64,000 nucleotides of DNA from Roseinatronobacter domitianus. Its GTDB lineage: Bacteria > Pseudomonadota > Alphaproteobacteria > Rhodobacterales > Rhodobacteraceae. Where the stretch lies: the NCBI RefSeq assembly GCF_023336755.1, contig NZ_JALZWP010000001.1:141959-205958 (forward strand), written 5' to 3'. This document shows positions 1 to 64,000 of this stretch, piece after piece. Made by a program: the position numbers and the translations under genes. The number at the start of each line of letters is the position of its first letter. The first letter of the stretch is position 1. The notes beneath the pieces were generated by a model, which saw nothing but the letters and a program-made list of their open reading frames with translations, ran no database searches and was not told where the DNA came from.

Positions 1-1
1 C

Positions 2-139
2 GCGGATGGGGGCGAGTTTGGCTTGGGCGGTGAGATCGGCATTGCCACCGGCAAGATGCATGCACGCGGGCCGGTGGGGGCAGAGCAGTTGACCAGTTTC
101 AAATATCTGGTCACGGGCAACGGGACGGTGCGGGCTTAA
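2..139 (+). CDS. proA: gamma-glutamyl phosphate reductase, C-terminal end (partial)
   Basis: Only the last 45 codons are in the window; the gene enters from the left edge and stops with TAA. The visible residues contain the run [21 protein letters not shown] followed by a short TSFKY segment, which is the conserved C-terminal end of glutamate-5-semialdehyde dehydrogenase. This cytoplasmic NADPH enzyme reduces gamma-glutamyl phosphate in the second step of proline synthesis. The catalytic cysteine lies upstream and cannot be checked. It converges on hisA, with a palindrome between the two stops. Confidence 0.85.
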
Positions 140-140
140 A

Positions 141-187
141 GCATGTTGCTCAAACGTGGGAACCGGTTTTGAGCTTCTCGAACATGC
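141..187. repeat. intergenic compound palindrome
   Basis: An outer 7-bp arm (GCATGTT at 141-147 with AACATGC at 181-187) encloses an inner 7-bp arm (GCTCAAA at 148-154 with TTTGAGC at 168-174). It lies between the convergent stops of proA and hisA. There is no T-run, so it is not a classical terminator. From memory, it resembles intergenic palindromes that are scattered in many copies in alphaproteobacterial genomes. A related element lies at 6512-6555. Confidence 0.6.
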
Positions 188-199
188 GACAGGAAAAGC

Positions 200-922
200 T
201 TAGCCCCGCAGCACCGCCATCGCCTCGGCCAGATCCAGCTTGCCATCATACAAAGCGCGGCCCGAAATAGCGCCGTCAAGCGCCGCGCCGCAATCGCGCA
301 GCGCGATCAGGTCGTCCAACCGTGACACGCCGCCCGATGCGATAACCGGGATCGACACGGCCCGCGCCAGCGCCGCCGTGGCCTCTACATTCGGGCCTTG
401 CATCGCGCCGTCGCGGTTAATGTCGGTATAAATGATCGCCGCCACGCCCGCGTCCTCGAACTGGCGGGCAAGCTCCGTCACCTCGACATTGGTTTCCTCG
501 GCCCAGCCCTTGGTGGCGACCCTGCCATTGCGCGCATCAATCCCAACCGCCACTTGGCCCGGAAACGCGCGCGCGGCCTCGCGCACCAGATCGGGGTTTT
601 CCACTGCCACCGTGCCAAGGATGACCCGCGCCAAGCCCTTTGTCAGCCAGCCCTCGATCGTTGCCATGTCGCGAATGCCGCCGCCCAGTTGCGCGGGCAC
701 ATCCACCGCCGCCAGAATTGCGTCTACCGCGCCGCCATTCACCGGAGTGCCTGCAAATGCGCCGTTCAGGTCCACCAAATGCAGCCATTCCGCGCCTTGA
801 TCCACGAACGCGCGCGCTTGCGCTGCCGGGTCGTCACCAAAGACCGTGGCCTTTTCCATATCGCCTTTATACAGGCGCACGCATTGCCCGTCCTTCAGGT
901 CAATCGCGGGATAAAGAATCAT
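200..922 (-). CDS. hisA: phosphoribosylformimino-5-aminoimidazole carboxamide ribotide isomerase
   Basis: HisA catalyses the Amadori-type isomerisation of ProFAR to PRFAR, the fourth step of histidine synthesis, in the cytoplasm. The 240-residue TIM barrel begins [17 protein letters not shown], with the family's N-terminal catalytic Asp in PAIDL, and has the second catalytic region as [14 protein letters not shown]. The start at 922 is chosen because a perfect AGGAGG lies 8 bases upstream; the longer reading frame to 1024 adds residues unlike the family. It is the last gene of a leftward pepA-holC-hisA run, 117 bases after holC. No hisF or hisH is next to it, so it is detached from a his operon here. 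Confidence 0.95.
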
Positions 923-1039
923 GGCGCGGGCCTCCTGTCTGTCTACCCCGCTGCGTTTAGCGCGCGGGCGGGCAGGGGAAAACCGCCAATCCACTTCATC
1001 TTGCCGCAAATACTCACGACGCAACGCAGGCCACAGGCG

Positions 1040-1507
1040 CTAGCCCTCGCCGGATTGCGCTTTCTTTGCCCAAGCGCCGCCGTCCTGCGACCAGTATTCC
1101 GCCTGCACGCCGGCCGCTGCCATTGCCTTCCATTGCGTGCGGGCATGGACGACCGCCGCCTCATCCTGCCCATCGAACAAAATCCACAGCCGTTCCAAGC
1201 CTGCAACATCTGCGGGGTCCACCTCCGCGCGATCCACGGCCATCGCGCAGACGGGATTATTCGGCGCGTCGTGCGCGGTGGTCAATAAAATGGGCTGGTC
1301 GGCGTCGTGCGGGCCACCGGCCAGCCCATGCGGCAAGAAGCTGTCCTTTGCGCCCAGCCACAAGGCGGCATCCAGCCGTTCCAGACCGGCCATGTCCCCC
1401 CCGCGCACGACCACGCGCCAGCCCGCGCCAAATGCGCGGGTCAGCAGCGTCGAAGCCGTCACCTCTACGGGATCGCGCGTCAGGTGGTAGAACATGGCCT
1501 TGCCCAT
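1040..1507 (-). CDS. holC: DNA polymerase III chi subunit
   Basis: A 155-residue protein of the HolC family, the clamp-loader accessory subunit that bridges the pol III holoenzyme and single-stranded DNA-binding protein. Visible family marks are the N-terminal MFYHLTRDPVE strand and the central region around DSFLPHGLAG and DQPILLTT. Length matches the family (about 140-155). It starts only 3 bases after the pepA stop, and this pepA-holC pairing is common in proteobacteria. An ssb gene for its partner lies elsewhere in the window (38470-38985). Confidence 0.9.
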   Translation of the reverse strand: MGKAMFYHLTRDPVEVTASTLLTRAFGAGWRVVVRGGDMAGLERLDAALWLGAKDSFLPHGLAGGPHDADQPILLTTAHDAPNNPVCAMAVDRAEVDPADVAGLERLWILFDGQDEAAVVHARTQWKAMAAAGVQAEYWSQDGGAWAKKAQSGEG

Positions 1508-1510
1508 GTG

Positions 1511-2962
1511 TCAGTCCTCGAACCGTGTGCGGATCAGCGCGTCCAGCGTCAACACGCCCCAGCCAGAGGCTCCTTTTGGCGCATGGGCGCTGTCACCTTT
1601 CGTCAGCGCCACGCCAGCAATGTCCAGATGCGCCCATGGCACCCCTTCGGGCACGAAGCGTTCCAGGAACGAGGCGGCGGTGCAGGACCCGGCGGGCCGT
1701 CCGCCCGTGTTCTTCACATCGCCCAGTCGCGAATCGATCTGGCGTTGGTATTCCGCGCCCAAGGGCATCCGCCATGCGCCTTCGCCCGCGTCGCGCGCAG
1801 CCCCAAGAATACCGTCGGCCAGCGTGTCGTCATTGCAGAACACCCCCGCGCGATCATGCCCAAGGGCGATGATGATCGCGCCTGTCAGGGTCGCAAGGTC
1901 GATCATGGCGCGCGGCTCAAATCGTTCGGCGGCGTAATGCAGCATGTCGCACAGCACCAAGCGCCCTTCGGCATCGGTGTTGATGACCTCGATCATGTCG
2001 CCCTTCATGGAGCGCACGATGTCGCCGGGTCGCTGCGCGCGCGCATCTGGCATGTTTTCAACCAAGCCCACCAGCCCGATCACATGCGCGGGGGCGCGGC
2101 GCAGCGCAAGCGCCTGCATAAGCCCGACGGTGACAGCCGCGCCGCCCATATCCATCGTCATCTCTTCCATACCTGCGCCGGGCTTCAGCGAAATGCCGCC
2201 AGTGTCGAACATCACGCCCTTGCCCAACACGCAAAGCGGCGGCCCTTCCGCGCCCTTCCAATGCATGATCGCCAGTTTCGGCGGGTTGTCAGAGGCTTGG
2301 CCCACCGCCAGCAGCGCGCGCATGCCAAGTTTCTCCATCTCGTCGCGGTCAAGGATTTCAACGCTCAGTCCGATATCAGCAAGCCCGGCGATCTGCGCCG
2401 CGAAACTTTCGGTGTTCAGCACATTGGCGGGCGCGTGAACCAGATCGCGGGTCAGATGCACCGATTGCGCGAGTGCTGTGGCGTCGTCCAGCACGGGTTT
2501 GGCCGCCTCCGGGTCTTTGACTGCACAGAGCAGGCCGCCCAATGGGCTTTTCGGGGCGGCTTTCATCGCCTCGTAGCGGTAGCTGCGCAGGGCCGCATGC
2601 AGCGCAATCTCGCGCAAGGGCAGGGTGTCGAGTGCGATCAGTGCCGCGTCCTCGCCCTGTGCCGCGCCAATGCTGTTGCCCGCGCGGCGTAGCTGGTCAG
2701 ATGTGGCCTTGCGCGGCAGCCGAATGATCTGCAACGCCCGCGCAGCCAGGCCCGCGGGATAGGCCAGCGTCATCCCTTTGCCCGGTTTGAGCGCGCCAAA
2801 TTCCGAACTGCCGACAGCGCGCGCGACCGCGCCACGGGTCAGCTTGTCGCAGCGTTTGGCAGCACGCGGCAGCGGGGCGTCTGGGTCGGCAAAGACCACC
2901 ACGCGGCCCGGATGGGTGTCAAGGTGGTCAAGCTCTAGCGCAAGGGCGGTCAGGTTGGTCAT
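1511..2962 (-). CDS. pepA: leucyl aminopeptidase, M17 family
   Basis: A cytosolic dinuclear-metal aminopeptidase that removes N-terminal residues from peptides. The 483-residue product has the M17 signature NTDAEGRL at about residues 327-334, with the metal and catalytic Asp/Glu/Arg. The preceding KGVMFDTGG segment carries the other metal ligands. The start at 2962 (MTNLTALALELD) follows a GGAG motif; the longer open frame to 3328 runs through the divergent eda gene and is rejected. In E. coli the homologue also binds DNA in Xer recombination and car regulation; whether that holds here is unknown. First gene of the pepA-holC-hisA run. Confidence 0.93.
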   Translation of the reverse strand: MTNLTALALELDHLDTHPGRVVVFADPDAPLPRAAKRCDKLTRGAVARAVGSSEFGALKPGKGMTLAYPAGLAARALQIIRLPRKATSDQLRRAGNSIGAAQGEDAALIALDTLPLREIALHAALRSYRYEAMKAAPKSPLGGLLCAVKDPEAAKPVLDDATALAQSVHLTRDLVHAPANVLNTESFAAQIAGLADIGLSVEILDRDEMEKLGMRALLAVGQASDNPPKLAIMHWKGAEGPPLCVLGKGVMFDTGGISLKPGAGMEEMTMDMGGAAVTVGLMQALALRRAPAHVIGLVGLVENMPDARAQRPGDIVRSMKGDMIEVINTDAEGRLVLCDMLHYAAERFEPRAMIDLATLTGAIIIALGHDRAGVFCNDDTLADGILGAARDAGEGAWRMPLGAEYQRQIDSRLGDVKNTGGRPAGSCTAASFLERFVPEGVPWAHLDIAGVALTKGDSAHAPKGASGWGVLTLDALIRTRFED

Positions 2963-3088
2963 GGGTGCTCCGGCATTTGTTTGGGGCAAAGCTAGTCCAG
3001 CGCTCCGGCGATGACCACCGCTCTTGCGAAAATGTCTGGTGCGCGTTATGGCTGTTACCGCTAACGGTTCATGTAAGGAGCACCGCCC

Positions 3089-3730
3089 ATGACCCCCGCC
3101 CAACAAAGCGACCGCGCGCTGGAACTGTGCCGCTTGGCCCCGGTGATCCCGGTTATCGTGGTCGATGATCTGGCCCATGCGCGCCCCTTGGCAGAGGCGC
3201 TTGTCGCCGGGGGCTTGCCGGTGCTGGAAGTGACCCTGCGCACCGAGTGCGCGTTGCAGGCGATTGCCGCCATGGCAGAGGTGCCGGGTGCTGTGGTGGG
3301 CGCGGGCACGGTGCTGACCCCGGCGCATATGAAAGCCGCAAAGGACGCGGGCGCGACATTTGCGGTGTCCCCCGGTGCAACACCTGCGTTGATAGATGCG
3401 GCCCGTGTCGAAGCGGTGCCGCTTCTGCCCGGCGCGCAGACCTGTTCAGAGGTGATGGCGCTGCTGGAGCAAGGCTACCATGTGCAAAAGTTCTTTCCCG
3501 CAGAATCCATCGGCGGGGCCGGGGCGCTGAAATCCATCGGCGGGCCCTTGCCGCAAGTGACCTTCTGCCCGACCGGCGGGATCACGCCAGAGCTTGCGCC
3601 GGGCTATCTGGCGCTGGCGAACGTGGCCTGTGTGGGCGGGTCATGGGTTGCGCCGAAAGCCTTGATGCAAGCGGGCGACTGGGCGCAGATCACGGATATT
3701 GCGCGTGCCGCGGCAGGGCTGTCGCGGTAG
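3089..3730 (+). CDS. eda: 2-dehydro-3-deoxy-phosphogluconate (KDPG/KHG) aldolase
   Basis: Class I aldolase that cleaves KDPG into pyruvate and glyceraldehyde 3-phosphate, the last step of the Entner-Doudoroff pathway. The 213 residues carry the catalytic glutamate in LEVTLRT (about residue 50) and the Schiff-base lysine in VQKFFPAES (about residue 133), with the phosphate-binding PTGGI further on. An AAGGAG ribosome site sits at a good distance from the start. It is divergent from pepA. The companion dehydratase edd is not adjacent. Confidence 0.95.
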   Translation: MTPAQQSDRALELCRLAPVIPVIVVDDLAHARPLAEALVAGGLPVLEVTLRTECALQAIAAMAEVPGAVVGAGTVLTPAHMKAAKDAGATFAVSPGATPALIDAARVEAVPLLPGAQTCSEVMALLEQGYHVQKFFPAESIGGAGALKSIGGPLPQVTFCPTGGITPELAPGYLALANVACVGGSWVAPKALMQAGDWAQITDIARAAAGLSR

Positions 3731-3761
3731 ATCGGGTTTTGGCCGCGCGTGTCCCGCGCGG

Positions 3762-4544
3762 TCAGCGATTGCGATACCGCGTCAAGCTATGCTGCAACTC
3801 CAGCACCGGCAGCACGTCGGGAAGGGCAAGTGCCGCTTCTGACATGAACAGAATATTGAATTGATGCCTGCGCTCGAAATCGCGGGCGACAGGCACCAGC
3901 CTGCGCGCCAGCAAATGCGCCAGCACATCATGGGCTAACCATTGCCCTTTCCAGAAAGCTGCGCTTTCGACCTCTATCATCATGAGGTCCGCGCGCTTCA
4001 GCAGCGCCTCTGCGCCGGCCAGAACCTTTTCGGACGCGCCTTCAACATCGACCCAAAGGGCGGCGCGCTCTGCCCCGGTGGCCACGCTGTCCAGCCGCAG
4101 GCCGGGAACCGTGACTGTTTCGTATTCGGCCTTCGGGTCTTCGCGCAGCATTAAAGAGGACCGGCCAGAATGCACACCCTGCGCGGAATGCCGGTCCGCA
4201 GTCAGCACCTTGAATGTGACCGGTCCGTCGCTGTCGGACAGGGCCGACAAAAGGTATTCTACCCTCAGTGCCGCGAAATTGTGGCGTTTGGCAAAGCGCG
4301 CATGGTTATGGGGGTTGCCCTCATAGGCGAGCACGCGGGCATCGGGCAGCAAGTGCCGGGCACGCCGCGCGCCCGACCCGTCATGCGCGCCGGCCTCGAT
4401 GAACACATCGGGCGCGACGACCGGCAACAACGCAAAGAACATCTTGCGCAGATCGGCGGCAGAACGTGCCCGGTCTGCGCGGTCGCGCAGGTCGTAAAGC
4501 GATGCGCGCGCGCTCAGTTGTGCAAGCGCCTGTCCGGGTGTCAT
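3762..4544 (-). CDS. FkbM-family SAM-dependent methyltransferase
   Basis: A 260-residue protein whose middle has the pattern of FkbM-type methyltransferases. [12 protein letters not shown] (about residues 48-59) is the SAM-binding glycine loop, [13 protein letters not shown] is the acidic turn after strand 2, and [15 protein letters not shown] is the diagnostic late motif of the family. The acceptor is unknown; relatives O-methylate sugars, polyketides or other small molecules. An AAGGAA site precedes the ATG. It lies alone between eda and rpsB, so context gives no substrate. Confidence 0.8.
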
Positions 4545-4649
4545 GATGTTTCCTTCACTGGTCGCGCGCCAGATTGAGCAGGGGCGTGCGTGCGGTCAAC
4601 CCCTCTTGCGTCCATGCCGGAAACCGTCTAAGCGACACGCACTTCACAG

Positions 4650-4724
4650 GTGGGGGTCGGGCCGCGCGGGCAGAAAAATCCGCAACGGTCCACCGGTTGA
4701 GGCTTTGGCCTTGAAACCCCCCAC
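4650..4724 (+). promoter_or_regulatory. structured rpsB leader, candidate autoregulatory element
   Basis: Within the 5' leader of rpsB, GTGGGGGT (4650-4657) can pair with ACCCCCCAC (4716-4724, one extra C), enclosing about 58 bases that include a small AGGC/GCCT hairpin. rpsB-tsf operons are known in E. coli to be repressed by excess S2 through the leader. This structure is an inferred equivalent and has not been matched to a described RNA family. Confidence 0.4.
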
Positions 4725-4752
4725 TCAGGCGCAAACCGGAAAGGAACACGTT

Positions 4753-5550
4753 ATGGCGCTTCCCGATTTCTCGATGCGGCAGCTTTTGGAAGCTGGCGTT
4801 CACTTTGGCCACCAGACGCAGCGCTGGAACCCGCGCATGGGTCCGTATATCTACGGCGAGCGTAACGGCATCCACATCATGGATCTGACGCAGACTGTGC
4901 CGCTGCTGGACGCAGCGCTGAATGTCATTCGCGAAACCGTCTCCAAGGGTGGCCGCGTGCTGTTCGTCGGCACCAAGCGCCAGGCCTCCAAGGCCGTGGC
5001 TGACGCCGCTGACCGCTCCGCGCAGTTCTACATGAACCACCGCTGGCTGGGCGGCACGCTGACCAACTGGAAAACCGTGTCGCAGTCGATCCAGCGCCTG
5101 AAAGCTCTGGACGAAAAGTTGGAAGGTGGCGCCGAAGGTCTGACCAAGAAAGAACGTCTTGGCATGGAACGCGAACAGGCCAAGCTGCAAGCATCGCTTG
5201 GTGGCATCCGCGAAATGGGCGGCCTGCCGAACCTGCTCTTCGTGATCGACGTGAACAAGGAAGACCTCGCCATTCAGGAAGCCAAGAAGCTGGGCATTCC
5301 GGTTGTGGCCGTGGTTGACACCAACTGCTCGCCCGATGGCGTTGATTACATCATCCCCGGCAATGACGACGCAGCACGCGCGATTGCGCTGTATTGCGAT
5401 CTGGTCAGCCGCGCGGCACTCGACGGCATGACCGCGCAGATGGGCGCGGCGGGTATCGACCTTGGTGCGTTGGAAGAAGCGCCGGTCGAAGAGGCTCTGG
5501 CCGAAGACGCCCCCGCCGAAGCCACGACCGAGACAGAAGCCCAAGGCTGA
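4753..5550 (+). CDS. rpsB: 30S ribosomal protein S2
   Basis: The 265-residue S2 protein of the small ribosomal subunit. The start at 4753 gives the conserved [19 protein letters not shown] beginning and is preceded by AAGGAA. Conserved stretches [22 protein letters not shown] and [15 protein letters not shown] are all visible. The C-terminal 30 or so residues form an acidic Ala/Glu-rich tail ([17 protein letters not shown]), common in alphaproteobacterial S2. First gene of rpsB-tsf, with an 86-base spacer containing a perfect hairpin. Confidence 0.98.
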
Positions 5551-5579
5551 TCGTCTACTGTCAGGATCTGACATGATAC

Positions 5580-5611
5580 TGTGACAGGGGCGCTGTATGC
5601 CCCCTGTCACA
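5580..5611 (+). promoter_or_regulatory. perfect stem-loop between rpsB and tsf
   Basis: GTGACAGGGG (5581-5590) pairs perfectly with CCCCTGTCAC (5601-5610), extended by a T-A pair to 11 bp, with a 10-base loop. It is not followed by a T-run, so full termination is unlikely. A partial attenuator, an RNase processing site or a 3'-end stabiliser that sets the S2 to EF-Ts ratio are possible roles. Confidence 0.55.
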
Positions 5612-5636
5612 TCCTTGATATTCAGGAGTGAGAAAC

Positions 5637-6509
5637 ATGGCAATCACCGCAGCAATGGTGAAGGAACTGCGCGAATCCACCGGCGCAGGCATGATGGACG
5701 CGAAGAAAGCACTGACCGAGACGGGCGGCGACATGGAAGCGGCAACCGATTGGTTGCGCACCAAGGGTCTGGCCAAGGCCGCCAAGAAATCGGGCCGCAC
5801 GGCTGCCGAAGGTCTGGTTGCCGTTGCCGTCGAAGGCGGCAAGGGTGTTGCGGTTGAAGTGAACTCGGAAACCGATTTCGTCGCCAAGAACGCCGAATTC
5901 CAGTCGATGGTCGCAGGCATTGCCACCACCGCGTTGACCGCCTCGGATGTAGACGCGCTGGCCGCCGCCGATATGGGCGGCAAGCCCGTTTCGACCGTGC
6001 TGACCGACGCGATTGCGAAAATCGGCGAGAACATGACCCTGCGCCGCATGGCCATGATCGAGGGTGAGACGGTTGTCTCTTACGTCCATAATGCCGCGAC
6101 CGATGGCATGGGCAAGATCGGCGTGCTGGTCGCCATGTCCGGCGGTGACGCCGGGTTCGGCAAGCAGGTCGCCATGCATATCGCCGCAACCAACCCGGCA
6201 TCGCTGGATGAAGCCTCGCTGGACCCGGCGATTGTCGAAAAGGAAAAGCAGGTCCAGATCGACATCGCGCGCGAATCGGGCAAGCCAGAGAACATCATCG
6301 AGAACATGATCGTCGGCCGCATGAAGAAATTCATGGCCGAGGTCACGCTGATGGGCCAGGCCTTCGTCATCAACCCCGACCTGACCGTGGCGCAAGCCGC
6401 TGCTGAGGCGGGCGCGACGATCACCGGCTTTGTCCGTATGGAGGTCGGCGAAGGGATCGAGAAGAAAGAAGAAAACTTCGCCGAGGAAGTGGCGAAGATG
6501 CAGGGCTAA
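5637..6509 (+). CDS. tsf: translation elongation factor Ts
   Basis: EF-Ts, 290 residues, the guanine-nucleotide exchange factor that recycles EF-Tu-GDP. The N-terminal UBA-like domain is clear ([19 protein letters not shown]), followed by the EF-Tu-contacting core with SETDFVAKN (about residues 78-86), the TDFVxxN signature of the family. The start at 5637 follows a CAGGAG site; an upstream in-frame ATG only adds MRN. It is co-directional with rpsB, as in nearly all bacteria, and is followed by a strong terminator. Confidence 0.98.
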
Positions 6510-6511
6510 GA

Positions 6512-6555
6512 GCAATTTCAGAAAAAGTTGACAGACTTTTTCGGTTCGAAATTGC
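6512..6555. repeat. intergenic compound palindrome (second copy of type)
   Basis: Outer arms GCAATTTC (6512-6519) and GAAATTGC (6548-6555) enclose inner arms GAAAAAGT (6521-6528) and ACTTTTTC (6535-6542). The nested two-arm architecture and the right end (TTCGAAATTGCGA) parallel the element at 141-187 (CTCGAACATGCGA). It begins 3 bases after the tsf stop and precedes the real terminator. Confidence 0.6.
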
Positions 6556-6593
6556 GAAGAGAAGACTCTTCTCTGGTTTCATTGGAAGATTGG

Positions 6594-6625
6594 CGGCGCT
6601 CCGAGGGATCGGAGCGCCGTTTTTT
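6594..6625 (+). terminator. rho-independent terminator of rpsB-tsf
   Basis: A perfect 11-bp GC-rich stem (CGGCGCTCCGA with TCGGAGCGCCG) with a GGGA tetraloop is followed directly by six Ts. It is among the clearest intrinsic terminators in the window. It ends 15 bases before the stop of the converging DUF2971 gene. Confidence 0.92.
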
Positions 6626-6640
6626 GGTTCGATTTTGAGT

Positions 6641-7465
6641 TTAGAAACCCCTGTAACTTGCATTGCTCGGAGATACCGGGCAAGTTATTCCATGGATTTG
6701 CAGAGCGTTTTTAATTGTTTTAAGAGGTGTTTTGTTTGTCGGGCCTAATGTGATTCCGCGAATAGCCTCTACAGGAATTTTAAATTTAACGAATGGCGAC
6801 AAAACACCACGGCTCTCTCTGAATTCAACACCTTTGATTTTTGAAACGGATTCAAAGGTAAATAGCCTCCATTCACGCTCTTCAGCAAATGCTTCATTCT
6901 TGATCGTAAAAAGTAATCTTGTAGCATTTTTTTGTTGCTTGAACTTTTCTCGTGTATAGGCCAACTGACGATCACCGATCCCATCCGGATATTCTTTATA
7001 TTTTTCAGCGTCTTCCCCAAAAGCGTCGTTGAGTATCCTAATGACTTCGTTGGACTGCTTATTGTCTTTGTGACCATAGTATACCTTGGACATTGTCAGC
7101 GGCAGCGTTTCTGTCGAGTTCGATGCAAGCGCTGTCAAAGCTTCTTTGTCAAATGATATTGAAAATCCAGTTCCATCTGCCGCGTAACCTCTCCACTGGC
7201 TTAATAAGTCGCGCTCTTCTGAGAAGCAGGTTCCTAAAGCAACATACATGTCTAAGATCGTCTCAACAGCAAATCGTGCGCCTTTCTTTTTGAGCGTTTT
7301 ATCTTGGTCCTTGGAGCGGTCGAACAACTCTAGCCATTTTCGAAGCATCCAAGTTCCCTCTAGATGATCGTTTGACTGAGAAAGCGCTGTGAGCCAGATT
7401 TCTTTATTCTTGATAAATGACAAGAAAACCGATGCCGAACAATAATGATGAACTTGGCCTACCAT
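6641..7465 (-). CDS. DUF2971 domain protein, probably acquired
   Basis: A 274-residue protein matching the DUF2971 pattern: an N-terminal HHYCSASVFLSFIKNKEIWLT, a central ERDLLSQWRGYAADGTGFSISFD, and a later EEREWRLF. The biochemical function of the family is not established; members turn up in variable and phage-related regions. Base composition differs sharply from both neighbours (19 G+C of 60 at 6901-6960, 23 of 60 at 6781-6840) and it uses AT-ending codons. It starts 3 bases after the polA stop with only a weak GAGGA site and ends just before the tsf terminator, so it looks like a single-gene insertion. Start uncertain. Confidence 0.75.
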   Translation of the reverse strand: MVGQVHHYCSASVFLSFIKNKEIWLTALSQSNDHLEGTWMLRKWLELFDRSKDQDKTLKKKGARFAVETILDMYVALGTCFSEERDLLSQWRGYAADGTGFSISFDKEALTALASNSTETLPLTMSKVYYGHKDNKQSNEVIRILNDAFGEDAEKYKEYPDGIGDRQLAYTREKFKQQKNATRLLFTIKNEAFAEEREWRLFTFESVSKIKGVEFRESRGVLSPFVKFKIPVEAIRGITLGPTNKTPLKTIKNALQIHGITCPVSPSNASYRGF

Positions 7466-7468
7466 TCC

Positions 7469-10400
7469 TCAATGCGCCTCCGCCCAACTCTCGCCAACCC
7501 CTGCATCCACCACCAGCGGCACGTCGAGCGTCACCACGGGTGCTGCGGCCCCTTCCATCACCGCGCGCACCACGTCGATCACCTCGTCCACCGCGCCCTC
7601 TTCCACCTCGAACACCAGTTCGTCATGCACCTGTAGCAGCATCCGCGCGGGCAGGCCCGCTATCGCATCCGGCACCCGCACCATGGCGCGGCGGATGATG
7701 TCGGCGGCGGTGCCCTGGATGGGCGCGTTGATTGCCGCGCGCCGCGCGAAACCTGCCGCCGGGCCTTTGGCGGTAATCTCTGGCGTGTGGATGCGCCGCC
7801 CGAACAGGGTCTCCACCCGGCCATGGGTTTTTGCAAACGCGACCGTGTCATCCATATAGGCGCGGATGCCGGGGAAACGCTCGAAATACCGGTCGATGAA
7901 GCCCTGCGCGTCGGCGCGCGGAATGCGCAGGTTGCGGGCAAGGCCAAAGCCCGAAATGCCGTAGATCACCCCGAAATTGATCGCCTTGGCCTGACGGCGA
8001 ATTTCGGGCGTCATCTGGTCCATCGGCACGTCGAACATTTCCGACGCGGTCATGGCGTGAATGTCCTGCCCCTCGCGGAAGGCTGCTTTCAGCGCGTCGA
8101 TGCCCGCGATATGGGCAAGGATGCGCAGTTCGATCTGGCTGTAGTCCAGCGCGACCAGCTTGTGCCCTTCGGCGGCAACAAAAGCCGTGCGGATGCGGCG
8201 GCCTTCTTCCGACCGTATGGGGATGTTCTGCAGGTTCGGATCGGTCGAGGAGAGCCGCCCCGTGACCGCGCCCGTAATCACATAGGACGTGTGCACGCGC
8301 CCCGTATCGGGGTGGATGTGGTCTTGCAGCGCGTCCGTGTAGGTCGATTTCAACTTGGAGAGCGAGCGCCAATCCAGAACGCGGGCGGGCAGGTCGTGGC
8401 CCTCTGCCGCCAGATCCTCCAGAATATCTGCGCCGGTGGCATAGGCGCCGGTCTTGCCCTTCTTGCCGCCCTCCAGCGACATCTTGTCGAACAGGATTTC
8501 GCCAAGCTGCTTGGGGCTGCCGACATTGAAAGTCTCGCCCGCAAGCTCATGGATTTCCGCCTCCAGCCCCGCCATTTTCTGCGCGAAAGCGTTCGACATG
8601 CGCGACAGGATATCGCGGTCCACCTTGATGCCAGTGCGCTCCATCTGCGCCAGAACGGGGACAAGCGGGCGCTCCAGTGTTTCATAGACGCGCGTCACCT
8701 TTGAGGCGTGCAGGCGCGGTTTGAACATCTGCCACAGGCGCAGGGTGATGTCGGCGTCTTCAGCCGCGTATTTGACCGCATCGTCAATCGGCACGCGGTC
8801 GAAGGTGATGGCGGATTTGCCGGTTCCCAGCAGTGTTTTGATGGCGATGGGGGCGTGGTTCAGATAGCGGTCCGAGAGCGCATCCATGCCGTGCCCGTGC
8901 AAACCGCCATTGAGCGCGTAGCTCATCAGCATGGTGTAGTCGATGGGCGCGACATTTATGCCGTAGCCTGCAAAAATCTTGGCATCGTATTTCATGTTCT
9001 GCCCAATTTTCAGGATGCCCGGGTCTTCCAGCAGGGGTTTGAGGGCGGCGAGTGCATCGGCCATCGGGATTTGGCCTTCGGTCAGTGCCGGGTCATCGAA
9101 CAACCCGTCGCCGCCTGCGCGGTGGGCCAGCGGGATATAGGCGGCATGACCGGCTTCCACACACAAGGACACGCCGACCAGATCGGCGCGCATCTCGTCC
9201 AGGGCGGTGGTTTCGGTGTCGACCGCTACAAAGCCACGCGCATAGGCGGCGTCGATCCATGTTTGAAGCGCGGCCATGTCGCGCACAGGCTCGTATTTCG
9301 CATCTGCAAAGGCCGGGGCTTTGGGCGCATCCGGCTGCAATGCCGTGGCCGCGTCGGGCAGGGCGGGTGCGTCCGCCCCAAGCGTGTCGGCAATGCGGCG
9401 GGTGAGGGTGCGGAACTCCATCTGGTTCAGGAACCCCAGCAGGGTCTCTGCATCGGGCTTGCGCACCGCCAGATCGTCCAAGCCGAAGGTGATCGGTGTC
9501 CGGTCATCCAGCCGGACAAGGGATTTGGACAGGCGCACGGCCTCTTCGGCTTCGGCCACTTTGGGGGCGATGGTGCGCAGCACCTTCAGCCGCTCGCGCA
9601 TGGTGACAAGCTGCTTTGCGGCCTCGTTGCCGCTTGTGGCCAGATCGGCCAGTTCTGCGGGTGACAGGTCCGTTCCGACATCCGCCCCAGACAGTGCCGC
9701 GACAATCGCGGCTGCATCGGCCTTGGAGCCCAACTTGACCTTGCGCTCCAGCTTGCCTTCGACCTCTGTCACATAGGCGTCGATCTGGTCTGCCAGTTCC
9801 GTCAGCGCCGCTTCGCGCGTGCCTTCGTCAAAGAGCCTGTCCACCGGGCCAATGGCTTGTAACAGCAAGGACGCAGTTGCTGCGCCAACGCCACGCACAC
9901 CGGGAATGTTGTCCACGCTGTCGCCTGCGATGGCTTGCAGGTCGATCATCAATTCCGGCCCAACGCCGAACCATTCGACCACGCCACCTCGGTCCACAAG
10001 CTGGTCAGGTTTGCCCTGCATTCCGGGGCGGATCATCGACACATTTGCATTCACAAGCTGCGCCAAGTCCTTGTCGCCGCTGATGATTGTGACGCGCCCG
10101 CCTGCCTCAACCGCTTGTCGCGCGAGCGTGGCGATGATGTCATCGGCCTCATAGCCTTCCAACTCTTCGCAGGCGATGTTGAAGGCGCGCGTGGCTTCGC
10201 GCGTCAACGGTATCTGGGGCCGCAGGTCTTCGGGCATGTCGGGGCGGTGGCCCTTGTAGTCCGAATACAGATCATTGCGGAACGTGTGGCTGCCCTTGTC
10301 GAAAATCACCGCCACATGGGTGGGCGCATCCGGCCCCTTGTTGCCTTCGACATAGCGCCACAGCATGTTGCAAAAGCCCGCAACAGCCCCAACCGGCGCC

Positions 10401-10501
10401 CCGTCGGACTTGCGCGACAGCGGCGGTAGCGCGTGATAGGCGCGGAAAATATAGGCAGAGCCGTCGATCAAATGCAGGTGGCTGTCCTTGCCGAATGTCA
10501 T
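7469..10501 (-). CDS. polA: DNA polymerase I
   Basis: A 1010-residue, three-domain repair polymerase. The 5'-3' nuclease domain (about 1-270) begins with HLIDGSAYIFRAYHALPP and has the helix-hairpin region DNIPGVRGVGAATA. The 3'-5' exonuclease domain has the intact metal-binding DTETTAL, so proofreading is probably active. The polymerase domain shows motif A (DYSQIELRILAHIAG), motif B (RRQAKAINFGVIYG) and motif C (LQVHDELVFEV). It is longer than E. coli Pol I (928) because of inserts before the exonuclease domain. The start at 10501 has an AGGAG site; an in-frame ATG at 10528 lies upstream of that site. Confidence 0.97.
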   Translation of the reverse strand: MTFGKDSHLHLIDGSAYIFRAYHALPPLSRKSDGAPVGAVAGFCNMLWRYVEGNKGPDAPTHVAVIFDKGSHTFRNDLYSDYKGHRPDMPEDLRPQIPLTREATRAFNIACEELEGYEADDIIATLARQAVEAGGRVTIISGDKDLAQLVNANVSMIRPGMQGKPDQLVDRGGVVEWFGVGPELMIDLQAIAGDSVDNIPGVRGVGAATASLLLQAIGPVDRLFDEGTREAALTELADQIDAYVTEVEGKLERKVKLGSKADAAAIVAALSGADVGTDLSPAELADLATSGNEAAKQLVTMRERLKVLRTIAPKVAEAEEAVRLSKSLVRLDDRTPITFGLDDLAVRKPDAETLLGFLNQMEFRTLTRRIADTLGADAPALPDAATALQPDAPKAPAFADAKYEPVRDMAALQTWIDAAYARGFVAVDTETTALDEMRADLVGVSLCVEAGHAAYIPLAHRAGGDGLFDDPALTEGQIPMADALAALKPLLEDPGILKIGQNMKYDAKIFAGYGINVAPIDYTMLMSYALNGGLHGHGMDALSDRYLNHAPIAIKTLLGTGKSAITFDRVPIDDAVKYAAEDADITLRLWQMFKPRLHASKVTRVYETLERPLVPVLAQMERTGIKVDRDILSRMSNAFAQKMAGLEAEIHELAGETFNVGSPKQLGEILFDKMSLEGGKKGKTGAYATGADILEDLAAEGHDLPARVLDWRSLSKLKSTYTDALQDHIHPDTGRVHTSYVITGAVTGRLSSTDPNLQNIPIRSEEGRRIRTAFVAAEGHKLVALDYSQIELRILAHIAGIDALKAAFREGQDIHAMTASEMFDVPMDQMTPEIRRQAKAINFGVIYGISGFGLARNLRIPRADAQGFIDRYFERFPGIRAYMDDTVAFAKTHGRVETLFGRRIHTPEITAKGPAAGFARRAAINAPIQGTAADIIRRAMVRVPDAIAGLPARMLLQVHDELVFEVEEGAVDEVIDVVRAVMEGAAAPVVTLDVPLVVDAGVGESWAEAH

Positions 10502-10564
10502 CTTGCGCGGCTCCTGTCGGTTGGGCATGTTGGCCCTGATTATATTTGGTCAAAGGTATTTCAC

Positions 10565-11029
10565 ATGCGACTTCTCTGTTCAATCGCGACTCTGTGTGCG
10601 TGGGCTGTGGCAGCCCCGGCGATGGAGCTGCCCGACTGCCCGCTGATCCCCGGCAGCCCCGACAGTTGCAGCCCCATCGTGGCCTGTATGCCGGGCGAGG
10701 GGACGTATTTCGTAGGCCGCGCGATTGGCTGGGACGAGGGCACGCTGTCGGGTGTGACCAATGACGGCACCAGTTGCATCGGCACTTGGCGTGTGACCGG
10801 CCTTGGCGTGGGGCTGGCGCGGTTTGCCTGCGATGACGGGTTGGAAGGGCGGCTGGTTTACTATTACCAGGACGGCGAAACCGGTACCACGCATGGGCGC
10901 GGCTTAATCAGCGGTTTTGGCTATGTCGAGGCATGGTCGGGCCATAATATCGAACAGTTCCTCGACCAGACAGGCCGCCGGGTAGATGGCGCGTTGATGT
11001 GCGGCGCGACGCCTATGCTGATGAGTTAG
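10565..11029 (+). CDS. secreted protein of unknown function
   Basis: I do not recognise this family. The 154-residue product starts with a typical signal peptide (MRLLCSIATLCAWAVAAPAME, cleavage likely after the AxA near residue 17). It contains several cysteines (DCPLIPGSPDSC, CSPIVACMPG, CIGTW, FACDDG, MCGA), suggesting disulfides in a periplasmic fold. An AAAGG site lies 9 bases before the start. It is divergent from polA and its last 17 bases overlap the end of the convergent membrane-protein gene. Confidence 0.7.
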   Translation: MRLLCSIATLCAWAVAAPAMELPDCPLIPGSPDSCSPIVACMPGEGTYFVGRAIGWDEGTLSGVTNDGTSCIGTWRVTGLGVGLARFACDDGLEGRLVYYYQDGETGTTHGRGLISGFGYVEAWSGHNIEQFLDQTGRRVDGALMCGATPMLMS

Positions 11030-11435
11030 CGGTGCCGAAACGGCGCTGCATGGCATTGGATCGCAGCATATAGACCGACAAAGCGATATATGTGCTGAAT
11101 TCGACCAGCATAATCAGAACGCCGGTTGTGCCACCGCCAAATGCGCCAAAATCGGTGACTTCGACAAAACAGAGTGTTGCCAGAACGGCATACATGGTGA
11201 TCGTTGCGTGCCGGGTCGGGGGCCATTTGGCTAGATAGCCGAACAGGAACACTGCCCCTGTCAGCAGGATCGCGAAGAAATGCGCAAACTGCAAACCTGC
11301 GGGAAACTGGCTGTTTTGCAGGCCGATGCTTATGACGGGGACCACGTATTCCAGCAGCCCCAGAATGCCCCAGCCCATAAGCAGCCCGGAAATGACCAGC
11401 AGCAGGCCGGGCAGGACACGGTCAAGCGCGGTCAC
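11013..11435 (-). CDS. small four-helix membrane protein, unknown function
   Basis: A 140-residue hydrophobic protein with about four predicted transmembrane segments (LLLVISGLLMGWGILG, FAHFFAILLTGAVFLFG, ATITMYAVLATLCFV, GVLIMLVEFSTYIALSV). I do not recognise a named family. The start is a GTG with a weak ribosome site. The 3' end overlaps the opposing secreted-protein gene by 17 bases. Confidence 0.6.
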   Translation of the reverse strand: MTALDRVLPGLLLVISGLLMGWGILGLLEYVVPVISIGLQNSQFPAGLQFAHFFAILLTGAVFLFGYLAKWPPTRHATITMYAVLATLCFVEVTDFGAFGGGTTGVLIMLVEFSTYIALSVYMLRSNAMQRRFGTANSSA

Positions 11436-11515
11436 AGGGCAGGTCCGGTTTCGGTGGGTTTGCCGGCACGCTGTTGACGGGGCGGGTTGCCCACGTGATG
11501 AGCTGGCCGCAGGGG

Positions 11516-11716
11516 TCAGGCCGCGTCATCTGCGAAATCGGCATGGATGAAGCGCTTGTCGCAATAGGGGCATTCGACCACGCCCGTGTCATGCGATACC
11601 GACAGCCACACGCGCGGGTGTCCCAACGCGCCTTCGCCCCCATCGCAGGCCACGCGCATGGCATTCACGATTTCGGTTTCCGGGGCATCATGGGCCAATG
11701 GGTTGGGTGCGGTCAT
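11516..11716 (-). CDS. zinc-finger CHCC-type domain protein
   Basis: A 66-residue protein ending in [12 protein letters not shown], with an upstream [13 protein letters not shown] segment, matching the short zf-CHCC family related to the NDUFS6-like subunit of respiratory complex I. The metal ligands would be the two cysteines and the histidines. The start at 11716 follows an AAGGA site; a longer frame to 11857 adds sequence not seen in the family. It is divergent from the ABC ATPase gene. Confidence 0.8.
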
Positions 11717-11819
11717 GGGGCTGTCCTTGTCGCTGGCGGCGCGCTGGCCTAGGTATGTCACGACCATAACAAATCGGGCGCGCGCGGCAAGGTGGCAAGC
11801 GCATATGCAAGGGGCGACC

Positions 11820-12749
11820 ATGACCAGACAGGCAATCGAAATTACCGGCTTGCGCAAGACCTATGCCGGGCAAAAGGGTGAGCCTGAGAAACATGCTTTG
11901 AAGGGCGTGGACCTAAGCATCCCGGCAGGCAGCATTTTCGGGCTGCTGGGGCCGAATGGCGCGGGCAAATCCACGCTTATCAACATTCTGGCGGGGTTGG
12001 TGAACAAAACCGCAGGACAGGTCAGCATCTGGGGCTTTGACCAGGATAAAAACCCGCGCCAGTCGCGCGCGGCCATTGGCGTTATGCCGCAGGAATTGAA
12101 CATTGACCCGTTCTTTACCCCGCGTGGGGCCTTGGAGGTGCAGGCGGGCCTGTATGGCGTGCCCAAATCCGAGCGCCGCACCGATGACATTTTGGAACTG
12201 ATCGGCCTGTCGGATAAGGCCAATGCCTATGCGCGCACGCTGTCGGGTGGAATGCGGCGGCGGTTGCTGCTGGGCAAAGCGCTGGTGCATAGCCCGGCGG
12301 TGCTGGTGCTGGACGAACCCACGGCGGGGGTGGATATCGAATTGCGCCAGATGCTGTGGGACAATGTGCGCGCGCTGAACAAGCAGGGCATGACTATCAT
12401 TTTGACCACGCATTATCTGGAAGAAGCCGAAGAAATGTGCGACGAAATCGCCATCATCAACCATGGCGAGGTGGTGGTGCGCGACAGAACTGCCACGCTT
12501 CTGGGCCAGTTGGATGCCAAAACGCTGGTGCTGACGCTGGAGCGTGACACGGCCCTGACCCTGCCCGAAGGCGTAACACAAGACCGCAAACCCGATGGGC
12601 GGCTGTCGCTGACCTACCGGCGCAGCCAGATCAGTGCCGGGCAGATATTGGCGGCGGTGGCCGAAGCGGGCGGCGTGGTGGTCGATGTCACGTCAGAGGA
12701 ACCCGACCTTCAGGATGTGTTCCTGTCGTTGACCCGGTCGGCGGCATAA
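11820..12749 (+). CDS. ABC transporter ATP-binding protein (ABC-2 export type)
   Basis: A 309-residue ATPase with Walker [10 protein letters not shown] (about residues 42-50), signature [12 protein letters not shown], Walker [13 protein letters not shown] and the switch histidine in [11 protein letters not shown]. Together with the C-terminal regulatory extension this places it with the YadG/drug or polysaccharide exporters that pair with ABC-2 permeases. An AAGGGG site precedes the start. No permease gene follows: the next gene is convergent and overlaps its 3' end by 40 bases. The partner must be elsewhere or lost. Confidence 0.85.
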
Positions 12750-13546
12750 CTGTCCAGCGAGGGCCGCAGATCCATCCAGCCGCAAGCCCGCGCATAGTCG
12801 CGCGGGTCGCGCGCATCGGGTGCGGCCAGCGCACGCCGCGCCTTGCGCGAACGCCAAAGGTTCCAGCGCCATTTATACAGATCGCGCGCATCGGTCGTGA
12901 TCTTTACCACCGGCGTCTTGATTGGCAGCAGGTTGCGCCATTTGAGCGCCATGTGGCGAAACGCGGCTTCGAAATTGCCATCCAGCGTTTCTTTGTATCC
13001 GTCATTATGGATCAGCGGCAGCGCCACGCTAAAGGCGCCCAGCCCCTTGGCGCGGGCCTGACACACGATATCGGTGCCATACATGTGCCAGCCGGTCAGC
13101 GCTTCGTCAAAGCGCAAGCCCGCGCCACGACGCATGACGATCAGCAATTCGTCGAAGGATTGCACCGGCACCGGAGAAAGCGGCATCAGCCCGGCAATGA
13201 AATTTATGGAACTGGACCAGACCGGACCATATCCGCGTGTGTCCATAGCGATGCCAAAGGCACCCAATAACGCCCAGTTCGGGTCTGTGGCCTCGACCTC
13301 TGCGATGCGCTGGCGCAGCAGTGCGTCCCAACCAAGCGGCAGATAAACATCATGGTGCAGGAACACCACCACATCCGCCGCGCTGCGGTCCAGCCCGGTA
13401 TTATAGGCCTGCGCGGCAGAGGGCGCGTTCTCCACAACCTCCAGCGGGTATGCGCCAGAGGCAATGGCAGGCGAGCGCATCAGGTTGTCGTTCAGAATCT
13501 GGGGATTGTTGGAGGCACAGACAAACGCGATGGTCGGAGCAGTCAT
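12710..13546 (-). CDS. glycosyltransferase-like protein (GT-A type)
   Basis: A 278-residue protein with an N-terminal nucleotide-sugar-binding style start (TIAFVCASNNPQIL), the stretch SAAQAYNTGLDRSAADVVVF, and HHDVYLPLGWD, in which the HHD replaces the usual DxD region of family 2-like transferases. Donor and acceptor cannot be inferred. It starts 2 bases after the stop of the CBS/CorC gene, so the two are probably cotranscribed. The C-terminus is basic and aromatic (LYKWRWNLWRSRKARR), possibly membrane-associated. Confidence 0.7.
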   Translation of the reverse strand: MTAPTIAFVCASNNPQILNDNLMRSPAIASGAYPLEVVENAPSAAQAYNTGLDRSAADVVVFLHHDVYLPLGWDALLRQRIAEVEATDPNWALLGAFGIAMDTRGYGPVWSSSINFIAGLMPLSPVPVQSFDELLIVMRRGAGLRFDEALTGWHMYGTDIVCQARAKGLGAFSVALPLIHNDGYKETLDGNFEAAFRHMALKWRNLLPIKTPVVKITTDARDLYKWRWNLWRSRKARRALAAPDARDPRDYARACGWMDLRPSLDSYAADRVNDRNTS

Positions 13547-13548
13547 GC

Positions 13549-14874
13549 CTAATCCGCCTTTTCAAGCTTTTGCTTGCGGATGCTCAGCTTTGTCACGCGG
13601 TTGTCGACCCGCTCCAGAACGGTGAACCGGCAGCCGTGGAACAGAAAGCTTTGGCCTTCTTCCGGAATTGTCTGCGCTTCATGAATGACAAGGCCCGCCA
13701 CCGTGACCGCTTCTTCGTCGGGCAGCGACCAGTCGGCGGCACGGTTCAGGTCACGGATGGTCATGGACCCTTCGACGACCACCTCGCCACTTTCCAACTG
13801 CACCAACTCCGGGGGCGTGGGCACATCGTATTCATCCTCGATCTCACCGACGATCTCTTCCAGAATGTCTTCCAGCGTAATCAGCCCGTGCAGCGCGCCA
13901 TATTCATCCACCACCAGCGCGAAATGCCGCTTCTGCCGCAGGAATTCACGCATCTGTTCATCAAGCGGCGTGGTTTCCGGCACAAAATAAGGCGCGCGCA
14001 ACAGCTTGGTCAGGTCCAGCTTGGCGATGGCGTCGTAATCGCCGCCCGCTGTGGCGACGAGCGCATGCATTTCGCGGACCAGATCGCGCACATAAAGGAT
14101 GCCGATAATATTTTCAGGGTCTTCGCGGTAGACCGGCAAGCGCGAATGTGGCGCGTTGATGCAATGCGCAATGATCTCTCGGACGGGTTGGTCGGCATCG
14201 ACCACATCGATCTGGCTGCGGTGGCGCATGATCTCTTCGACCGTGCGCTCTGACAGGTCCAGCGCGCCCAAAAGACGGTCCCGGTCCTCTTTCTCGACCG
14301 ACCCGGAAGAATGGCCAAGTGCCAAAGTGCCCGCGATTTCCTCATGGACCGACATGATATGGCTGTTGGGATCGATATCGACACCAAACAGCGCCAGCAC
14401 CCGGCGCACGATAAACCGCACAACCGCCACAACGGGCGAAAACACAGCCACGATAATGCGCAATCCCGGCGCAACTTTCAGCGCCGCGCGTTCCGGGTTC
14501 GAAATGGCGTAGGTCTTGGGCAGCACTTCGGCAAAGATCAGCACCAGCAGGGTCATAACCAGTGTGGCCAGCGCCACGCCGCTATCGCCGAACAGCCGGG
14601 TGAACAGGGCCGTGGCCAAGGAGGCGGCCAGAATATTGACCATGTTGTTGCCCAGAAGGATCGCGCCGATCATGCGCTCGCTATCCTCTGTCAGGATCAG
14701 CGCGCTGTCGGCACCGCGTTCGCCCTTGTCGGCCTGCGATTTCAGCTTGCCGCGGCTAGAGGCCGTCAGCGCGGTTTCCGAGCCTGAAAACAGCCCAGAG
14801 ACGACCAGAAGGCAAAGAATTCCGCCTGAGGTCAACCAAAAGGCCGTGTCCAGATTGGCGGCCAGATTTTCCAT
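13549..14874 (-). CDS. HlyC/CorC-family transporter (DUF21-CBS-CorC_HlyC)
   Basis: A 441-residue inner-membrane protein with the three-part layout of the CorC/CNNM class. An N-terminal DUF21 region with several helices spans about 1-190 (including GLFSGSETALTA and IFAEVLPKTYA), a CBS pair spans about 210-340 (SRLPVYREDPENIIGILYVRDL and FALVVDEYGALHGLITLEDILEEIVGEIEDE), and a C-terminal CorC_HlyC domain follows. Relatives act in magnesium or other divalent-cation export or resistance; the haemolysin name is historical. The start at 14874 has only a weak ribosome site. It is divergent from prfA. Confidence 0.88.
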   Translation of the reverse strand: MENLAANLDTAFWLTSGGILCLLVVSGLFSGSETALTASSRGKLKSQADKGERGADSALILTEDSERMIGAILLGNNMVNILAASLATALFTRLFGDSGVALATLVMTLLVLIFAEVLPKTYAISNPERAALKVAPGLRIIVAVFSPVVAVVRFIVRRVLALFGVDIDPNSHIMSVHEEIAGTLALGHSSGSVEKEDRDRLLGALDLSERTVEEIMRHRSQIDVVDADQPVREIIAHCINAPHSRLPVYREDPENIIGILYVRDLVREMHALVATAGGDYDAIAKLDLTKLLRAPYFVPETTPLDEQMREFLRQKRHFALVVDEYGALHGLITLEDILEEIVGEIEDEYDVPTPPELVQLESGEVVVEGSMTIRDLNRAADWSLPDEEAVTVAGLVIHEAQTIPEEGQSFLFHGCRFTVLERVDNRVTKLSIRKQKLEKAD

Positions 14875-14986
14875 GTAACTCACGAAGGTTGCTGCAATTG
14901 GTCCAATATGTAAGGGCTTCGGGGTTGCGCGTAAAGAGTCGCCGTGGTCTTGACCGCGCGCGCCCTTCCGGTCATGAGCCATAGCC

Positions 14987-16042
14987 ATGTTTGCCAGCGA
15001 TGCTCTTGACCAGATTTTGCAAAAATTCGAGTATCTCGAAGCGCGGCTCATGGCCGGGGCTTCGGGCGCCGATATGGTGCAACTGTCGCGCGACTATGCC
15101 GAATTGAAGCCGGTCGTGGCGCAGATCAACGCTTACCGCCAATCTTTGCGTGATCGGGAAGAGGCGTTGTCGCTGCGCGATCAGCCCGACATGCGCGAAC
15201 TTGCCGAGGAAGAGCTGGAGCGCTTGCAGTCGGAACTGCCAGCACTTGAACAAGCTTTGCGGTTGGCGTTGCTGCCCCGCGACAGCGCCGATGCGAAACC
15301 CGCACTTGTCGAGATTCGCCCCGGCACTGGCGGGGACGAAGCGGGGTTGTTCGCCGCTGACCTGTTGCGCATGTATCAGCGTTATGCAGAAACGCGCGGT
15401 TGGCAGGTCCAGACCATCAGCCATTCGGAAACGGAACTTGGCGGCTTGCGCGAAGTGGTCATTCGGGTAGCGGGCGAGGGCGTGTTCGCTCGGCTGAAAT
15501 TCGAATCGGGCGTTCACCGGGTGCAACGTGTGCCGGTTACGGAATCTGGCGGACGAATTCATACATCGGCGGCCACCGTCGCGGTGCTGCCCGAAGCCGA
15601 AGAGGTCGAGATCGACATTCCCACGACCGATATCCGCATCGACACGATGCGCGCATCCGGGGCAGGCGGGCAGCATGTGAACACCACCGATTCGGCTGTG
15701 CGGATCACGCATTTGCCGACCGGGTTGGTTGTTACGTCGTCCGAGAAATCGCAGCACCAGAACCGCGCCATTGCCATGCAGGTCTTACGCGCAAAGCTGT
15801 ATGACATGGAACGCCAGCGCGCCGATGCCGAACGCGCCGATGCGCGGCGCAGCCAGGTTGGCAGCGGCGACCGCTCGGAACGCATCCGCACCTATAATTT
15901 TCCGCAAGGGCGGATGACCGATCATCGCATAAACCTGACGCTGTATAAGCTGGACGCGGTTATGGCCGGTGATCTGGACGAGGTAATCGATGCGCTGATC
16001 GCGGCGGATCAGGCCGCGAAACTGGCGGCGATGGACGCATGA
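14987..16042 (+). CDS. prfA: peptide chain release factor 1
   Basis: RF1, 351 residues, terminates translation at UAA and UAG. The GGQ loop that triggers peptidyl-tRNA hydrolysis is in [13 protein letters not shown] (about residue 223). The codon-recognition tripeptide is PVT, in [10 protein letters not shown], the RF1 (PxT) form rather than the SPF of RF2. No strong ribosome site is visible. Its stop overlaps the start of prmC by 4 bases, coupling it to the enzyme that methylates its GGQ glutamine. Confidence 0.97.
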
Positions 16043-16884
16043 TCCGCGGTGCGGCCTTGCTGGCCGAAGGTGTCGCGGCCTTGCGCGCGGCACAATTGGA
16101 CGGGGCCGCCACCGACGCGCGCATTTTATTGGCCCATGCACTGGGCATTCCGCGCGATCGTCTGACATTGGCGTTGCAAGACGACATGCCTGCAAAGGTG
16201 CAAGCTCGGTTTCACAAAGCGATTGCCGCGCGGGCCGCGCATCAGCCCGTCGCGCAGATTGTCGGGCGGCGCGCGTTTTACGGGCGCGAGTTCATCGTCA
16301 CCCCCGATGTGCTGGACCCGCGCCCCGACACCGAAACCCTGATAGAGGCCGCGCTGGAGCAGCCTTTCACCCGGTTTCTGGACCTTGGCACCGGGTCTGG
16401 CGCCATTGCATTGACCTTGTTGGCCGAACGACCGGACGCGCAGGGCGTTGCCGTGGACCTGTCGCAAGCCGCGCTGGATGTGGCTGCGCGCAATGCAAAG
16501 GCGCTGGGCTGCGCTGCGCGCGCGACAGTCCAATGCTCTGACTGGTTCAGCGCGGTGCAGGGACGATTCGATCTTATCGTGTCGAACCCGCCCTATATCG
16601 GCACGCCCGAACTGGAGGGTCTGGCCCCGGATGTGCGGGTGTATGAACCGCGCATGGCGTTGGTGCCCGACCATGATGATGGCACGGGGCTGGCGGCCTA
16701 CCGTCTTATATGTGCCCAAGCGGCAGCGTATCTGGCGCCCAATGGCTGGTTGATGGTCGAGATCGGCCATAAACAGGGAAATGCCGTGCAAGAGCTGTTT
16801 AGGGCCGCAGGATTGGCCGATATTGCCTTGCGATATGACCTGTCGGGGCATCCGCGCGTTGTGATGGGGCGGGCTGCGGTATGA
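16039..16884 (+). CDS. prmC: release factor glutamine N5-methyltransferase
   Basis: A 281-residue SAM-dependent methyltransferase that modifies the GGQ glutamine of RF1 and RF2. It has an N-terminal helical domain (1-85), the SAM loop [13 protein letters not shown] and the substrate-binding NPPYIG motif, which is typical of amide-nitrogen methyltransferases. Translationally coupled to prfA through an ATGA overlap. Length fits the family. Confidence 0.96.
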
Positions 16885-17091
16885 TAAATCGGCCATAATC
16901 CGCGTCTTGCACGGTTTTTGTCTGTCACGGGGCTTGCCATATGCGGTTTTGCATGGCACGAACGCGGGGCAGGTTGGAACAGCAAGGCTTCGCTGCACCT
17001 GACACCCCGATCAGTGTCTTGCTCTTGTGCCAAAACGGCGGCGCAGTGCAAAACGCAAGATTAGTCCCTATCTGGCTGGACATTTTACAAC

Positions 17092-17844
17092 ATGAGATCA
17101 CCTAACAAACGTTCGCGTTCGAAGTCGAACCGCCCCAAAACGCTTGGAAACATCGTCAACCGCGTGTTCGACAGTTCTGGACCCGAAGGCAAGGTGCGCG
17201 GCACGCCGCAGCAGATTATCGAAAAATACCAGTTCCTTGCGCGTGATGCGCAGTTGGGCAATGACCGTGTGGCGGCGGAAAACTTTCAGCAACATGCAGA
17301 GCATTACACCCGCATGCTGGCGCAGGCCCAGAAAGAACAGGCCGCCGAGCAAGAGGCACGTCGCCAGCAGCAGGACGAACAGCGCGCCCGCAGCGATGAT
17401 CGGAACCGTCATAATAACAATCAGAATGGCGGCCAGAATGGCCAGAACGGCGGGCAACCGCAACCGCAACCGCAGCGGCACGCAGAGCAGGCGCAAGAAT
17501 CGCAGTCGCCAAGTTCGTCCTTCGACGTTGCTCCATCCAATTCGTCCGAGGATAGCGCGCTGGTCGTAGAGACGCCCGAGGGCAGCAACCCGCCCGCGCG
17601 CCCGGATAACGCCGTGGCAGATGAGGGCGCGCGCAAGCCGCGCAACACCCGTAAACCGCGCGCGCCCAAGGCCGCAGAGCCGCACGCCGCCAATGCAGAA
17701 GAACCTCGCGCGCCCAAGCCCAAGGCCGAGGGGGAAGAGGCGGCTGCGAAACCGCGCCGCGCTCCGCGCAAGCCGCGCGCGCCCAAAGCCGATAGCGGCG
17801 ATACTCCGCCAGCGCCCGAGATGAAATCCTCTGCTGCGGAATAA
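17092..17844 (+). CDS. DUF4167 protein with low-complexity tail
   Basis: A 250-residue alphaproteobacterial protein. The N-terminal 80 residues (RSRSKSNRPKTLGN through QQHAEHYTRMLAQAQ) are the conserved DUF4167 domain, which is basic and probably nucleic-acid binding. The rest is disordered: an Asn/Gln/Gly stretch near residues 105-128, then repeats of Lys-Pro-Arg (KPRNTRKPRAPK, KPRRAPRKPRAPK) separated by acidic Glu/Ala runs. The function is not established; the composition suggests RNA or ribosome association. It meets marC tail to tail with a single base between the stops. Confidence 0.85.
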   Translation: MRSPNKRSRSKSNRPKTLGNIVNRVFDSSGPEGKVRGTPQQIIEKYQFLARDAQLGNDRVAAENFQQHAEHYTRMLAQAQKEQAAEQEARRQQQDEQRARSDDRNRHNNNQNGGQNGQNGGQPQPQPQRHAEQAQESQSPSSSFDVAPSNSSEDSALVVETPEGSNPPARPDNAVADEGARKPRNTRKPRAPKAAEPHAANAEEPRAPKPKAEGEEAAAKPRRAPRKPRAPKADSGDTPPAPEMKSSAAE

Positions 17845-17845
17845 G

Positions 17846-18493
17846 TTACATTGGCAAGGCGTTTGGCAATATGCCAAGCGCCGATGCGCCGTTGAGCACG
17901 AATTGAACCGAAAGCGCGGACAGCAGCAGGCCGAACAGGCGTGTCAGCACCATGGTTCCGGTGCGGCGCAAGATGCGTTCCAGCGGTGCGGCGGCCAGAA
18001 AGGCCAGCAGCACCAGCGCGATCACGGCCAGCATGACGCCAGAGATCAGCGCCACCCCTTCCCATGATCCGCCGGTGTCGTTGATGAGCAGCACCATGGT
18101 CGCCATTGCGCCCGGCCCTGCAATGAGCGGCATCGCCAGCGGAAAGACGGACGGGTCGTCGGCCAGATTGCCGGACCCCTCATCTGCGTGGTTCTGGCGG
18201 CGTTCCGAGCGGCGGTCGAATAGCATGTCGAGCGCGGTCAGAAACAGCAAAAGCCCCCCTGCGATCTGGAAGGCAGGCATGGAAATGCCAATGAAGCGCA
18301 GGAAATCCTCGCCCGCCAAAGCGAAGGCCAGCAGCAGTAGCGCCGCGATGAAACAGGCGCGCAGGCCAACCGCGCGACGCTGAGACGCGGACATGCCTTG
18401 GGTCAAGGCCAAGAACAGCGGCGCCGTGCCGATCGGGTCGATGACCACGAACAGCGTGACAAAGGCCGAGATAAGAAACGGGATTTCCAGCAT
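17846..18493 (-). CDS. MarC-family inner-membrane protein
   Basis: A 215-residue protein with about six hydrophobic segments and the MarC marks FVVIDPIGTAPLFLALT near the N-terminus and PLAMPLIAGPGAMATM in the middle. Despite the name, the family is not part of multidrug resistance in E. coli; a transport role is assumed only. It lies 13 bases after the dcd stop and probably forms a transcript with it. Confidence 0.88.
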   Translation of the reverse strand: MLEIPFLISAFVTLFVVIDPIGTAPLFLALTQGMSASQRRAVGLRACFIAALLLLAFALAGEDFLRFIGISMPAFQIAGGLLLFLTALDMLFDRRSERRQNHADEGSGNLADDPSVFPLAMPLIAGPGAMATMVLLINDTGGSWEGVALISGVMLAVIALVLLAFLAAAPLERILRRTGTMVLTRLFGLLLSALSVQFVLNGASALGILPNALPM

Positions 18494-18506
18494 CAGACTT
18501 CCCGCA

Positions 18507-19583
18507 TCACTGAGCTTTGAAATGCTTGGCCAGTTTCAAACCCTGGCCCTGGTAGTTCGACGCAAGGTCAGCGCCATACAGTCGTTCGGGTCGCTCTGCC
18601 ATGCGTTCATAGACCAGCCGCCCGACGATCTGCCCGTGTTCCAGCGCGAAGGGCGCTTCATGGCAGCGCACTTCCAGCACGCCGCGCGCGCCGGTGCCAC
18701 CGGCTGCGGCATGGCCAAAGCCAGGGTCGAAGAACCCTGCATAATGCACGCGAAATTCGCCCACCATGGCCAGATAGGGGGCCATTTCGGCGGCATAATC
18801 GGGCGGGATATGCACAGCCTCGCGGCTGACCAGAATGTAGAACGCCCCCGGATCAAGGATAATCTGGCCATTGTCGCTATGCAGTTCTTCCCAGAATTCG
18901 CGCGGGGCATACGCCCCGACACGGTCTAGGTCGATCACGCCGGTATGGGGCTTGGCGCGGTAGCCGACCAAGGTGCCTTGTGCGGGCTTCAGGTCCACCG
19001 AGAAGCCCAGACCGTCAGAGATCACCGGCTCTCCCGGCACCAGCGTGTCGCTGTCGTGCAGCGCGCGCAGCGCTGTGTCATCCAGAACCGCATGGCCGCG
19101 CCGAAACCGGATCTGGTTCAGCCGCTGGCCGGGGCGCACCAGCACGGAAAACGAGCGCGGGCAGATTTCGGCATAGAGCGGGCCGTGATACCCCTCTGGG
19201 ACGCGGTCGAATTCGGTGCCGTTATCTGCGATCACGCGTGTCAGAAGGTCCAACCGCCCGGTAGAGCTTTTGGCATTGGCCACAGCCTGCAATCCTTCGG
19301 GCAGGGCGAGGCTCTCCATCAATTCCACGACGTAGACGCAGCCTTTTTCCAGCACCGTGCCATCATCAAGCGCCATCTCGTGCATTTCGAAATCGGCCAA
19401 TCGGTCAGCCACCCGCCGACCTTTGCCCGCCAGAAATGACGCGCGCACCCGCCATGCACGATGCCCCAGCCGCAAGTCCAGACTGGCAGGCTGCACCTGT
19501 TCATCGGTAATCCGAGTTTCGGCAATGATTTCAGCGCGCGCGATCATCTCGCGTAGGGTTTGGGATGGCAAAACGCCTTGCAT
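18507..19583 (-). CDS. dcd: 2'-deoxycytidine 5'-triphosphate deaminase, double-length form
   Basis: A 358-residue protein, about twice the usual dCTP deaminase (about 190). Two DCD/dUTPase-like halves are visible, with PASLDLRLGHRAW and AKSSTGRLDLLTRVIADNG in the first and ARGVLEVRCHEAPFALEHGQ in the second. This long form is common in alphaproteobacteria. It makes dUTP from dCTP for thymidylate synthesis. The ATG at 19583 with an AGGGAAAG site is preferred over a TTG three codons upstream. Confidence 0.88.
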   Translation of the reverse strand: MQGVLPSQTLREMIARAEIIAETRITDEQVQPASLDLRLGHRAWRVRASFLAGKGRRVADRLADFEMHEMALDDGTVLEKGCVYVVELMESLALPEGLQAVANAKSSTGRLDLLTRVIADNGTEFDRVPEGYHGPLYAEICPRSFSVLVRPGQRLNQIRFRRGHAVLDDTALRALHDSDTLVPGEPVISDGLGFSVDLKPAQGTLVGYRAKPHTGVIDLDRVGAYAPREFWEELHSDNGQIILDPGAFYILVSREAVHIPPDYAAEMAPYLAMVGEFRVHYAGFFDPGFGHAAAGGTGARGVLEVRCHEAPFALEHGQIVGRLVYERMAERPERLYGADLASNYQGQGLKLAKHFKAQ

Positions 19584-19728
19584 AATGGTCAACTTTCCCT
19601 AACGCCGCTTCTGTTTTCCGTCTTAGCGAAGGGAATGGGTCTTGGAAAGAGCGAGCGCGACAGGGTTGCAGGACCATCGGTGGCGTCTTAGCTGACTCAC
19701 CATCGCAACCCGATGAAAGGAAACTTAT

Positions 19729-20010
19729 ATGGATCGCGACATATTTATCCAGCAAACCAAGGCCAAGATCGACGAGTGGAACGCAGAGATCGCAAAGCAA
19801 GAGGCCCAGATGCGCGGTGCCGAGGCGGACATGAAACAAAAATACAGGGATCAGCTAGACGAGATGAGAGAACAGCGCGACCAGTTCGAAGCCAAACTAA
19901 AGGAGGCGCGCGAGGCGAGCGAAAAAGCATGGTCTGATATGCAAGCCGGGTTCGAAGCGGCGTGGCTTGACATTTCGAACGCTTTTGACAAGGCCACGAA
20001 ACGCTACTGA
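19729..20010 (+). CDS. small coiled-coil protein, Sll1863-like stress protein
   Basis: A 93-residue charged protein made almost wholly of heptad-like helix (KIDEWNAEIAKQEAQMRGAE, EMREQRDQFEAKLKEAREA), ending in a helix with AWLDISNAFDKATKRY. The KIDEWNAEI start and the W..aW.d...A tail resemble the Sll1863 family of bacterial stress-response coiled-coil proteins; assignment is by pattern only. A good AAAGGA site precedes the ATG. The 145-base spacer to the divergent dcd contains GGGTTGC and GCAACCC arms that could be an operator. Confidence 0.65.
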   Translation: MDRDIFIQQTKAKIDEWNAEIAKQEAQMRGAEADMKQKYRDQLDEMREQRDQFEAKLKEAREASEKAWSDMQAGFEAAWLDISNAFDKATKRY

Positions 20011-20021
20011 AACGGGTGAAA

Positions 20022-20098
20022 TGGTCGGGCTAGCAGGACTTGAACCTGCGACCTTCCGTCCCCCAGACGGACGCGCTACCAGACTGCGCTATAGCCCG
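20022..20098 (-). tRNA. tRNA-Pro (GGG), 3' CCA encoded
   Basis: Read on the minus strand from 20098, a 77-base cloverleaf: acceptor CGGGCTA with TAGCCCG, D arm GCGC/GCGC, anticodon stem TCCGT/ACGGA around loop CTGGGGG, and T arm with GGTTCAAGTCC. The anticodon is GGG, decoding CCC and CCU. Discriminator A and CCA are encoded. It lies downstream of merR. Confidence 0.96.
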
Positions 20099-20164
20099 AC
20101 AAGCTATGCCCGGCCTTCTAACCGATTCAGCGCCGAGGGCAAGGGGCAATCCGCCCTGCACGTG

Positions 20165-20950
20165 TTATTCGGCGCGGTCAGTGATCGTCTGGACAAGCTG
20201 TTCAAGCCGCGCGAGCGCCGGGGCAAAACGGCTCGCGTCACGCGGGGGATTGATGCGCAGCGCGTGGGCGATCCGTGCAAAACGCGGCGGTTCCTGCGGG
20301 GCGCTTGCAGCATCTAGCAACGCGGCAAGAGCAGGGGGCTCGGTGGGTTTTGCAGGTTCAGGCACGGCTGTCATGGCTGGTGCTGTGTTATCTGGCGCTG
20401 CCGTTTCTGGGGCCACTTCTGGTTCGTGTTCAGGTTCAGCTTCGCCCGACTGCGGCGTGTCGTCTTGCAGTCTTGGCTGATGTTCCTCTGGCGGCAAGGC
20501 GGGCGTGGGCACCTCTTCGGGGTCTGTGCTGGGTAGGGGCGTTTCCTTCGGAGCATTCGCAGAGCTGTCAGCGGCAGGCATGTCAGAGTCGGCAACAGGT
20601 GCCATAGCAGGGGCAGAGGGGGCACTCTCCTCTTTGGCGGCGACGGCATCCAAGACATCCCCGTCCAGCACATCGTTCACGACCGGTGCAAGGCCTGTCA
20701 CATGTCGCGCACCCTTTTCTTGCAACAGCTTTTGCACGCCCCGAATCGTCATGCCCTGATCGTGCAGCAGCAGCTTTATGCCTGACAGCAGGTCTATATC
20801 TGCGGGGCGGTAATAGCGCCGCCCACCTGCGCGCTTTACGGGTTTGACATGGCTGAACTTGCTTTCCCAGAACCGCAGCACATGAGCCGGGGTGTCCAAG
20901 GCTTCCGCCGCTTCGCTTATGGTGCGGAACGCCTCTGGTGCCTTACGCAT
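20165..20950 (-). CDS. MerR-family transcriptional regulator with long acidic tail
   Basis: A 261-residue regulator. Residues 8-85 form the MerR winged helix-turn-helix ([37 protein letters not shown]). The following 130 residues are a Pro/Glu/Ala-rich disordered stretch, and the last 40 form a basic helical end. There is no cysteine metal-binding loop, so it is not a metal sensor of the classical type. This gene usually follows ihfA in Rhodobacteraceae; here it starts 16 bases after it. Its target is unknown; an effect on the plsX-fabH cluster is only a guess. Confidence 0.85.
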
Positions 20951-20966
20951 GAACTTGCCTTACTGT

Positions 20967-21275
20967 TTACTGCGCGGAATTGCCTTGCGCGACACGGTCT
21001 TTCATCAGATGCGAAGGCCGGAAACTCAGCACCCTGCGCGGCGAGATCGGCACTTCTTCGCCGGTTTTCGGGTTGCGCCCCATGCGCGCATTCTTGTCGC
21101 GCGTCGAGAAGGTGCCAAAAGACGAGATCTTGACCTGCTCGCCCGTCACCAGCGCATCAGAGATGTGCTGCAAAACGGTATCCACCAGCCCGGCGGATTC
21201 GTTGCGCGATAAGCCTACCTCGCGGAACACCGCTTCGGTTAGGTCCATGCGTGTGAGTGTTCTATCTGACATCAT
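20967..21275 (-). CDS. ihfA: integration host factor alpha subunit
   Basis: A 102-residue HU/IHF-type DNA-bending protein. [27 protein letters not shown], split here around the conserved F-G-x-F and the GRNPKTG beta-arm, identifies the alpha subunit. It forms a heterodimer with IhfB and sharply bends DNA in transcription, recombination and replication. Two tandem ATGs (21275 and 21272) are possible starts. Its location after fabH is conserved in alphaproteobacteria. Confidence 0.95.
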
Positions 21276-21355
21276 GCCCCCCGGCCTTTGACGCTATCCT
21301 GCGCGAAAGCAATTTCCGAGTCAATATCAGGGGGTTGGACAGTCGGCTTAAAGTG

Positions 21356-22333
21356 CTACCAACGCAAGACAATTGCGCCCCAGCTTAGACCGCCGCCAAT
21401 CGCTTCGATAACGATTGCATCGCCAGCCTTAAATTGCCCGCGCGCATCGGCGACCGACAGCGCCAGCGGGATAGAGGCGGCAGAGGTGTTGCCGTGGTCT
21501 TGCACAGTGACAACGACCTTTTCCATCGGCACGCCCAGCTTTTGCGCGGTGCCACGGATAATGCGCAGGTTGGCCTGATGCGGCACAACCCAGTCAACAT
21601 CGTCCGACGCCAGCCCAGAGCGTTCCAGCGCGGTGCTGGCCGTCTGGGCCAGTTTCTCTACGGCGTGGCGGAACACTTCGCGCCCCTGCATCCGCAGCAC
21701 GCCGGCAGTGCCAGAGCGCGACACGCCGCCATCGACATATAGCAAATCGCGGTATCGCCCGTCAGAGTTCAGATCCACGCCAAGAATGCCGCGATCATCT
21801 GATGTGCCTTCGCTTTCAACGGCTTCCAGAATCACCGCGCCTGCGCCGTCACCGAACAGAACACAGGTGCCCCGGTCGCTCCAGTCCATGATCCGCGAAA
21901 AGGTTTCGGCGCCAATGACCAGCACGCGCTTGGCTTGCCCGCCAAGGATAAGCCCGTTCGCATTGGCCAGCGCAAACACAAAGCCCGCGCAGACCGCCTG
22001 AATGTCGAAGGCGAATCCCTGCTGGATACCAAGCGCGGCTTGAACCTGCGTGGCCACGGCGGGGAAGGTGTAATCCGGCGTCGAGGTGGCGACAATGACG
22101 GCATCGATCTGGTCGGGTGCAACACCAGAGGCATCGAGCGCCCGGCGTGCGGCATGGATGGCAAGGTCTGACGTATACTCGCCCTCTGCCGCGAAATGGC
22201 GCCGCTCAATCCCGGAGCGCGATACAATCCATTCATTCGAGGTGTCGAGTGTGTTGGCGAATTCCGAATTCGGCACCACCCGCTCTGGCAGGTAATGACC
22301 GCAACCGCGAATGACCGCCCGGATCGTGCTCAT
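21356..22333 (-). CDS. fabH: beta-ketoacyl-ACP synthase III
   Basis: A 325-residue condensing enzyme that starts fatty-acid synthesis by joining acetyl-CoA to malonyl-ACP. The catalytic triad is visible: Cys115 in DIQAVCAGF, His in VVPHQANLRI and Asn in DHGNTSAAS. The C-terminal GGGLSWGA loop is also conserved. Its ATG overlaps the plsX stop by 4 bases, so translation is coupled. Confidence 0.97.
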   Translation of the reverse strand: MSTIRAVIRGCGHYLPERVVPNSEFANTLDTSNEWIVSRSGIERRHFAAEGEYTSDLAIHAARRALDASGVAPDQIDAVIVATSTPDYTFPAVATQVQAALGIQQGFAFDIQAVCAGFVFALANANGLILGGQAKRVLVIGAETFSRIMDWSDRGTCVLFGDGAGAVILEAVESEGTSDDRGILGVDLNSDGRYRDLLYVDGGVSRSGTAGVLRMQGREVFRHAVEKLAQTASTALERSGLASDDVDWVVPHQANLRIIRGTAQKLGVPMEKVVVTVQDHGNTSAASIPLALSVADARGQFKAGDAIVIEAIGGGLSWGAIVLRW

Positions 22334-23442
22334 TCTGTATCCCCTGCGTTTGCGGCTGCCGCCTCTTGCCGTCCTGCCACCGAATCCATCACAGCGCTGA
22401 GACGGTCGGACATGCGGTCCTGAAAGCCCGAGCGTGCCAGCGTAAAGGCCAGCTTGATCGCGGAAGAAACACCCGTCGCATCAGCCGAGCCGTGGGATTT
22501 GACCACCGTTCCGTTCAGCCCCAAGAACACGCCCCCATTGACGCGGCTGGGGTCGGTGCGCTTCTTGGCGCGACGCATAGGGCCCAAGGCCAGCAGGCCC
22601 GCGATTTTGGCCCAAGGGGTCGCGGTCAACTCTCGGCGTAGCAATTCAGAGATGAGCCGGGCCGTCCCCTCGCCGGTTTTAAGCGCGACATTGCCGGTAA
22701 ACCCATCCGTCACGATCACGTCCACGCGTTCCGATGGAATATCGCCACCTTCCACGAAGCCGACGAATTCGAATTGTCCGATCTCGGCGGCCTGTGCGAT
22801 CAGCAAGGCGGCTTCTTTAATCTCTGCCCGGCCTTTATGTTCTTCCGTGCCCACGTTCAGCAGGCCAACGCGTGGGCGGGCCACATCGAAAGCGTTGCGG
22901 TAATAGGCTGCCCCCATCATCGCGTATTGCAGAAGTGATTCTTCATCGGCGCGCACATCGGCCCCGACATCCAGCATGGTGTTGAAGCCGGTTTTGCCGC
23001 GCGACGGCCACAGGCAGGCAATCGCAGGGCGGTGCACGCCCGGCAACTTGCGAAGCTGCAACATCGACACCGCCATCAGCGCACCAGTATTGCCGCAAGA
23101 GACAGTCGCCTGAGCAGCACCTTCGCGCTGTGCGCCCAAGGCATTCCACATCGAGGTCTGACGCCCGTGGCGCATAACCTGCGCGGGCTTGTCATCCATC
23201 TTCACTGTGTCGGGACTGTGGCGCAGCGTGAGCCGTCCGCCCAAAGCTGGCTTTCGGTCAAGCAATGGCGCCAAAACCGCTTCGTCGCCATGCAACAGGA
23301 TTTTCAGCTCTGGGTTTTTTGCAAGCGAAAGCTCACATCCGTCTACCACGGCCTGAGGGCCTTGGTCGCCGCCCATGGCGTCCACCGACACTGTGATTGT
23401 GTCGGTGCCGCCTGTGGCGCTGGAATTATGCGCGTCTGACAT
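22330..23442 (-). CDS. plsX: phosphate acyltransferase PlsX
   Basis: A 370-residue enzyme that converts acyl-ACP to acyl-phosphate for PlsY, feeding phosphatidic acid synthesis at the membrane. Family marks are VSVDAMGGDQGP near the N-terminus, SCGNTGALMA and VTDGFTGNVALKTGEG. The start at 23442 begins MSDAHNSS; the longer frame to 23535 runs into the rpmF spacer. Part of rpmF-plsX-fabH-ihfA, which links ribosome and membrane-lipid synthesis. Confidence 0.96.
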   Translation of the reverse strand: MSDAHNSSATGGTDTITVSVDAMGGDQGPQAVVDGCELSLAKNPELKILLHGDEAVLAPLLDRKPALGGRLTLRHSPDTVKMDDKPAQVMRHGRQTSMWNALGAQREGAAQATVSCGNTGALMAVSMLQLRKLPGVHRPAIACLWPSRGKTGFNTMLDVGADVRADEESLLQYAMMGAAYYRNAFDVARPRVGLLNVGTEEHKGRAEIKEAALLIAQAAEIGQFEFVGFVEGGDIPSERVDVIVTDGFTGNVALKTGEGTARLISELLRRELTATPWAKIAGLLALGPMRRAKKRTDPSRVNGGVFLGLNGTVVKSHGSADATGVSSAIKLAFTLARSGFQDRMSDRLSAVMDSVAGRQEAAAANAGDTE

Positions 23443-23473
23443 CAACGACCCTGACGCGGGACACGGAGCACAA

Positions 23474-23680
23474 TCAGGCCGCGTCGTCTTCCAGATCAAT
23501 CTCGGTCGCTTGGGCGACCACTTCGCGGTCGGCATAGTGACCGCAGGACGGGCAAACGTGATGCGGGCGCTTCAGCTCGCCGCAATTGCTGCACTCGTTT
23601 GGGTTGGAAGCGACCAGCGCATCATGCGAACGGCGCATGTTACGACGGGAGCGGGTCACGCGATTCTGTTGAACGGCCAT
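23474..23680 (-). CDS. rpmF: 50S ribosomal protein L32
   Basis: A 68-residue L32 of the zinc-binding type: [20 protein letters not shown] at the N-terminus, then two CxxC pairs ([20 protein letters not shown]) that hold zinc. The acidic C-terminal tail is usual in alphaproteobacteria. It lies upstream of plsX and downstream of the DUF177 gene, the standard arrangement. Confidence 0.97.
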
Positions 23681-23866
23681 GTCAAACCTCGGATGTCAGT
23701 GGCGCAGTGGCGGCCCAGATATGGTAGGACCGGTGCAGCGCGGGTGTCGGTGATTGCGAATTTGGGGCCAGATACACGGAATATGCCGCGCTTCCAAGCC
23801 CTGTTCGCACGAAGGGCGCAAAATACAGGCGTTTTTTTGATGCACAAGGCGTGGAACGCGCGGTGT

Positions 23867-24433
23867 TCAGCCCCGATCTAGTTTGTCACGCAGCGCGGCC
23901 AGCCCGGCAAAGGGCTTGACGGCATCGTCATCAAGCGGTGTCTCGCCGTCCGGGGCGGCGCGGATCACGCCCTCGGGGTTCAGCGCCACGCCAGCGGCAC
24001 GGGGAAACTCTGGTAGCGCCAGCGCCAAAGCCTCTATTACGATGGCCGACAGGTCAATCTGGTTGCCAAGCGGTTCAAGCCGCTCATCGAGTGTCATCTC
24101 GACCTCTTCGGCGTCTGGTTCGGACCAATCCGCGATGAACTGGCGCACGATCCGCTCATCGATTCGGCTGGTCACAGGGGCGAGCGTCACGGCGCAGGGC
24201 TGCACCACGCTTGCGCCCAGCTTGCCGGACACTTCCCAGTCGCGGTCGCCCAAAGGGGCAAGCCACCCGTGAAAGCGAAACTTTCGTATTCCGCTCAGGC
24301 CCAGATATTGCGCGACCTCTGCGCAGGCGGCGGCGTCGGGTTCGATAAGGATCTCTCGTGACTTGCGCCCGTTCAGGCTGCCCACCGCGACAGGTGGGGC
24401 CAGGCGGGGCATCTTGGGTAGGTCGGCGGTCAT
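23867..24433 (-). CDS. YceD/DUF177-family protein
   Basis: A 188-residue member of the DUF177 (YceD) family, which sits beside rpmF across bacteria and, from studies of homologues, affects 23S rRNA maturation. Visible marks are the central Cys in QPCAVTLAPVTSRIDE and the acidic DAEEVEMTLDERLEPLGNQIDLSAIVIEALALALP block. The start at 24433 is preceded by AAGGGG. It diverges from bamE across a 164-base spacer that should hold both promoters. Confidence 0.85.
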   Translation of the reverse strand: MTADLPKMPRLAPPVAVGSLNGRKSREILIEPDAAACAEVAQYLGLSGIRKFRFHGWLAPLGDRDWEVSGKLGASVVQPCAVTLAPVTSRIDERIVRQFIADWSEPDAEEVEMTLDERLEPLGNQIDLSAIVIEALALALPEFPRAAGVALNPEGVIRAAPDGETPLDDDAVKPFAGLAALRDKLDRG

Positions 24434-24597
24434 GGTCTTTGCCCCTTCATTTAGGTTCCGATACCGCACTGCGGTGCCGCAAAGATATAGGCGCATGGTT
24501 TCCATTCTTGAAGTGCCGGGCGTCCTTATGTATCCCTTTGGCGACAGATGCGCCCGGTTTTCGGGGGCGCTGCATGTGAAGAGGGGCGGGTTGGCCA

Positions 24598-25044
24598 ATG
24601 AAACAGGGTGTTTTTGCGCTTTTCGCTGTTGTGGCGCTGGCCCTGAGCGCCTGCACGCCGGTGCAGCGCTACCACGGTTACGCCCCCGACGACCTGCAAT
24701 TGGCCGAGATCGAGGTTGGACAGGATACCCGCGAAACCGTGGTCGATAAGGTTGGGCGCCCCGGTGTGTCTGGCGTTATGGAAGGCGGCGCATGGTATTA
24801 TGTGCAAAGCGACTGGATCGAAGAAGGCTGGCGCGCCCCCATCGAACAACGCCGTGAGGTTGTCGCCATCAGCTTCGACAGCCGTGACCGCGTCAGCAAT
24901 ATTGAACGGTTCGGGCTGGAAGACGGGCAGGTCGTTGCCTTGTCTCGCCGTGTGACAGAAACCGGGCCGCGTGGGCAGTCGGTCTTGCGGCAGTTGCTTG
25001 GCAGTCTTGGGCAGTTCAACCCGGCGCAAATGCTGGCGAACTGA
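24598..25044 (+). CDS. bamE: outer-membrane assembly lipoprotein BamE (SmpA/OmlA)
   Basis: A 148-residue lipoprotein with a lipobox LSAC at residues 16-19 after a short signal peptide. The SmpA/OmlA fold is shown by the conserved VGQDTRETVVDKVGRPGV and the WYYVQS strand. BamE is a periplasm-facing subunit of the BAM complex that inserts beta-barrel proteins. This gene's position divergent from yceD-rpmF is usual in the Rhodobacterales. Confidence 0.9.
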   Translation: MKQGVFALFAVVALALSACTPVQRYHGYAPDDLQLAEIEVGQDTRETVVDKVGRPGVSGVMEGGAWYYVQSDWIEEGWRAPIEQRREVVAISFDSRDRVSNIERFGLEDGQVVALSRRVTETGPRGQSVLRQLLGSLGQFNPAQMLAN

Positions 25045-25160
25045 CGCGGGCAAAGGGCAAGGGCGGATCGTGTCAATGAACGCACCGCACCGCATCAGCC
25101 AGCCGACCCGACAGAGAGAGTGTTGCAACGCTATGTGGTCTGCCACAAAGGCCGGTTGCG

Positions 25161-25913
25161 ATGGCTGACGCACCGCGTTTTCCCGATCGTGGTTTTGGCC
25201 GGCTTACCCTGCGTTTTGCACGGGATGCCACCGATATGGCGCAGGTCGCGCAATTGCGGCGGGTGCGGTTCCGAGACAATCATGGCGCCGATATGGACCG
25301 GTTCGATCCGCTCTGTCAGCATATGCTGGTGGTCGAGGGCGACACCCCTGCCGCACTGGCTTGCGCGCGGGTGCGCTTGCTGGATGGACCAGAGCTGGAT
25401 GCAGGCTATAGCGCACAATTCTATGATCTGTCGCCGCTGGCGTCTGCCGGGCTGCGCGGGCTGGAACTGGGGCGTGTTTGCATTGCCAGCGACCGGCGGC
25501 AAGACCCGGACATCTTGCGCGCGCTGCTGGCCGGTATCGCGCTTCACGCAGAGGCCGAGAAGGCCGATCTTCTGCTGGGCTGTGCCTCTTTCAAGGGGGA
25601 CGATCCCGCGCGCCACGCCGCAGCTTTGGGCTGGTTGAAGATGCGCCATATTGGCCCTTCGGCCCTGTGTCCGAAAAAACGCGACGCGCTTGCCTTCGAC
25701 CTGCCAGAAGCCGGGAGTCTGGCAGATCAGAAGATGGCCATGCAATCCATTCCGGCCTTGCTGCGGCTGTATCTGGGGCTTGGGGGCTGGGTGTCTGACC
25801 ACGCCGTGCGTGACCCGAACCTGAACACGCTGCATGTGTTCACCGCAGTCGAGATTGCGCGCATTCCACCCGCGCGCAAGCGGCTGCTGATGGGAATGAC
25901 GCAGCCCCGCTGA
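25161..25913 (+). CDS. GNAT acyltransferase, OlsB-like
   Basis: A 250-residue acyltransferase of the GNAT/Acetyltransf_5 class. Features are an N-terminal strand (FGRLTLRFARDATDMAQVAQLRRVRFRD), LELGRVCIASDRRQDPDILRALLAGI in the core and DLLLGCASFKGDDPARH, close to OlsB, which transfers a 3-hydroxyacyl group from ACP to ornithine in ornithine-lipid synthesis. No olsA partner is adjacent, so the product of the path is not certain. No clear ribosome site is seen at this ATG. Confidence 0.75.
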   Translation: MADAPRFPDRGFGRLTLRFARDATDMAQVAQLRRVRFRDNHGADMDRFDPLCQHMLVVEGDTPAALACARVRLLDGPELDAGYSAQFYDLSPLASAGLRGLELGRVCIASDRRQDPDILRALLAGIALHAEAEKADLLLGCASFKGDDPARHAAALGWLKMRHIGPSALCPKKRDALAFDLPEAGSLADQKMAMQSIPALLRLYLGLGGWVSDHAVRDPNLNTLHVFTAVEIARIPPARKRLLMGMTQPR

Positions 25914-26001
25914 CCGCCTGCGCGAATGTCACCCGCAGCGATTGTTTTTTGGGCGCTCGCGGTTATATGCTGGTGCAGAATTTTTGAAGGGAGGGCGGAT
26001 C

Positions 26002-26814
26002 ATGGTCCAATCGCCGAAACCTAGCCTGCGCGCGCTTGACCCGGTTTGGGAGCGTATTCGTCGGGAAGCAGAGACGGCGCTGGCCGCAGAACCGCTGCTG
26101 GGCGGCATGTTCCACGCCTCTGTGTTGCACCACAAGACGTTGGAACAGGCGCTGGCCTTTCGGCTGAGCCAGAAGCTGAGCACGGCGGAACTGTCCGAGC
26201 AGATCCTGCGCGAGATCATGGATGCTGCCCATGCCGACGACCCGTTCTTGGGCGAAGCCGCACGCGCCGATATCGTCGCCACCTTCGAGCGTGATCCGGC
26301 CTGCAATCGGTTCTTGAAACCCTTGTTGTATTTCAAAGGCTTCCAAGCCGTTCAGGCGTATCGCATCTCGCATTGGTTGTGCCAAAAAGGGCGCACGGAC
26401 TTCGCCAGCCTTATTCAAATGCGGGTGTCGGAATGCTTTGGTGTCGATATCCACCCCGGTGCCCGGATCGGCAAGGGGATCATGATCGACCACGCGCATT
26501 CCATCGTTATCGGCGAAACCGCCGTGGTGGGCGACAATGTCTCGATGCTGCATTCGGTCACGCTGGGCGGCACCGGCAAGGAAGATGGCGACCGTCACCC
26601 CAAGATCGGCAATGGCGTGCTGATCGGGGCGGGCGCGAAGGTGCTGGGCAATATCCGCGTGGGCGATTGCGCCCGCATTGCCGCCGGGTCGGTGGTGCTG
26701 GAAGACGTGCCGCCGCGCAAGACGGTTGCGGGTGTGCCTGCGCGCATCGTGGGAGAGGCGGGCTGCGCGCAGCCATCCCTGACCATGGACCAGTTGTTCC
26801 GGGGCGAGATTTGA
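26002..26814 (+). CDS. cysE: serine O-acetyltransferase
   Basis: A 270-residue enzyme that acetylates serine to start cysteine synthesis. It has an N-terminal helical domain (1-140), then a left-handed beta-helix of hexapeptide repeats (GVDIHPGARIGKGIMIDHAH, VLIGAGAKVLGNIRVGD). The catalytic His is in DHAHSIVIGETA. The usual feedback-inhibition C-terminus is present, ending with MDQLFRGEI. GAAGGGAGGG precedes the ATG at 26002. A symmetric terminator follows. Confidence 0.95.
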   Translation: MVQSPKPSLRALDPVWERIRREAETALAAEPLLGGMFHASVLHHKTLEQALAFRLSQKLSTAELSEQILREIMDAAHADDPFLGEAARADIVATFERDPACNRFLKPLLYFKGFQAVQAYRISHWLCQKGRTDFASLIQMRVSECFGVDIHPGARIGKGIMIDHAHSIVIGETAVVGDNVSMLHSVTLGGTGKEDGDRHPKIGNGVLIGAGAKVLGNIRVGDCARIAAGSVVLEDVPPRKTVAGVPARIVGEAGCAQPSLTMDQLFRGEI

Positions 26815-26840
26815 CACTCGCTTGGCCTGCGATCACATAA

Positions 26841-26868
26841 AAAAGGGCGCCCGAAACGGCGCCCTTTT
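26841..26868. terminator. bidirectional terminator between cysE and pdhC
   Basis: AAAAGGGCGCC (26841-26851) pairs perfectly with GGCGCCCTTTT (26858-26868) around a 6-base loop. The A-tract on one side and T-tract on the other make it function in both directions. It sits between the convergent stops of cysE and pdhC. Confidence 0.9.
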
Positions 26869-26888
26869 CGTGTTTTATACCACCTGGA

Positions 26889-28208
26889 TCAGGCCAGCAT
26901 TGTGACCGGGTTTTCCAGATAGGCCACGACCTCGCGCAGGAATTCAGCCCCAAGCGCGCCGTCGATCACGCGGTGGTCGACCGACAGCGTCATCGACATG
27001 ACCGTGGCGACTTTCAATTCGCCATCGGCACCGACGACCGGCTTTTTCACGCCCGCGCCGACCGCCAGAATGGACCCGTGCGGCGGGTTGATGACGGCAT
27101 CGAAATTCTCGATCCCGAACATGCCAAGGTTGGAAATTGCCATCGACCCGCCGACATATTCATGCGGCGCAAGCTTCTTGTTGCGCGCGCGCCCTGCGAG
27201 GTCTTTCATTTCTGCCGAAAGTGCAGAAAGCGATTTCAGATGCGAATCCTTCAGCACCGGCGTGAACAACCCGCCTGCGATGGCGACAGCCACGGCCACG
27301 TCTGACGGTTTCAGCCGCAAGATGCGATCACCCGCCCAGACCGCGTTGCAACCCGGCACGGCTTGCAGCGCCATGGCGCTGGCCTTGATGATGAAGTCAT
27401 TGACCGACAGTTTCACCCCGCGTGGTTCCAACTGCTTGTTCAGATCGGCGCGGAATTTCATCAGCGCATCAAGCTGCACCTCGCGGCGCAGGTAGAAATG
27501 CGGGATGGTCTGTTTTGCTTCGGTCAGACGGCTGGCGACCGTCTTGCGCATACCATCGAGCGCAACTTCCTCGTAGTCGCGGCCTTCATACATGCGCGCG
27601 ACCATGTCGGCGCTGGGGCCGGTGGGCATGGCGGCGGCTTTGGCCGGAGTTGTGGCTGTCGTCGCTGGTGCAGCGTCCTGCGGGCCAGGGGCGGCACCCG
27701 GCTTGGCGTCTAGCACATCGGCTTTGACGATACGACCATGCGGGCCTGACCCCGCGATCTGCGCAAGGTCCAGCCCCTTTTCGGCGGCAATGCGCCGGGC
27801 CAGCGGCGAGGCGAATACGCGCCCGCCATCGCTGACCGGCGCAGGGGGGGCGGCCGCGGCGGAGCCCCCTTCGGGGGCCGCCTTCGCGCCCGCGTCAGCC
27901 GCTGGCGCGGCTTCCTGCGCCTGCGCCGCAGCCGGTGCGCTGGCGGTCATGTCGCTGGCGCTTTCGCCATCTTCCAGCAGCACCGCGATGGGCGTGTTCA
28001 CTTTCACGCCCTCGGTGCCCGCCTCTACCATGATCTTGCCGATCACGCCTTCATCAACGGCCTCGAATTCCATCGTGGCCTTATCGGTCTCGATCTCGGC
28101 CAGAATGTCGCCCGACGACACGGTGTCGCCCTCTTTGACAAGCCATTTTGCAAGCGTCCCTTCCTCCATGGTCGGGGACAGCGCGGGCATGAGTATCTCT
28201 GTCGGCAT
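26889..28208 (-). CDS. pdhC: pyruvate dehydrogenase E2, dihydrolipoamide acetyltransferase
   Basis: A 439-residue core subunit of the pyruvate dehydrogenase complex. It has an N-terminal lipoyl domain with the lipoylated lysine in [10 protein letters not shown] (about residue 43), an Ala/Pro linker, the E1/E3-binding domain ([27 protein letters not shown], about 133-160), and the catalytic domain ending with [15 protein letters not shown], carrying the active-site His and Asp. The ATG at 28208 is spaced 7 bases from AAGGAGG; a GTG two codons upstream is too close. Last gene of pdhA-pdhB-pdhC. Confidence 0.97.
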
Positions 28209-28220
28209 CTGCACCCCTCC

Positions 28221-29594
28221 TTAGCGGTAAGTGACTTTGTGGACGGCCTCGACCACGTCATCGGTCGTGACCAGCGCCAGTTTTTCAAGATTGGCCGCAT
28301 AGGGCATGGGCACATCCTTGCCGCACAGGTTGAGGACCGGCGCATCCAGATGGTCAAAGGCCTGTTCCATCACCACCGAGGTGATGTAATTGCCGACCGA
28401 ACTTTGCGGATAGCCTTCTTCCACGGTTACAAGCCGGTTGGTCTTGCGGACCGAAGCCAGGATCGTGTCGGTATCCATGGGACGAATCGTGCGCAGGTTG
28501 ATGACTTCGGCTTTGATACCGTCCTTTGCCAGCCGGTCTGCGGCTTCCAGTGCGTAGGTCATGCCAATGCCGAAGCTGACGATGGTCACATCCTCGCCCG
28601 CGCGCTCAACCTTGGCCTTGCCGAAGGGGATGGTGAAATCCTCAATCACCGGCACGTCGAAGCTTTTGCCGTAGAGGATTTCGTTTTCCAGGAAGATCAC
28701 CGGGTTCGGATCGCGGATGGCCTGTTTCAGAAGGCCTTTCGCATCAGCGGCCGAATAGGGCATCACGACTTTCAGACCGGGAATGGCGCTATACCATGCG
28801 GCATAGCATTGGCTATGTTGCGCGCCGACGCGGGCGGCGGCACCGTTGGGGCCACGGAACACGATGGGACAGCCCATCTGCCCGCCCGACATATACAATG
28901 TCTTGGCCGCGGAGTTGATGATGTGGTCAATCGCCTGCATGGCGAAGTTGAAGGTCATGAATTCGACAATCGGGCGCAAACCGCCAAAGGCCGCGCCAAC
29001 CCCGATCCCGGCAAAGCCGTGTTCGGTAATAGGCGTGTCGATCACGCGTTTCGCGCCAAATTCGTCCAGCAGGCCTTGGGTGATCTTGTAGGCGCCTTGG
29101 TATTCGGCGACCTCCTCGCCCATGACAAACACTTCGGGCGTGGCGCGCATTTCTTCGGCCATGGCATCGCGCAACGCTTCGCGCACGGTCTGCTTGCGCA
29201 TCTCTGTGCCTTCGGGCCAGTCGGGAGTTGCATCGGTCTTAGGTGCGGCAGGGGCGGCGGCCAGAGGCCCCGGCTCGTGGGCCGGGGCAGGTGTTGCAGC
29301 GACGGCCGCGCCCCGGTCTTGAACCGGGGCCTCTGCGTCATCGACGCTTTCGCCATCTTCGACCAACAGCGCGATGGGCGTGTTCACTTTCACGCCTTCG
29401 GTGCCCTCTGCGACCATGATCTTGCCGATCACGCCCTCATCGACGGCCTCGAATTCCATCGTGGCTTTGTCGGTTTCGATCTCTGCCAGAATGTCACCGG
29501 CGGAAACGGTATCGCCTTCTTTGACCAGCCATTTGGCCAGCGTGCCTTCTTCCATTGTCGGAGAGAGGGCGGGCATCAGAATCTCGGTTGCCAT
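28221..29594 (-). CDS. pdhB: pyruvate dehydrogenase E1 beta with N-terminal lipoyl domain
   Basis: A 457-residue E1-beta. Residues 1-80 are a lipoyl domain almost the same as that of pdhC (lysine in [10 protein letters not shown]), joined by an Ala/Pro linker (about 85-130) to the beta subunit proper, which starts at about [14 protein letters not shown]. The catalytic part shows the expected [11 protein letters not shown] and [15 protein letters not shown] segments. An extra lipoyl domain on E1-beta is characteristic of alphaproteobacteria. Its stop is 12 bases before pdhC. Confidence 0.97.
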
Positions 29595-29613
29595 GGTGTG
29601 CTATCCCCCCAGA

Positions 29614-30624
29614 TCAGGCGTTTTGCGGCACTTCGGCCGCGTAAATATCGGTCCAAAGCTCGTCCAGCGCGGGTTCCGGGCTTTCCTTGGCGAATTCGGC
29701 CGCGTCATTCACGGTGGCCTTGATGTCTTTGTCGATGGCTTTCAGGTCATCTTCGGTGGCGTGTTTGCCTTGCAGCAGCAACTCGCGCACATGCTCAATG
29801 GCGTCGCGTTCCTCGCGCATTTTCTGCACCTCGTCGCGGGTGCGGTATTTCGCGGGGTCCGACATGGAATGGCCGCGATAGCGGTATGTCATCACTTCAA
29901 GGATATACGGACCTTTGCCCGCGCGGCAGTGGGCGACGGCCTTTTCGCCGGCGGCTTTCACAGCCAGCACATCCATGCCGTCAACTTCCTCGCCCGCGAT
30001 GCCATAGGCAGCACCACGCTGCCACAGGTTCGGGCTTTTCGATGCGCGCTTGGTCGAGGTGCCCATGGCGTATTGGTTATTCTCGATCACGAAGACCACT
30101 GGCAAATCCCAAAGTTCGGCCATGTTATAGGTTTCGGCAACCTGGCCCTGATTGGCCGCACCATCGCCGAAATAAGCGAAGGTTACGTTGTCATTGCCGC
30201 GATACATGTCCGAAAAGGCCAGACCCGCGCCCAAGGGCACCTGTGCGCCGACAATGCCATGACCGCCGTAGAAATGCTTTTCACGGCTGAACATATGCAT
30301 GGAGCCGCCCTTGCCCTTGGAATAGCCACCCTCACGCCCGGTGAGTTCGGCCATCACGCCCTTGGGGTCCATGCCGCAGGCCAGCATATGGCCATGGTCG
30401 CGGTACGATGTGACGCGCTTGTCGCCCTCTTTCGCGGTGGCCTCCAGTCCGACGACGACCGCTTCCTGACCGATATACAGGTGACAAAAGCCGCCAATCA
30501 GCCCCATGCCGTAAAGCTGGCCTGCCTTTTCTTCAAACCGGCGGATCAGCAGCATGTCGCGGTAATAGTTCAGCAATTCTTCTGCCGAGACATTGGATTT
30601 AGGTGTCGTTTTGCGTGTCGCCAT
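29614..30624 (-). CDS. pdhA: pyruvate dehydrogenase E1 alpha
   Basis: A 336-residue E1-alpha, which binds thiamine diphosphate and decarboxylates pyruvate together with PdhB. The ThDP motif GDGAANQGQVAETYNMA (about residues 165-181) is clear, as are the GGSMHMFS and YRYRGHSMSDP segments, the latter being the loop that is phosphorylated in mitochondrial homologues. The start at 30624 has GGAGGAG upstream; the longer frame to 30669 is not needed. Confidence 0.97.
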   Translation of the reverse strand: MATRKTTPKSNVSAEELLNYYRDMLLIRRFEEKAGQLYGMGLIGGFCHLYIGQEAVVVGLEATAKEGDKRVTSYRDHGHMLACGMDPKGVMAELTGREGGYSKGKGGSMHMFSREKHFYGGHGIVGAQVPLGAGLAFSDMYRGNDNVTFAYFGDGAANQGQVAETYNMAELWDLPVVFVIENNQYAMGTSTKRASKSPNLWQRGAAYGIAGEEVDGMDVLAVKAAGEKAVAHCRAGKGPYILEVMTYRYRGHSMSDPAKYRTRDEVQKMREERDAIEHVRELLLQGKHATEDDLKAIDKDIKATVNDAAEFAKESPEPALDELWTDIYAAEVPQNA

Positions 30625-30877
30625 GCCCGGACACTCCTCCCGTAATGACAATAGTTCAACGTTAAACAACCTTTAGCGCATAATTTTTCGCGTTGCGAGA
30701 GTTTTATGGCAATGCCGCCATGCGCTGTGTGCAAGGCAAGCGGTAGACGGGGGCGCGCGGGTAAGTTGCTGGCGGCGCTGACGCCGCATTGCACCGCTTG
30801 CTGTTGACCTGAAGGCTGCTCGTCGGTGCTTCGGGCGGAACATGCACGTTTGCCGGCCGTGCCAGAGTTCTGCCGTG
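30625..30877. other. spacer upstream of pdhA; promoter region
   Basis: This 253-base stretch lies between pdhA and the universal stress protein gene, which are both leftward. It should contain the pdh operon promoter. The pdhA-proximal 60 bases are AT-rich (around 30650-30720), but I cannot call a clear -35/-10 pair. No coding sequence is supported here. Confidence 0.4.
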
Positions 30878-31732
30878 TCAGGAACGGCCAGCCAGAGTCG
30901 ATGCTTGGCTGGGATGGTCTTGCCCATCAGGATTGGGCGTCGTGACCAGGATATCCGTGGGCGGCGCGCGCATCAGGTCGCGGGCGTAATTGCCAAGCCG
31001 GGACCGGTCCCGCCCGGAATGGCGTGCAATCACCAGCAGGTCGGGCCGCCATTCTGCCATGCGGTAGCTTAATACTTCGTGCACGCCACCGCGCACGATT
31101 TCGGGCTGCGGCATATTTGGGGGCAAGTCGGGGCCGGACATGAAACGGTCACGCAAAGCCTCGGCGCTGTGGCGCGTGCTGTCGCGCTGTGCCTGGGTGT
31201 CGGGCGAGGGCACGGGCAGGGCATGGATGGCATGAAACTGCGCTTGCGGTGCGATCCGGGTTGCAAGCGCCAAGCCGCCTGTGCAGACCGGGTCAAAACT
31301 GAGTGCGGCAAGCACCCGCGCATAAGGCTGCGCTGGAACGGCTTGTGCCACCAGAACAGGGCAGTCCACGGCAAGCGTGATCCGCTCCATCGTGGTCATG
31401 CGCAGCGTATCCAGAACGCGGCGTTCGCGGTGCAGACCGAGCACCATCAAATCGACCTGAAGCTGCGCGGACAGCGCGGCGATACCCTCTGCCGGAGCGC
31501 CGTCGAGCACGTATAAATCTTCGGGATGCCCGCCATGCTCTGTCAGGTCGGCCATCAGGTCGCGGGTGGCTGTGCGGGCAAGGCCCAGGCGAAACCGCCT
31601 GCCCGGTTTGCGGATATGCACAAGCGCCAGTCGAGCGCCCCAGTGACGGGCGATGAGTGCCGCACGCCCCAGCACCGCGCGTGACCGATCCGTGCCGTCT
31701 GTTGCCGCAAGGATCATGCGCGGCGCGCTCAT
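30878..31732 (-). CDS. tandem universal stress protein
   Basis: A 284-residue protein with two UspA-type domains, residues 1-130 (MILAATDGTDRSRAVLGRA, DLMVLGLHRERRV) and 135-270 (VLAALSFDPVCTGGLALA, LLVIARHSGRDRSRLGNYARDLM). The ATP-binding G-2x-G-9x-G(S/T) motif is degenerate in both halves, so nucleotide binding is in doubt. Its ATG overlaps the stop of the Hint-domain gene by 4 bases, meaning coupled translation. The partner suggests a role in stress together with a secreted Hint protein, but this is inference. Confidence 0.8.
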   Translation of the reverse strand: MSAPRMILAATDGTDRSRAVLGRAALIARHWGARLALVHIRKPGRRFRLGLARTATRDLMADLTEHGGHPEDLYVLDGAPAEGIAALSAQLQVDLMVLGLHRERRVLDTLRMTTMERITLAVDCPVLVAQAVPAQPYARVLAALSFDPVCTGGLALATRIAPQAQFHAIHALPVPSPDTQAQRDSTRHSAEALRDRFMSGPDLPPNMPQPEIVRGGVHEVLSYRMAEWRPDLLVIARHSGRDRSRLGNYARDLMRAPPTDILVTTPNPDGQDHPSQASTLAGRS

Positions 31733-32667
31733 TGGCTTGCCCGTTGGGTGGCAACCCGCTTGGTCAAAGCGGTCTCGTCGAGATCCTGTGCAAAATGAGC
31801 GCGCTGGTTCAGGTACGGAAACCGGGCGGACAGTTCGCGCGCAAAGGGTTCCGGCAAGCGTGCCACGGTGGCGCGCGACACCAGCAGGCTTTCGACCGGG
31901 ACACCTTCGGCATAGATGATCTGGTGATCCTCGAACACGAGCGCATGATATGTCACGAAGCCGCCCTCGCGCTGATGAACCTTCATTCCGTCAACAAGGT
32001 GACGGGCCTGAAGCAACGCCTCGGAACGGCCATGCGCGGTCAGACCGCCGCGTTGATAGAGGAAAACCCGTTGCAGCGGACCGACCACAAGCGGCCCAAG
32101 ATTGCCCATGAAACCGGCGGGCAGGCAGACCGGCGCAAATACGCCCACCGCGCGCATGGTCGATTTGCCAACCCAAAGCAACGGTTGTGCACCATTGTCG
32201 CGGGTCAGCACGAAATCGCCTGCGCTCAATGCCTCTATTGGGGTCAATTGGCCATCGCCGGACATAATGCGGGTGCCCGGACAAAAACAGCCATAGACAA
32301 GCTGTGACAGCCGCAATCGGGTCTGGCCGGGGTCGATGCCGATGAGCGTATATTGAGCATCGCGGCGCAGCGGCGACAGCGGCAGCACGCTCAAATTTCC
32401 GGCCACATCCAGCAACAGGGCGTCAACAAGGTCATTGTCCTGCGCCATCAATCGCAATTCCGCCAGCACCGTGACCGGCCCGGCAGATGTGCGGATGTCA
32501 TCATCGGTTATGTCAAAAGCAATCGTCCGGGCCTGCGCGTTGGGGACAAGCTGATACATGTCGCCCAAAGCCAGATTATCGGGCGGCCCGAGCGGCTCAC
32601 CTTCATTGATGCCCCACAGGGCCTGCAACGCTGCGGCGTCGAATATCTCGCAATCATATTGCGTCAT
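31729..32667 (-). CDS. Hint-domain protein
   Basis: A 312-residue protein. The middle begins a Hedgehog/intein (Hint_2) domain at about residue 127 (CFCPGTRIMSGDGQLTPIEAL, SAGDFVLTRDNGAQPLLWVG), including the nucleophile-type Cys, and continues to about residue 275. Such domains catalyse self-splicing or cleavage in relatives; Hint_2 proteins are abundant in Rhodobacteraceae and their function is not known. The first 125 residues form an unknown domain. There is no signal peptide. Coupled to the downstream tandem universal stress protein. Confidence 0.75.
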   Translation of the reverse strand: MTQYDCEIFDAAALQALWGINEGEPLGPPDNLALGDMYQLVPNAQARTIAFDITDDDIRTSAGPVTVLAELRLMAQDNDLVDALLLDVAGNLSVLPLSPLRRDAQYTLIGIDPGQTRLRLSQLVYGCFCPGTRIMSGDGQLTPIEALSAGDFVLTRDNGAQPLLWVGKSTMRAVGVFAPVCLPAGFMGNLGPLVVGPLQRVFLYQRGGLTAHGRSEALLQARHLVDGMKVHQREGGFVTYHALVFEDHQIIYAEGVPVESLLVSRATVARLPEPFARELSARFPYLNQRAHFAQDLDETALTKRVATQRASQ

Positions 32668-32715
32668 TCCTTGCTACCTGCACCCTTGGCTTGGTCAACA
32701 CCAACCTTAAAGGGT

Positions 32716-32743
32716 AGTTTACTGCAACATCCCGCGCGGTCAA
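32716..32743 (-). promoter_or_regulatory. candidate sigma-70 promoter of the Hint-usp pair
   Basis: On the minus strand, TTGACC (32738-32743) is followed after 16 bases by TAAACT (32716-32721). It is 49 bases upstream of the Hint gene ATG. Spacing and -35 are good; the -10 is moderate. Confidence 0.4.
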
Positions 32744-32956
32744 ACGGGATAGATGGCTGCGCGACACCTTATAGCGCACAGGTCCAGCCGAATTCGCGAC
32801 AGGTGCCGAACAGGCAACCAGATACGCATATCGGAAATCGATCAGTATCGGGACATGGTCGCAATTGCCGTTGTTATCGGACCGCGTTTTCCACCTCCCT
32901 TGGCTGCGGTCTGTCAGCGTGGGGCAGGGCGTTCGGATAACGTCAGAGCCAGAACG

Positions 32957-32990
32957 CAAAACGGGGCCAGCAACTGGCCCCGTTTCTGTT
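32957..32990 (-). terminator. terminator of the usp-BCCT operon
   Basis: AAACGGGGCCAG (32959-32970) pairs perfectly over 12 bp with CTGGCCCCGTTT (32974-32985) around a CAA loop. Read leftward it follows the BCCT stop at 33007 and ends in a T-run. It could also terminate rightward transcripts. Confidence 0.88.
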
Positions 32991-33006
32991 TCCGGACGAA
33001 AGCGCG

Positions 33007-34665
33007 TTAGCGCGGTTCCGACATGAGCCCGCGTATCAGTGCGTAGCAGGCCAGCAGCAGCACGATCGCAAAGGGCAACCCGGTCGAAACCGACGCCGCT
33101 TGCAGCGCCGCCAAGCCACCGCCCAGCAGCAACGATGCCGCGACCAGTCCTTCGAAGATCACCCAGAACACGCGCTGGCTGACCGGGGCGTTGATCTTGC
33201 CGCCAGCCGTGATCGTGTCGATCACCAGCGAGCCGGAATCGGACGAGGTGACGAAGAACACGATCACAAGGATAATCGCCAACACAGAGGTGATGCCCGC
33301 CAGCGGCAATTCCGACAACATGCCGAACAGGGACAGTTCTGGCACATAAGCGTCGATCACGTAGCCGAACACAGCCGCTTCGGATGCGTTTTCGATCAAC
33401 TGCTGGATCGCGGTGCCGCCGAAAGTGGTCATCCAGATGGCAGAAGCCAGTGTCGGGATGATGAGCACGCAGGTGATGAATTCGCGGACCGTGCGGCCCC
33501 GGCTGACGCGGGCGATAAACATCCCCACGAACGGCGACCAGCTGATCCACCATGCCCAGTAGAAAGCTGTCCAACCTTGGCGGAAGCCATCATCTTCGCG
33601 GCCCACCGGGTTCGACAAGGCAACCACTTCGCTGAAATAGGCGCCGATATTGCCCAAGACATTGCCCAGCAGAATCAGTGTCGGGCCAACAAGCAGCACA
33701 AAGACCATCAACAGCAGCGCAAGGCCCATGTTGATCTCTGACAGGATCTTGACGCCACCGTCCAGACCCCGCAGCACCGAGATAAGCGCCATGCCGGTGA
33801 TGATCGCAATCAGCACCAGCGAGGTGGTGATGCTTGTGCCCAGTTCCGGCATGTCCAGCACAAATCCAAGACCGGCGGATGCCTGTTGCGCGCCAAGCCC
33901 CAGCGAGGTCGACAGACCGAAGATCGTCGCGAAGACGGCCAGAATGTCGATGATGTGACCCGGCCAGCCCCAGATACGCTCTCCGAAAATTGGGTAGAAG
34001 ATAGAGCGCACGGTCAGCGGCAGACCCTTGTTATAGGCGAACAACGCCAGCGACAGCGCCACAATGGCATAGATCGCCCAAGGATGAAGCCCCCAATGGT
34101 AAATGGTCGATGCCATGGCCAGACGGCGCGCGGTTTCAACCGTTTCCGGGTCAGCCAATACGCCTTCGACAATGCCAAGATCGCCGCCCAGCGGGTTGTC
34201 GCCCCACGGGGTGCCGAAATAATAGACCGGTTCCAGCACGCCGAAGAACATCAGGCCAATGCCCATGCCAGCGGCGAACAACATCGCGAACCAGCCCAGA
34301 TAGCTGTAATCGGGTGTTGCATCGACCCCGCCAATCCGCACCTTGCCCAAGGGCGAGACGAGAATGCCAAGGCAGACAATAACAAACACATTTGCCGCGC
34401 TCAGAAAGAACCAGTCGAAAGTCGAGGTCAGAAAGCCCCGCATCGCTCCGAATGCAGGCCCTACGGAATTCTGAAACATCAGCGTCAGGATGACGAACGC
34501 CACGACGACAATGCCCGAAATGGCAAAGACGGGGTTGTGAATATCCAGCCCGAACGGACCGATCTTGGGGGTAATGTTGTCTTGACCGATCTCGTAATCG
34601 GTGTCGATCACCTCGGACGCCCCTTCGGGTTCCGGGATCGCTTCAATGTCGTCTTCTTGTGACAT
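33007..34665 (-). CDS. BCCT-family compatible-solute transporter
   Basis: A 552-residue transporter with an acidic N-terminal 35 residues and about 12 transmembrane segments. GMGIG at residues 133-137 is the glycine-rich stretch of sodium-coupled BCCT members such as BetP, and the TM8 signature WWISWSPFVGMFIARVSRGRT is intact. Substrate is probably glycine betaine, choline or a related osmolyte; the sequence alone cannot separate them. It follows a universal stress protein gene by 59 bases containing a small GCCGTC/GACGGC hairpin (34684-34700), and has GGAG before its start. Confidence 0.92.
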   Translation of the reverse strand: MSQEDDIEAIPEPEGASEVIDTDYEIGQDNITPKIGPFGLDIHNPVFAISGIVVVAFVILTLMFQNSVGPAFGAMRGFLTSTFDWFFLSAANVFVIVCLGILVSPLGKVRIGGVDATPDYSYLGWFAMLFAAGMGIGLMFFGVLEPVYYFGTPWGDNPLGGDLGIVEGVLADPETVETARRLAMASTIYHWGLHPWAIYAIVALSLALFAYNKGLPLTVRSIFYPIFGERIWGWPGHIIDILAVFATIFGLSTSLGLGAQQASAGLGFVLDMPELGTSITTSLVLIAIITGMALISVLRGLDGGVKILSEINMGLALLLMVFVLLVGPTLILLGNVLGNIGAYFSEVVALSNPVGREDDGFRQGWTAFYWAWWISWSPFVGMFIARVSRGRTVREFITCVLIIPTLASAIWMTTFGGTAIQQLIENASEAAVFGYVIDAYVPELSLFGMLSELPLAGITSVLAIILVIVFFVTSSDSGSLVIDTITAGGKINAPVSQRVFWVIFEGLVAASLLLGGGLAALQAASVSTGLPFAIVLLLACYALIRGLMSEPR

Positions 34666-34683
34666 TCATGTTCTCCATTCTTG

Positions 34684-34700
34684 GCCGTCCGTCAGACGGC
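34684..34700 (-). promoter_or_regulatory. small hairpin between usp and BCCT gene
   Basis: GCCGTC and GACGGC arms with a 5-base loop lie just upstream of the BCCT ribosome site. It lacks a T-run. It may adjust the ratio of the stress protein to the transporter. Confidence 0.35.
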
Positions 34701-34724
34701 ATTTAACCGGATGCGGCGGTTGCC

Positions 34725-35138
34725 TTAGCGCACCAGAAAGACCGACACATCGGCATGCGCGGCGATTGTGTCGCCATGCCCGGCCCAGATGTAATCCAGC
34801 GCGCTTGGCGCATGTGTCTGCATCACGACCAGATCGCCTCCCAGTTCGGTAATGGCGGTCATCAGTGTCTTGTCGGTATCAATGCTCGGATCAGGGCTGG
34901 TGCACGCCTTCGAGGTGGCGTTCACGCCATGCTTTGATCCCTGTTCGGCTGCGAAAGCGGCCAGTTTATCGGCATATTCAGCCGGGCTATGCGCCCCCGG
35001 CGCCGGCGCGGTCCCCGTGACCCCAACATAGCAAATTTCAGCGTCATAGTGCTTTGCCAAATCCGCGGCAGTCGCCAGCGCCTTGGTCAAATGGTCGATA
35101 TGTGACAGATCGACCGGAAAGATGACTTTCCGATACAT
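34725..35138 (-). CDS. universal stress protein (UspA family)
   Basis: A 137-residue single-domain UspA protein beginning MYRKVIFPVDLSHIDHLTKAL, with the usual Asp near residue 10. The C-terminal nucleotide loop is GHGDTIAAHADVSVFLV, which departs from the canonical G-x2-G-x9-G(S/T) spacing. It is preceded by GGAGGG and leads the operon with the BCCT transporter. Stress proteins next to osmolyte transporters (as TeaD with the ectoine TRAP transporter) can modulate uptake, so a regulatory link is a fair inference. Confidence 0.85.
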   Translation of the reverse strand: MYRKVIFPVDLSHIDHLTKALATAADLAKHYDAEICYVGVTGTAPAPGAHSPAEYADKLAAFAAEQGSKHGVNATSKACTSPDPSIDTDKTLMTAITELGGDLVVMQTHAPSALDYIWAGHGDTIAAHADVSVFLVR

Positions 35139-35670
35139 GGTCCCTCCATGCTTGTTTTTATGTTAAGCTTGAGTGGTCACGCTAACACGGGTCATGGGGG
35201 GACATGCAACCCCAGCGACATGAATTTGTCTGTGACCGACATGCGCGGCACCCGAATACGGGTGCGCGCCACCGCGAAATCCATGCCGCGATGGCGCCCT
35301 TATGGCGTTTTTTCCGGTTTTGGCTTAGCGTTTGAGCCTGCGGACCAGACCTTATCCGGCGTGATCCAGCGCGCGCTACCCAAGCGCTTAACCTCAAATA
35401 TGCATTTCGCAACACGTCCTGTCAGTTGGCAGCCACCTGCGCAAATTCATAAGTATCGGCGGCATAGTCCCGGCACGGATAAAGCGCGTGTGTTTGATGA
35501 CCGGCTGACGCGCCGGATTGATAAGCCTCTCCAAAAGTTGATAAAAAGCTTCCCTCTGGATATCTGACGCGCCATTTCCGATCGCCTTGGGCCTGTAGAG
35601 CACCGTCCTGCCTTTCCCAGCCGGGGCGCAGATGCTATCGCTGCACAGGTGAAGCAATGGGAGGATCGAG
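35139..35670. other. 532-base spacer between usp and SDR genes
   Basis: The genes on either side are divergent, so both promoters should be here. A plus-strand frame (35148-35567, 139 codons) is open but has no family resemblance, and its composition is arginine/proline-rich like a random frame. A possible rightward promoter is TTGATA (35538-35543) with TATCTG (35561-35566), 17 bases apart. No terminator, repeat or RNA is clear. Confidence 0.5.
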
Positions 35671-36450
35671 ATGGATCTGGGAATCGCAGGAAAACGCGCG
35701 CTGGTCTGTGCCAGCTCCAAGGGGTTGGGGCGTGGATGCGCCGAAGCCTTGGCTGCTGAGGGCGTGCATCTGGTCATGAACGCGCGCGGGGCAGAGGCGC
35801 TGGAAGAAACAGCCGCCGCGATCCGCGCAGCCTACGGGGTAGAGGTCGTGACCGTTGCCGCCGACATCACCACGCAAGCCGGGCGCACAGAGGTTTTGGC
35901 GGCCGCAGGCGAGGTGGACATTCTTGTGAATAACGCGGGCGGCCCGCCGCCGGGCATGTGGACCGACTGGGAGCGTGAAGATTTCATTAACGCGCTTGAT
36001 GCCAACATGCTGACCCCGATTGCGCTGATTAAGGCGCTGGTGCCAAGCATGATCGATCGTGGCTGGGGGCGGGTGGTCAATATCACGTCGCAATCGGTGA
36101 AATCACCGATCCCGGTTCTGGGCCTGTCGAATGCGGCGCGCGCGGGGCTGACCGGCTATGTTGCAGGCACATCGCGGCAGGTGGCGGGCAAGGGGGTTGT
36201 CATCAACAACCTGTTGCCGGGCATTCACGACACGGACCGCGCAACCGCGCTGGATGGTGGTGTGGCCAAGGCCGAAGGGATCACGCCCCAGCAAGCGCGC
36301 ACCAAGCGCGAAGGCACCATCCCCGCCGGGCGGTATGGCACGGCAGCGGAATTCGGCGCGGCTTGCGCGTTTCTGTGCTCGCAGTATTCCGGATTCATCG
36401 TCGGCCAGAACCTGCTGCTCGATGGCGGAGCGGTGAATGCAACGCTCTGA
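35671..36450 (+). CDS. SDR-family protein lacking the catalytic Tyr and Lys
   Basis: A 259-residue short-chain dehydrogenase-like protein. The Rossmann start is ALVCASSKGLGRG, and VDILVNNAGGPPP supplies the NNAG motif. Ser140 of the catalytic triad is present in VVNITSQS. Aligning the region by hand puts Ser153 where Tyr is expected and Arg157 in place of Lys, in LGLSNAARAG. A divergent SDR subgroup with this LSN-R motif exists, and its chemistry is not established. A GGGAGGA site precedes the ATG. It overlaps the EamA transporter gene by 14 bases. Confidence 0.85.
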   Translation: MDLGIAGKRALVCASSKGLGRGCAEALAAEGVHLVMNARGAEALEETAAAIRAAYGVEVVTVAADITTQAGRTEVLAAAGEVDILVNNAGGPPPGMWTDWEREDFINALDANMLTPIALIKALVPSMIDRGWGRVVNITSQSVKSPIPVLGLSNAARAGLTGYVAGTSRQVAGKGVVINNLLPGIHDTDRATALDGGVAKAEGITPQQARTKREGTIPAGRYGTAAEFGAACAFLCSQYSGFIVGQNLLLDGGAVNATL

Positions 36451-37339
36451 GCTTCAGGGCACTGCGCTTCTGGTGCTGACGGCGGCGTCCTTCGGGGCGG
36501 CGCCGTTCCTGATTGCGCTGGCGGTGCAATATTTTCCGCCCTTGACGCTGGGCGCCTTGCGCGCGGCCTTTGGCCTGCCCCTGCTGTTGATCGTGGCGGG
36601 CCTGATCGGGAAACCCGGCTGGAATGGCGGCGAGGCGGTCGTGACCGCGCTTGTCGGCGGGGTGCTGGTGATCGCGGTGCCCTTCGTCACGCTGGCGGTG
36701 GGGCTGCAATACATCCCGTCCGGCATGGGGGGGCTGCTTTATGCGACCATGCCCATCTTCACGCTGGCCTTGGCGGCCATCTTCCTGCGTGATGAGCCAG
36801 TGACGCTGGAGCAAACCCTGCGCATCGTGCTGGGCCTTGGGGGCGTTGCGCTGATCGCGGGGCCGTCTTTTCTTGGCAGCTCGCTTGGGCAGGCGGGTGT
36901 TGGCACGTTGTTCACCTTGCTTGCGCCGCTAAGTTATGCGGCGGGCAATGTCTGGTTTCGCCGCCGACAGCCAGTATCGCCTTTATTGCTGAATGCCGCG
37001 ATGTTCGCGGTGGGCGCGGTGGCAACATGGCCGCTCGCGTTGCTGGTGGACGGGCGTGTCAGTGTCGAACCGTCCGGCGCTGTCATCGGAATTCTGGTGG
37101 CGTTGATCGTGCTGGCGACCGTGGCACCTGCGATCCTGAATTACGTTCTGGTGCGGCAGGTGGGGGCCAATCGCGCATCTCTGGTGATGTTTCTGATGCC
37201 GGGCTTCTCGGTGCTGCTGGGCATGGTGTTTCTGTATGAACGCTTGCCGCTTTTGGCCTTTGTGGGCCTTGCGTTGGTTATCCTTGCCGCGCGCGGGCCT
37301 ATGCCGCGCTTGGCGCGCCGCAGCGTGGCGGCAGAGTAG
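36437..37339 (+). CDS. EamA/DMT-family transporter
   Basis: A 300-residue inner-membrane protein with ten predicted helices in two EamA repeats (about 8-140 and 150-285), the second with APLSYAAGNVWFRRR and the end motif LLGMVFLYERLPLLAFVGLALV. Substrate unknown; DMT members usually export amino acids or metabolites. It overlaps the upstream SDR gene by 14 bases, so the two are cotranslated. Confidence 0.88.
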   Translation: MQRSELQGTALLVLTAASFGAAPFLIALAVQYFPPLTLGALRAAFGLPLLLIVAGLIGKPGWNGGEAVVTALVGGVLVIAVPFVTLAVGLQYIPSGMGGLLYATMPIFTLALAAIFLRDEPVTLEQTLRIVLGLGGVALIAGPSFLGSSLGQAGVGTLFTLLAPLSYAAGNVWFRRRQPVSPLLLNAAMFAVGAVATWPLALLVDGRVSVEPSGAVIGILVALIVLATVAPAILNYVLVRQVGANRASLVMFLMPGFSVLLGMVFLYERLPLLAFVGLALVILAARGPMPRLARRSVAAE

Positions 37340-37363
37340 GGGGGCTTTTGCCCCCCCTGCCCC

Positions 37364-38293
37364 TCAGGCTTTGCCTTTGTAGATCTCGACCAGCTTGCCC
37401 AGCATTTCCAGCGCATCCTCGCGCGAGCGCTGGAAGCTGTTGCGCCCGATGATGGACCCGTTGCCGCCACCGTCGCGGATGGCGCGGGCATCGTCGAATA
37501 CCGCATCAGCGCCTTTGGCGGCCCCGCCTGAAAACACGATCAGGCGGCGACCGTTGAAGGACGACTGCACGCAATGCTTCACGCGGGCGGCTTGGGTGGC
37601 AATGTCGATCTGCTGCTCTTCATAGACCTTCTTGGCCTCTGGCAGCATCAGATGGTCGGTGCCCAGCTTGATCTTGATGATATGCGCGCCCAGAAGCGCC
37701 GCGATATGCGCGGCATAGGCGGCCACGTCGATGGCGGTTTCGCCGTCCTTGGTCACGGCTTCACCGCGCGGGTAGGACCAAATGACAGAGGCCACGCCCT
37801 TTGCGGCAGCTTCGCGGCGCATTTCCACGATTTCCTCGAACATGTCGATCGCGCAATCGCTGCCCGGATAGATGGTGAACCCAATGGCCGAACAGCCCAG
37901 ACGCAGCGCATCATCCACCGATGCGGTGATGGCCTGATTCTTGCCTGCCGTGCCCGACATCAGCGAATTGGCGCTATTGACCTTCAGGATTGTCGGGATC
38001 TGGCCTGCGAACGTGTCCGCGCCGGCTTCGAGCGGGCCAAGCGGGGCGGCATAGGCGCTTAGACCTGCGTCAATCGCCAGTTGGTAATGGTAATGCGGAT
38101 CATAGCCCGCCGCGTTCGGGGCGAAGCTGCGTGCCGGGCCATGCTCGAACCCTTGGTCCACCGGCAGAATAATCATCTTGCCAGTGCCGCCCAGCTTGCC
38201 GTTCATCAGCATCCGGCACAGATTGGCCTTCACGCCGGGTGTTTCGCCTTCGTAATTGGCAAGTATCTTCTGAACGATGCGGGTTGCGCGCAT
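37364..38293 (-). CDS. class I fructose-bisphosphate aldolase (DhnA type)
   Basis: A 309-residue Schiff-base aldolase of the DhnA/archaeal type, which cleaves fructose 1,6-bisphosphate. LPVDQGFEHGPARSF near residues 42-56 and the SFNGRRLIVFSGGAAKG stretch, the phosphate site, fit this type. The Schiff-base lysine probably lies in IIKIKLGTDHLM. The start at 38293 has an AGGAG site. This is often the main FBA in Rhodobacteraceae that lack a class II enzyme; I cannot tell whether others exist. Confidence 0.88.
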   Translation of the reverse strand: MRATRIVQKILANYEGETPGVKANLCRMLMNGKLGGTGKMIILPVDQGFEHGPARSFAPNAAGYDPHYHYQLAIDAGLSAYAAPLGPLEAGADTFAGQIPTILKVNSANSLMSGTAGKNQAITASVDDALRLGCSAIGFTIYPGSDCAIDMFEEIVEMRREAAAKGVASVIWSYPRGEAVTKDGETAIDVAAYAAHIAALLGAHIIKIKLGTDHLMLPEAKKVYEEQQIDIATQAARVKHCVQSSFNGRRLIVFSGGAAKGADAVFDDARAIRDGGGNGSIIGRNSFQRSREDALEMLGKLVEIYKGKA

Positions 38294-38440
38294 TTCGGCT
38301 GCTCCTGTCCGGTTTGTTTCTTGAACGGGGTTAATCCGCCGTTTGTGGCAAAACAATGAAGTTTGCGCGCAACCATGGAAAGTTAGCGCAATCATGCGCC
38401 ATCTCGCCGCTTGGGAACGGTTTTTCTGCCTTCAGACAGC

Positions 38441-38464
38441 AAAAAGCCCGCGCGGGGCGGGCTT
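38441..38464 (-). terminator. rho-independent terminator of ssb
   Basis: Read leftward, an 8-bp stem (AAGCCCGC with GCGGGCTT) with a 5-base loop is followed by a run of five Ts. It lies just after the ssb stop and before the aldolase gene, separating the two leftward units. Confidence 0.88.
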
Positions 38465-38469
38465 AGAGC

Positions 38470-38985
38470 TTAGAATGGAATTTCGTCATCCATGTCGGAC
38501 GGGCCAGAGGGGCCGCCGCCATAGCCACCGCCCGAACCGCCCCCGCGCGTGTCGCCATAGCCGGGATCGCGGTTATACCCGCCACCACCGCCAGCGCCGC
38601 CGCCGGAACCACCGGACCCGCCGCCACCATCGCCACGCCCGCCCAGCAGCGTCATTTCCCCGCGATAGGGGCGCAGCACCACTTCGGTCGAGTAGCGATC
38701 CGCGCCGGACTGGTCCTGCCATTTGCGGGTTTCCAGCTGCCCTTCGATATACACGGTAGAGCCTTTGCGCAGGTATTGCTCTGCAATCCGCACCAGACCT
38801 TCGTTGAAAATGGCCACAGTATGCCATTCGGTCCGCTCGCGTTTTTCGCCGGTGGCCTTGTCGCGCCATTGCTCTGATGTGGCAATGCGCAGGTTGCACA
38901 CCTTGCCGCCGTTCTGGAAGCTGCGCACTTCCGGGTCGCGCCCCAGGTTGCCCACCAGAATGACCTTGTTGACCGAGCCTGCCAT
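38470..38985 (-). CDS. ssb: single-stranded DNA-binding protein
   Basis: A 171-residue SSB. Residues 1-112 are the OB fold ([38 protein letters not shown]). A Gly-rich linker (about 115-160) follows and the C-terminal tip is DDEIPF, the peptide that recruits HolC, PriA, RecO and others. It is one of the chromosomal SSBs; the short spacer to the divergent lytic transglycosylase holds both promoters. Confidence 0.96.
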
Positions 38986-39122
38986 GTGATTTCGTCCCTA
39001 TCTGTCTGCATTGCGCCATGCGCTATATTTGCCGCGCATGGTAAAGATAGGGTGAACAGGCGCAAGCGGTTTTCTTGGCCGCGCTTTGTTGCTATATCTA
39101 TCGTCAACACGTGGGGTGGATG

Positions 39123-39728
39123 ATGCGGGTTCTGACAATCTGTCTTTTTGCGTTTTGGGCTATGGGGTCGGGTGCGGTCGCGCAGGGTCTCAGCCTGTCA
39201 TCCAGCGGCAGCGTCGCGTCCTCGCCCTTGGATCGGATCAAACGGGCCAACCGCGTGATCGATGGGCGCTTGTCCGAGCAGTATTCCGCGTCAGTGCGGC
39301 TTTTGCCAAATGCGCCAGAGGCCGAGACGACGCTGCTTATCCCACGCTACACTGGCCCGCAATCGGGCGCCTATGTCCAGCTTGCCCGCGAGGCGGCTCG
39401 CAGCAATGACGTGCCTGAAGACCTGTTCCTGCGGCTTGTGCATCAGGAAAGTCGCTGGAATGCAGGCGCGCTGTCGCATAAAGGCGCGATCGGTCTGGCG
39501 CAGCTTATGCCCGACACCGCGCGCTTGCTGCGCGTAGACCCGAATGACCCGGCCCAAAATCTGCAAGGTGGCGCACGCTATCTGCGGATGATGTATGAGC
39601 GTTTCGGGTCGTGGCGTTTGGCCCTTGCGGCCTATAATGCCGGTCCCGGCGCGGTCGAGAGCCATGGCGGTATTCCGCCCTTCGAGGAAACGCGCAATTA
39701 CGTCGCGATCATCCTTGGGGCCGGATAG
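39123..39728 (+). CDS. lytic transglycosylase (SLT domain)
   Basis: A 201-residue secreted murein-cleaving enzyme. A signal peptide ends near AVAQ (residue 19). The SLT fold is shown by the catalytic Glu in HQESRWN, followed by [14 protein letters not shown] and the late [24 protein letters not shown]. Two tandem ATGs (39120 and 39123) are possible. It is a periplasmic protein and diverges from ssb. Confidence 0.9.
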
Positions 39729-39785
39729 CCGATGCTTGCCTTTTCCGGCTGACCCGTTGCAATCTCCCCGAAAACCGGAGGGGAC

Positions 39786-41015
39786 ATGACACAACTCGAT
39801 ACCGATTTCGTGCGCGCGCAGTTTCCGGCCTTTGCGGAACCAGAGCTGCAAGGGCAAGTGTTCTTTGAAAATGCGGGCGGATCGTATACATGCCAGCCCG
39901 TCATTGACCGGCTGACGCGCTATTACCACAGCCGCAAAGTGCAGCCCTATGGGGCGTATCGTGCCTCTGAACTGGCCGGGGCAGAGATGGACGAGGCGCG
40001 CAGCCGACTTGCAGCATTAATGGGCGTAGAGCCGGACCAGCTTAGCTTTGGCCCGTCCACCAGCGCGAATACCTATGTTCTGGCGCAGGCCTTTGGCGAG
40101 AAGTTGAAGCCGGGCGACGCGATCATCGTCACCAACCAGGACCACGAGGCGAATACCGGCCCGTGGCGGCGTCTGGAGGCGCGCGGGGTCGAGCTGCGTG
40201 AATGGCAAATCGACCCGGATACCGGGCATCTGGACCCTTCGGCACTTTGGGCGTTGGTCGATGACCGGTTGAAACTTGTTTGTTTTCCCCATTGCTCGAA
40301 TGTTGTGGGAGAGGTGAATCCCGTGGCCGAGATTTGCGCCGAATTGCGCGCGGCGGGCATCTGGTCTTGCGTTGATGGCGTATCTTACGCGCCTCACGGT
40401 TTGCCCGATCTGGGCGCTTTGGGGGCCGATATCTACCTGTTTTCGGCCTATAAAACCTATGGCCCGCATCAAGGCTTGATGGTGCTGTCGCCTGAATTAT
40501 CAGCATGGCTGCCCAATCAGGCGCATTATTTCAACGGGGACGTGCCGTATAAGCGGTTTACGCCCGCTGGCCCGGACCATGCCCAGATTGCCGCCTGCGC
40601 GGGGATGGCGGATTATCTGGATGCGCTTTATGCGCATCATTTCGGTTCCTCGGAAACGCCCCCTGCGGCGCGTATGTCGGCGTTGCATGACCTGATGCGC
40701 GCGCAGGAAACCGCGCTTTTGCAACCGCTGCTGGAGTATCTGCGCGCCCGCAATGATGTGCGGCTTTTGGGGCCGAGCACTGCCGCCGATCGTGCGCCAA
40801 CCGTTGCCGTGGCGCACGCGCGCCCCGGTGCCGACTTGGCCCGCGATCTGGCGGCGCATGGTATTATGGCGGGGGGCGGCAGTTTCTATGCCAACCGGGC
40901 GTTGCAAGGGCAGGGGGTTGATCCCGCCCACGGGGTGTTGCGGCTGTCTTTCGTACATTACACTGCGTCATCTGATCTTGACCGCCTGCTTGCGGCCCTA
41001 GATGACGTCTTGTGA
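39786..41015 (+). CDS. class V aminotransferase-fold PLP protein
   Basis: A 409-residue PLP enzyme of the cysteine-desulfurase-like class V group. The PLP lysine is in FSAYKTYGPHQG (about residue 225), with SVDG/VDGVSYAPHG contributing the Asp. It lacks a clear catalytic Cys loop of IscS, so a lyase or desulfurase role is not shown. First gene of a rightward run with photolyase, cyclopropane synthase and DUF4389. A GGAGG site precedes the ATG. Confidence 0.8.
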   Translation: MTQLDTDFVRAQFPAFAEPELQGQVFFENAGGSYTCQPVIDRLTRYYHSRKVQPYGAYRASELAGAEMDEARSRLAALMGVEPDQLSFGPSTSANTYVLAQAFGEKLKPGDAIIVTNQDHEANTGPWRRLEARGVELREWQIDPDTGHLDPSALWALVDDRLKLVCFPHCSNVVGEVNPVAEICAELRAAGIWSCVDGVSYAPHGLPDLGALGADIYLFSAYKTYGPHQGLMVLSPELSAWLPNQAHYFNGDVPYKRFTPAGPDHAQIAACAGMADYLDALYAHHFGSSETPPAARMSALHDLMRAQETALLQPLLEYLRARNDVRLLGPSTAADRAPTVAVAHARPGADLARDLAAHGIMAGGGSFYANRALQGQGVDPAHGVLRLSFVHYTASSDLDRLLAALDDVL

Positions 41016-41034
41016 CTTTGCGACGGGCGGATAT

Positions 41035-42480
41035 GTGACCGAAACGACCCCTACCATATTATGGCTGCGCCGTGATCTGCGGTTAAGCGATCATCCGGCC
41101 TTGCATGACGCCTGCGCGTCCGGCCAGCCCGTGATCCCCGTGTTCATCCATGATGATGAGGTCGCAACCCTTGGGGCTGCGCCGAAATGGCGGCTGCGGC
41201 TGGGGCTGGCGCATATGGCCAAGGCGCTGGGCGAGACAGGGTCGAAGCTGGTTCTGCGGCGCGGCTCCGCGCTTGATGTGCTGCGCGCCTTGGTGGCGGA
41301 AACCGGCGCGCGCCGTGTGGTCTGGACGCGCGGATACGCGCCGGGCCAGATTTCCCGCGACACTGATGTGAAATCGGCGTTAAAGGCCGATGGGCTGGAA
41401 GTGCAAAGCCACCCCGGCCTTCTGTTGTTCGAGCCTTGGGACGTCGCCACCAAGGATGGCGGGTTCTACAAGGTCTATACGCCGATGTGGCGTTCGGTGC
41501 GGGATCGTGACGTTGCTTCCCCCTTGCCTGCGCCCACGCGTATCCCTGCGCCCAAGGTATGGCCAGATAGCGATGATCTGGATGACTGGCAGATGGGCCG
41601 CGCCATGAACCGGGGTGCGGCGGTCGTGTCCGGGCACATTCATGTCGGCGAAGACGCGGCGCGCGGGCGCTTGGGCGCTTTTCTGGCACATCGCGTGGCG
41701 CGGTATAAATCAGAGCGCGACCGGCTGGATATAGACGCATGTTCGGGCCTGTCGGAAAACCTGGCCTATGGTGAAATCAGCCCGCGCACGATCTGGCACT
41801 CAGGTTGGCGGGCATTGCACGAAGGCCATGCGCAGGCAGAGGATTTCCTGAAAGAACTCGTCTGGCGCGAATTCGCGTATCACCTGATCTATCACACGCC
41901 GCGGCTGGAGTCGCAAAACTGGCGCCCCGAATGGGACGGTTTCCCGTGGCAGGGCGAGGGCGACGCGGTTCAGGCGTGGCGTCAGGGCCGCACCGGTATT
42001 GAAGTGGTCGATGCCGCCATGCGCGAATTGTATGTCACGGGCCGCATGCACAACCGTGCGCGCATGTTGGTTGCCAGCTTTCTGACCAAGCACCTGCTGG
42101 TGGACTGGCGGCTGGGGCGCGACTGGTTTGCCGAATGTCTGGTTGACTGGGACCCGGCATCTAATGCGATGGGTTGGCAATGGGTGGCCGGGTCCGGCCC
42201 CGATGCAGCCCCCTATTTCCGCATTTTCAACCCCGATACGCAGGCACAGAAGTTCGACCCGAAGGCGGCCTATCGCAAGATGTGGCTGGCCGAAGCCAGC
42301 CGCACGCCGCCCGAAACGGCGCTGGCGTTTTATGATGCCTGCCCGCGCAGTTGGAACCTTTCGCCAAAGGACACACGCCCAAGCCCGATCATCGACCTTA
42401 AAGATGGGCGCGAGCGTGCGCTTGCCGCCTATAAAGACCACCGAGAAAATCAAAAACAGGAAGACATGGCGCATGGCTGA
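41035..42480 (+). CDS. phrB: deoxyribodipyrimidine photolyase (CPD class I)
   Basis: A 481-residue flavoprotein that repairs cyclobutane pyrimidine dimers with light. The N-terminal domain begins TILWLRRDLRLSDHPAL, the photolyase alpha/beta start. The FAD domain shows ENLAYGEISPRTIW, MRELYVTGRMHNRARM and DWDPASNAMGWQWVAGSGPDAAPYFRIFNP. The GTG at 41035 with a GGGCGGA site is preferred to an in-frame ATG at 41002 that overlaps the previous gene. In Rhodobacter a photolyase and a cyclopropane synthase belong to the singlet-oxygen sigma-E regulon. Confidence 0.93.
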   Translation: MTETTPTILWLRRDLRLSDHPALHDACASGQPVIPVFIHDDEVATLGAAPKWRLRLGLAHMAKALGETGSKLVLRRGSALDVLRALVAETGARRVVWTRGYAPGQISRDTDVKSALKADGLEVQSHPGLLLFEPWDVATKDGGFYKVYTPMWRSVRDRDVASPLPAPTRIPAPKVWPDSDDLDDWQMGRAMNRGAAVVSGHIHVGEDAARGRLGAFLAHRVARYKSERDRLDIDACSGLSENLAYGEISPRTIWHSGWRALHEGHAQAEDFLKELVWREFAYHLIYHTPRLESQNWRPEWDGFPWQGEGDAVQAWRQGRTGIEVVDAAMRELYVTGRMHNRARMLVASFLTKHLLVDWRLGRDWFAECLVDWDPASNAMGWQWVAGSGPDAAPYFRIFNPDTQAQKFDPKAAYRKMWLAEASRTPPETALAFYDACPRSWNLSPKDTRPSPIIDLKDGRERALAAYKDHRENQKQEDMAHG

Positions 42481-43714
42481 CATCGCATTTCCATCACGCC
42501 CGATGGGTGAGATACTGACATCGCTGGACGGGCAACAAGACCTGCCCCGCTATTTTGCGGCCGCTTATGCGATCGGGCAGAAACTGAACAAGGGGCGGCT
42601 GGATGTGCACCTGCCCGACGGGCGGGTGTTCCGGCTGCAAGGGGCGCATCCGGGCTATGTGGCCGAAATCCATGTCCATGACCCGGATCTGTTCGGCCGC
42701 ATGATCCGCGAGGGCGATCTGGGGTTTTCCGATGCTTATCTTGAAGGGGGCTGGAGCACGCCCGATCTGCAAGCCTTGATGGACCTGTTTGCCGATGACA
42801 ACCCGGCGCTCTATGACGAAGTGTTGCCGATGAAGGCAATCCGCCTTGTCGAACGCTTCCGCCATTGGCTGCGCCGCAACCACAAGGCGCAGGCGCGCAA
42901 GAACATCTCGCATCATTACGATCTGGGCAATGATTTCTACAGCCTGTGGCTGGATGACAGCATGACCTATTCCTCTGCCCTGTTCACCACCGGGCAGGAA
43001 AGCCTCGAAGCGGCTCAGGAAGCCAAATATGCCGCCATGGTGGACCGGATGGACGTAAAGCCCGGCGATCATGTGTTGGAGATTGGCTGCGGCTGGGGCG
43101 GCTTTGCCGAATACGCCGCCGCCAAACGTGGCTTGCGCGTGACCGGTCTGACCATTTCCCAAGCGCAGCATGATTACGCGGTTGCGCGCATGGCGCGTTT
43201 GGGCCTGTCCGACAAGGTCGAAATCCGCATGCAGGACTACCGCGATACGCGCGGGGAATTCGACGGTATTGCGTCGATAGAGATGTTCGAAGCCGTGGGC
43301 GAACGCTACTGGCCGACCTATTTCAATGCCGTGCGCGACCGGCTGCGCCCCGGCGCGCAAGCGGTAATTCAGATCATCATGGTGCCCGATGCGCGGTTCA
43401 AAAACTACAGCAGCAATGTCGATTTCATCCAGAAACACATCTTCCCCGGTGGAATGCTGGGCGCGCCGACCCCGGTGCGGCGCGTGGCTGAAAACGCCGG
43501 GCTCAGCTATGTCGACACCCATGATTTCGGGAAAAGCTATTCGGATACGCTGCGGCGATGGCATGACGCGTTCAATGCCCGTTGGGACGAGATATCGGAA
43601 ATGGGCTATGATGCGCGTTTCAAGCGCATGTGGGATTTCTACCTGACATCCTGCGCGGCGGCTTTCCGCGGTGGCGCGTGCGATGTCACGCAACTGGTGT
43701 TGCAACGTCCCTGA
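42473..43714 (+). CDS. cfa: cyclopropane-fatty-acyl-phospholipid synthase
   Basis: A 413-residue SAM-dependent enzyme that converts the double bonds of membrane phospholipids to cyclopropanes. The SAM loop is VLEIGCGWGGFAEYAA (about residues 200-215), the substrate region NISHHYDLGNDFYSLWLDDSMTYSSA lies before it, and FPGGMLGAP is also conserved. The ATG at 42473 overlaps the photolyase stop by 8 bases. With photolyase it forms a likely photo-oxidative defence pair. Confidence 0.93.
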   Translation: MADIAFPSRPMGEILTSLDGQQDLPRYFAAAYAIGQKLNKGRLDVHLPDGRVFRLQGAHPGYVAEIHVHDPDLFGRMIREGDLGFSDAYLEGGWSTPDLQALMDLFADDNPALYDEVLPMKAIRLVERFRHWLRRNHKAQARKNISHHYDLGNDFYSLWLDDSMTYSSALFTTGQESLEAAQEAKYAAMVDRMDVKPGDHVLEIGCGWGGFAEYAAAKRGLRVTGLTISQAQHDYAVARMARLGLSDKVEIRMQDYRDTRGEFDGIASIEMFEAVGERYWPTYFNAVRDRLRPGAQAVIQIIMVPDARFKNYSSNVDFIQKHIFPGGMLGAPTPVRRVAENAGLSYVDTHDFGKSYSDTLRRWHDAFNARWDEISEMGYDARFKRMWDFYLTSCAAAFRGGACDVTQLVLQRP

Positions 43715-43754
43715 GCTTGGGTAGACTTGGGGTAACTGTCAAACAGGTGTGCCC

Positions 43755-44045
43755 ATGCAAGACGTCGATGACGACCGCGATACTGCGCCGCTGGACAAGC
43801 TGAAAGAGCCTTTGGGCCTGCGGCTTGTCTATATGCTGATTATCGGGGTTATGCTGAGCTTCGCGCAATCGGTGCTGATCTTGCTGGCGGTGATCCAGTT
43901 CATCATTATTATCATCGACAACCGCCAGCCGAATGCGCGGCTGGCCGATCTGGGTTGCATGGTGGGGGCTTGGGTGGCCAAGGCCGCGCGCTACATGGTT
44001 GGCGCGACCGATGCAAAGCCATGGCCGTTCCGAGAAATGGACTGA
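43755..44045 (+). CDS. DUF4389 small membrane protein
   Basis: A 96-residue protein with two strongly hydrophobic segments (LRLVYMLIIGVMLSFAQSVLILLAVI and a very beta-branched FIIIIIDN end), matching DUF4389. The function is unknown. The ATG at 43755 has an AGGTG site 5 bases away; a GTG two codons upstream is less likely. It follows cfa by 40 bases on the same strand. Tail to tail with mgtE. Confidence 0.75.
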   Translation: MQDVDDDRDTAPLDKLKEPLGLRLVYMLIIGVMLSFAQSVLILLAVIQFIIIIIDNRQPNARLADLGCMVGAWVAKAARYMVGATDAKPWPFREMD

Positions 44046-44048
44046 CGG

Positions 44049-45428
44049 CTACAACAGCAGCATCGTCGCCAGCCCCAGAAAGGCTGCGAAGCCCACCACA
44101 TCCGTCACCGTGGTCACGAACGTGCCGGAGGCCAATGCCGGATCAACGCCCAGGCGGTCCAGCAATGCGGGCAGACCAATGCCTGAAAGGCCCGCGACCA
44201 CAAGGTTTATGACCATCGCCGCCGCGATCACGCCAGCCAGCATCAGCGACCCGAACCAGACATAGCCCACCACGCCCATCACTAGGGCAAAGATCATGCC
44301 GTTGAACATTCCTACAAGGGTCTCGCGCCGGATAACCCGCCAGACATTCGCGCCGGTCAAGTCGCGTGTCGCCAGCCCGCGCACCGCGACGGCCATAGAT
44401 TGCGTGCCTGCATTGCCCCCCATCGACGCCACAATCGGCATCAGCACTGCCAGCGCGACAAGAGTTTGGATCGTGGCCTCAAAGACCGCGATGACCAGCG
44501 ACGCGATGATCGCTGTCACAAGGTTGACCCCCAGCCATGGCAGGCGCTGCCATGTGGTTTCCATGACCCCGTCTGACAAGCTGCCTTCGCCGGCCCCGGC
44601 CATGCGCAGCATGTCTTCTTCGTGTTCTTCATCCAGCACCGCCATGGCGTCGTCGATGGTGATGACACCGACAAGGCGTCCATTCGTATCCACCACGGGG
44701 GCGGAGATCAGATGATATTGGTTGAACGCATAGGCGACATCGCCTTCCTCTTCGTCCAGTTCAAAGCTGCGGAAACTGTCTTCGGTGACAGAGGACAATG
44801 CCGTGTTGCGATTTGAGGACAAGAGCCGTCCAAGGGTCACATATCCCGCCGGGGTATCGTCGGGCGTGACCAGGAAAACATGGTAGAACTGGTCGGGAAG
44901 CTCTTTGCTGGTGCGCATCATGTCGATGGTCTGGCCCACGGTCCAGTCCTGCGGCACCTTGACGAATTCCCGTTGCATCAAACGCCCGGCGGAATATTCC
45001 GGATAGCTGAGCGCCTGCCGTGCGGCATCGCGGTCATCTTCTTCCAGCGCATCAAGAATCGCGCTGTGTTGCGATTCGTCGAGGTCTTCCAGCAGGTCGA
45101 CCACATCGTCCGAATCCATGTCGCGGACAGCGTCGGCCAGAACGTCTGGCCGCAGGTAGCCGACCACCTCGTCGCGCAGTCCCTCGTCCAGTTCCGAGAG
45201 AATATCGCCATCGAACTCGGTGCCATACAGATGCACCAGGGCGCGGCGCGCGTCCGCCCCGATTTGTTCAAGGATGTCGGCAATATCCGCCGGGTGCAAC
45301 GGCTCGAACATCTCGAATATGCGTTGCGCGTCCTGTGCTTCGACTGCTTTCAGAACCTGTTTCAGATACCCTGAATCCAGATCGTAGCCGTCTTTGTCAC
45401 GAAAGCCATCTGTTGGATCATTGGTCAT
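44049..45428 (-). CDS. mgtE: magnesium transporter MgtE
   Basis: A 459-residue Mg2+ channel. It has a cytosolic N domain of repeats rich in Asp (LHPADIADILEQIG, DSDDVVDLLEDLDESQ), two CBS domains (about 140-265) that sense intracellular Mg2+, and five transmembrane helices carrying PIVASMGGNAGTQSMAVAVRG, the pore signature. Two tandem ATGs (45431, 45428) follow GGGGAGG; 45428 has the better spacing. Confidence 0.93.
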   Translation of the reverse strand: MTNDPTDGFRDKDGYDLDSGYLKQVLKAVEAQDAQRIFEMFEPLHPADIADILEQIGADARRALVHLYGTEFDGDILSELDEGLRDEVVGYLRPDVLADAVRDMDSDDVVDLLEDLDESQHSAILDALEEDDRDAARQALSYPEYSAGRLMQREFVKVPQDWTVGQTIDMMRTSKELPDQFYHVFLVTPDDTPAGYVTLGRLLSSNRNTALSSVTEDSFRSFELDEEEGDVAYAFNQYHLISAPVVDTNGRLVGVITIDDAMAVLDEEHEEDMLRMAGAGEGSLSDGVMETTWQRLPWLGVNLVTAIIASLVIAVFEATIQTLVALAVLMPIVASMGGNAGTQSMAVAVRGLATRDLTGANVWRVIRRETLVGMFNGMIFALVMGVVGYVWFGSLMLAGVIAAAMVINLVVAGLSGIGLPALLDRLGVDPALASGTFVTTVTDVVGFAAFLGLATMLLL

Positions 45429-45636
45429 CATGGCCTCCCCGAGGTTGCGGAACACGCGGGCTGTCTACAGGCTTTGCCGAGAAAGTCGATTGCCCTTGCC
45501 TCGAAATGAGTGGTCACTTCCCTGTGTTGCCCAAAAACAAGCATCGTGGACCGCCCGATTTTCCCGATTGCCGGGCCGTGCGTCTTGCAGGGCGGCGGGG
45601 CGCGGCCTAAGTCTGATGAAACGATTGGAGTTGCCT

Positions 45637-47478
45637 ATGTCCCTGACCCCCTCTGCCCGCTATCCGCAACCGGCTTTTGATCTTGACCGCCCCAAGGGCA
45701 GACAGGATCTGGGCGATCTGCCCGTTTGGGATTTTTCCAGCCTGTATGCCGCGCCGGATGCGCCGGAAGTCGCCCGTGATTTCGAATGGCTTGAGCAGGA
45801 ATGTTCCAGCTTTGCCGCCGATTACGAAGGCAAGCTTGCCGGGTCGGATGCCGCCAGCTTGTTGAACTGCGTGACCCGGTATGAGCAGATTGAACAGGTT
45901 GCCGGGCGGCTGATGTCGTTTTTCGGGCTGCGCTATTACCAGAACACGGTCGATCCCGCCCGCGCCAAGGCCATGTCCGATGCGCAGGACCGTGTGACCA
46001 CGGCCACGACCCCGCTGGTGTTCTTCGCGTTGGAGCTGAACCGTATTCCCGATGCGGAATTCGACGCCAAGCTGGATGCGAATCCCGATCTGGCGCGGTA
46101 TCGCCCGGTATTCGAGCGGATGCGCGCCATGCGCCCGCATCAATTATCCGACGAATTGGAGAAATTCCTGCACGATCAGTCCACCGTCGGCGCGGCTGCG
46201 TGGAACCGCTTGTTCGATGAAACCATGGCGGGGCTGGAATTTCCGGTAGAGGGAGAGGACGAACCGCTTGGGCTGGAATCCACGCTGAACCTGCTGACTG
46301 ATCGCGACCGCGACCGCCGCGAAGCGGGTGCGCGGGCGCTTGCCGAAGCGTTCGGCGCGAATATCCGGCTGTTTGCGCGGGTGCATAATACGCTCGCCAA
46401 GGAAAAAGAAATCGAGGATCGCTGGCGCAAAATGCCCAGCCCGCAGCATGGGCGGCATCTGGCCAACCATGTCGAACCCGAAGTTGTGCAAGCGTTGCGC
46501 GATGCGGTTGTCGCGGCCTATCCGAAGCTGTCGCACCGCTATTACGCGCTGAAAGCCAAGTGGCTGGGGCTGGACGAATTGCAGGTCTGGGACCGCAACG
46601 CGCCGCTGCCAACCGAAGCCGCGCGCACGATAGCCTGGCCAGAGGCGCAGGATATGGTGCTGGATGCCTATGCCGGGTTTTCACCCAAGCTGGCCGATCT
46701 GGCGGCACCTTTTTTCGAGCGTGGCTGGATTGATGCCGCCGTCACACCGGGCAAGGCACCCGGCGCCTTTGCCCATCCCACCGTGACCGACGCGCACCCG
46801 TTCGTTATGCTGAACTACCTGGGCAAGCCGCGTGACGTGATGACGCTGGCGCATGAACTGGGGCACGGGGTGCATCAACGATTGGCCGCGGGGCAGGGGG
46901 AGTTACTGTCTTCGACCCCGCTGACGCTGGCGGAAACCGCCAGTGTCTTTGGCGAAATGCTGACCTTCCGCCGGATGCTGGCCAAGGCCTCCACCAAGGA
47001 AGAACGCAAGACCCTGCTGGCTGGCAAGGTAGAGGACATGATTAACACCGTGGTCCGCCAGATCGCGTTTTACGATTTCGAATGCAAGCTGCACGACGCG
47101 CGGCGCGGCGGGGAGTTGACGCCCGACGACATTAACGCGCTGTGGATGAGCGTGCAGGCCGAAAGCCTTGGGCCGGTCTTTACCTATATGGAGGGGTATG
47201 AAACCTTCTGGTCCTACATCCCGCATTTCGTGCATTCGCCGTTTTACGTTTACGCCTATGCCTTCGGCGACGGCTTGGTGAACGCGCTTTATGCGGTTTA
47301 CGAAGAACAGCCCGAGGGCTTTCAGGACAAGTATTTCGAAATGCTGGCCGCAGGCGGGTCCAAGCACCACAAAGACCTGTTGGCCCCGTTCGGGCTGGAT
47401 GCATCGGACCCCGCTTTCTGGGATAAGGGTCTGAGCATGATCGCAGGCTTCATCGACGAATTGGAAGCGATGGAGTGA
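45637..47478 (+). CDS. pepF: oligoendopeptidase F, M3 family
   Basis: A 613-residue cytosolic zinc peptidase. The metal motif HELGHG falls near residue 406, followed by a conserved Glu in LTLAETASVFGEM. The N-terminal part (WDFSSLYAAPDAPEVARDF) is the family's helical lid. It degrades peptides of about 5-20 residues. TTGGAG, 7 bases from the ATG at 45637, decides the start; an in-frame ATG at 45616 is weaker. A hairpin begins 1 base after the stop. Confidence 0.93.
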   Translation: MSLTPSARYPQPAFDLDRPKGRQDLGDLPVWDFSSLYAAPDAPEVARDFEWLEQECSSFAADYEGKLAGSDAASLLNCVTRYEQIEQVAGRLMSFFGLRYYQNTVDPARAKAMSDAQDRVTTATTPLVFFALELNRIPDAEFDAKLDANPDLARYRPVFERMRAMRPHQLSDELEKFLHDQSTVGAAAWNRLFDETMAGLEFPVEGEDEPLGLESTLNLLTDRDRDRREAGARALAEAFGANIRLFARVHNTLAKEKEIEDRWRKMPSPQHGRHLANHVEPEVVQALRDAVVAAYPKLSHRYYALKAKWLGLDELQVWDRNAPLPTEAARTIAWPEAQDMVLDAYAGFSPKLADLAAPFFERGWIDAAVTPGKAPGAFAHPTVTDAHPFVMLNYLGKPRDVMTLAHELGHGVHQRLAAGQGELLSSTPLTLAETASVFGEMLTFRRMLAKASTKEERKTLLAGKVEDMINTVVRQIAFYDFECKLHDARRGGELTPDDINALWMSVQAESLGPVFTYMEGYETFWSYIPHFVHSPFYVYAYAFGDGLVNALYAVYEEQPEGFQDKYFEMLAAGGSKHHKDLLAPFGLDASDPAFWDKGLSMIAGFIDELEAME

Positions 47479-47528
47479 TATAGCGCCCCCCGCGCCACCT
47501 GTGTTGACGCGCGGCGTGGGGGGCTATA
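47479..47528. other. long hairpin after pepF overlapping the metZ promoter
   Basis: Starting 1 base after the pepF stop, TATAGC (47479-47484) pairs with GCTATA (47523-47528), continuing through a C-run (47486-47490) opposite a G-run (47518-47522). There is no T-run after it, so it is at best a weak terminator. It includes the -35 and most of the -10 of the next promoter. Confidence 0.6.
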
Positions 47529-47530
47529 AT
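47504..47530 (+). promoter_or_regulatory. sigma-70 promoter of metZ
   Basis: TTGACG (47504-47509) and a perfect TATAAT (47525-47530) are separated by 15 bases, slightly short. Transcription would start near 47537, about 20 bases before the SAM-II aptamer. Confidence 0.65.
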
Positions 47531-47554
47531 CAGGCGTATGTGCGGCAGCGCCGC

Positions 47555-47610
47555 GCCGTGGCGATTTGTCACCCGATTGCGGGCCACGTTAATCCATCCG
47601 CTAAAGAGGT
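47555..47610 (+). ncRNA. SAM-II riboswitch
   Basis: The aptamer has helix P1 as CGTGGC (47557-47562) with GCCACG (47583-47588), the conserved GATTT just inside it, then TTAAT and GCTAAAGAGG in the 3' segment (47589-47609). ACC in the loop (47571-47573) can pair with GGT (47608-47610) for the pseudoknot. It binds S-adenosylmethionine. It lies upstream of metZ, with a terminator between, so SAM would reduce expression of this methionine gene. Confidence 0.9.
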
Positions 47611-47617
47611 CTGGGTC

Positions 47618-47651
47618 CAACCCCGGCCTACTGTAGGTTCGGGGGTTTTTT
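47618..47651 (+). terminator. terminator in metZ leader (riboswitch expression platform)
   Basis: AACCCCGG at the left arm pairs with the right CGGGGGTT arm, with an inner CCTAC/GTAGG stem, followed by six Ts at 47646-47651. Its left arm begins about 9 bases after the aptamer end. An antiterminator was not defined by eye, so the mechanism (transcription or translation control) is not proved. Confidence 0.8.
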
Positions 47652-47679
47652 ATGGCCCAATGGGCCGATAGGGGCTGAT

Positions 47680-48861
47680 ATGAGCCAGGACTGGAACACG
47701 CGCACCAAACTGGTGCATCAAGGCGCTCGCCGCAGCCAATATGGTGAAGTGGCCGAAGCCATCTACATGACCCAAGGGTTCGTCTACCCCACCGCCGAAG
47801 CCGCAGAGGCGCGCTTCCTGGGTACAGGCCCGGATGAGTTCATTTATGCGCGCTACGGCAACCCGACGGTTGCGGCCTTTGAAGACCGCATCGCCGCCAT
47901 CGAAGGCACCGAAGACGCGTTTGCCACCGCATCCGGCATGGCCGCCGTCTCTGGCGCGCTGATGTCGATGCTGCGCACGGGCGATCATGTGGTCGCGGCG
48001 CGGGCGCTGTTCGGGTCGTGCCTGTATGTTTTGGAAAACGTGCTGGCCCGCTACGGGGTAGAGGTGACGCTGATTGACGGCACCGATCTGGACGCTTGGC
48101 GCGGCGCGATCCGCCCGGATACCAAGGCGGTTTTCCTGGAATCCATATCGAACCCCACGCTGGAGGTGATCGACCTTGAGGGCGTGGCCAAACTGGCCCA
48201 TGCGGTCGGCGCAACGGTTGTGGTCGATAATGTTTTTGCAACGCCAGTGTTCAGCCGCGCGGTCCGCCTTGGGGCGGATGTGGTGATTTATTCGGCCACC
48301 AAACACATAGACGGGCAAGGCCGCGCGCTGGGCGGTGTGATTTGCGGCACGCGCGATTTTATTCGCGGCACGGTGGAGCCCTATCTGAAACATACCGGCG
48401 GGGCGCTGTCGCCTTTCAACGCGTGGATCATGCTGAACGGCATGACCACGATGGATTTGCGCGTGCGCGCTCAGGCCGCAACCGCGCAGGCCGTGGCAGA
48501 AGCGTTGCAGGGCGATGATCGGCTTTCGCGTGTGATCTATCCCGGCTTGCCCGAGCATCCGCAACATGGCATTGCCGCGGCGCAGATGCCGGGCTTTGGC
48601 ACCGTTTTGTCCTTTGATGTGGCCGGTGGGCAGGCAGCGGCATTTCGGTTGCTGAACGCGCTGAAAATTGCCGTCATCTCCAATAATTTGGGCGATGCGC
48701 GCACGATTGCGACGCACCCGGCCACGACCACGCATCAGCGACTGCCTGACGACCAGAAGGCGCTTTTGGGTATTACGCCGGGGCTGATCCGCCTGTCGAT
48801 CGGGCTGGAAGATACATCCGACCTGATTGCCGACCTGCGCGGGGCGCTTGGCGCGATTTGA
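47680..48861 (+). CDS. metZ: O-succinylhomoserine sulfhydrylase
   Basis: A 393-residue PLP enzyme of the Cys/Met metabolism family that makes homocysteine directly from O-succinyl- or O-acetylhomoserine and sulfide. PLP lysine in SATKHIDGQGR (about residue 207); TASGMAAVSGALMS and the FATPVFSRAVRLGADVV segment are typical. It might use the acetyl ester (metY-type), but size and motifs favour metZ. Controlled by an upstream SAM-II riboswitch. A weak AGGGG site precedes the start. Confidence 0.92.
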   Translation: MSQDWNTRTKLVHQGARRSQYGEVAEAIYMTQGFVYPTAEAAEARFLGTGPDEFIYARYGNPTVAAFEDRIAAIEGTEDAFATASGMAAVSGALMSMLRTGDHVVAARALFGSCLYVLENVLARYGVEVTLIDGTDLDAWRGAIRPDTKAVFLESISNPTLEVIDLEGVAKLAHAVGATVVVDNVFATPVFSRAVRLGADVVIYSATKHIDGQGRALGGVICGTRDFIRGTVEPYLKHTGGALSPFNAWIMLNGMTTMDLRVRAQAATAQAVAEALQGDDRLSRVIYPGLPEHPQHGIAAAQMPGFGTVLSFDVAGGQAAAFRLLNALKIAVISNNLGDARTIATHPATTTHQRLPDDQKALLGITPGLIRLSIGLEDTSDLIADLRGALGAI

Positions 48862-48963
48862 CGCCAGAGAGTCGCGTCGCGTGCCGCAGGGGCCACGAAA
48901 AAAGTGGAAAAGCAGGAGCGGGCGCTTACCTATGGCTCCGACAGACAGGAAGGACGATCCCTG

Positions 48964-50055
48964 ATGAACGTGCATGTCCCCGGCCTAGAGCAGACCCCTT
49001 CGGAAGCAGAGGCGCAGGCGGCGCTGGAAACCTTGCGCCGTTTTGCCGATGGCGCGTCCGATGACGCCCGCGCGCGCGTTGAGGCGGCGGCAACCAGCCT
49101 GTTGCCAACTGTGGCTTATCCGGAATTGAGCCGCGATTACCCTGACGCGTTTCGCGCCGATGCCGTCTACAAGGCGGGCCTGCCGGATTTGCAGAACGGC
49201 CCTGCCAGCCTGATTGTGGGCGCGAAAGCCCCGATCCAGCATGTGGGCATTTCCAACTTCCGTCTGCCCATCCGCTACCACACGCGCGACAATGGCGATC
49301 TGACGCTGGAAACCTCTGTCACCGGGTCTGTCAGCCTGGAAGCAGAGAAGAAGGGCATCAACATGTCGCGCATCATGCGCAGCTTCTATGGCCACGCAGA
49401 GCGCACGTTCAGCGCCGACGTGGTGCGCGCGGCGCTGGACGACTACAAGGCCGATCTGGAAAGTTTTGACGCCCGCATCATGATGCGCTTCAGCTTCCCG
49501 GTGAAGGTGGAAAGCCTGCGCTCTGGCCTTCAGGGCTACCAGTATTACGACATCGCCATGGAAGTGGTGGACCGTGCGGGCGTGCGCCAGACCTTCATGC
49601 ATCTGGACTATGTCTATTCGTCGACCTGCCCATGCTCGCTGGAGCTAAGCGAACATGCGCGTGCCACGCGCGGACAACTGGCCACGCCGCATTCGCAGCG
49701 CTCGGTCGCGCGCATTTCGGTGCAAGTGCTGAATGGTGCTAAGCTGTGGTTCGAAGACCTGATCGACCTGTGCCGCGCTGCCGTGCCCACGGAAACGCAG
49801 GTCATGGTCAAGCGCGAGGATGAACAGGCGTTTGCCGAACTGAACGCTGCCAACCCGATTTTCGTGGAAGATGCCGCGCGCAGCTTTTGTGAGCAACTGG
49901 ACGCTGACCCGCGCATCGGGGATTTCCGGGTGCTGGCCAGCCATCAGGAAAGCCTGCACAGCCATGATGCGGTCAGCGTGCTGACACGGGGCGCGGCGTT
50001 TGATTCCGACAGTTTGGACCCACGCCTGTTCGCCAGCTTGTTCCATGTCGGCTGA
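48964..50055 (+). CDS. folE2: GTP cyclohydrolase FolE2 (type IB)
   Basis: A 363-residue enzyme that converts GTP to dihydroneopterin triphosphate, opening folate synthesis. The type IB features are visible: HVGISNFRLPI, the metal-region cysteine in YSSTCPCSLELSEH (about residue 220), and HSQRSVARISVQV. FolE2 is less zinc-dependent than FolE and often replaces it in bacteria. The ATG at 48964 follows a GGAAGGA site. No Zur box is evident in the short spacer from metZ. Confidence 0.93.
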   Translation: MNVHVPGLEQTPSEAEAQAALETLRRFADGASDDARARVEAAATSLLPTVAYPELSRDYPDAFRADAVYKAGLPDLQNGPASLIVGAKAPIQHVGISNFRLPIRYHTRDNGDLTLETSVTGSVSLEAEKKGINMSRIMRSFYGHAERTFSADVVRAALDDYKADLESFDARIMMRFSFPVKVESLRSGLQGYQYYDIAMEVVDRAGVRQTFMHLDYVYSSTCPCSLELSEHARATRGQLATPHSQRSVARISVQVLNGAKLWFEDLIDLCRAAVPTETQVMVKREDEQAFAELNAANPIFVEDAARSFCEQLDADPRIGDFRVLASHQESLHSHDAVSVLTRGAAFDSDSLDPRLFASLFHVG

Positions 50056-50080
50056 TTGAGCCTTATAACTGTCTAATTAC

Positions 50081-50109
50081 ATGGCGCGGGCCCGGTCCGC
50101 GCCATTTTT
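50081..50109 (+). terminator. rho-independent terminator of folE2
   Basis: A perfect 9-bp stem (ATGGCGCGG at 50081-50089, CCGCGCCAT at 50097-50105) with a 7-base loop, followed by four further Ts. It follows the folE2 stop by 26 bases. Confidence 0.9.
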
Positions 50110-50194
50110 GTTCTGTCTCGACGTATAATTTTGATCGGTATCGCGTGCTTTGCATTATGTGTATCAATAGACATAACAATGTTGGATCACCATC

Positions 50195-50734
50195 ATGACC
50201 AAGAATTTCCTGATCGCAGCCTGCGCTGTCATCGCCCTTGCCGGGTGTGAGATCGAGGGCGCGCCGCAATCGACCTCTCCGGCGGCGACCCCGCAGCGCG
50301 ACATTATGCCCGCGCCACAGGTTGGGACTGCCAGTGTCTCTGACACCAGCACGACCACCACCACCACCGTCAGCGGCAACACCACCATAACAGAAACGAC
50401 ATCGACCTCTGTCGGGGTGAATGCGGGGGGCCCTCTTGCGGCGCTGGCAGGTGGCGGGCAGGCTGCGAATACCGCCGCCGATTACGCAGGCAGTTGGAAC
50501 GTGACCAGCCCCAATAATCGCCAATGCCGCATGGTTTTGCGCGCGCCCGCAACAGCCGGCGCTCCGGCGATGGTGCAGAACCAAGGGTGTTTTCAGGAAT
50601 TGTTCAATGTCAGCCGCTGGAGTTTGCGCGGCAGTGAGCTGGTTCTGACCGACGGGTTCGGCAATTCGGTGGCCAGCCTGCGGCCGACAGCGCGCAACCG
50701 CCTTGAAGGTGGTGACGTGCTGATGTGGCGCTAG
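50195..50734 (+). CDS. lipoprotein with AprI/Inh-like C-terminal domain
   Basis: A 179-residue lipoprotein; the lipobox is LAGC at residues 15-18. Residues 50-75 are a Thr/Ser-rich linker. The last 85 residues (YAGSWNVTSPNNRQCRMVL, followed by QGCFQELF and SRWSLRGSELVLTD) fit the protease-inhibitor fold AprI/Inh with its disulfide-forming cysteine pair. A periplasmic inhibitor or structural role is possible. TATAAT at 50124-50129 and TTGCAT at 50150-50155 are promoter candidates. Confidence 0.65.
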   Translation: MTKNFLIAACAVIALAGCEIEGAPQSTSPAATPQRDIMPAPQVGTASVSDTSTTTTTTVSGNTTITETTSTSVGVNAGGPLAALAGGGQAANTAADYAGSWNVTSPNNRQCRMVLRAPATAGAPAMVQNQGCFQELFNVSRWSLRGSELVLTDGFGNSVASLRPTARNRLEGGDVLMWR

Positions 50735-50793
50735 GGCATCGGCCTCTATTGCGCGCTTGACAGCCGGGCGCGCAGCGACAAAGGCTGCGCGTC

Positions 50794-52242
50794 ATGTTGG
50801 ACCTTCGCCCTGTCATCTACCTGGTCGGCCTGCTGACTTTTACGCTTGGCGCGTTGATGCTGCTGCCCATGGCGCTGGACCTAAGCCGTGGCGACCCGAA
50901 TTGGCGTGGCTTTGCGCTGTCGGGGTTTGCCTCTCTCTTGGTGGGGGGGCTTTTGGCCGGGGCAACCCGCAATTCGCTGGGCGTTGGGCTTGGGCGGCGA
51001 CAGTCCTTTCTTCTGGCCAGCAGCCTTTGGCTGGTGCTGCCCGCGTTTGCATCGGTGCCCTTCATGATCGGCGCCCCGCAGGCAAGCTGGACCGATGCCT
51101 ATTTCGAGGCGATATCGGGTATGACCACAACCGGAACCACGGTGTTCGTGGGGCTGGATGACATGCCGCGCGGGGTGTTGCTGTGGCGCTCCATCCTGCA
51201 ATGGCTGGGTGGCTTGGGCATTGTTGTCGTGGCGCTGGTGTTTTTGCCGGTGCTGCGTGTGGGCGGGATGCAGCATTTCCAGTCCGAAGGGTTTGACACG
51301 CTGGGCAAGATCATGCCGCGGGTCTACGACATCTCGCGCGCGCTGTTGCAGGTCTACCTTGCGCTGACCTTGGCGGCGATCATCGCTTACATGGCGTTCG
51401 GCATGGGCGGGTTCGACGCGCTGAACCACGGACTGACAACGGTCGCCACGGGTGGGTTTTCCACCACAGACCAGTCCTTCGCGGCATTTACCGGCCCGCT
51501 GGAATATGTCTCGGTGCTGTTCATGGTGCTGGCGGGGTTACCTTTTATCCGGTTGATCCAGTTGATGGGCGGTCAACCCACGGCGTTGCTGCAAGACGTG
51601 CAGGTGCGCGCCTTCCTGCGCTGGATTGCCTATGCGGTGGGCGTGATCGTGCTGTATCGTTTCGCCACAGAAGAGGGCACGCTGCTTGATATTCTGCGCG
51701 GCACTTTGTTCAATGTGGTCACGCTGTTCACGGGCACAGGCTATGGCAGCGAGGATGTCTCGGCATGGGGTGATTTCCCGTTGATGGTGGTCATGCTGGT
51801 GGGCTTCATCGGGGCCTGCACGGCCTCTACCGGGTGTTCGCTGAAAGTGTTCCGCTTTTTGGTGCTGTTCGAGGCGATCAAGCTGCGGATGCGGCAGCTT
51901 GGCAGCCCGCATCAGGTGGTGGCGCTGCGGCTTGGGGGCAAACGGTTGGAAGAGGATGTGGTGTCCTCTGTTATTGTGATGTTCACCGCCTTTGCGGGAA
52001 TTTTCGCGCTTCTGGCCGCCGCGCTGGCGCTGAGTGGGCTGGATACCCGCACCGCCCTGACCGCCGCCTGGACCGCGATCTGCAATGTCGGTCCGGCTTT
52101 CGGGCCCGAAGTGGGGCCAACCGGCGCGGTGGATCAATTCTCGACCGTGGCGAAATGGCTGATGATGCTTGGCATGTATCTGGGCCGGCTAGAGGTTCTG
52201 GCAGTGCTGGTCCTGTTCTTCCCCCGGTTCTGGAGAAGTTAG
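50794..52242 (+). CDS. trkH: Trk-type potassium uptake protein TrkH
   Basis: A 482-residue membrane protein with four M1-P-M2 repeats; the pore signatures are visible as TTTGTTVF, ATGGFSTTD, GTGYGSED and CNVGPAFGPEVG. TrkH moves K+ with gating by the cytosolic TrkA, which is not adjacent. Downstream a glutamine amidotransferase gene begins on the very next base after the stop, so the two are probably one transcript. Confidence 0.92.
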   Translation: MLDLRPVIYLVGLLTFTLGALMLLPMALDLSRGDPNWRGFALSGFASLLVGGLLAGATRNSLGVGLGRRQSFLLASSLWLVLPAFASVPFMIGAPQASWTDAYFEAISGMTTTGTTVFVGLDDMPRGVLLWRSILQWLGGLGIVVVALVFLPVLRVGGMQHFQSEGFDTLGKIMPRVYDISRALLQVYLALTLAAIIAYMAFGMGGFDALNHGLTTVATGGFSTTDQSFAAFTGPLEYVSVLFMVLAGLPFIRLIQLMGGQPTALLQDVQVRAFLRWIAYAVGVIVLYRFATEEGTLLDILRGTLFNVVTLFTGTGYGSEDVSAWGDFPLMVVMLVGFIGACTASTGCSLKVFRFLVLFEAIKLRMRQLGSPHQVVALRLGGKRLEEDVVSSVIVMFTAFAGIFALLAAALALSGLDTRTALTAAWTAICNVGPAFGPEVGPTGAVDQFSTVAKWLMMLGMYLGRLEVLAVLVLFFPRFWRS

Positions 52243-52983
52243 ATGAAGCCGTTCCTTGTCATACAGTTGCGCCCCGAAGCGGATGTGGCAGATGACGAAT
52301 ACGCCGCCATCCTGCGGCGTGCCGGATTAGCCGCGGACGATACGCGCCGCATCCGGCTGGATCAGCAGACGCTGCCCGGCGATCTGGACCTTGGCGCGCA
52401 TAGCGGTGTCATTGTCGGGGGCGGGCCGGGATGTGTCAGCGACCCGCCAGCGAAGAAAACCCCTATGGAGGCGCGGATCGAAGCGCAAATCCTGTCGCTG
52501 ATGCCGCGCATTGCTGACAGCGGCACGCCGTTTCTGGGGTGCTGCTACGGTATCGGTATTCTGGGCCGGTTCCTTGGTGCGCCTGTTTCGCAAGACCATC
52601 ACGGCGAAGATGTCGGCCCGATCATCTGCCGCCGCCGACCAGAGGGCGCGGCTGATCCGCTGCTCGAAGGGCTGCCCGATGAAATGACCGCCCTTGTCGG
52701 CCATAAAGAGGCGCTTGACGCGCTGCCGCCCGGTGCCGTTCACTTGCTGCAAGGCGACCGCTGCCCGATCCAGATGCTGCGCTACGGTGGTCGCATTTAT
52801 GCCACGCAGTTCCACCCCGAAGCCGATGGCGCAAATTTCGCCCTGCGCATCGCGGTCTACAAGGACAAAGGCTATTTCCCACCCGAACGCGCGGCGGAGC
52901 TGACGGCGGCCTGCGCTGATGTGCGCACAGAGGCTTCGGGCCGGGTGCTTGCGAATTTCGTGCAGCATTTTGCGCGCGATTAA
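52243..52983 (+). CDS. class I glutamine amidotransferase
   Basis: A 246-residue GATase protein. The nucleophile Cys is in FLGCCYGIGIL (about residue 103) and the catalytic His/Glu pair in TQFHPEADG (about residue 190). It is GuaA-like but has no synthetase domain, so it works as a free amidotransferase or a gamma-glutamyl hydrolase with unknown substrate. Starts exactly at the base after the trkH stop. Confidence 0.85.
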   Translation: MKPFLVIQLRPEADVADDEYAAILRRAGLAADDTRRIRLDQQTLPGDLDLGAHSGVIVGGGPGCVSDPPAKKTPMEARIEAQILSLMPRIADSGTPFLGCCYGIGILGRFLGAPVSQDHHGEDVGPIICRRRPEGAADPLLEGLPDEMTALVGHKEALDALPPGAVHLLQGDRCPIQMLRYGGRIYATQFHPEADGANFALRIAVYKDKGYFPPERAAELTAACADVRTEASGRVLANFVQHFARD

Positions 52984-53043
52984 GCAAAGCTGTTGCGATC
53001 CCCGATTGCGCTTGCGCGCGGCTTGGGCTAATTCCCGCTCCAC

Positions 53044-53119
53044 GCCGGCATAGCTCAGTTGGTAGAGCAGCGGTTTTGTAAACCGAAGGTCGGGGGTTCA
53101 AGTCCCTCTGCCGGCACCA
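53044..53119 (+). tRNA. tRNA-Thr (TGT), 3' CCA encoded
   Basis: A 76-base cloverleaf with acceptor GCCGGCA/TGCCGGC, D arm GCTC/GAGC, an anticodon stem around the loop TTTGTAA and T arm GGTTCAAGTCC. The anticodon TGT decodes ACA and other Thr codons. Discriminator A and CCA are encoded. Confidence 0.96.
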
Positions 53120-53234
53120 GTCACCCGATTTGCCCGGAAAACACGCAGCCTGCATCCGCAACGGTTTGCGGCCATGGCGGGTGCAGTCGCGCCAAGGTAT
53201 AAGGGGTGACTCGGACCCAAACGAAAGCGCCGTT

Positions 53235-54362
53235 TTGACCGCAACCGCCGACCCGTCAGACGCGCCCGCGTCGCAAATCCTGGAACCTCAGCCCGCCGTG
53301 CTGGACGGGGGCGGGCAGGACTGGCAACTGTCCGGGGCGTTGACGGTGCGCTATGTTTCGGCCGTGGCAGCGGATTTGCCCCGCGCCAGCGGAACACTGG
53401 ACCTGTCGGGGCTGACACGGTTGGACACGGCAGGCGCCTATCTGCTTCACCGCCATGCCGAGCGCCTGCATATGCGCGGCGCACAGGCCGATCATGCGGC
53501 CCTGTTAGAGCGGGTCGCGGCCTCTATCCCGGAGCCGCCCGAACAAACCGCGCGAAATTGGTCACTGTCGCAGCTATTGGAAGGCATTGGCCGCATGGTC
53601 GTGAGCGGCGGCAGCTTTTTGCAAGAGATTACAGGTATGCTGGGCTTGTTCCTTGCGCGGCTGGGTCAGATAGCCCGGCATCCGGGGCAATTGCCGATGA
53701 CGGCGCTGGTTCATCACGCCGATCAGGTGGGGTGGCGCGCGGTGCCGATTGTCTCGCTTATGTCTTTTCTCATCGGGGTGGTGCTGGCCTTTCAGGGCGC
53801 TGTGCAGTTGCGCCAGTTCGGGGCCGAGATTTTCGTCGTCGACCTGATCGCCATTTCCATCTTGCGCGAATTGGGCATTCTTTTGACAGCCATCATCGTG
53901 GCAGGGCGCACCGCGTCCAGTTTTACCGCCGCGATCGGCTCCATGAAAATGCGCGAGGAAATCGACGCCATGCGCACATTGGCGATTGATCCGGCTATGG
54001 TGCTGTTCGTGCCACGTATTCTGGCGTTGCTGATTACGCTGCCCATTTTGGGCGCGGTGGCCAATTTCATGGGCCTGTTGGGCGGCGCACTGATGTCATG
54101 GATTGAACTGGGCGTGTCGCCTGCCGTCTTTCTGGCGCGTCTGCTGGCAGAAACCGGCACCAACCATGTCATGGTCGGCTTTATCAAGGCGCCGGTTTTC
54201 GCGCTTATCATCGGGGTGATCGGCTGCCATGCCGGGATGCAGGTGCGTGGCAATGCCGAAAGCCTTGGTGCCCAGACCTCTGCCGCCGTGGTGCGCGCCA
54301 TTTTCGCCGTCATCGTGGCAGATGCCCTGTTTTCTGTCTTTTTTGCCATGATGGATATCTGA
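53235..54362 (+). CDS. mlaE: MlaE-type ABC permease with N-terminal STAS-like domain
   Basis: A 375-residue subunit of an MCE/Mla lipid-transport system. The first 100 residues are STAS-like (WQLSGALTVRYVSAVAADL, LDLSGLTRLDTAGAYLLHR), followed by the MlaE permease from about residue 140, with IVAGRTASSFTAAIGSMKMREEIDAM, its hallmark. The start is uncertain: TTG at 53235 is chosen for the length, GTG at 53181 is possible, and no clear ribosome site is seen. Fused STAS-MlaE is found in some proteobacteria; in E. coli the STAS domain is the separate MlaB. Confidence 0.88.
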   Translation: MTATADPSDAPASQILEPQPAVLDGGGQDWQLSGALTVRYVSAVAADLPRASGTLDLSGLTRLDTAGAYLLHRHAERLHMRGAQADHAALLERVAASIPEPPEQTARNWSLSQLLEGIGRMVVSGGSFLQEITGMLGLFLARLGQIARHPGQLPMTALVHHADQVGWRAVPIVSLMSFLIGVVLAFQGAVQLRQFGAEIFVVDLIAISILRELGILLTAIIVAGRTASSFTAAIGSMKMREEIDAMRTLAIDPAMVLFVPRILALLITLPILGAVANFMGLLGGALMSWIELGVSPAVFLARLLAETGTNHVMVGFIKAPVFALIIGVIGCHAGMQVRGNAESLGAQTSAAVVRAIFAVIVADALFSVFFAMMDI

Positions 54363-55141
54363 TGTCGCAGGACGTGGTCATAAAACTGCGCGGCATACGC
54401 AATGCGTTCGGGCCGCACACGGTGCATGAAAACCTCGACCTTGATGTCTATCGCGGAGAGGTGTTGGGTGTTGTCGGCGGGTCGGGTAGCGGAAAATCGG
54501 TGCTGTTGCGCTGCATTGCCGGACTGCGCCCGCCACAGGCGGGCACCATAGAGATATTCGGTCAGGACGCGCTCAACTGCACGGAAGCGGCCCGGCTGGA
54601 GATTGACCAGCGTATGGGTGTGATGTTTCAAGACGGCGCGCTTTTTTCCAGCCTGACCGTGCGCGAGAATGTCGAAGTGCCGCTGCGCACAATTGACGGT
54701 CTTGATGCCGGGCTGCGCCGCGACTTGGCGGACCTGAAAATTGCCATGTCGGGGTTGCCCTACAAGGCGGGCGACAACTACCCGTCCGAACTGTCGGGCG
54801 GTATGCGCAAACGCGCGGGGCTGGCGCGCGCGCTGGCGCTCGACCCCGAAATCGTGTTTCTGGACGAACCCACGGCAGGGCTGGACCCGATTGGCGCTTC
54901 TGCATTTGACGAACTTATCAAGGGGCTTAGCCGCGCGATGGGGCTGACCGTGTTCCTTGTGACCCATGATCTGGACACGTTGCACGCCACCTGTGACCGA
55001 ATCGCGGTTTTGGCGGACAAGCGTGTGAAGTATACAGGCACGATGGAAGAGATGCTGAAGATCGACCACCCATGGGTGCATGAATATTTCCACGGTCCGC
55101 GCGCGCGTGCCGCGATTGCCACCAAGGAAAAGGCGCAGTAA
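54362..55141 (+). CDS. mlaF: MlaF-type ABC ATPase
   Basis: A 259-residue ATPase with Walker A GGSGSGKSVLL (about residues 40-50), signature LSGGMRKRAGLARAL, Walker B IVFLDEPTAGLDP and the His switch THDLD. The MlaF type is shown by the FQDGALFSSLTVRENV stretch after the Q loop. It drives MlaE. The ATG overlaps the mlaE stop (TGATG). Confidence 0.93.
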   Translation: MSQDVVIKLRGIRNAFGPHTVHENLDLDVYRGEVLGVVGGSGSGKSVLLRCIAGLRPPQAGTIEIFGQDALNCTEAARLEIDQRMGVMFQDGALFSSLTVRENVEVPLRTIDGLDAGLRRDLADLKIAMSGLPYKAGDNYPSELSGGMRKRAGLARALALDPEIVFLDEPTAGLDPIGASAFDELIKGLSRAMGLTVFLVTHDLDTLHATCDRIAVLADKRVKYTGTMEEMLKIDHPWVHEYFHGPRARAAIATKEKAQ

Positions 55142-55144
55142 CCC

Positions 55145-56857
55145 ATGGAAACAAAAGCAAATTACGTTCTTGTCGGCGTGTTTGCGCTGCTTGGGTTCCT
55201 TGGGGTGCTGGGCTTTTTCCTGGCCTTCGGCAAAATCAGCTTCGACCAGCAATACGCCTATTACGATGTCCGATTCGACAGTGTCGCGGGCCTGTCACCC
55301 GCCGCCGATGTGACCTTTGCAGGCCTGCCGGTCGGGCGGGTGGTCGATATTCGCCTGTCGCCCGATCAGGACGGAACGGTGCTTGTCTCGCTCGAGGTGG
55401 AACGCGAAACACCCGTGCGTGCCGATACGGTGGCGGTGGTGGACAGTTCCGGCATTACCGGCGTGGCCTATGTTGCGCTTTCGCCGGGTAGCCTGACCGC
55501 GGCTCTCATCAATGACCGCAGCGATGTGCCGGTGCTCGAGTCCGGACGCTCGACCATCCAGTCCTTGACCGAAGGGGCGCCGCGCATCCTGGACGAAGCC
55601 TTGCAGGTGGTCGAACAGGTCAATGCCATCCTTGGCGAAGAAAATCGCACAAGGATCCAGAATATATTGATAAATCTTGAATCCTCCTCGGGCGAGATTT
55701 CGCGCGCATTGGACAGTTTCGCGGGCTTTACCGACACGATCGAGGCCGCGACACAGACCTTTGCGGAATTTGCCGGCAATCTGGAGCCGATATTGCTTCA
55801 GGCTGAAAAAGCGCTCGAAAGCCTGCAATTTGCCGTGGATGAAGGCGCGCTGGTGGCGACCAATGCGCGCATCGCGTTCGAGACTGGCACACAAACACTG
55901 GAAACGGTTGATTCCTTTGTCGCGCAAGACCTGACCGAAATGGTCGTCCAGTTGCGTGCGGATGCGACTGCGCTGCGCACCGAGTTGGAAACTGCAAGCC
56001 GTGAGGCGACTGGCATGTTCTCGGAGCTGTCACGCACCGGGCAGGCCGCGACCGAGCGGATGGAGGCGCTTGACCCGGCGCTTGCGCTGCTGGAGCCGCT
56101 TCTGGAGCGCGCCGAAACCACCTTGCAATCGGTCGAGCAGATGTCCGACAGTGTTGAAACGCTGGTCAGCGGCGAAGGCAGTATGCTGGTGTCGGAAGCG
56201 CGTGAGATGGTCTCTCGTGCGACCAGCGCCATCGACAGCGTGGCGCAAGTGGCTGAAAATGATCTGCCGGTCATCATGTCCGATATTCGCGCCGCGACCG
56301 CCGAGGTGCGCGGCGTTGTCGAGACGGTTGGAAATGACCTCAGCAACGTCTCGGGCAACATTGATGCGCTCAGCACATCCGGCCTGCAAGCCCTTGACCA
56401 GGTTACGGAAACCTTTGGCAAAGCAAACACAACGCTGGAAGCGATCAACCGCGCCTTAGAGACCGGAGAGGGCGCGCTGGAAGCCGCTGAGCGGGCCTTT
56501 GTCGGCGCTGACCGGGTCATCAATGAGGATGTCGCGGCCATCACCGCCGATTTGCGGGATGTGCTGGACCGCTTGGGGGCAGCGGTCGACGCGGTCTCTG
56601 CCGATATTCCCGCCGTTACCGCCGATCTGCGCGCGACTGCCGCCAGTGCCGCGCGCACCTTCGATGATCTGGGCGCGGTGGTGCGTGACAGCGCCGGCCC
56701 GGTGCGGGATTTCACCGCTGCGGGCCTTCCCAACATCACGCAACTGGCGCGTGAGGCGCGCGGCTTGATTGCCAATCTGGATGGGCTGGCGCGCAAGCTG
56801 GACAGCGACCCTGCGCGCCTGCTGCTCAACAGTCAGACACCGGAGTTCAGAAGATGA
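55145..56857 (+). CDS. long MCE-domain protein (MlaD/PqiB type)
   Basis: A 570-residue inner-membrane-anchored periplasmic protein. One N-terminal transmembrane helix (9-28) is followed by a single MCE domain (about 36-115; FDSVAGLSPAADVTFAGLPVG). The remaining 450 residues are Ala/Glu/Thr/Ser-rich helix, likely a long coiled coil that spans the periplasm, as in the long MCE proteins. E. coli MlaD (183) lacks this tail. It forms the lipid channel with MlaE and MlaF. Confidence 0.9.
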   Translation: METKANYVLVGVFALLGFLGVLGFFLAFGKISFDQQYAYYDVRFDSVAGLSPAADVTFAGLPVGRVVDIRLSPDQDGTVLVSLEVERETPVRADTVAVVDSSGITGVAYVALSPGSLTAALINDRSDVPVLESGRSTIQSLTEGAPRILDEALQVVEQVNAILGEENRTRIQNILINLESSSGEISRALDSFAGFTDTIEAATQTFAEFAGNLEPILLQAEKALESLQFAVDEGALVATNARIAFETGTQTLETVDSFVAQDLTEMVVQLRADATALRTELETASREATGMFSELSRTGQAATERMEALDPALALLEPLLERAETTLQSVEQMSDSVETLVSGEGSMLVSEAREMVSRATSAIDSVAQVAENDLPVIMSDIRAATAEVRGVVETVGNDLSNVSGNIDALSTSGLQALDQVTETFGKANTTLEAINRALETGEGALEAAERAFVGADRVINEDVAAITADLRDVLDRLGAAVDAVSADIPAVTADLRATAASAARTFDDLGAVVRDSAGPVRDFTAAGLPNITQLAREARGLIANLDGLARKLDSDPARLLLNSQTPEFRR

Positions 56858-57486
56858 AGAATGCTCGATTAGGTGTTGTTTTCGCAAGCCTTCTGGCGCT
56901 TGGCGGCTGTGGCGCTGTGTCGGCGTTGAACAAGGCCGCGATCCCGCTTGATGCTTATGAATTGCGCGCGCCGTCGGACATGCCGCAAGCCGGGCGCAGC
57001 TTGAACAGGGCGCTGAGCATAGAGCCACCGACGACCTCTGGCGCGCTTGATACGGACCGGATTCTTGTCAAACCCAACCCGGTGCAATCGCTGTATCTGC
57101 CCGATGGGCGTTGGGCGTCCGAATTGCCTGCGATGTGGCAGACCATGGCGCTGCGTGCCTTCGAGGACACCGGCGCGTTGTCCTATGTAGGGCGCAGACC
57201 TTTGGGTGCGGTGGGGGATTTCGCGCTCATCAGCGAGATTACGGATTTTCAGGCCGAATTGGGCGACGACGACACCGCCACAATCCGGTTGCGCCTGACC
57301 GCACGTCTGGTGCGCGAAAGCGACGCGCGGGTGGTGGCGCGGCGGGTTTTCAGCGCCGCGGTGCCGGTCGAGGGCACTGAAACGCTGACGCTTGTGAACG
57401 GGTTTAACGTAGCCTCGGACGAGGTTCTGGCCGAGATGGTGGCTTGGGGATTGCAAGGGATGGGGCTAAGGCTGCCTGCGTCGTGA
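56854..57486 (+). CDS. ABC-type transport auxiliary lipoprotein (PqiC-like)
   Basis: A 210-residue lipoprotein with lipobox LGGC at about residues 16-19. The conserved segment YELRAPSDMP and the RILVKPNPVQSLYLPDGRWASELPAMWQTMALRAFEDTG stretch (positions about 65-105) mark the ABC_trans_aux/PqiC domain. It probably works at the outer membrane with the long MCE protein. Overlaps mlaD's stop by 4 bases; last gene of the MCE operon. Confidence 0.85.
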   Translation: MKNARLGVVFASLLALGGCGAVSALNKAAIPLDAYELRAPSDMPQAGRSLNRALSIEPPTTSGALDTDRILVKPNPVQSLYLPDGRWASELPAMWQTMALRAFEDTGALSYVGRRPLGAVGDFALISEITDFQAELGDDDTATIRLRLTARLVRESDARVVARRVFSAAVPVEGTETLTLVNGFNVASDEVLAEMVAWGLQGMGLRLPAS

Positions 57487-57576
57487 CCGGGCGCTACCAT
57501 AGCCATTGATGCTTGAACCAATGGCGCATCCATAACGACCCCAGAGTATTTTTAGCAAGATAAAAGGGCACATAAG

Positions 57577-58155
57577 GTGTTGAAATCGCTTTACAACTGG
57601 ACATTGTCCATGGCCAGTCACCGTCATGCACTCTGGGTTTTGGCTTTTGTCGCGTTCATCGAATCTTCGGTTTTTCCCATCCCACCCGATGTGCTGATGA
57701 TCCCGATGATAATTGCCCGCCCGTCGCGCGCTTTTTTAATCGCGGCGATTGCGACGGTCGCGTCAGTGGCCGGCGGCCTGCTGGGCTACTGGATTGGCGC
57801 AGGTGCGTTCGAACTGGTGGGCCGGCCGGTGTTGGAATTTTACGGCAAAGACGCCTATTTCGCAGAATTTTCCGCGCGTTACGCCGAATTTGGCGCTTGG
57901 GCCGTGTTGATCGCGGGGGTCACGCCCTTTCCCTACAAGGTTATCACCATCCTGTCGGGCGCAACCGCGCTGTCACTGCCGGTCTTCATTGTCGCGTCTA
58001 TCATCGCGCGGGCGCTGCGGTTTTTCATCGTGGCGGCACTGTTGTGGAAATTCGGCGCACCGATTCGTGATTTCATCGAAAAACGCCTTGGGCTTGTTTT
58101 CATCGTGTTTGTGGTGTTGCTGGTCGGCGGGTTTTACGCGGTGAGGTTTCTGTGA
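57577..58155 (+). CDS. YqaA/DedA-like membrane protein
   Basis: A 192-residue membrane protein of the SNARE-associated/VTT class, with FVAFIESSVFPIPPDVLMIPM near the N-terminus and AGVTPFPYKVITILSGATALSLP in the middle, the two conserved re-entrant loops. DedA relatives are involved in lipid flipping and membrane homeostasis. The start is GTG, with an AAGGG site. It overlaps dsbB by 4 bases. Confidence 0.85.
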   Translation: MLKSLYNWTLSMASHRHALWVLAFVAFIESSVFPIPPDVLMIPMIIARPSRAFLIAAIATVASVAGGLLGYWIGAGAFELVGRPVLEFYGKDAYFAEFSARYAEFGAWAVLIAGVTPFPYKVITILSGATALSLPVFIVASIIARALRFFIVAALLWKFGAPIRDFIEKRLGLVFIVFVVLLVGGFYAVRFL

Positions 58156-58613
58156 CGCGCTCCAGACGGGTTCAAATGCTGGCATTGGCCGGATCGGCCG
58201 GGTTGCTGCTGGGGGCGCTGGCCTTCCAGTATATTGGCGGCATGGCACCCTGTGCGCTGTGTATCTGGCAACGCTGGCCGCATGTCGTCGCACTGGTTGC
58301 CGGCGCCGGGCTGATCCTGCCGGGGCCGTGGGCTGTGCTGGGGGCGTTGGGAACCGCCGGGTCGGGCGTGATCGGGGTTTACCACACCGGGGTCGAGCGC
58401 GGCTGGTGGGAAGGCCCGTCCAGTTGCACATCGGGGGGCGATCTGTCGGGGCTGACCGCGCAGGAATTGCTGAACCAGATCATGGCCGCGCCCGTGGTGC
58501 GCTGCGACGAGGTGCCGTGGGAGATGCTGGGCCTGTCCATGGCAAGCTGGAACGCGGTTTTGTCCTTCGGTTTGGCGGGTTTGTGGCTTTTGAGTCTGCG
58601 GCTGCGGGGTTAA
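58152..58613 (+). CDS. dsbB: disulfide bond formation protein B
   Basis: A 153-residue inner-membrane quinone reductase with four transmembrane helices. Cys34 and Cys37 (CALC) form the first redox pair, Cys92 and Cys118 (SSCTS, RCDE) the second. It reoxidises DsbA in the periplasm. The GTG start overlaps the DedA-like gene's stop, coupling the two. Confidence 0.93.
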   Translation: MTRSRRVQMLALAGSAGLLLGALAFQYIGGMAPCALCIWQRWPHVVALVAGAGLILPGPWAVLGALGTAGSGVIGVYHTGVERGWWEGPSSCTSGGDLSGLTAQELLNQIMAAPVVRCDEVPWEMLGLSMASWNAVLSFGLAGLWLLSLRLRG

Positions 58614-58671
58614 ACCTTTCTTCACGGGGCGTTGTTACGGTCATGCCATGGAGTTGAACAGGCATGTGAAA

Positions 58672-59022
58672 ATGACCCGCTACCATTGCATGATAGACCT
58701 GAAACCGAATGCCAATGAACTGGCTTTCGCGCGGGCCGTGGCGCTGTGGTTCGGGATATTGCAGGCTGCGGGCAAGCTAAGCGGCTGGCACTTGTCACGG
58801 CGCAAGCTGCGGCTGGCGGGTGCGGGCTTTGGGGATTTCCTGCTGGTTGTCGAATTCGACGACATGGCGCAGATGGACCGTGCCTTTGCCCATCTGGCAG
58901 AGGGCGATCATACTGCGGCGCAGGCCTATTCCCAGATGCACGGCATGATCGACCGGGCAGAGGCGGGGCTGTATCGGCCGTATCCAGACCCAATGCCGGT
59001 GGAGCGCTTGTCATTGATATGA
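58672..59022 (+). CDS. conserved small protein, DUF6614-like
   Basis: A 116-residue cytosolic protein with the start MTRYHCMIDLKPNANEL and the body GWHLSRRKLRLAGAGFGDFLLVVEFDDMAQMDRAF, resembling a small Rhodobacteraceae family (DUF6614 by memory). Function unknown; a dimeric alpha-beta barrel-type fold is possible. An in-frame ATG at 58648 adds 8 residues. No strong ribosome site at either. Confidence 0.65.
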   Translation: MTRYHCMIDLKPNANELAFARAVALWFGILQAAGKLSGWHLSRRKLRLAGAGFGDFLLVVEFDDMAQMDRAFAHLAEGDHTAAQAYSQMHGMIDRAEAGLYRPYPDPMPVERLSLI

Positions 59023-59111
59023 GGGACGCGCTTTTAACCGTTCTTCGGCCTATATCTGCCTGCTGTGCCGGCTTGATCGGCCTGTTTGCGTGGCGGCAGT
59101 GGCGCGCTGCC

Positions 59112-60098
59112 CTACAGCATAGATGGCAAGACAAGATCGGGCGGGCGGTGGCCATCGGCGAAGGTTTTGATGTTGATAATAACCTTTTCGCCCATCTCGG
59201 CCCGCCCTTCGCGCGTGGCCGACCCCATATGCGGCATCAAGACCACGTTGGACAGCTCGCGCAGCCGGGGGTTCACCTGTCGCCCGCGCTCGAACACGTC
59301 CAGCCCCGCGCCCGCAATTTCCCCCGCGCGCAGGCCGCGTGTCAGGGCATTTTCGTCGATCACCTCGCCGCGCGAGGTGTTGACGATAATGGCAGAGGGT
59401 TTCAGCAGCTTCAGCCGCCGGGCGTTCAGCAGGTGGAAGGTCGCGGGTGTATGCGGGCAATTCACCGAAATGACGTCCATGCGCGCCACCATCTGGTCAA
59501 GGCTTTCCCACCATGTGGCCTCTAGCGCGCTTTCCACTTCGGGCCGCAGGCGGCGACGGTTGTGATAATGGATCTGCATGCCGAAAGCCTGCGCGCGGCG
59601 TGCAACGGCTTGCCCGATTCGTCCCATCCCCAGAACCCCGAGGCGTTTGCCGTTGATGCGTGTGCCCAGATTGGCCATTGGCGACCAGCCCGCCCAGTCG
59701 CCCGCTTGCATCTGCGCCAGCCCGGCGGGAATGTTGCGCGTGACCGCCAGCATCAGGGCCATGGCCATGTCGGCGGTGTCTTCTGTCACGACACCGGGCG
59801 TGTTGGTGACAAGAATACCCCGCTGGCGGGCCGTGGCCACGTCGATATGGTCCACCCCGGCACCGTAATTGGCGATCAGTTTCAGGCGTTCGCTGGCCTG
59901 GGCCAGCAACGCGGCGTCGATATTGTCTGTCAGCGTGGGCACCAGAACGTCACAATCCTGCATGGCCGCGATCAGGGCCGCGCGGTCCATTGGCGCGTCG
60001 GTCTCGTTCAGGCGCAGGTCGAACAATTCCGACAGACGGGTTTCGACCGCGTCGGGCAGGCGTCGCGTTACGACAACACTCAGGCGGGATTTCGGCAT
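59112..60098 (-). CDS. D-2-hydroxyacid dehydrogenase (glyoxylate reductase / D-glycerate dehydrogenase)
   Basis: A 328-residue NAD(P)H-dependent enzyme. The Rossmann motif GVLGMGRIGQAVARRAQAFGM (residues about 158-178, given here within the limit as GVLGMGRIGQAVARR), substrate Arg in NTSRGEVIDE, the Glu of the relay in the following DVFE, and the catalytic His in MPHMGSATREGR are all visible. Glyoxylate/hydroxypyruvate reductase is the most likely activity, but phosphoglycerate or formate dehydrogenase relatives cannot be excluded by motif alone. Confidence 0.85.
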   Translation of the reverse strand: MPKSRLSVVVTRRLPDAVETRLSELFDLRLNETDAPMDRAALIAAMQDCDVLVPTLTDNIDAALLAQASERLKLIANYGAGVDHIDVATARQRGILVTNTPGVVTEDTADMAMALMLAVTRNIPAGLAQMQAGDWAGWSPMANLGTRINGKRLGVLGMGRIGQAVARRAQAFGMQIHYHNRRRLRPEVESALEATWWESLDQMVARMDVISVNCPHTPATFHLLNARRLKLLKPSAIIVNTSRGEVIDENALTRGLRAGEIAGAGLDVFERGRQVNPRLRELSNVVLMPHMGSATREGRAEMGEKVIINIKTFADGHRPPDLVLPSML

Positions 60099-60255
60099 GT
60101 TGCGGGCTCATCTCTTGTGTGTCGGGTTTCTTATGGCAAACTGCCTGCAATCTCCTCGCGCGACAAGACCGGCTTTTGCAGTCCGGCGGGTGCGGGGGCG
60201 GGCAGGACGCAGAATTTTCAGAAGGACCGGGCCGAAAAGGCCGGGGCATGGGCGT

Positions 60256-60768
60256 ATGACACGATCTTTCCACCGGATCGCCGCAGCTGTCATGGCAGTG
60301 GCTGTTGGTCTGGCCTCTCCGCTGGCGGCGTGGGCGCAGCAACGCGGCCCGGTCACGAATCTGCCCTTGCCGCGTTTCGTCTCGCTCAAGACGAACGAGG
60401 CCAATGCCCGGCGCGGCCCTGACCTGTCGCACCGGATTGACTGGGTCTATAAGCGGCGTGACATGCCGTTGCGGGTGACAGCAGAGTTCGAACACTGGCG
60501 CCGGATTGAGGATATGGACGGCAAGGGTGGCTGGATTCATTCTGCGCTGTTGTCGGGCGAACGCACGGCGCTGGTGCAAGCGGATATGGCGCCCCTGCGC
60601 GTGCATCCCAATGCCGACGCGCGGGACGTGGCCTTGCTGGAGCAAGGCGTGATCGGCGTGCTCCAAAGCTGCGAGGCGGAGTGGTGCGAGTTGCAGATCG
60701 GTAATGTCAAAGGCTGGTTGCCCATCAGTGTGCTATGGGGTGTCGAACCGGGCGAATTGCTGAATTGA
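60256..60768 (+). CDS. secreted SH3-domain protein
   Basis: A 170-residue periplasmic protein with a signal peptide (cleavage near AWAQ, residue 27). It carries two bacterial SH3 copies: FVSLKTNEANARRGPDL through GGWIHSALLSGERT, and ADMAPLRVHPNADARD through GWLPISVLW. The W-E-L marks and tandem repeat fit the SH3_4 family. It may bind peptidoglycan or peptides; no partner is obvious. The ATG at 60256 begins the signal peptide; an upstream in-frame stretch is not protein-like. Confidence 0.8.
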   Translation: MTRSFHRIAAAVMAVAVGLASPLAAWAQQRGPVTNLPLPRFVSLKTNEANARRGPDLSHRIDWVYKRRDMPLRVTAEFEHWRRIEDMDGKGGWIHSALLSGERTALVQADMAPLRVHPNADARDVALLEQGVIGVLQSCEAEWCELQIGNVKGWLPISVLWGVEPGELLN

Positions 60769-60773
60769 CCGCG

Positions 60774-60950
60774 CTATTGCGCGGTGCAATGCGCGCCGGT
60801 CGGAGCCTGACCGGACCCAAGCGCCAGCGCGGGCGGCGCGCTGAAAAGGTCGGGGGCGCCGACGCGGGCAAGGTCAAGCGCAAGGATCGCACCAATCAGC
60901 GCGATTGCGGAGATACCGACGATCTGACGGGGCAGGGTGGCAAGTGTCAT
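60774..60950 (-). CDS. 58-residue membrane protein coupled to YeeE/YedE gene
   Basis: A small gene read leftward from ATG at 60950 to TAG at 60774-60776. The product begins MTLATLPRQIVGISAIALIG and continues AILALDLARVGAPD: one transmembrane helix (about 9-28), then a polar, Ala/Pro-rich end with a single Cys near the C-terminus (HCTAQ). AAGGAG lies 9 bases before the ATG, inside the end of the YeeE gene, and its ATG overlaps the YeeE stop (ATGA), so translation is coupled. It has no family I recognise. Confidence 0.65.
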   Translation of the reverse strand: MTLATLPRQIVGISAIALIGAILALDLARVGAPDLFSAPPALALGSGQAPTGAHCTAQ

Positions 60951-62065
60951 GCGAAGGCTCCTTTCGGCTGAGCGGCCGGGCGCAAGATGACTGGGCGCAA
61001 TTTCAGACCAAGGGTCGATCCTACGAAGGCCGCAGCCAGCCAGACCCAGCCATGTAGCGACCCGGTCGAGATACCGCTGAAGAACGCGCCCACATTACAG
61101 CCGAACGCCATGCGTGCCGAATAGCCCAGCACCAACCCCGCCAGCAGCACAAGCGCGTAGCTGCGCGTTGTCAGGGCTTGCGCGGGGGCGCCCGGTTCCG
61201 CCCGGAACCGCATGACGGCGAAAGCCCCCAGCAGCAGCCCGATATTGGTAAGTGAGGTCACATCTGTCAGAATGGACGCGCCCAACCGCTCGGCATTGCC
61301 GGGATTGGCCCAGAACCCGGACGCGGCGAGGTCTGCTCCCCCTGCCTGCGCGATCTTGGCGCCCCACAGGCCAAGCCCGTAGACAATGCCCCAAGGCTGA
61401 CCTGCCACGATCAGATTGGCCAGCGCCAGCGCCGCGATCAGCACCGCCGCCCACCACAACCGCGCAGGCGGCAGACGTTTGCCGGGTGCTGCGCGCCAGA
61501 TGACCAGCGCCCCAAGTGCGGCCAACCCCACAAGGGTCGCATAAAGGCCCGTTTCGGCCCCTAGCACGCCCTGCACGGAAATCACCGGCAGGCTGGCCAG
61601 TCCGGTCCACCAGCCCAAGTGCAAGCTGCCCGCGAAACTGCCACCGATAAAGCCGACAAGTGCGATCAACCCGACAAGGTTGCCCGATCCGGCATTGATA
61701 AGTGTCCCCGATCCGCAGCCCATGACCAGTTGCATCGCCGCGCCGAACACGAAAGCGCCAAGGATCATGCCCAAGCCGACCGGCGCGTGCGCCGCCGACA
61801 ATTCGCCCCCATGCGCGGCCAGCAGTGGAAAGGCGACAGAGGCCACCAGACCGATGGCAACAAATTGCGCCAGCAAGCCCCGCCCGTCGCGTTCGACCAC
61901 GATCAAGCGCCAAGGCCCGGCAAAGCCAAAGCGCAACCCTTCCAGCACCAGCCCAAAGCCGATGCCGATTGCCATGAGAAGACCGGCGCGCGGGCCGGCC
62001 ATGACGAAGGTAAAAAGCAGGGCGGACAAAAGGAGCAGCGAAACGAACAGGCGGCGGCGCAGCAT
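60947..62065 (-). CDS. YeeE/YedE-family sulfur transporter
   Basis: A 372-residue membrane protein with about ten helices and two sulphur-handling loops, LVMGCGSGTLINAGSGN and MAFGCNVGAFFSGISTGS, holding the conserved cysteines of TsuA/YeeE, a thiosulfate importer. It probably imports thiosulfate or a related sulphur species. It follows the rhodanese gene by 80 bases and is followed by the 58-residue protein. A GAAAGG site precedes the ATG. Confidence 0.88.
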   Translation of the reverse strand: MLRRRLFVSLLLLSALLFTFVMAGPRAGLLMAIGIGFGLVLEGLRFGFAGPWRLIVVERDGRGLLAQFVAIGLVASVAFPLLAAHGGELSAAHAPVGLGMILGAFVFGAAMQLVMGCGSGTLINAGSGNLVGLIALVGFIGGSFAGSLHLGWWTGLASLPVISVQGVLGAETGLYATLVGLAALGALVIWRAAPGKRLPPARLWWAAVLIAALALANLIVAGQPWGIVYGLGLWGAKIAQAGGADLAASGFWANPGNAERLGASILTDVTSLTNIGLLLGAFAVMRFRAEPGAPAQALTTRSYALVLLAGLVLGYSARMAFGCNVGAFFSGISTGSLHGWVWLAAAFVGSTLGLKLRPVILRPAAQPKGAFA

Positions 62066-62085
62066 GGTCGGCCTTTCAAGTTATG

Positions 62086-62113
62086 CCCCGGCGCTGCATG
62101 TGGCAGGCCGGGG
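62086..62113 (-). promoter_or_regulatory. hairpin between rhodanese and YeeE genes
   Basis: CCCCGGC (62086-62092) pairs with GCCGGGG (62107-62113), with an inner CTGC/GCAG helix. Read leftward it is not followed by Ts. It may set the ratio of the two proteins or stabilise the 3' end of the rhodanese message. Confidence 0.5.
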
Positions 62114-62145
62114 TGTTTTGAGTATTTAAAGCAAGATGAAGCAGG

Positions 62146-63078
62146 TCAGAACAACCCGTTTACCCAGCGTTTGGTCGAGAGCCACAGATATGCAACGCGG
62201 TTCGGTTCATTGTCGAGCGCGTGGCCGTGAATTGTATATTCCGCCATGCTTTCCGCATAGAGCCGGGTATTGGGAACTTCTGCCAATTCGCTCAGGGCGA
62301 ACCAGTTGATTGCGGCCCAATGGCCGGTATTGCAGAAGGATACGGTTACGGGGGCGTCTTGCAAGCCTTGCTCGGCGGCGATTTCGCGGGCGCGCTCTGG
62401 GGCGACCATCAGGCTATCCTCGAAGAATTGCGAGAATTGCAGGTTTTCGGCGCTGCGGATGGTGCCGGGGCGGGCGATGGACCAGGTGATCCCCTCGAAG
62501 AAGCCTTCGGGGCGGCTGTCGACCAGCCGGGCTTCGCCGCTCTCGACCAGGTCCACAACTTCAGAGGTCGGAATATACCAGTCGTCGCGCCATTCGGCGT
62601 AGAAATCCGATTCTGTTGGTGTAACTTTGCCTTTGGCGGTGGGCAGACCAGCAGCGGCCCAAGCCTGATACCCGCCATTGAGCAGCGCCAAATCCTGCAC
62701 GCCCAGGGATTTCAATGTCCAATACACCCGCGCGGCGGCGCCCATGTCGGATGGGCTGTCGCCATTATGCACGATCACGGTGGGGCGGTCTGCGGTGACG
62801 CCGACGCGCACGGCCTCGGATTCGTATTCCAGTTCGGGCTTCAGCGCGCCGGGATTGGTCGGGCCGGCCCGCCATTCGGAATAGGGCGAGAAGACCGCGC
62901 CGGGGATATGGCCGGCCTCAAAGTCACCGGTCACGCGGATGATGTGGATGTCCTCGCCACGTTCCAGCAGCGCCGACAGGTCGGACGGTGCCAGCAGGGG
63001 CTGCCAACCTTCGGGCGCGGCAAGGGCGAAGCCGGGCAGGGCGGTCAGTGTCAGGGTCAGGGCGGTCTTGCGCAACAT
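62146..63078 (-). CDS. periplasmic tandem rhodanese-like sulfurtransferase
   Basis: A 310-residue protein with signal peptide (cleavage near ALA, residue 20) and two rhodanese modules. The first (about 30-145) has VHNGDSPSD where the catalytic Cys loop is expected, so it has no nucleophile. The second (about 165-295) has Cys249 in VSFCNTGHWAA, a likely active site. Members of this class transfer sulfur from thiosulfate. GGAGG precedes the ATG. It heads the rhodanese-YeeE-small protein unit. Confidence 0.87.
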   Translation of the reverse strand: MLRKTALTLTLTALPGFALAAPEGWQPLLAPSDLSALLERGEDIHIIRVTGDFEAGHIPGAVFSPYSEWRAGPTNPGALKPELEYESEAVRVGVTADRPTVIVHNGDSPSDMGAAARVYWTLKSLGVQDLALLNGGYQAWAAAGLPTAKGKVTPTESDFYAEWRDDWYIPTSEVVDLVESGEARLVDSRPEGFFEGITWSIARPGTIRSAENLQFSQFFEDSLMVAPERAREIAAEQGLQDAPVTVSFCNTGHWAAINWFALSELAEVPNTRLYAESMAEYTIHGHALDNEPNRVAYLWLSTKRWVNGLF

Positions 63079-63209
63079 GTCAGAGCCTCCGGTTGTGATG
63101 TGTTGTCGCTCAGCTAGGCCTGTGCCGACTGCCGCGCAAGGGATAGGGGCGGGAGCTGCCGCTTGTCTGCGCGACGGAAATTTGCCCGAATTCCAAGGCA
63201 GAAAAACAT

Positions 63210-63241
63210 CTGTTCCGCGCTGGGGCGTGAACTTGGAACAG
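63210..63241. promoter_or_regulatory. inverted repeat upstream of rhodanese
   Basis: CTGTTCC (63210-63216) and GGAACAG (63235-63241) form perfect 7-base arms 18 bases apart, in the 217-base spacer before the rhodanese gene. A regulator site is possible. A second hairpin (GGCAAAT/ATTTGCC, 63266-63286) lies just after the EamA stop. Confidence 0.35.
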
Positions 63242-63295
63242 CGTCACGCGCGGTGCGCGATGGCTGGCAAATGGCCCTTATTTGCCCGTGGCCTG

Positions 63296-64000
63296 CTATA
63301 GCGGCGTTATGCGCCGTGGTGCCACCTTGCCCAGCCGCGATTCGCGCCATGCGATCAGCAAACCCGCCGCGATCACCAGCCCGGCACCTGCCAGCATTTG
63401 CGGGGTTGGCACCTCGTCGAACAGCACAAAGCCCAGAACCGTGGCGAAGATAAGCTGCGCATACCAGAAGGGGGCCAGCGCCGAGGCATCGGCATAGCGG
63501 TAGCTGGCGGTCATCATCAATTGCCCAACGCCGCCCAACAGGCCAGAGGCGACCAGCAGCATGGCCACTTCTGGCGTGGGCCAGACCCAACCGAAGGGGG
63601 CCGTCAACAGGCCCATCAGGCTGGCCGTCAGCGCGAAGTAGAACACGATGGCGGGGGTGCTTTCCTGCACCACCATCCGGCGCAGCAGAATTTTCACCAA
63701 GGCCGCTGCGGTGGCGGACCCAAGCGCCGCAAATGCGCCGATCCGGGCAAGGTTATCGGCGCCGCCGCCCATGCCCAGACGCGGCCAGACCACGATCATC
63801 ACACCTGCAAAGCCGATGATGACCGCGCCCCAGCGCACCAGCCGCACCTTTTCGCCAAGGATGACCACGGCGAAAACCAGTGTGACCATAGGGGCGGCAA
63901 ATCCGATGGTGGTCACCTCGGGCAAAGGGAGCAGTGACAGCGCCAGAAAGTTCAGCGACAGCGCCACCGTGCCAAGCGTGCCGCGCAGCAGGTGGTGGCC
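63296..64000 (-). CDS. EamA/DMT-family transporter (N-terminus beyond window)
   Basis: At least 234 codons of a DMT-family transporter; the start lies past the right edge. Helices are numerous (TIGFAAPMVTLVFAVVILGE, WGAVIIGFAGVMIVVW, LMMTASYRYADASALAPFWYAQLIFATVLGFVLF). The ASALAPFWYAQLIFA stretch and the late EVPTPQMLAGAGLVIAAGLL fit the RhaT/EamA repeats, with similarity to SAM-uptake transporters by eye. Substrate unknown. Confidence 0.85.
   Translation of the reverse strand, partial: GHHLLRGTLGTVALSLNFLALSLLPLPEVTTIGFAAPMVTLVFAVVILGEKVRLVRWGAVIIGFAGVMIVVWPRLGMGGGADNLARIGAFAALGSATAAALVKILLRRMVVQESTPAIVFYFALTASLMGLLTAPFGWVWPTPEVAMLLVASGLLGGVGQLMMTASYRYADASALAPFWYAQLIFATVLGFVLFDEVPTPQMLAGAGLVIAAGLLIAWRESRLGKVAPRRITPL

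Follow-up and report, generated by a model that had tools for sequence, protein, structure and literature searches.

The gene metZ of Roseinatronobacter domitianus is preceded by a leader that an initial annotation took for a complete SAM-II riboswitch unit with its own promoter and terminator. The locus raises the question of whether it is such a switch and, if so, by which pairing the aptamer could act on the terminator. We analysed the leader within its window, by which we mean the whole stretch of DNA under study (64,000 nucleotides). A search with the Rfam model RF00521 (SAM-II, SAM_alpha) bears out the aptamer assignment: it matches positions 47548-47625 of the forward strand with an E-value of 2.8e-10 and 57.4 bits, where the gathering score is 36. 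This match exceeds chance; besides it, just two tRNAs reach an Rfam gathering score in the 64-kb window. The SAM-II core motifs listed in the initial annotation are all found in the sequence (Table 1). The P1 stem carries conserved flanks, GATTTG and one of the GTTAA type, and the window holds a pseudoknot made of ACC/GGU and GCGG/CCGC; the latter helix was absent from the initial description. We take this pseudoknot to be of the H type and its helix name to be P2. The aptamer lies ahead of a gene of methionine/SAM synthesis. The product of this gene passes the cut-off of TIGR01325, which confirms its naming as metZ; against NF005696, an identically named model with a stricter cut-off, it scores too low (584.1 of 675). 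The MetZ relatives number at least 441; of the 80 best, the closest belong to Roseibaca ekhonensis (89%) and, closer still, Roseibaca sp. Y0-43 (91%). Roseibaca is a genus name that NCBI today files under Roseinatronobacter (Paracoccaceae, Rhodobacterales). A FolE2 GTP cyclohydrolase gene comes after metZ (48964-50052; NF010200, 292.3 bits, cut-off 215), and 25 nt separate the -35 element from the end of an M3 oligoendopeptidase gene (45394-47478; TIGR02290, 627.8 bits, cut-off 561.7).

Table 1. Features of the metZ leader and gene, with positions in the window and the evidence for each
Feature	Position	Strand	Evidence
-35 element TTGACG	47504-47509	+	TTGAC conserved upstream of family leaders
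-10 region: TATAAT 47525-47530 (spacer 15), overlapping TAATCA 47527-47532 (spacer 17)	47525-47532	+	
P0 hairpin GTGCGGC-AGC-GCCGCGC next to P1; predicted to sit at the 5' end or close to it	47540-47556	+	genus leaders
P1 5' strand CGTGGC	47557-47562	+	RF00521 alignment; 100% of cells paired in A1
GATTT	47563-47567	+	sequence
Pseudoknot P2 5' strand ACC, partner GGU 47608-47610	47571-47573	+	paired in 90.8% of A1 cells; invariant in two of its three pairs
Pseudoknot P2 5' strand GCGG, partner CCGC 47598-47601	47579-47582	+	100% of cells paired in A1
P1 3' strand GCCACG	47583-47588	+	RF00521 alignment; A1 pairing
TTAAT	47589-47593	+	sequence
GCTAAAGAGG	47600-47609	+	sequence
Switch strand GGUCUGGG	47608-47615	+	GGU is the pseudoknot 3' strand (bound form); antiterminator 5' strand (free form)
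Antiterminator 3' strand CCC(C)GGCC, the terminator 5' arm	47621-47628	+	duplex and A1 pairing
Intrinsic terminator CCCCG..CCTA / TAGG..CGGGG, then U6	47621-47651	+	-14.9 kcal/mol; relatives' terminators
Post-terminator hairpin GGCCC-AAT-GGGCC (GGCCCAATGGGCC)	47654-47666	+	stems at same place in relatives
Shine-Dalgarno-like AGGGG	47670-47674	+	read from sequence
metZ, O-succinylhomoserine sulfhydrylase, ATG at 47680	47680-48861	+	TIGR01325, 536.9 bits, cut-off 510.05

RF00521 matches the genome of origin once and none of 14 control genomes. Among 149 family genomes, the genome of origin included, 118 have a match with an E-value of at most 0.001, and 117 exceed the cut-off; the remaining 31 gave no match at E 0.001. 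The 117 leaders comprise that of the window, 30 loci and 86 more. A MetZ homologue lies on the same strand and in the same stretch beside every parsed leader (108 of 108), a count that covers 108 of 119 stretches; of the 11 unparsed ones, two are below the cut-off, and nine were recovered for the terminator count only. The genus-leader set consists of 30 distinct parsed leaders (29 of the genus and L047); L216, L035 and L040, which were not parsed, lie outside it. Alignment A1 contains 29 distinct leaders, namely that of the window, 27 of congeners and L047, which comes from another genus; L212, the same leader as L042, was left out because its P1 pattern was apparently matched inside the P0 hairpin. 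In A1, P1, both pseudoknot helices and the terminator are paired in 97.4% of 580 cells. Since these pairs hardly vary, A1 yields no covariation evidence for them, and neither the pseudoknot nor the terminator has a two-sided change among these close relatives; what supports the pairs of the aptamer and the terminator is the match to the Rfam model, together with the U tract. Taken as a whole, the leader has an unexceptional folding energy (z -1.17; 22 of 200 shuffles as good).

The promoter proposed in the initial annotation, TTGACG and TATAAT at a spacing of 15, is present with a spacer of exactly that length, and its TTGAC is conserved, but the register of the -10 element in the relatives corresponds to a 17-nt spacer. 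Across 181 distinct 100-nt upstream regions, TTGAC occurs 184 times against 12.8 expected from shuffles. Of these occurrences, 134 sit 35-38 nt ahead of the GTGG of P1; the distance in the window is 54. When the sequences were aligned on TTGAC, position +23 was a T in 56 and position +24 an A in 52 of 63 sequences (TTGACN-17-TA). These columns cover 63 of the 181 sequences because TTGAC was required to lie 38-75 nt before P1, and 118 of the 184 occurrences lie at 35-37. Since the relatives follow this register, TAATCA is at least as likely a -10 element as TATAAT with its 15-nt spacer, and either register would be possible. A strict -10 scan (A at 2, T at 6) found a score of at least 9 in 6 of 186 upstream regions compared to 15.0 in shuffles, suggesting that the relatives overall lack a consensus TATAAT. 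The promoter was not listed by a simple scanner, as that scanner takes spacers of 16-18 nt only.

The leader has an intrinsic terminator ahead of the gene, as a transcriptional riboswitch should, and the six Ts that had been assigned to it are in place: the hairpin spans 47621-47644 and is followed by one G and then by T6 at 47646-47651. For the segment 47619-47652, with -14.9 kcal/mol and a z of -1.94, an equal or better energy was reached by 6 of 200 shuffles; the hairpin is bulged and is not on the list of the simple scanner. By a rule that asks for a hairpin of -6 kcal/mol or better adjoining a U tract, 105 of 117 family leaders have a terminator. No U-tract terminator was found by that rule in the other 12, though the aptamer is present, and in those the expression platform may have moved to translation (L003, L007, L011, L014, L029, L116, L122, L152, L153, L176, L178 and L181). 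The palindrome GGCCCAATGGGCC noted between terminator and ribosome site was also recovered. A post-terminator stem of at least 5 bp occurs in 26 of 99 leaders, that of the window among them, against 4.5 expected, and 59 of the 99 have no such stem of at least 4 bp; four further leaders of the 103 had no start site by the rule used. Similar GGCC-rich stems are visible, uncounted, in many of the listed genus leaders. In L186, tandem units of ~28 nt containing GACCCGAAGGGTC lie between the terminator and the gene start.

What could connect aptamer and terminator is a pairing that was absent from the initial description. The GGUC at 47608-47611, whose GGU is the pseudoknot 3' strand, can pair with GGCC at 47625-47628; extended by the following U and GGG, this strand is complementary to CCC C GGCC at 47621-47628, the 5' arm of the terminator. 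Folded alone, this antiterminator (47606-47628) has no unusual stability (-9.9 kcal/mol; z -1.08; matched by 31 of 200 shuffles). Its seven pairs are formed in 203 of 203 cells of A1, with 29 leaders including that of the window; only 1 of 500 shuffles scored as high, and every slid register pairs fewer cells. Two-sided changes in A1 are a C-G to G-C and a G-C to C-G, both in L047 alone, so covariation within the genus rests on one-sided changes, which are U-G to U-A in four leaders and C-G to U-G in one.

For the family, we used duplexes computed for each sequence of 103 leaders. A MAFFT alignment of 43 leaders (A2), in which the antiterminator partner is the terminator loop, was rejected for pair counts because it misplaces the GG of the pseudoknot strand. 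L193 and L027, with an unsuitable or weak hairpin call, were left out of this test; L155, whose terminator is doubtful, was kept. Native duplexes have a mean of -9.24 kcal/mol compared to -8.20 kcal/mol when partners were permuted with kinship retained (0 of 5000 as low), and to -7.00 kcal/mol with shuffled terminator arms. Native partners keep this advantage over permuted ones in each of two subsets, the 71 leaders whose core is GGUC (0 of 5000) and the 32 that have a different one (31 of 5000). Of the 103 best duplexes, 95 involve the pseudoknot GG. Ranked among all partners of its strand, the native one falls, by the median, within the best 30%, and the duplex is -5.0 or weaker in five leaders (L021, L129, L155, L160 and L196). 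The preference for the native pairing across the family is a tendency rather than a lock. A changed core is often accompanied by a changed partner: GGACG/CGUCC in L132, GGCC/GGCC in L138 and L161, GGCCAGGG/CUCUGGCC in L143, GGUCG/CGACC in L175 and AGAGGUG/CACCUCU in L189. That strand and partner change together across the family supports, at the level of sequence, a pairing that would be able to couple SAM binding to termination.

We computed equilibrium folds of growing transcripts beginning at 47538, once leaving the pseudoknot strands free and once blocking them, a constraint imposed to mimic SAM. In the transcript ending at 47628, the antiterminator has a probability of 0.99 with the strand free and 0.00 with the pseudoknot strands blocked. 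In the free form it stays at 0.99 or above up to 47642, and in the blocked form the terminator reaches 1.00 at 47644. By computation, the antiterminator pairing thus excludes both the bound aptamer and the terminator. At 47644 the terminator is already favoured in the free form as well (0.91), and in the free leader to 47650 it stands at 0.52 compared to 0.36 for the antiterminator. The choice would have to fall during transcription, because the free long leader no longer favours the antiterminator; we infer such a co-transcriptional choice from the equilibrium folding of partial transcripts.

Judged by its sequence, the leader is a real, well-formed SAM-II terminator riboswitch ahead of metZ, with SAM binding and termination predicted. 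RNA polymerase would start near 47537-47540 and produce P0, P1 and the aptamer. With SAM scarce, GGUCUGGG (47608-47615) would pair with 47621-47628 once that segment is made, and the antiterminator would hold the 5' arm of the terminator, allowing readthrough into metZ. With SAM plentiful, the pseudoknot would be locked, with GGU 47608-47610 taken by ACC 47571-47573; the antiterminator could then not form, and the terminator would fold ahead of U6, leaving a leader RNA of ~110 nt. The switch in the metZ leader most likely stops transcription early when S-adenosylmethionine is plentiful, and it is very probable that metZ is switched off in this way, through transcription termination by a SAM-II riboswitch. 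Two strands that compete for GGUC would give SAM-II control through termination an exact, testable switch; apart from this pairing and a genus-specific 5' helix, the locus is a matter of routine annotation.

The Sargasso Sea SAM-II riboswitch has the same aptamer architecture as the metZ leader. There, SAM is thought, in passages of Scheuer et al. (PMC9373788), to hide the ribosome site, whereas the metZ leader has a terminator. If the aptamer likewise acted mainly on translation here, the terminator would be constitutive. Translational SAM-II switches have been described, the terminator of Sinorhizobium meliloti metA was not predicted to be SAM-responsive in that part of the account (PMC9373788), and 12 of 117 relatives have no U-tract terminator. 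However, the Shine-Dalgarno-like sequence lies ~60 nt 3' of the pseudoknot strand and past the terminator, whose 5' arm pairs with that very strand, and the other 105 leaders do carry terminators, making a mainly translational action improbable. A decayed or non-binding SAM-II relic ahead of metZ is still less probable: the leader differs in a few places from the commonest sequence (ACCCGATTG in place of ACCGGATTG), yet five other A1 leaders agree with it, and its 57.4 bits and its intact P1, pseudoknot, terminator and antiterminator argue against decay.

The riboswitch leader of the window carries one further element, the 5' hairpin P0, which did not figure in the initial description. The distance from TTGAC to P1 in the window exceeds the usual 35-38 nt by ~16-19 nt, and the surplus is the P0 hairpin. 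Long leaders number 22 in the genus-leader set, and every one comes from the genus (leaders L001 and L200-L228 considered). In 19 of them, compared to 2.6 expected, a hairpin of 4 bp or more runs right up to P1; with two G-U pairs allowed, a P0-type hairpin is present in 20, compared to 2.9 expected. The sequence of P0 varies while its pairing is kept: the third pair is G-C in three, U-A in three, C-G in 12, U-G in one and G-U in one. Leader length rises with P0 length, and the spacing from the promoter to the first helix is nearly constant. The distance minus the P0 length comes to 35-39 nt in 20 of 20 leaders, with a spread of 1.32 compared to 3.39 when lengths were permuted (0 of 5000). This near-constancy suggests that P0 takes up the stretch from the expected start to P1. 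Among the eight short leaders, six have no P0-type hairpin, L219 has a weak match and L212 is apparently misparsed. We also considered P0 strands (GGCC, UGACC) as partners of GGUC; by eye this fits some relatives and does not fit the window, and it was rejected.

As a tentative reading, which we hold to be somewhat less likely than not, most members of the genus (Roseinatronobacter/Roseibaca) would have a SAM-II leader that gained a 5'-terminal P0 running from the start to P1 and stacked on P1, and P0 may tune the kinetics of the switch or protect two transcripts, the terminated leader RNA and the mRNA of metZ, against decay at their 5' ends. Its role as a stabiliser of the 5' end or an aid to aptamer folding is a guess in either case. 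If true, this reading would make the leader a new variant of the SAM-II leader, with a small genus-specific 5' helix whose influence, if any, on RNA stability or switching is open to measurement. That the leader is mainly a stable trans-acting small RNA, with control of metZ secondary, is scarcely credible with a MetZ homologue beside each of the 108 parsed leaders, and we know of no target for the metZ leader RNA in trans. The idea draws on the metZ leader of S. meliloti, which yields the ~100-nt RZ RNA and for which passages of one paper discuss trans functions (PMC9373788), and on the thought that P0 could protect the 5' end.

Among the top matches in the open literature, no title concerned a SAM-II leader of this group, and for an extra SAM-II hairpin the only match, by title and abstract, was on chemical shifts. 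Termination is described, in parts of two sources, as a common mode for the SAM-II class that has been little tested (PMC2258182, PMC9373788). A SAM-II terminator switch ahead of metZ is already known from S. meliloti, where, in passages of Scheuer et al. (2022, PMC9373788), SAM-dependent termination was predicted and an RNA of ~100 nt (sRNA RZ) was seen. The two leaders share the aptamer class, the gene and a predicted SAM-dependent terminator; set against that part of the account (PMC9373788), the Rhodobacterales leader adds an antiterminator backed by comparison, as well as P0, the antiterminators of the two not being matched base by base. For the SAM-II or metA motif class, Corbino et al. 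(2005, PMC1273637) described promoters close upstream of P1 and, for many members, putative terminators. That motif and our leader share P1 with the pseudoknot, a promoter near consensus that precedes P1 by a few nt, a putative terminator and a proposed OFF switch; in contrast, P1 of the window begins ~17-20 nt downstream of the predicted start, as P0 stands in between. In part of Leyn et al. (2014, PMC4239095), SAM_alpha was confined, within a proteobacterial set, to Rhizobiales and Rhodobacterales, chiefly before metY; as here, it precedes the gene, there called metY, in 26 of 30 alphaproteobacterial genomes, and that part describes its targets, whereas we describe the expression platform. 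Compared with these systems, the metZ leader is one ordinary representative of a known family, to which our analysis adds a comparison-backed switching pairing and a minor lineage-specific hairpin.
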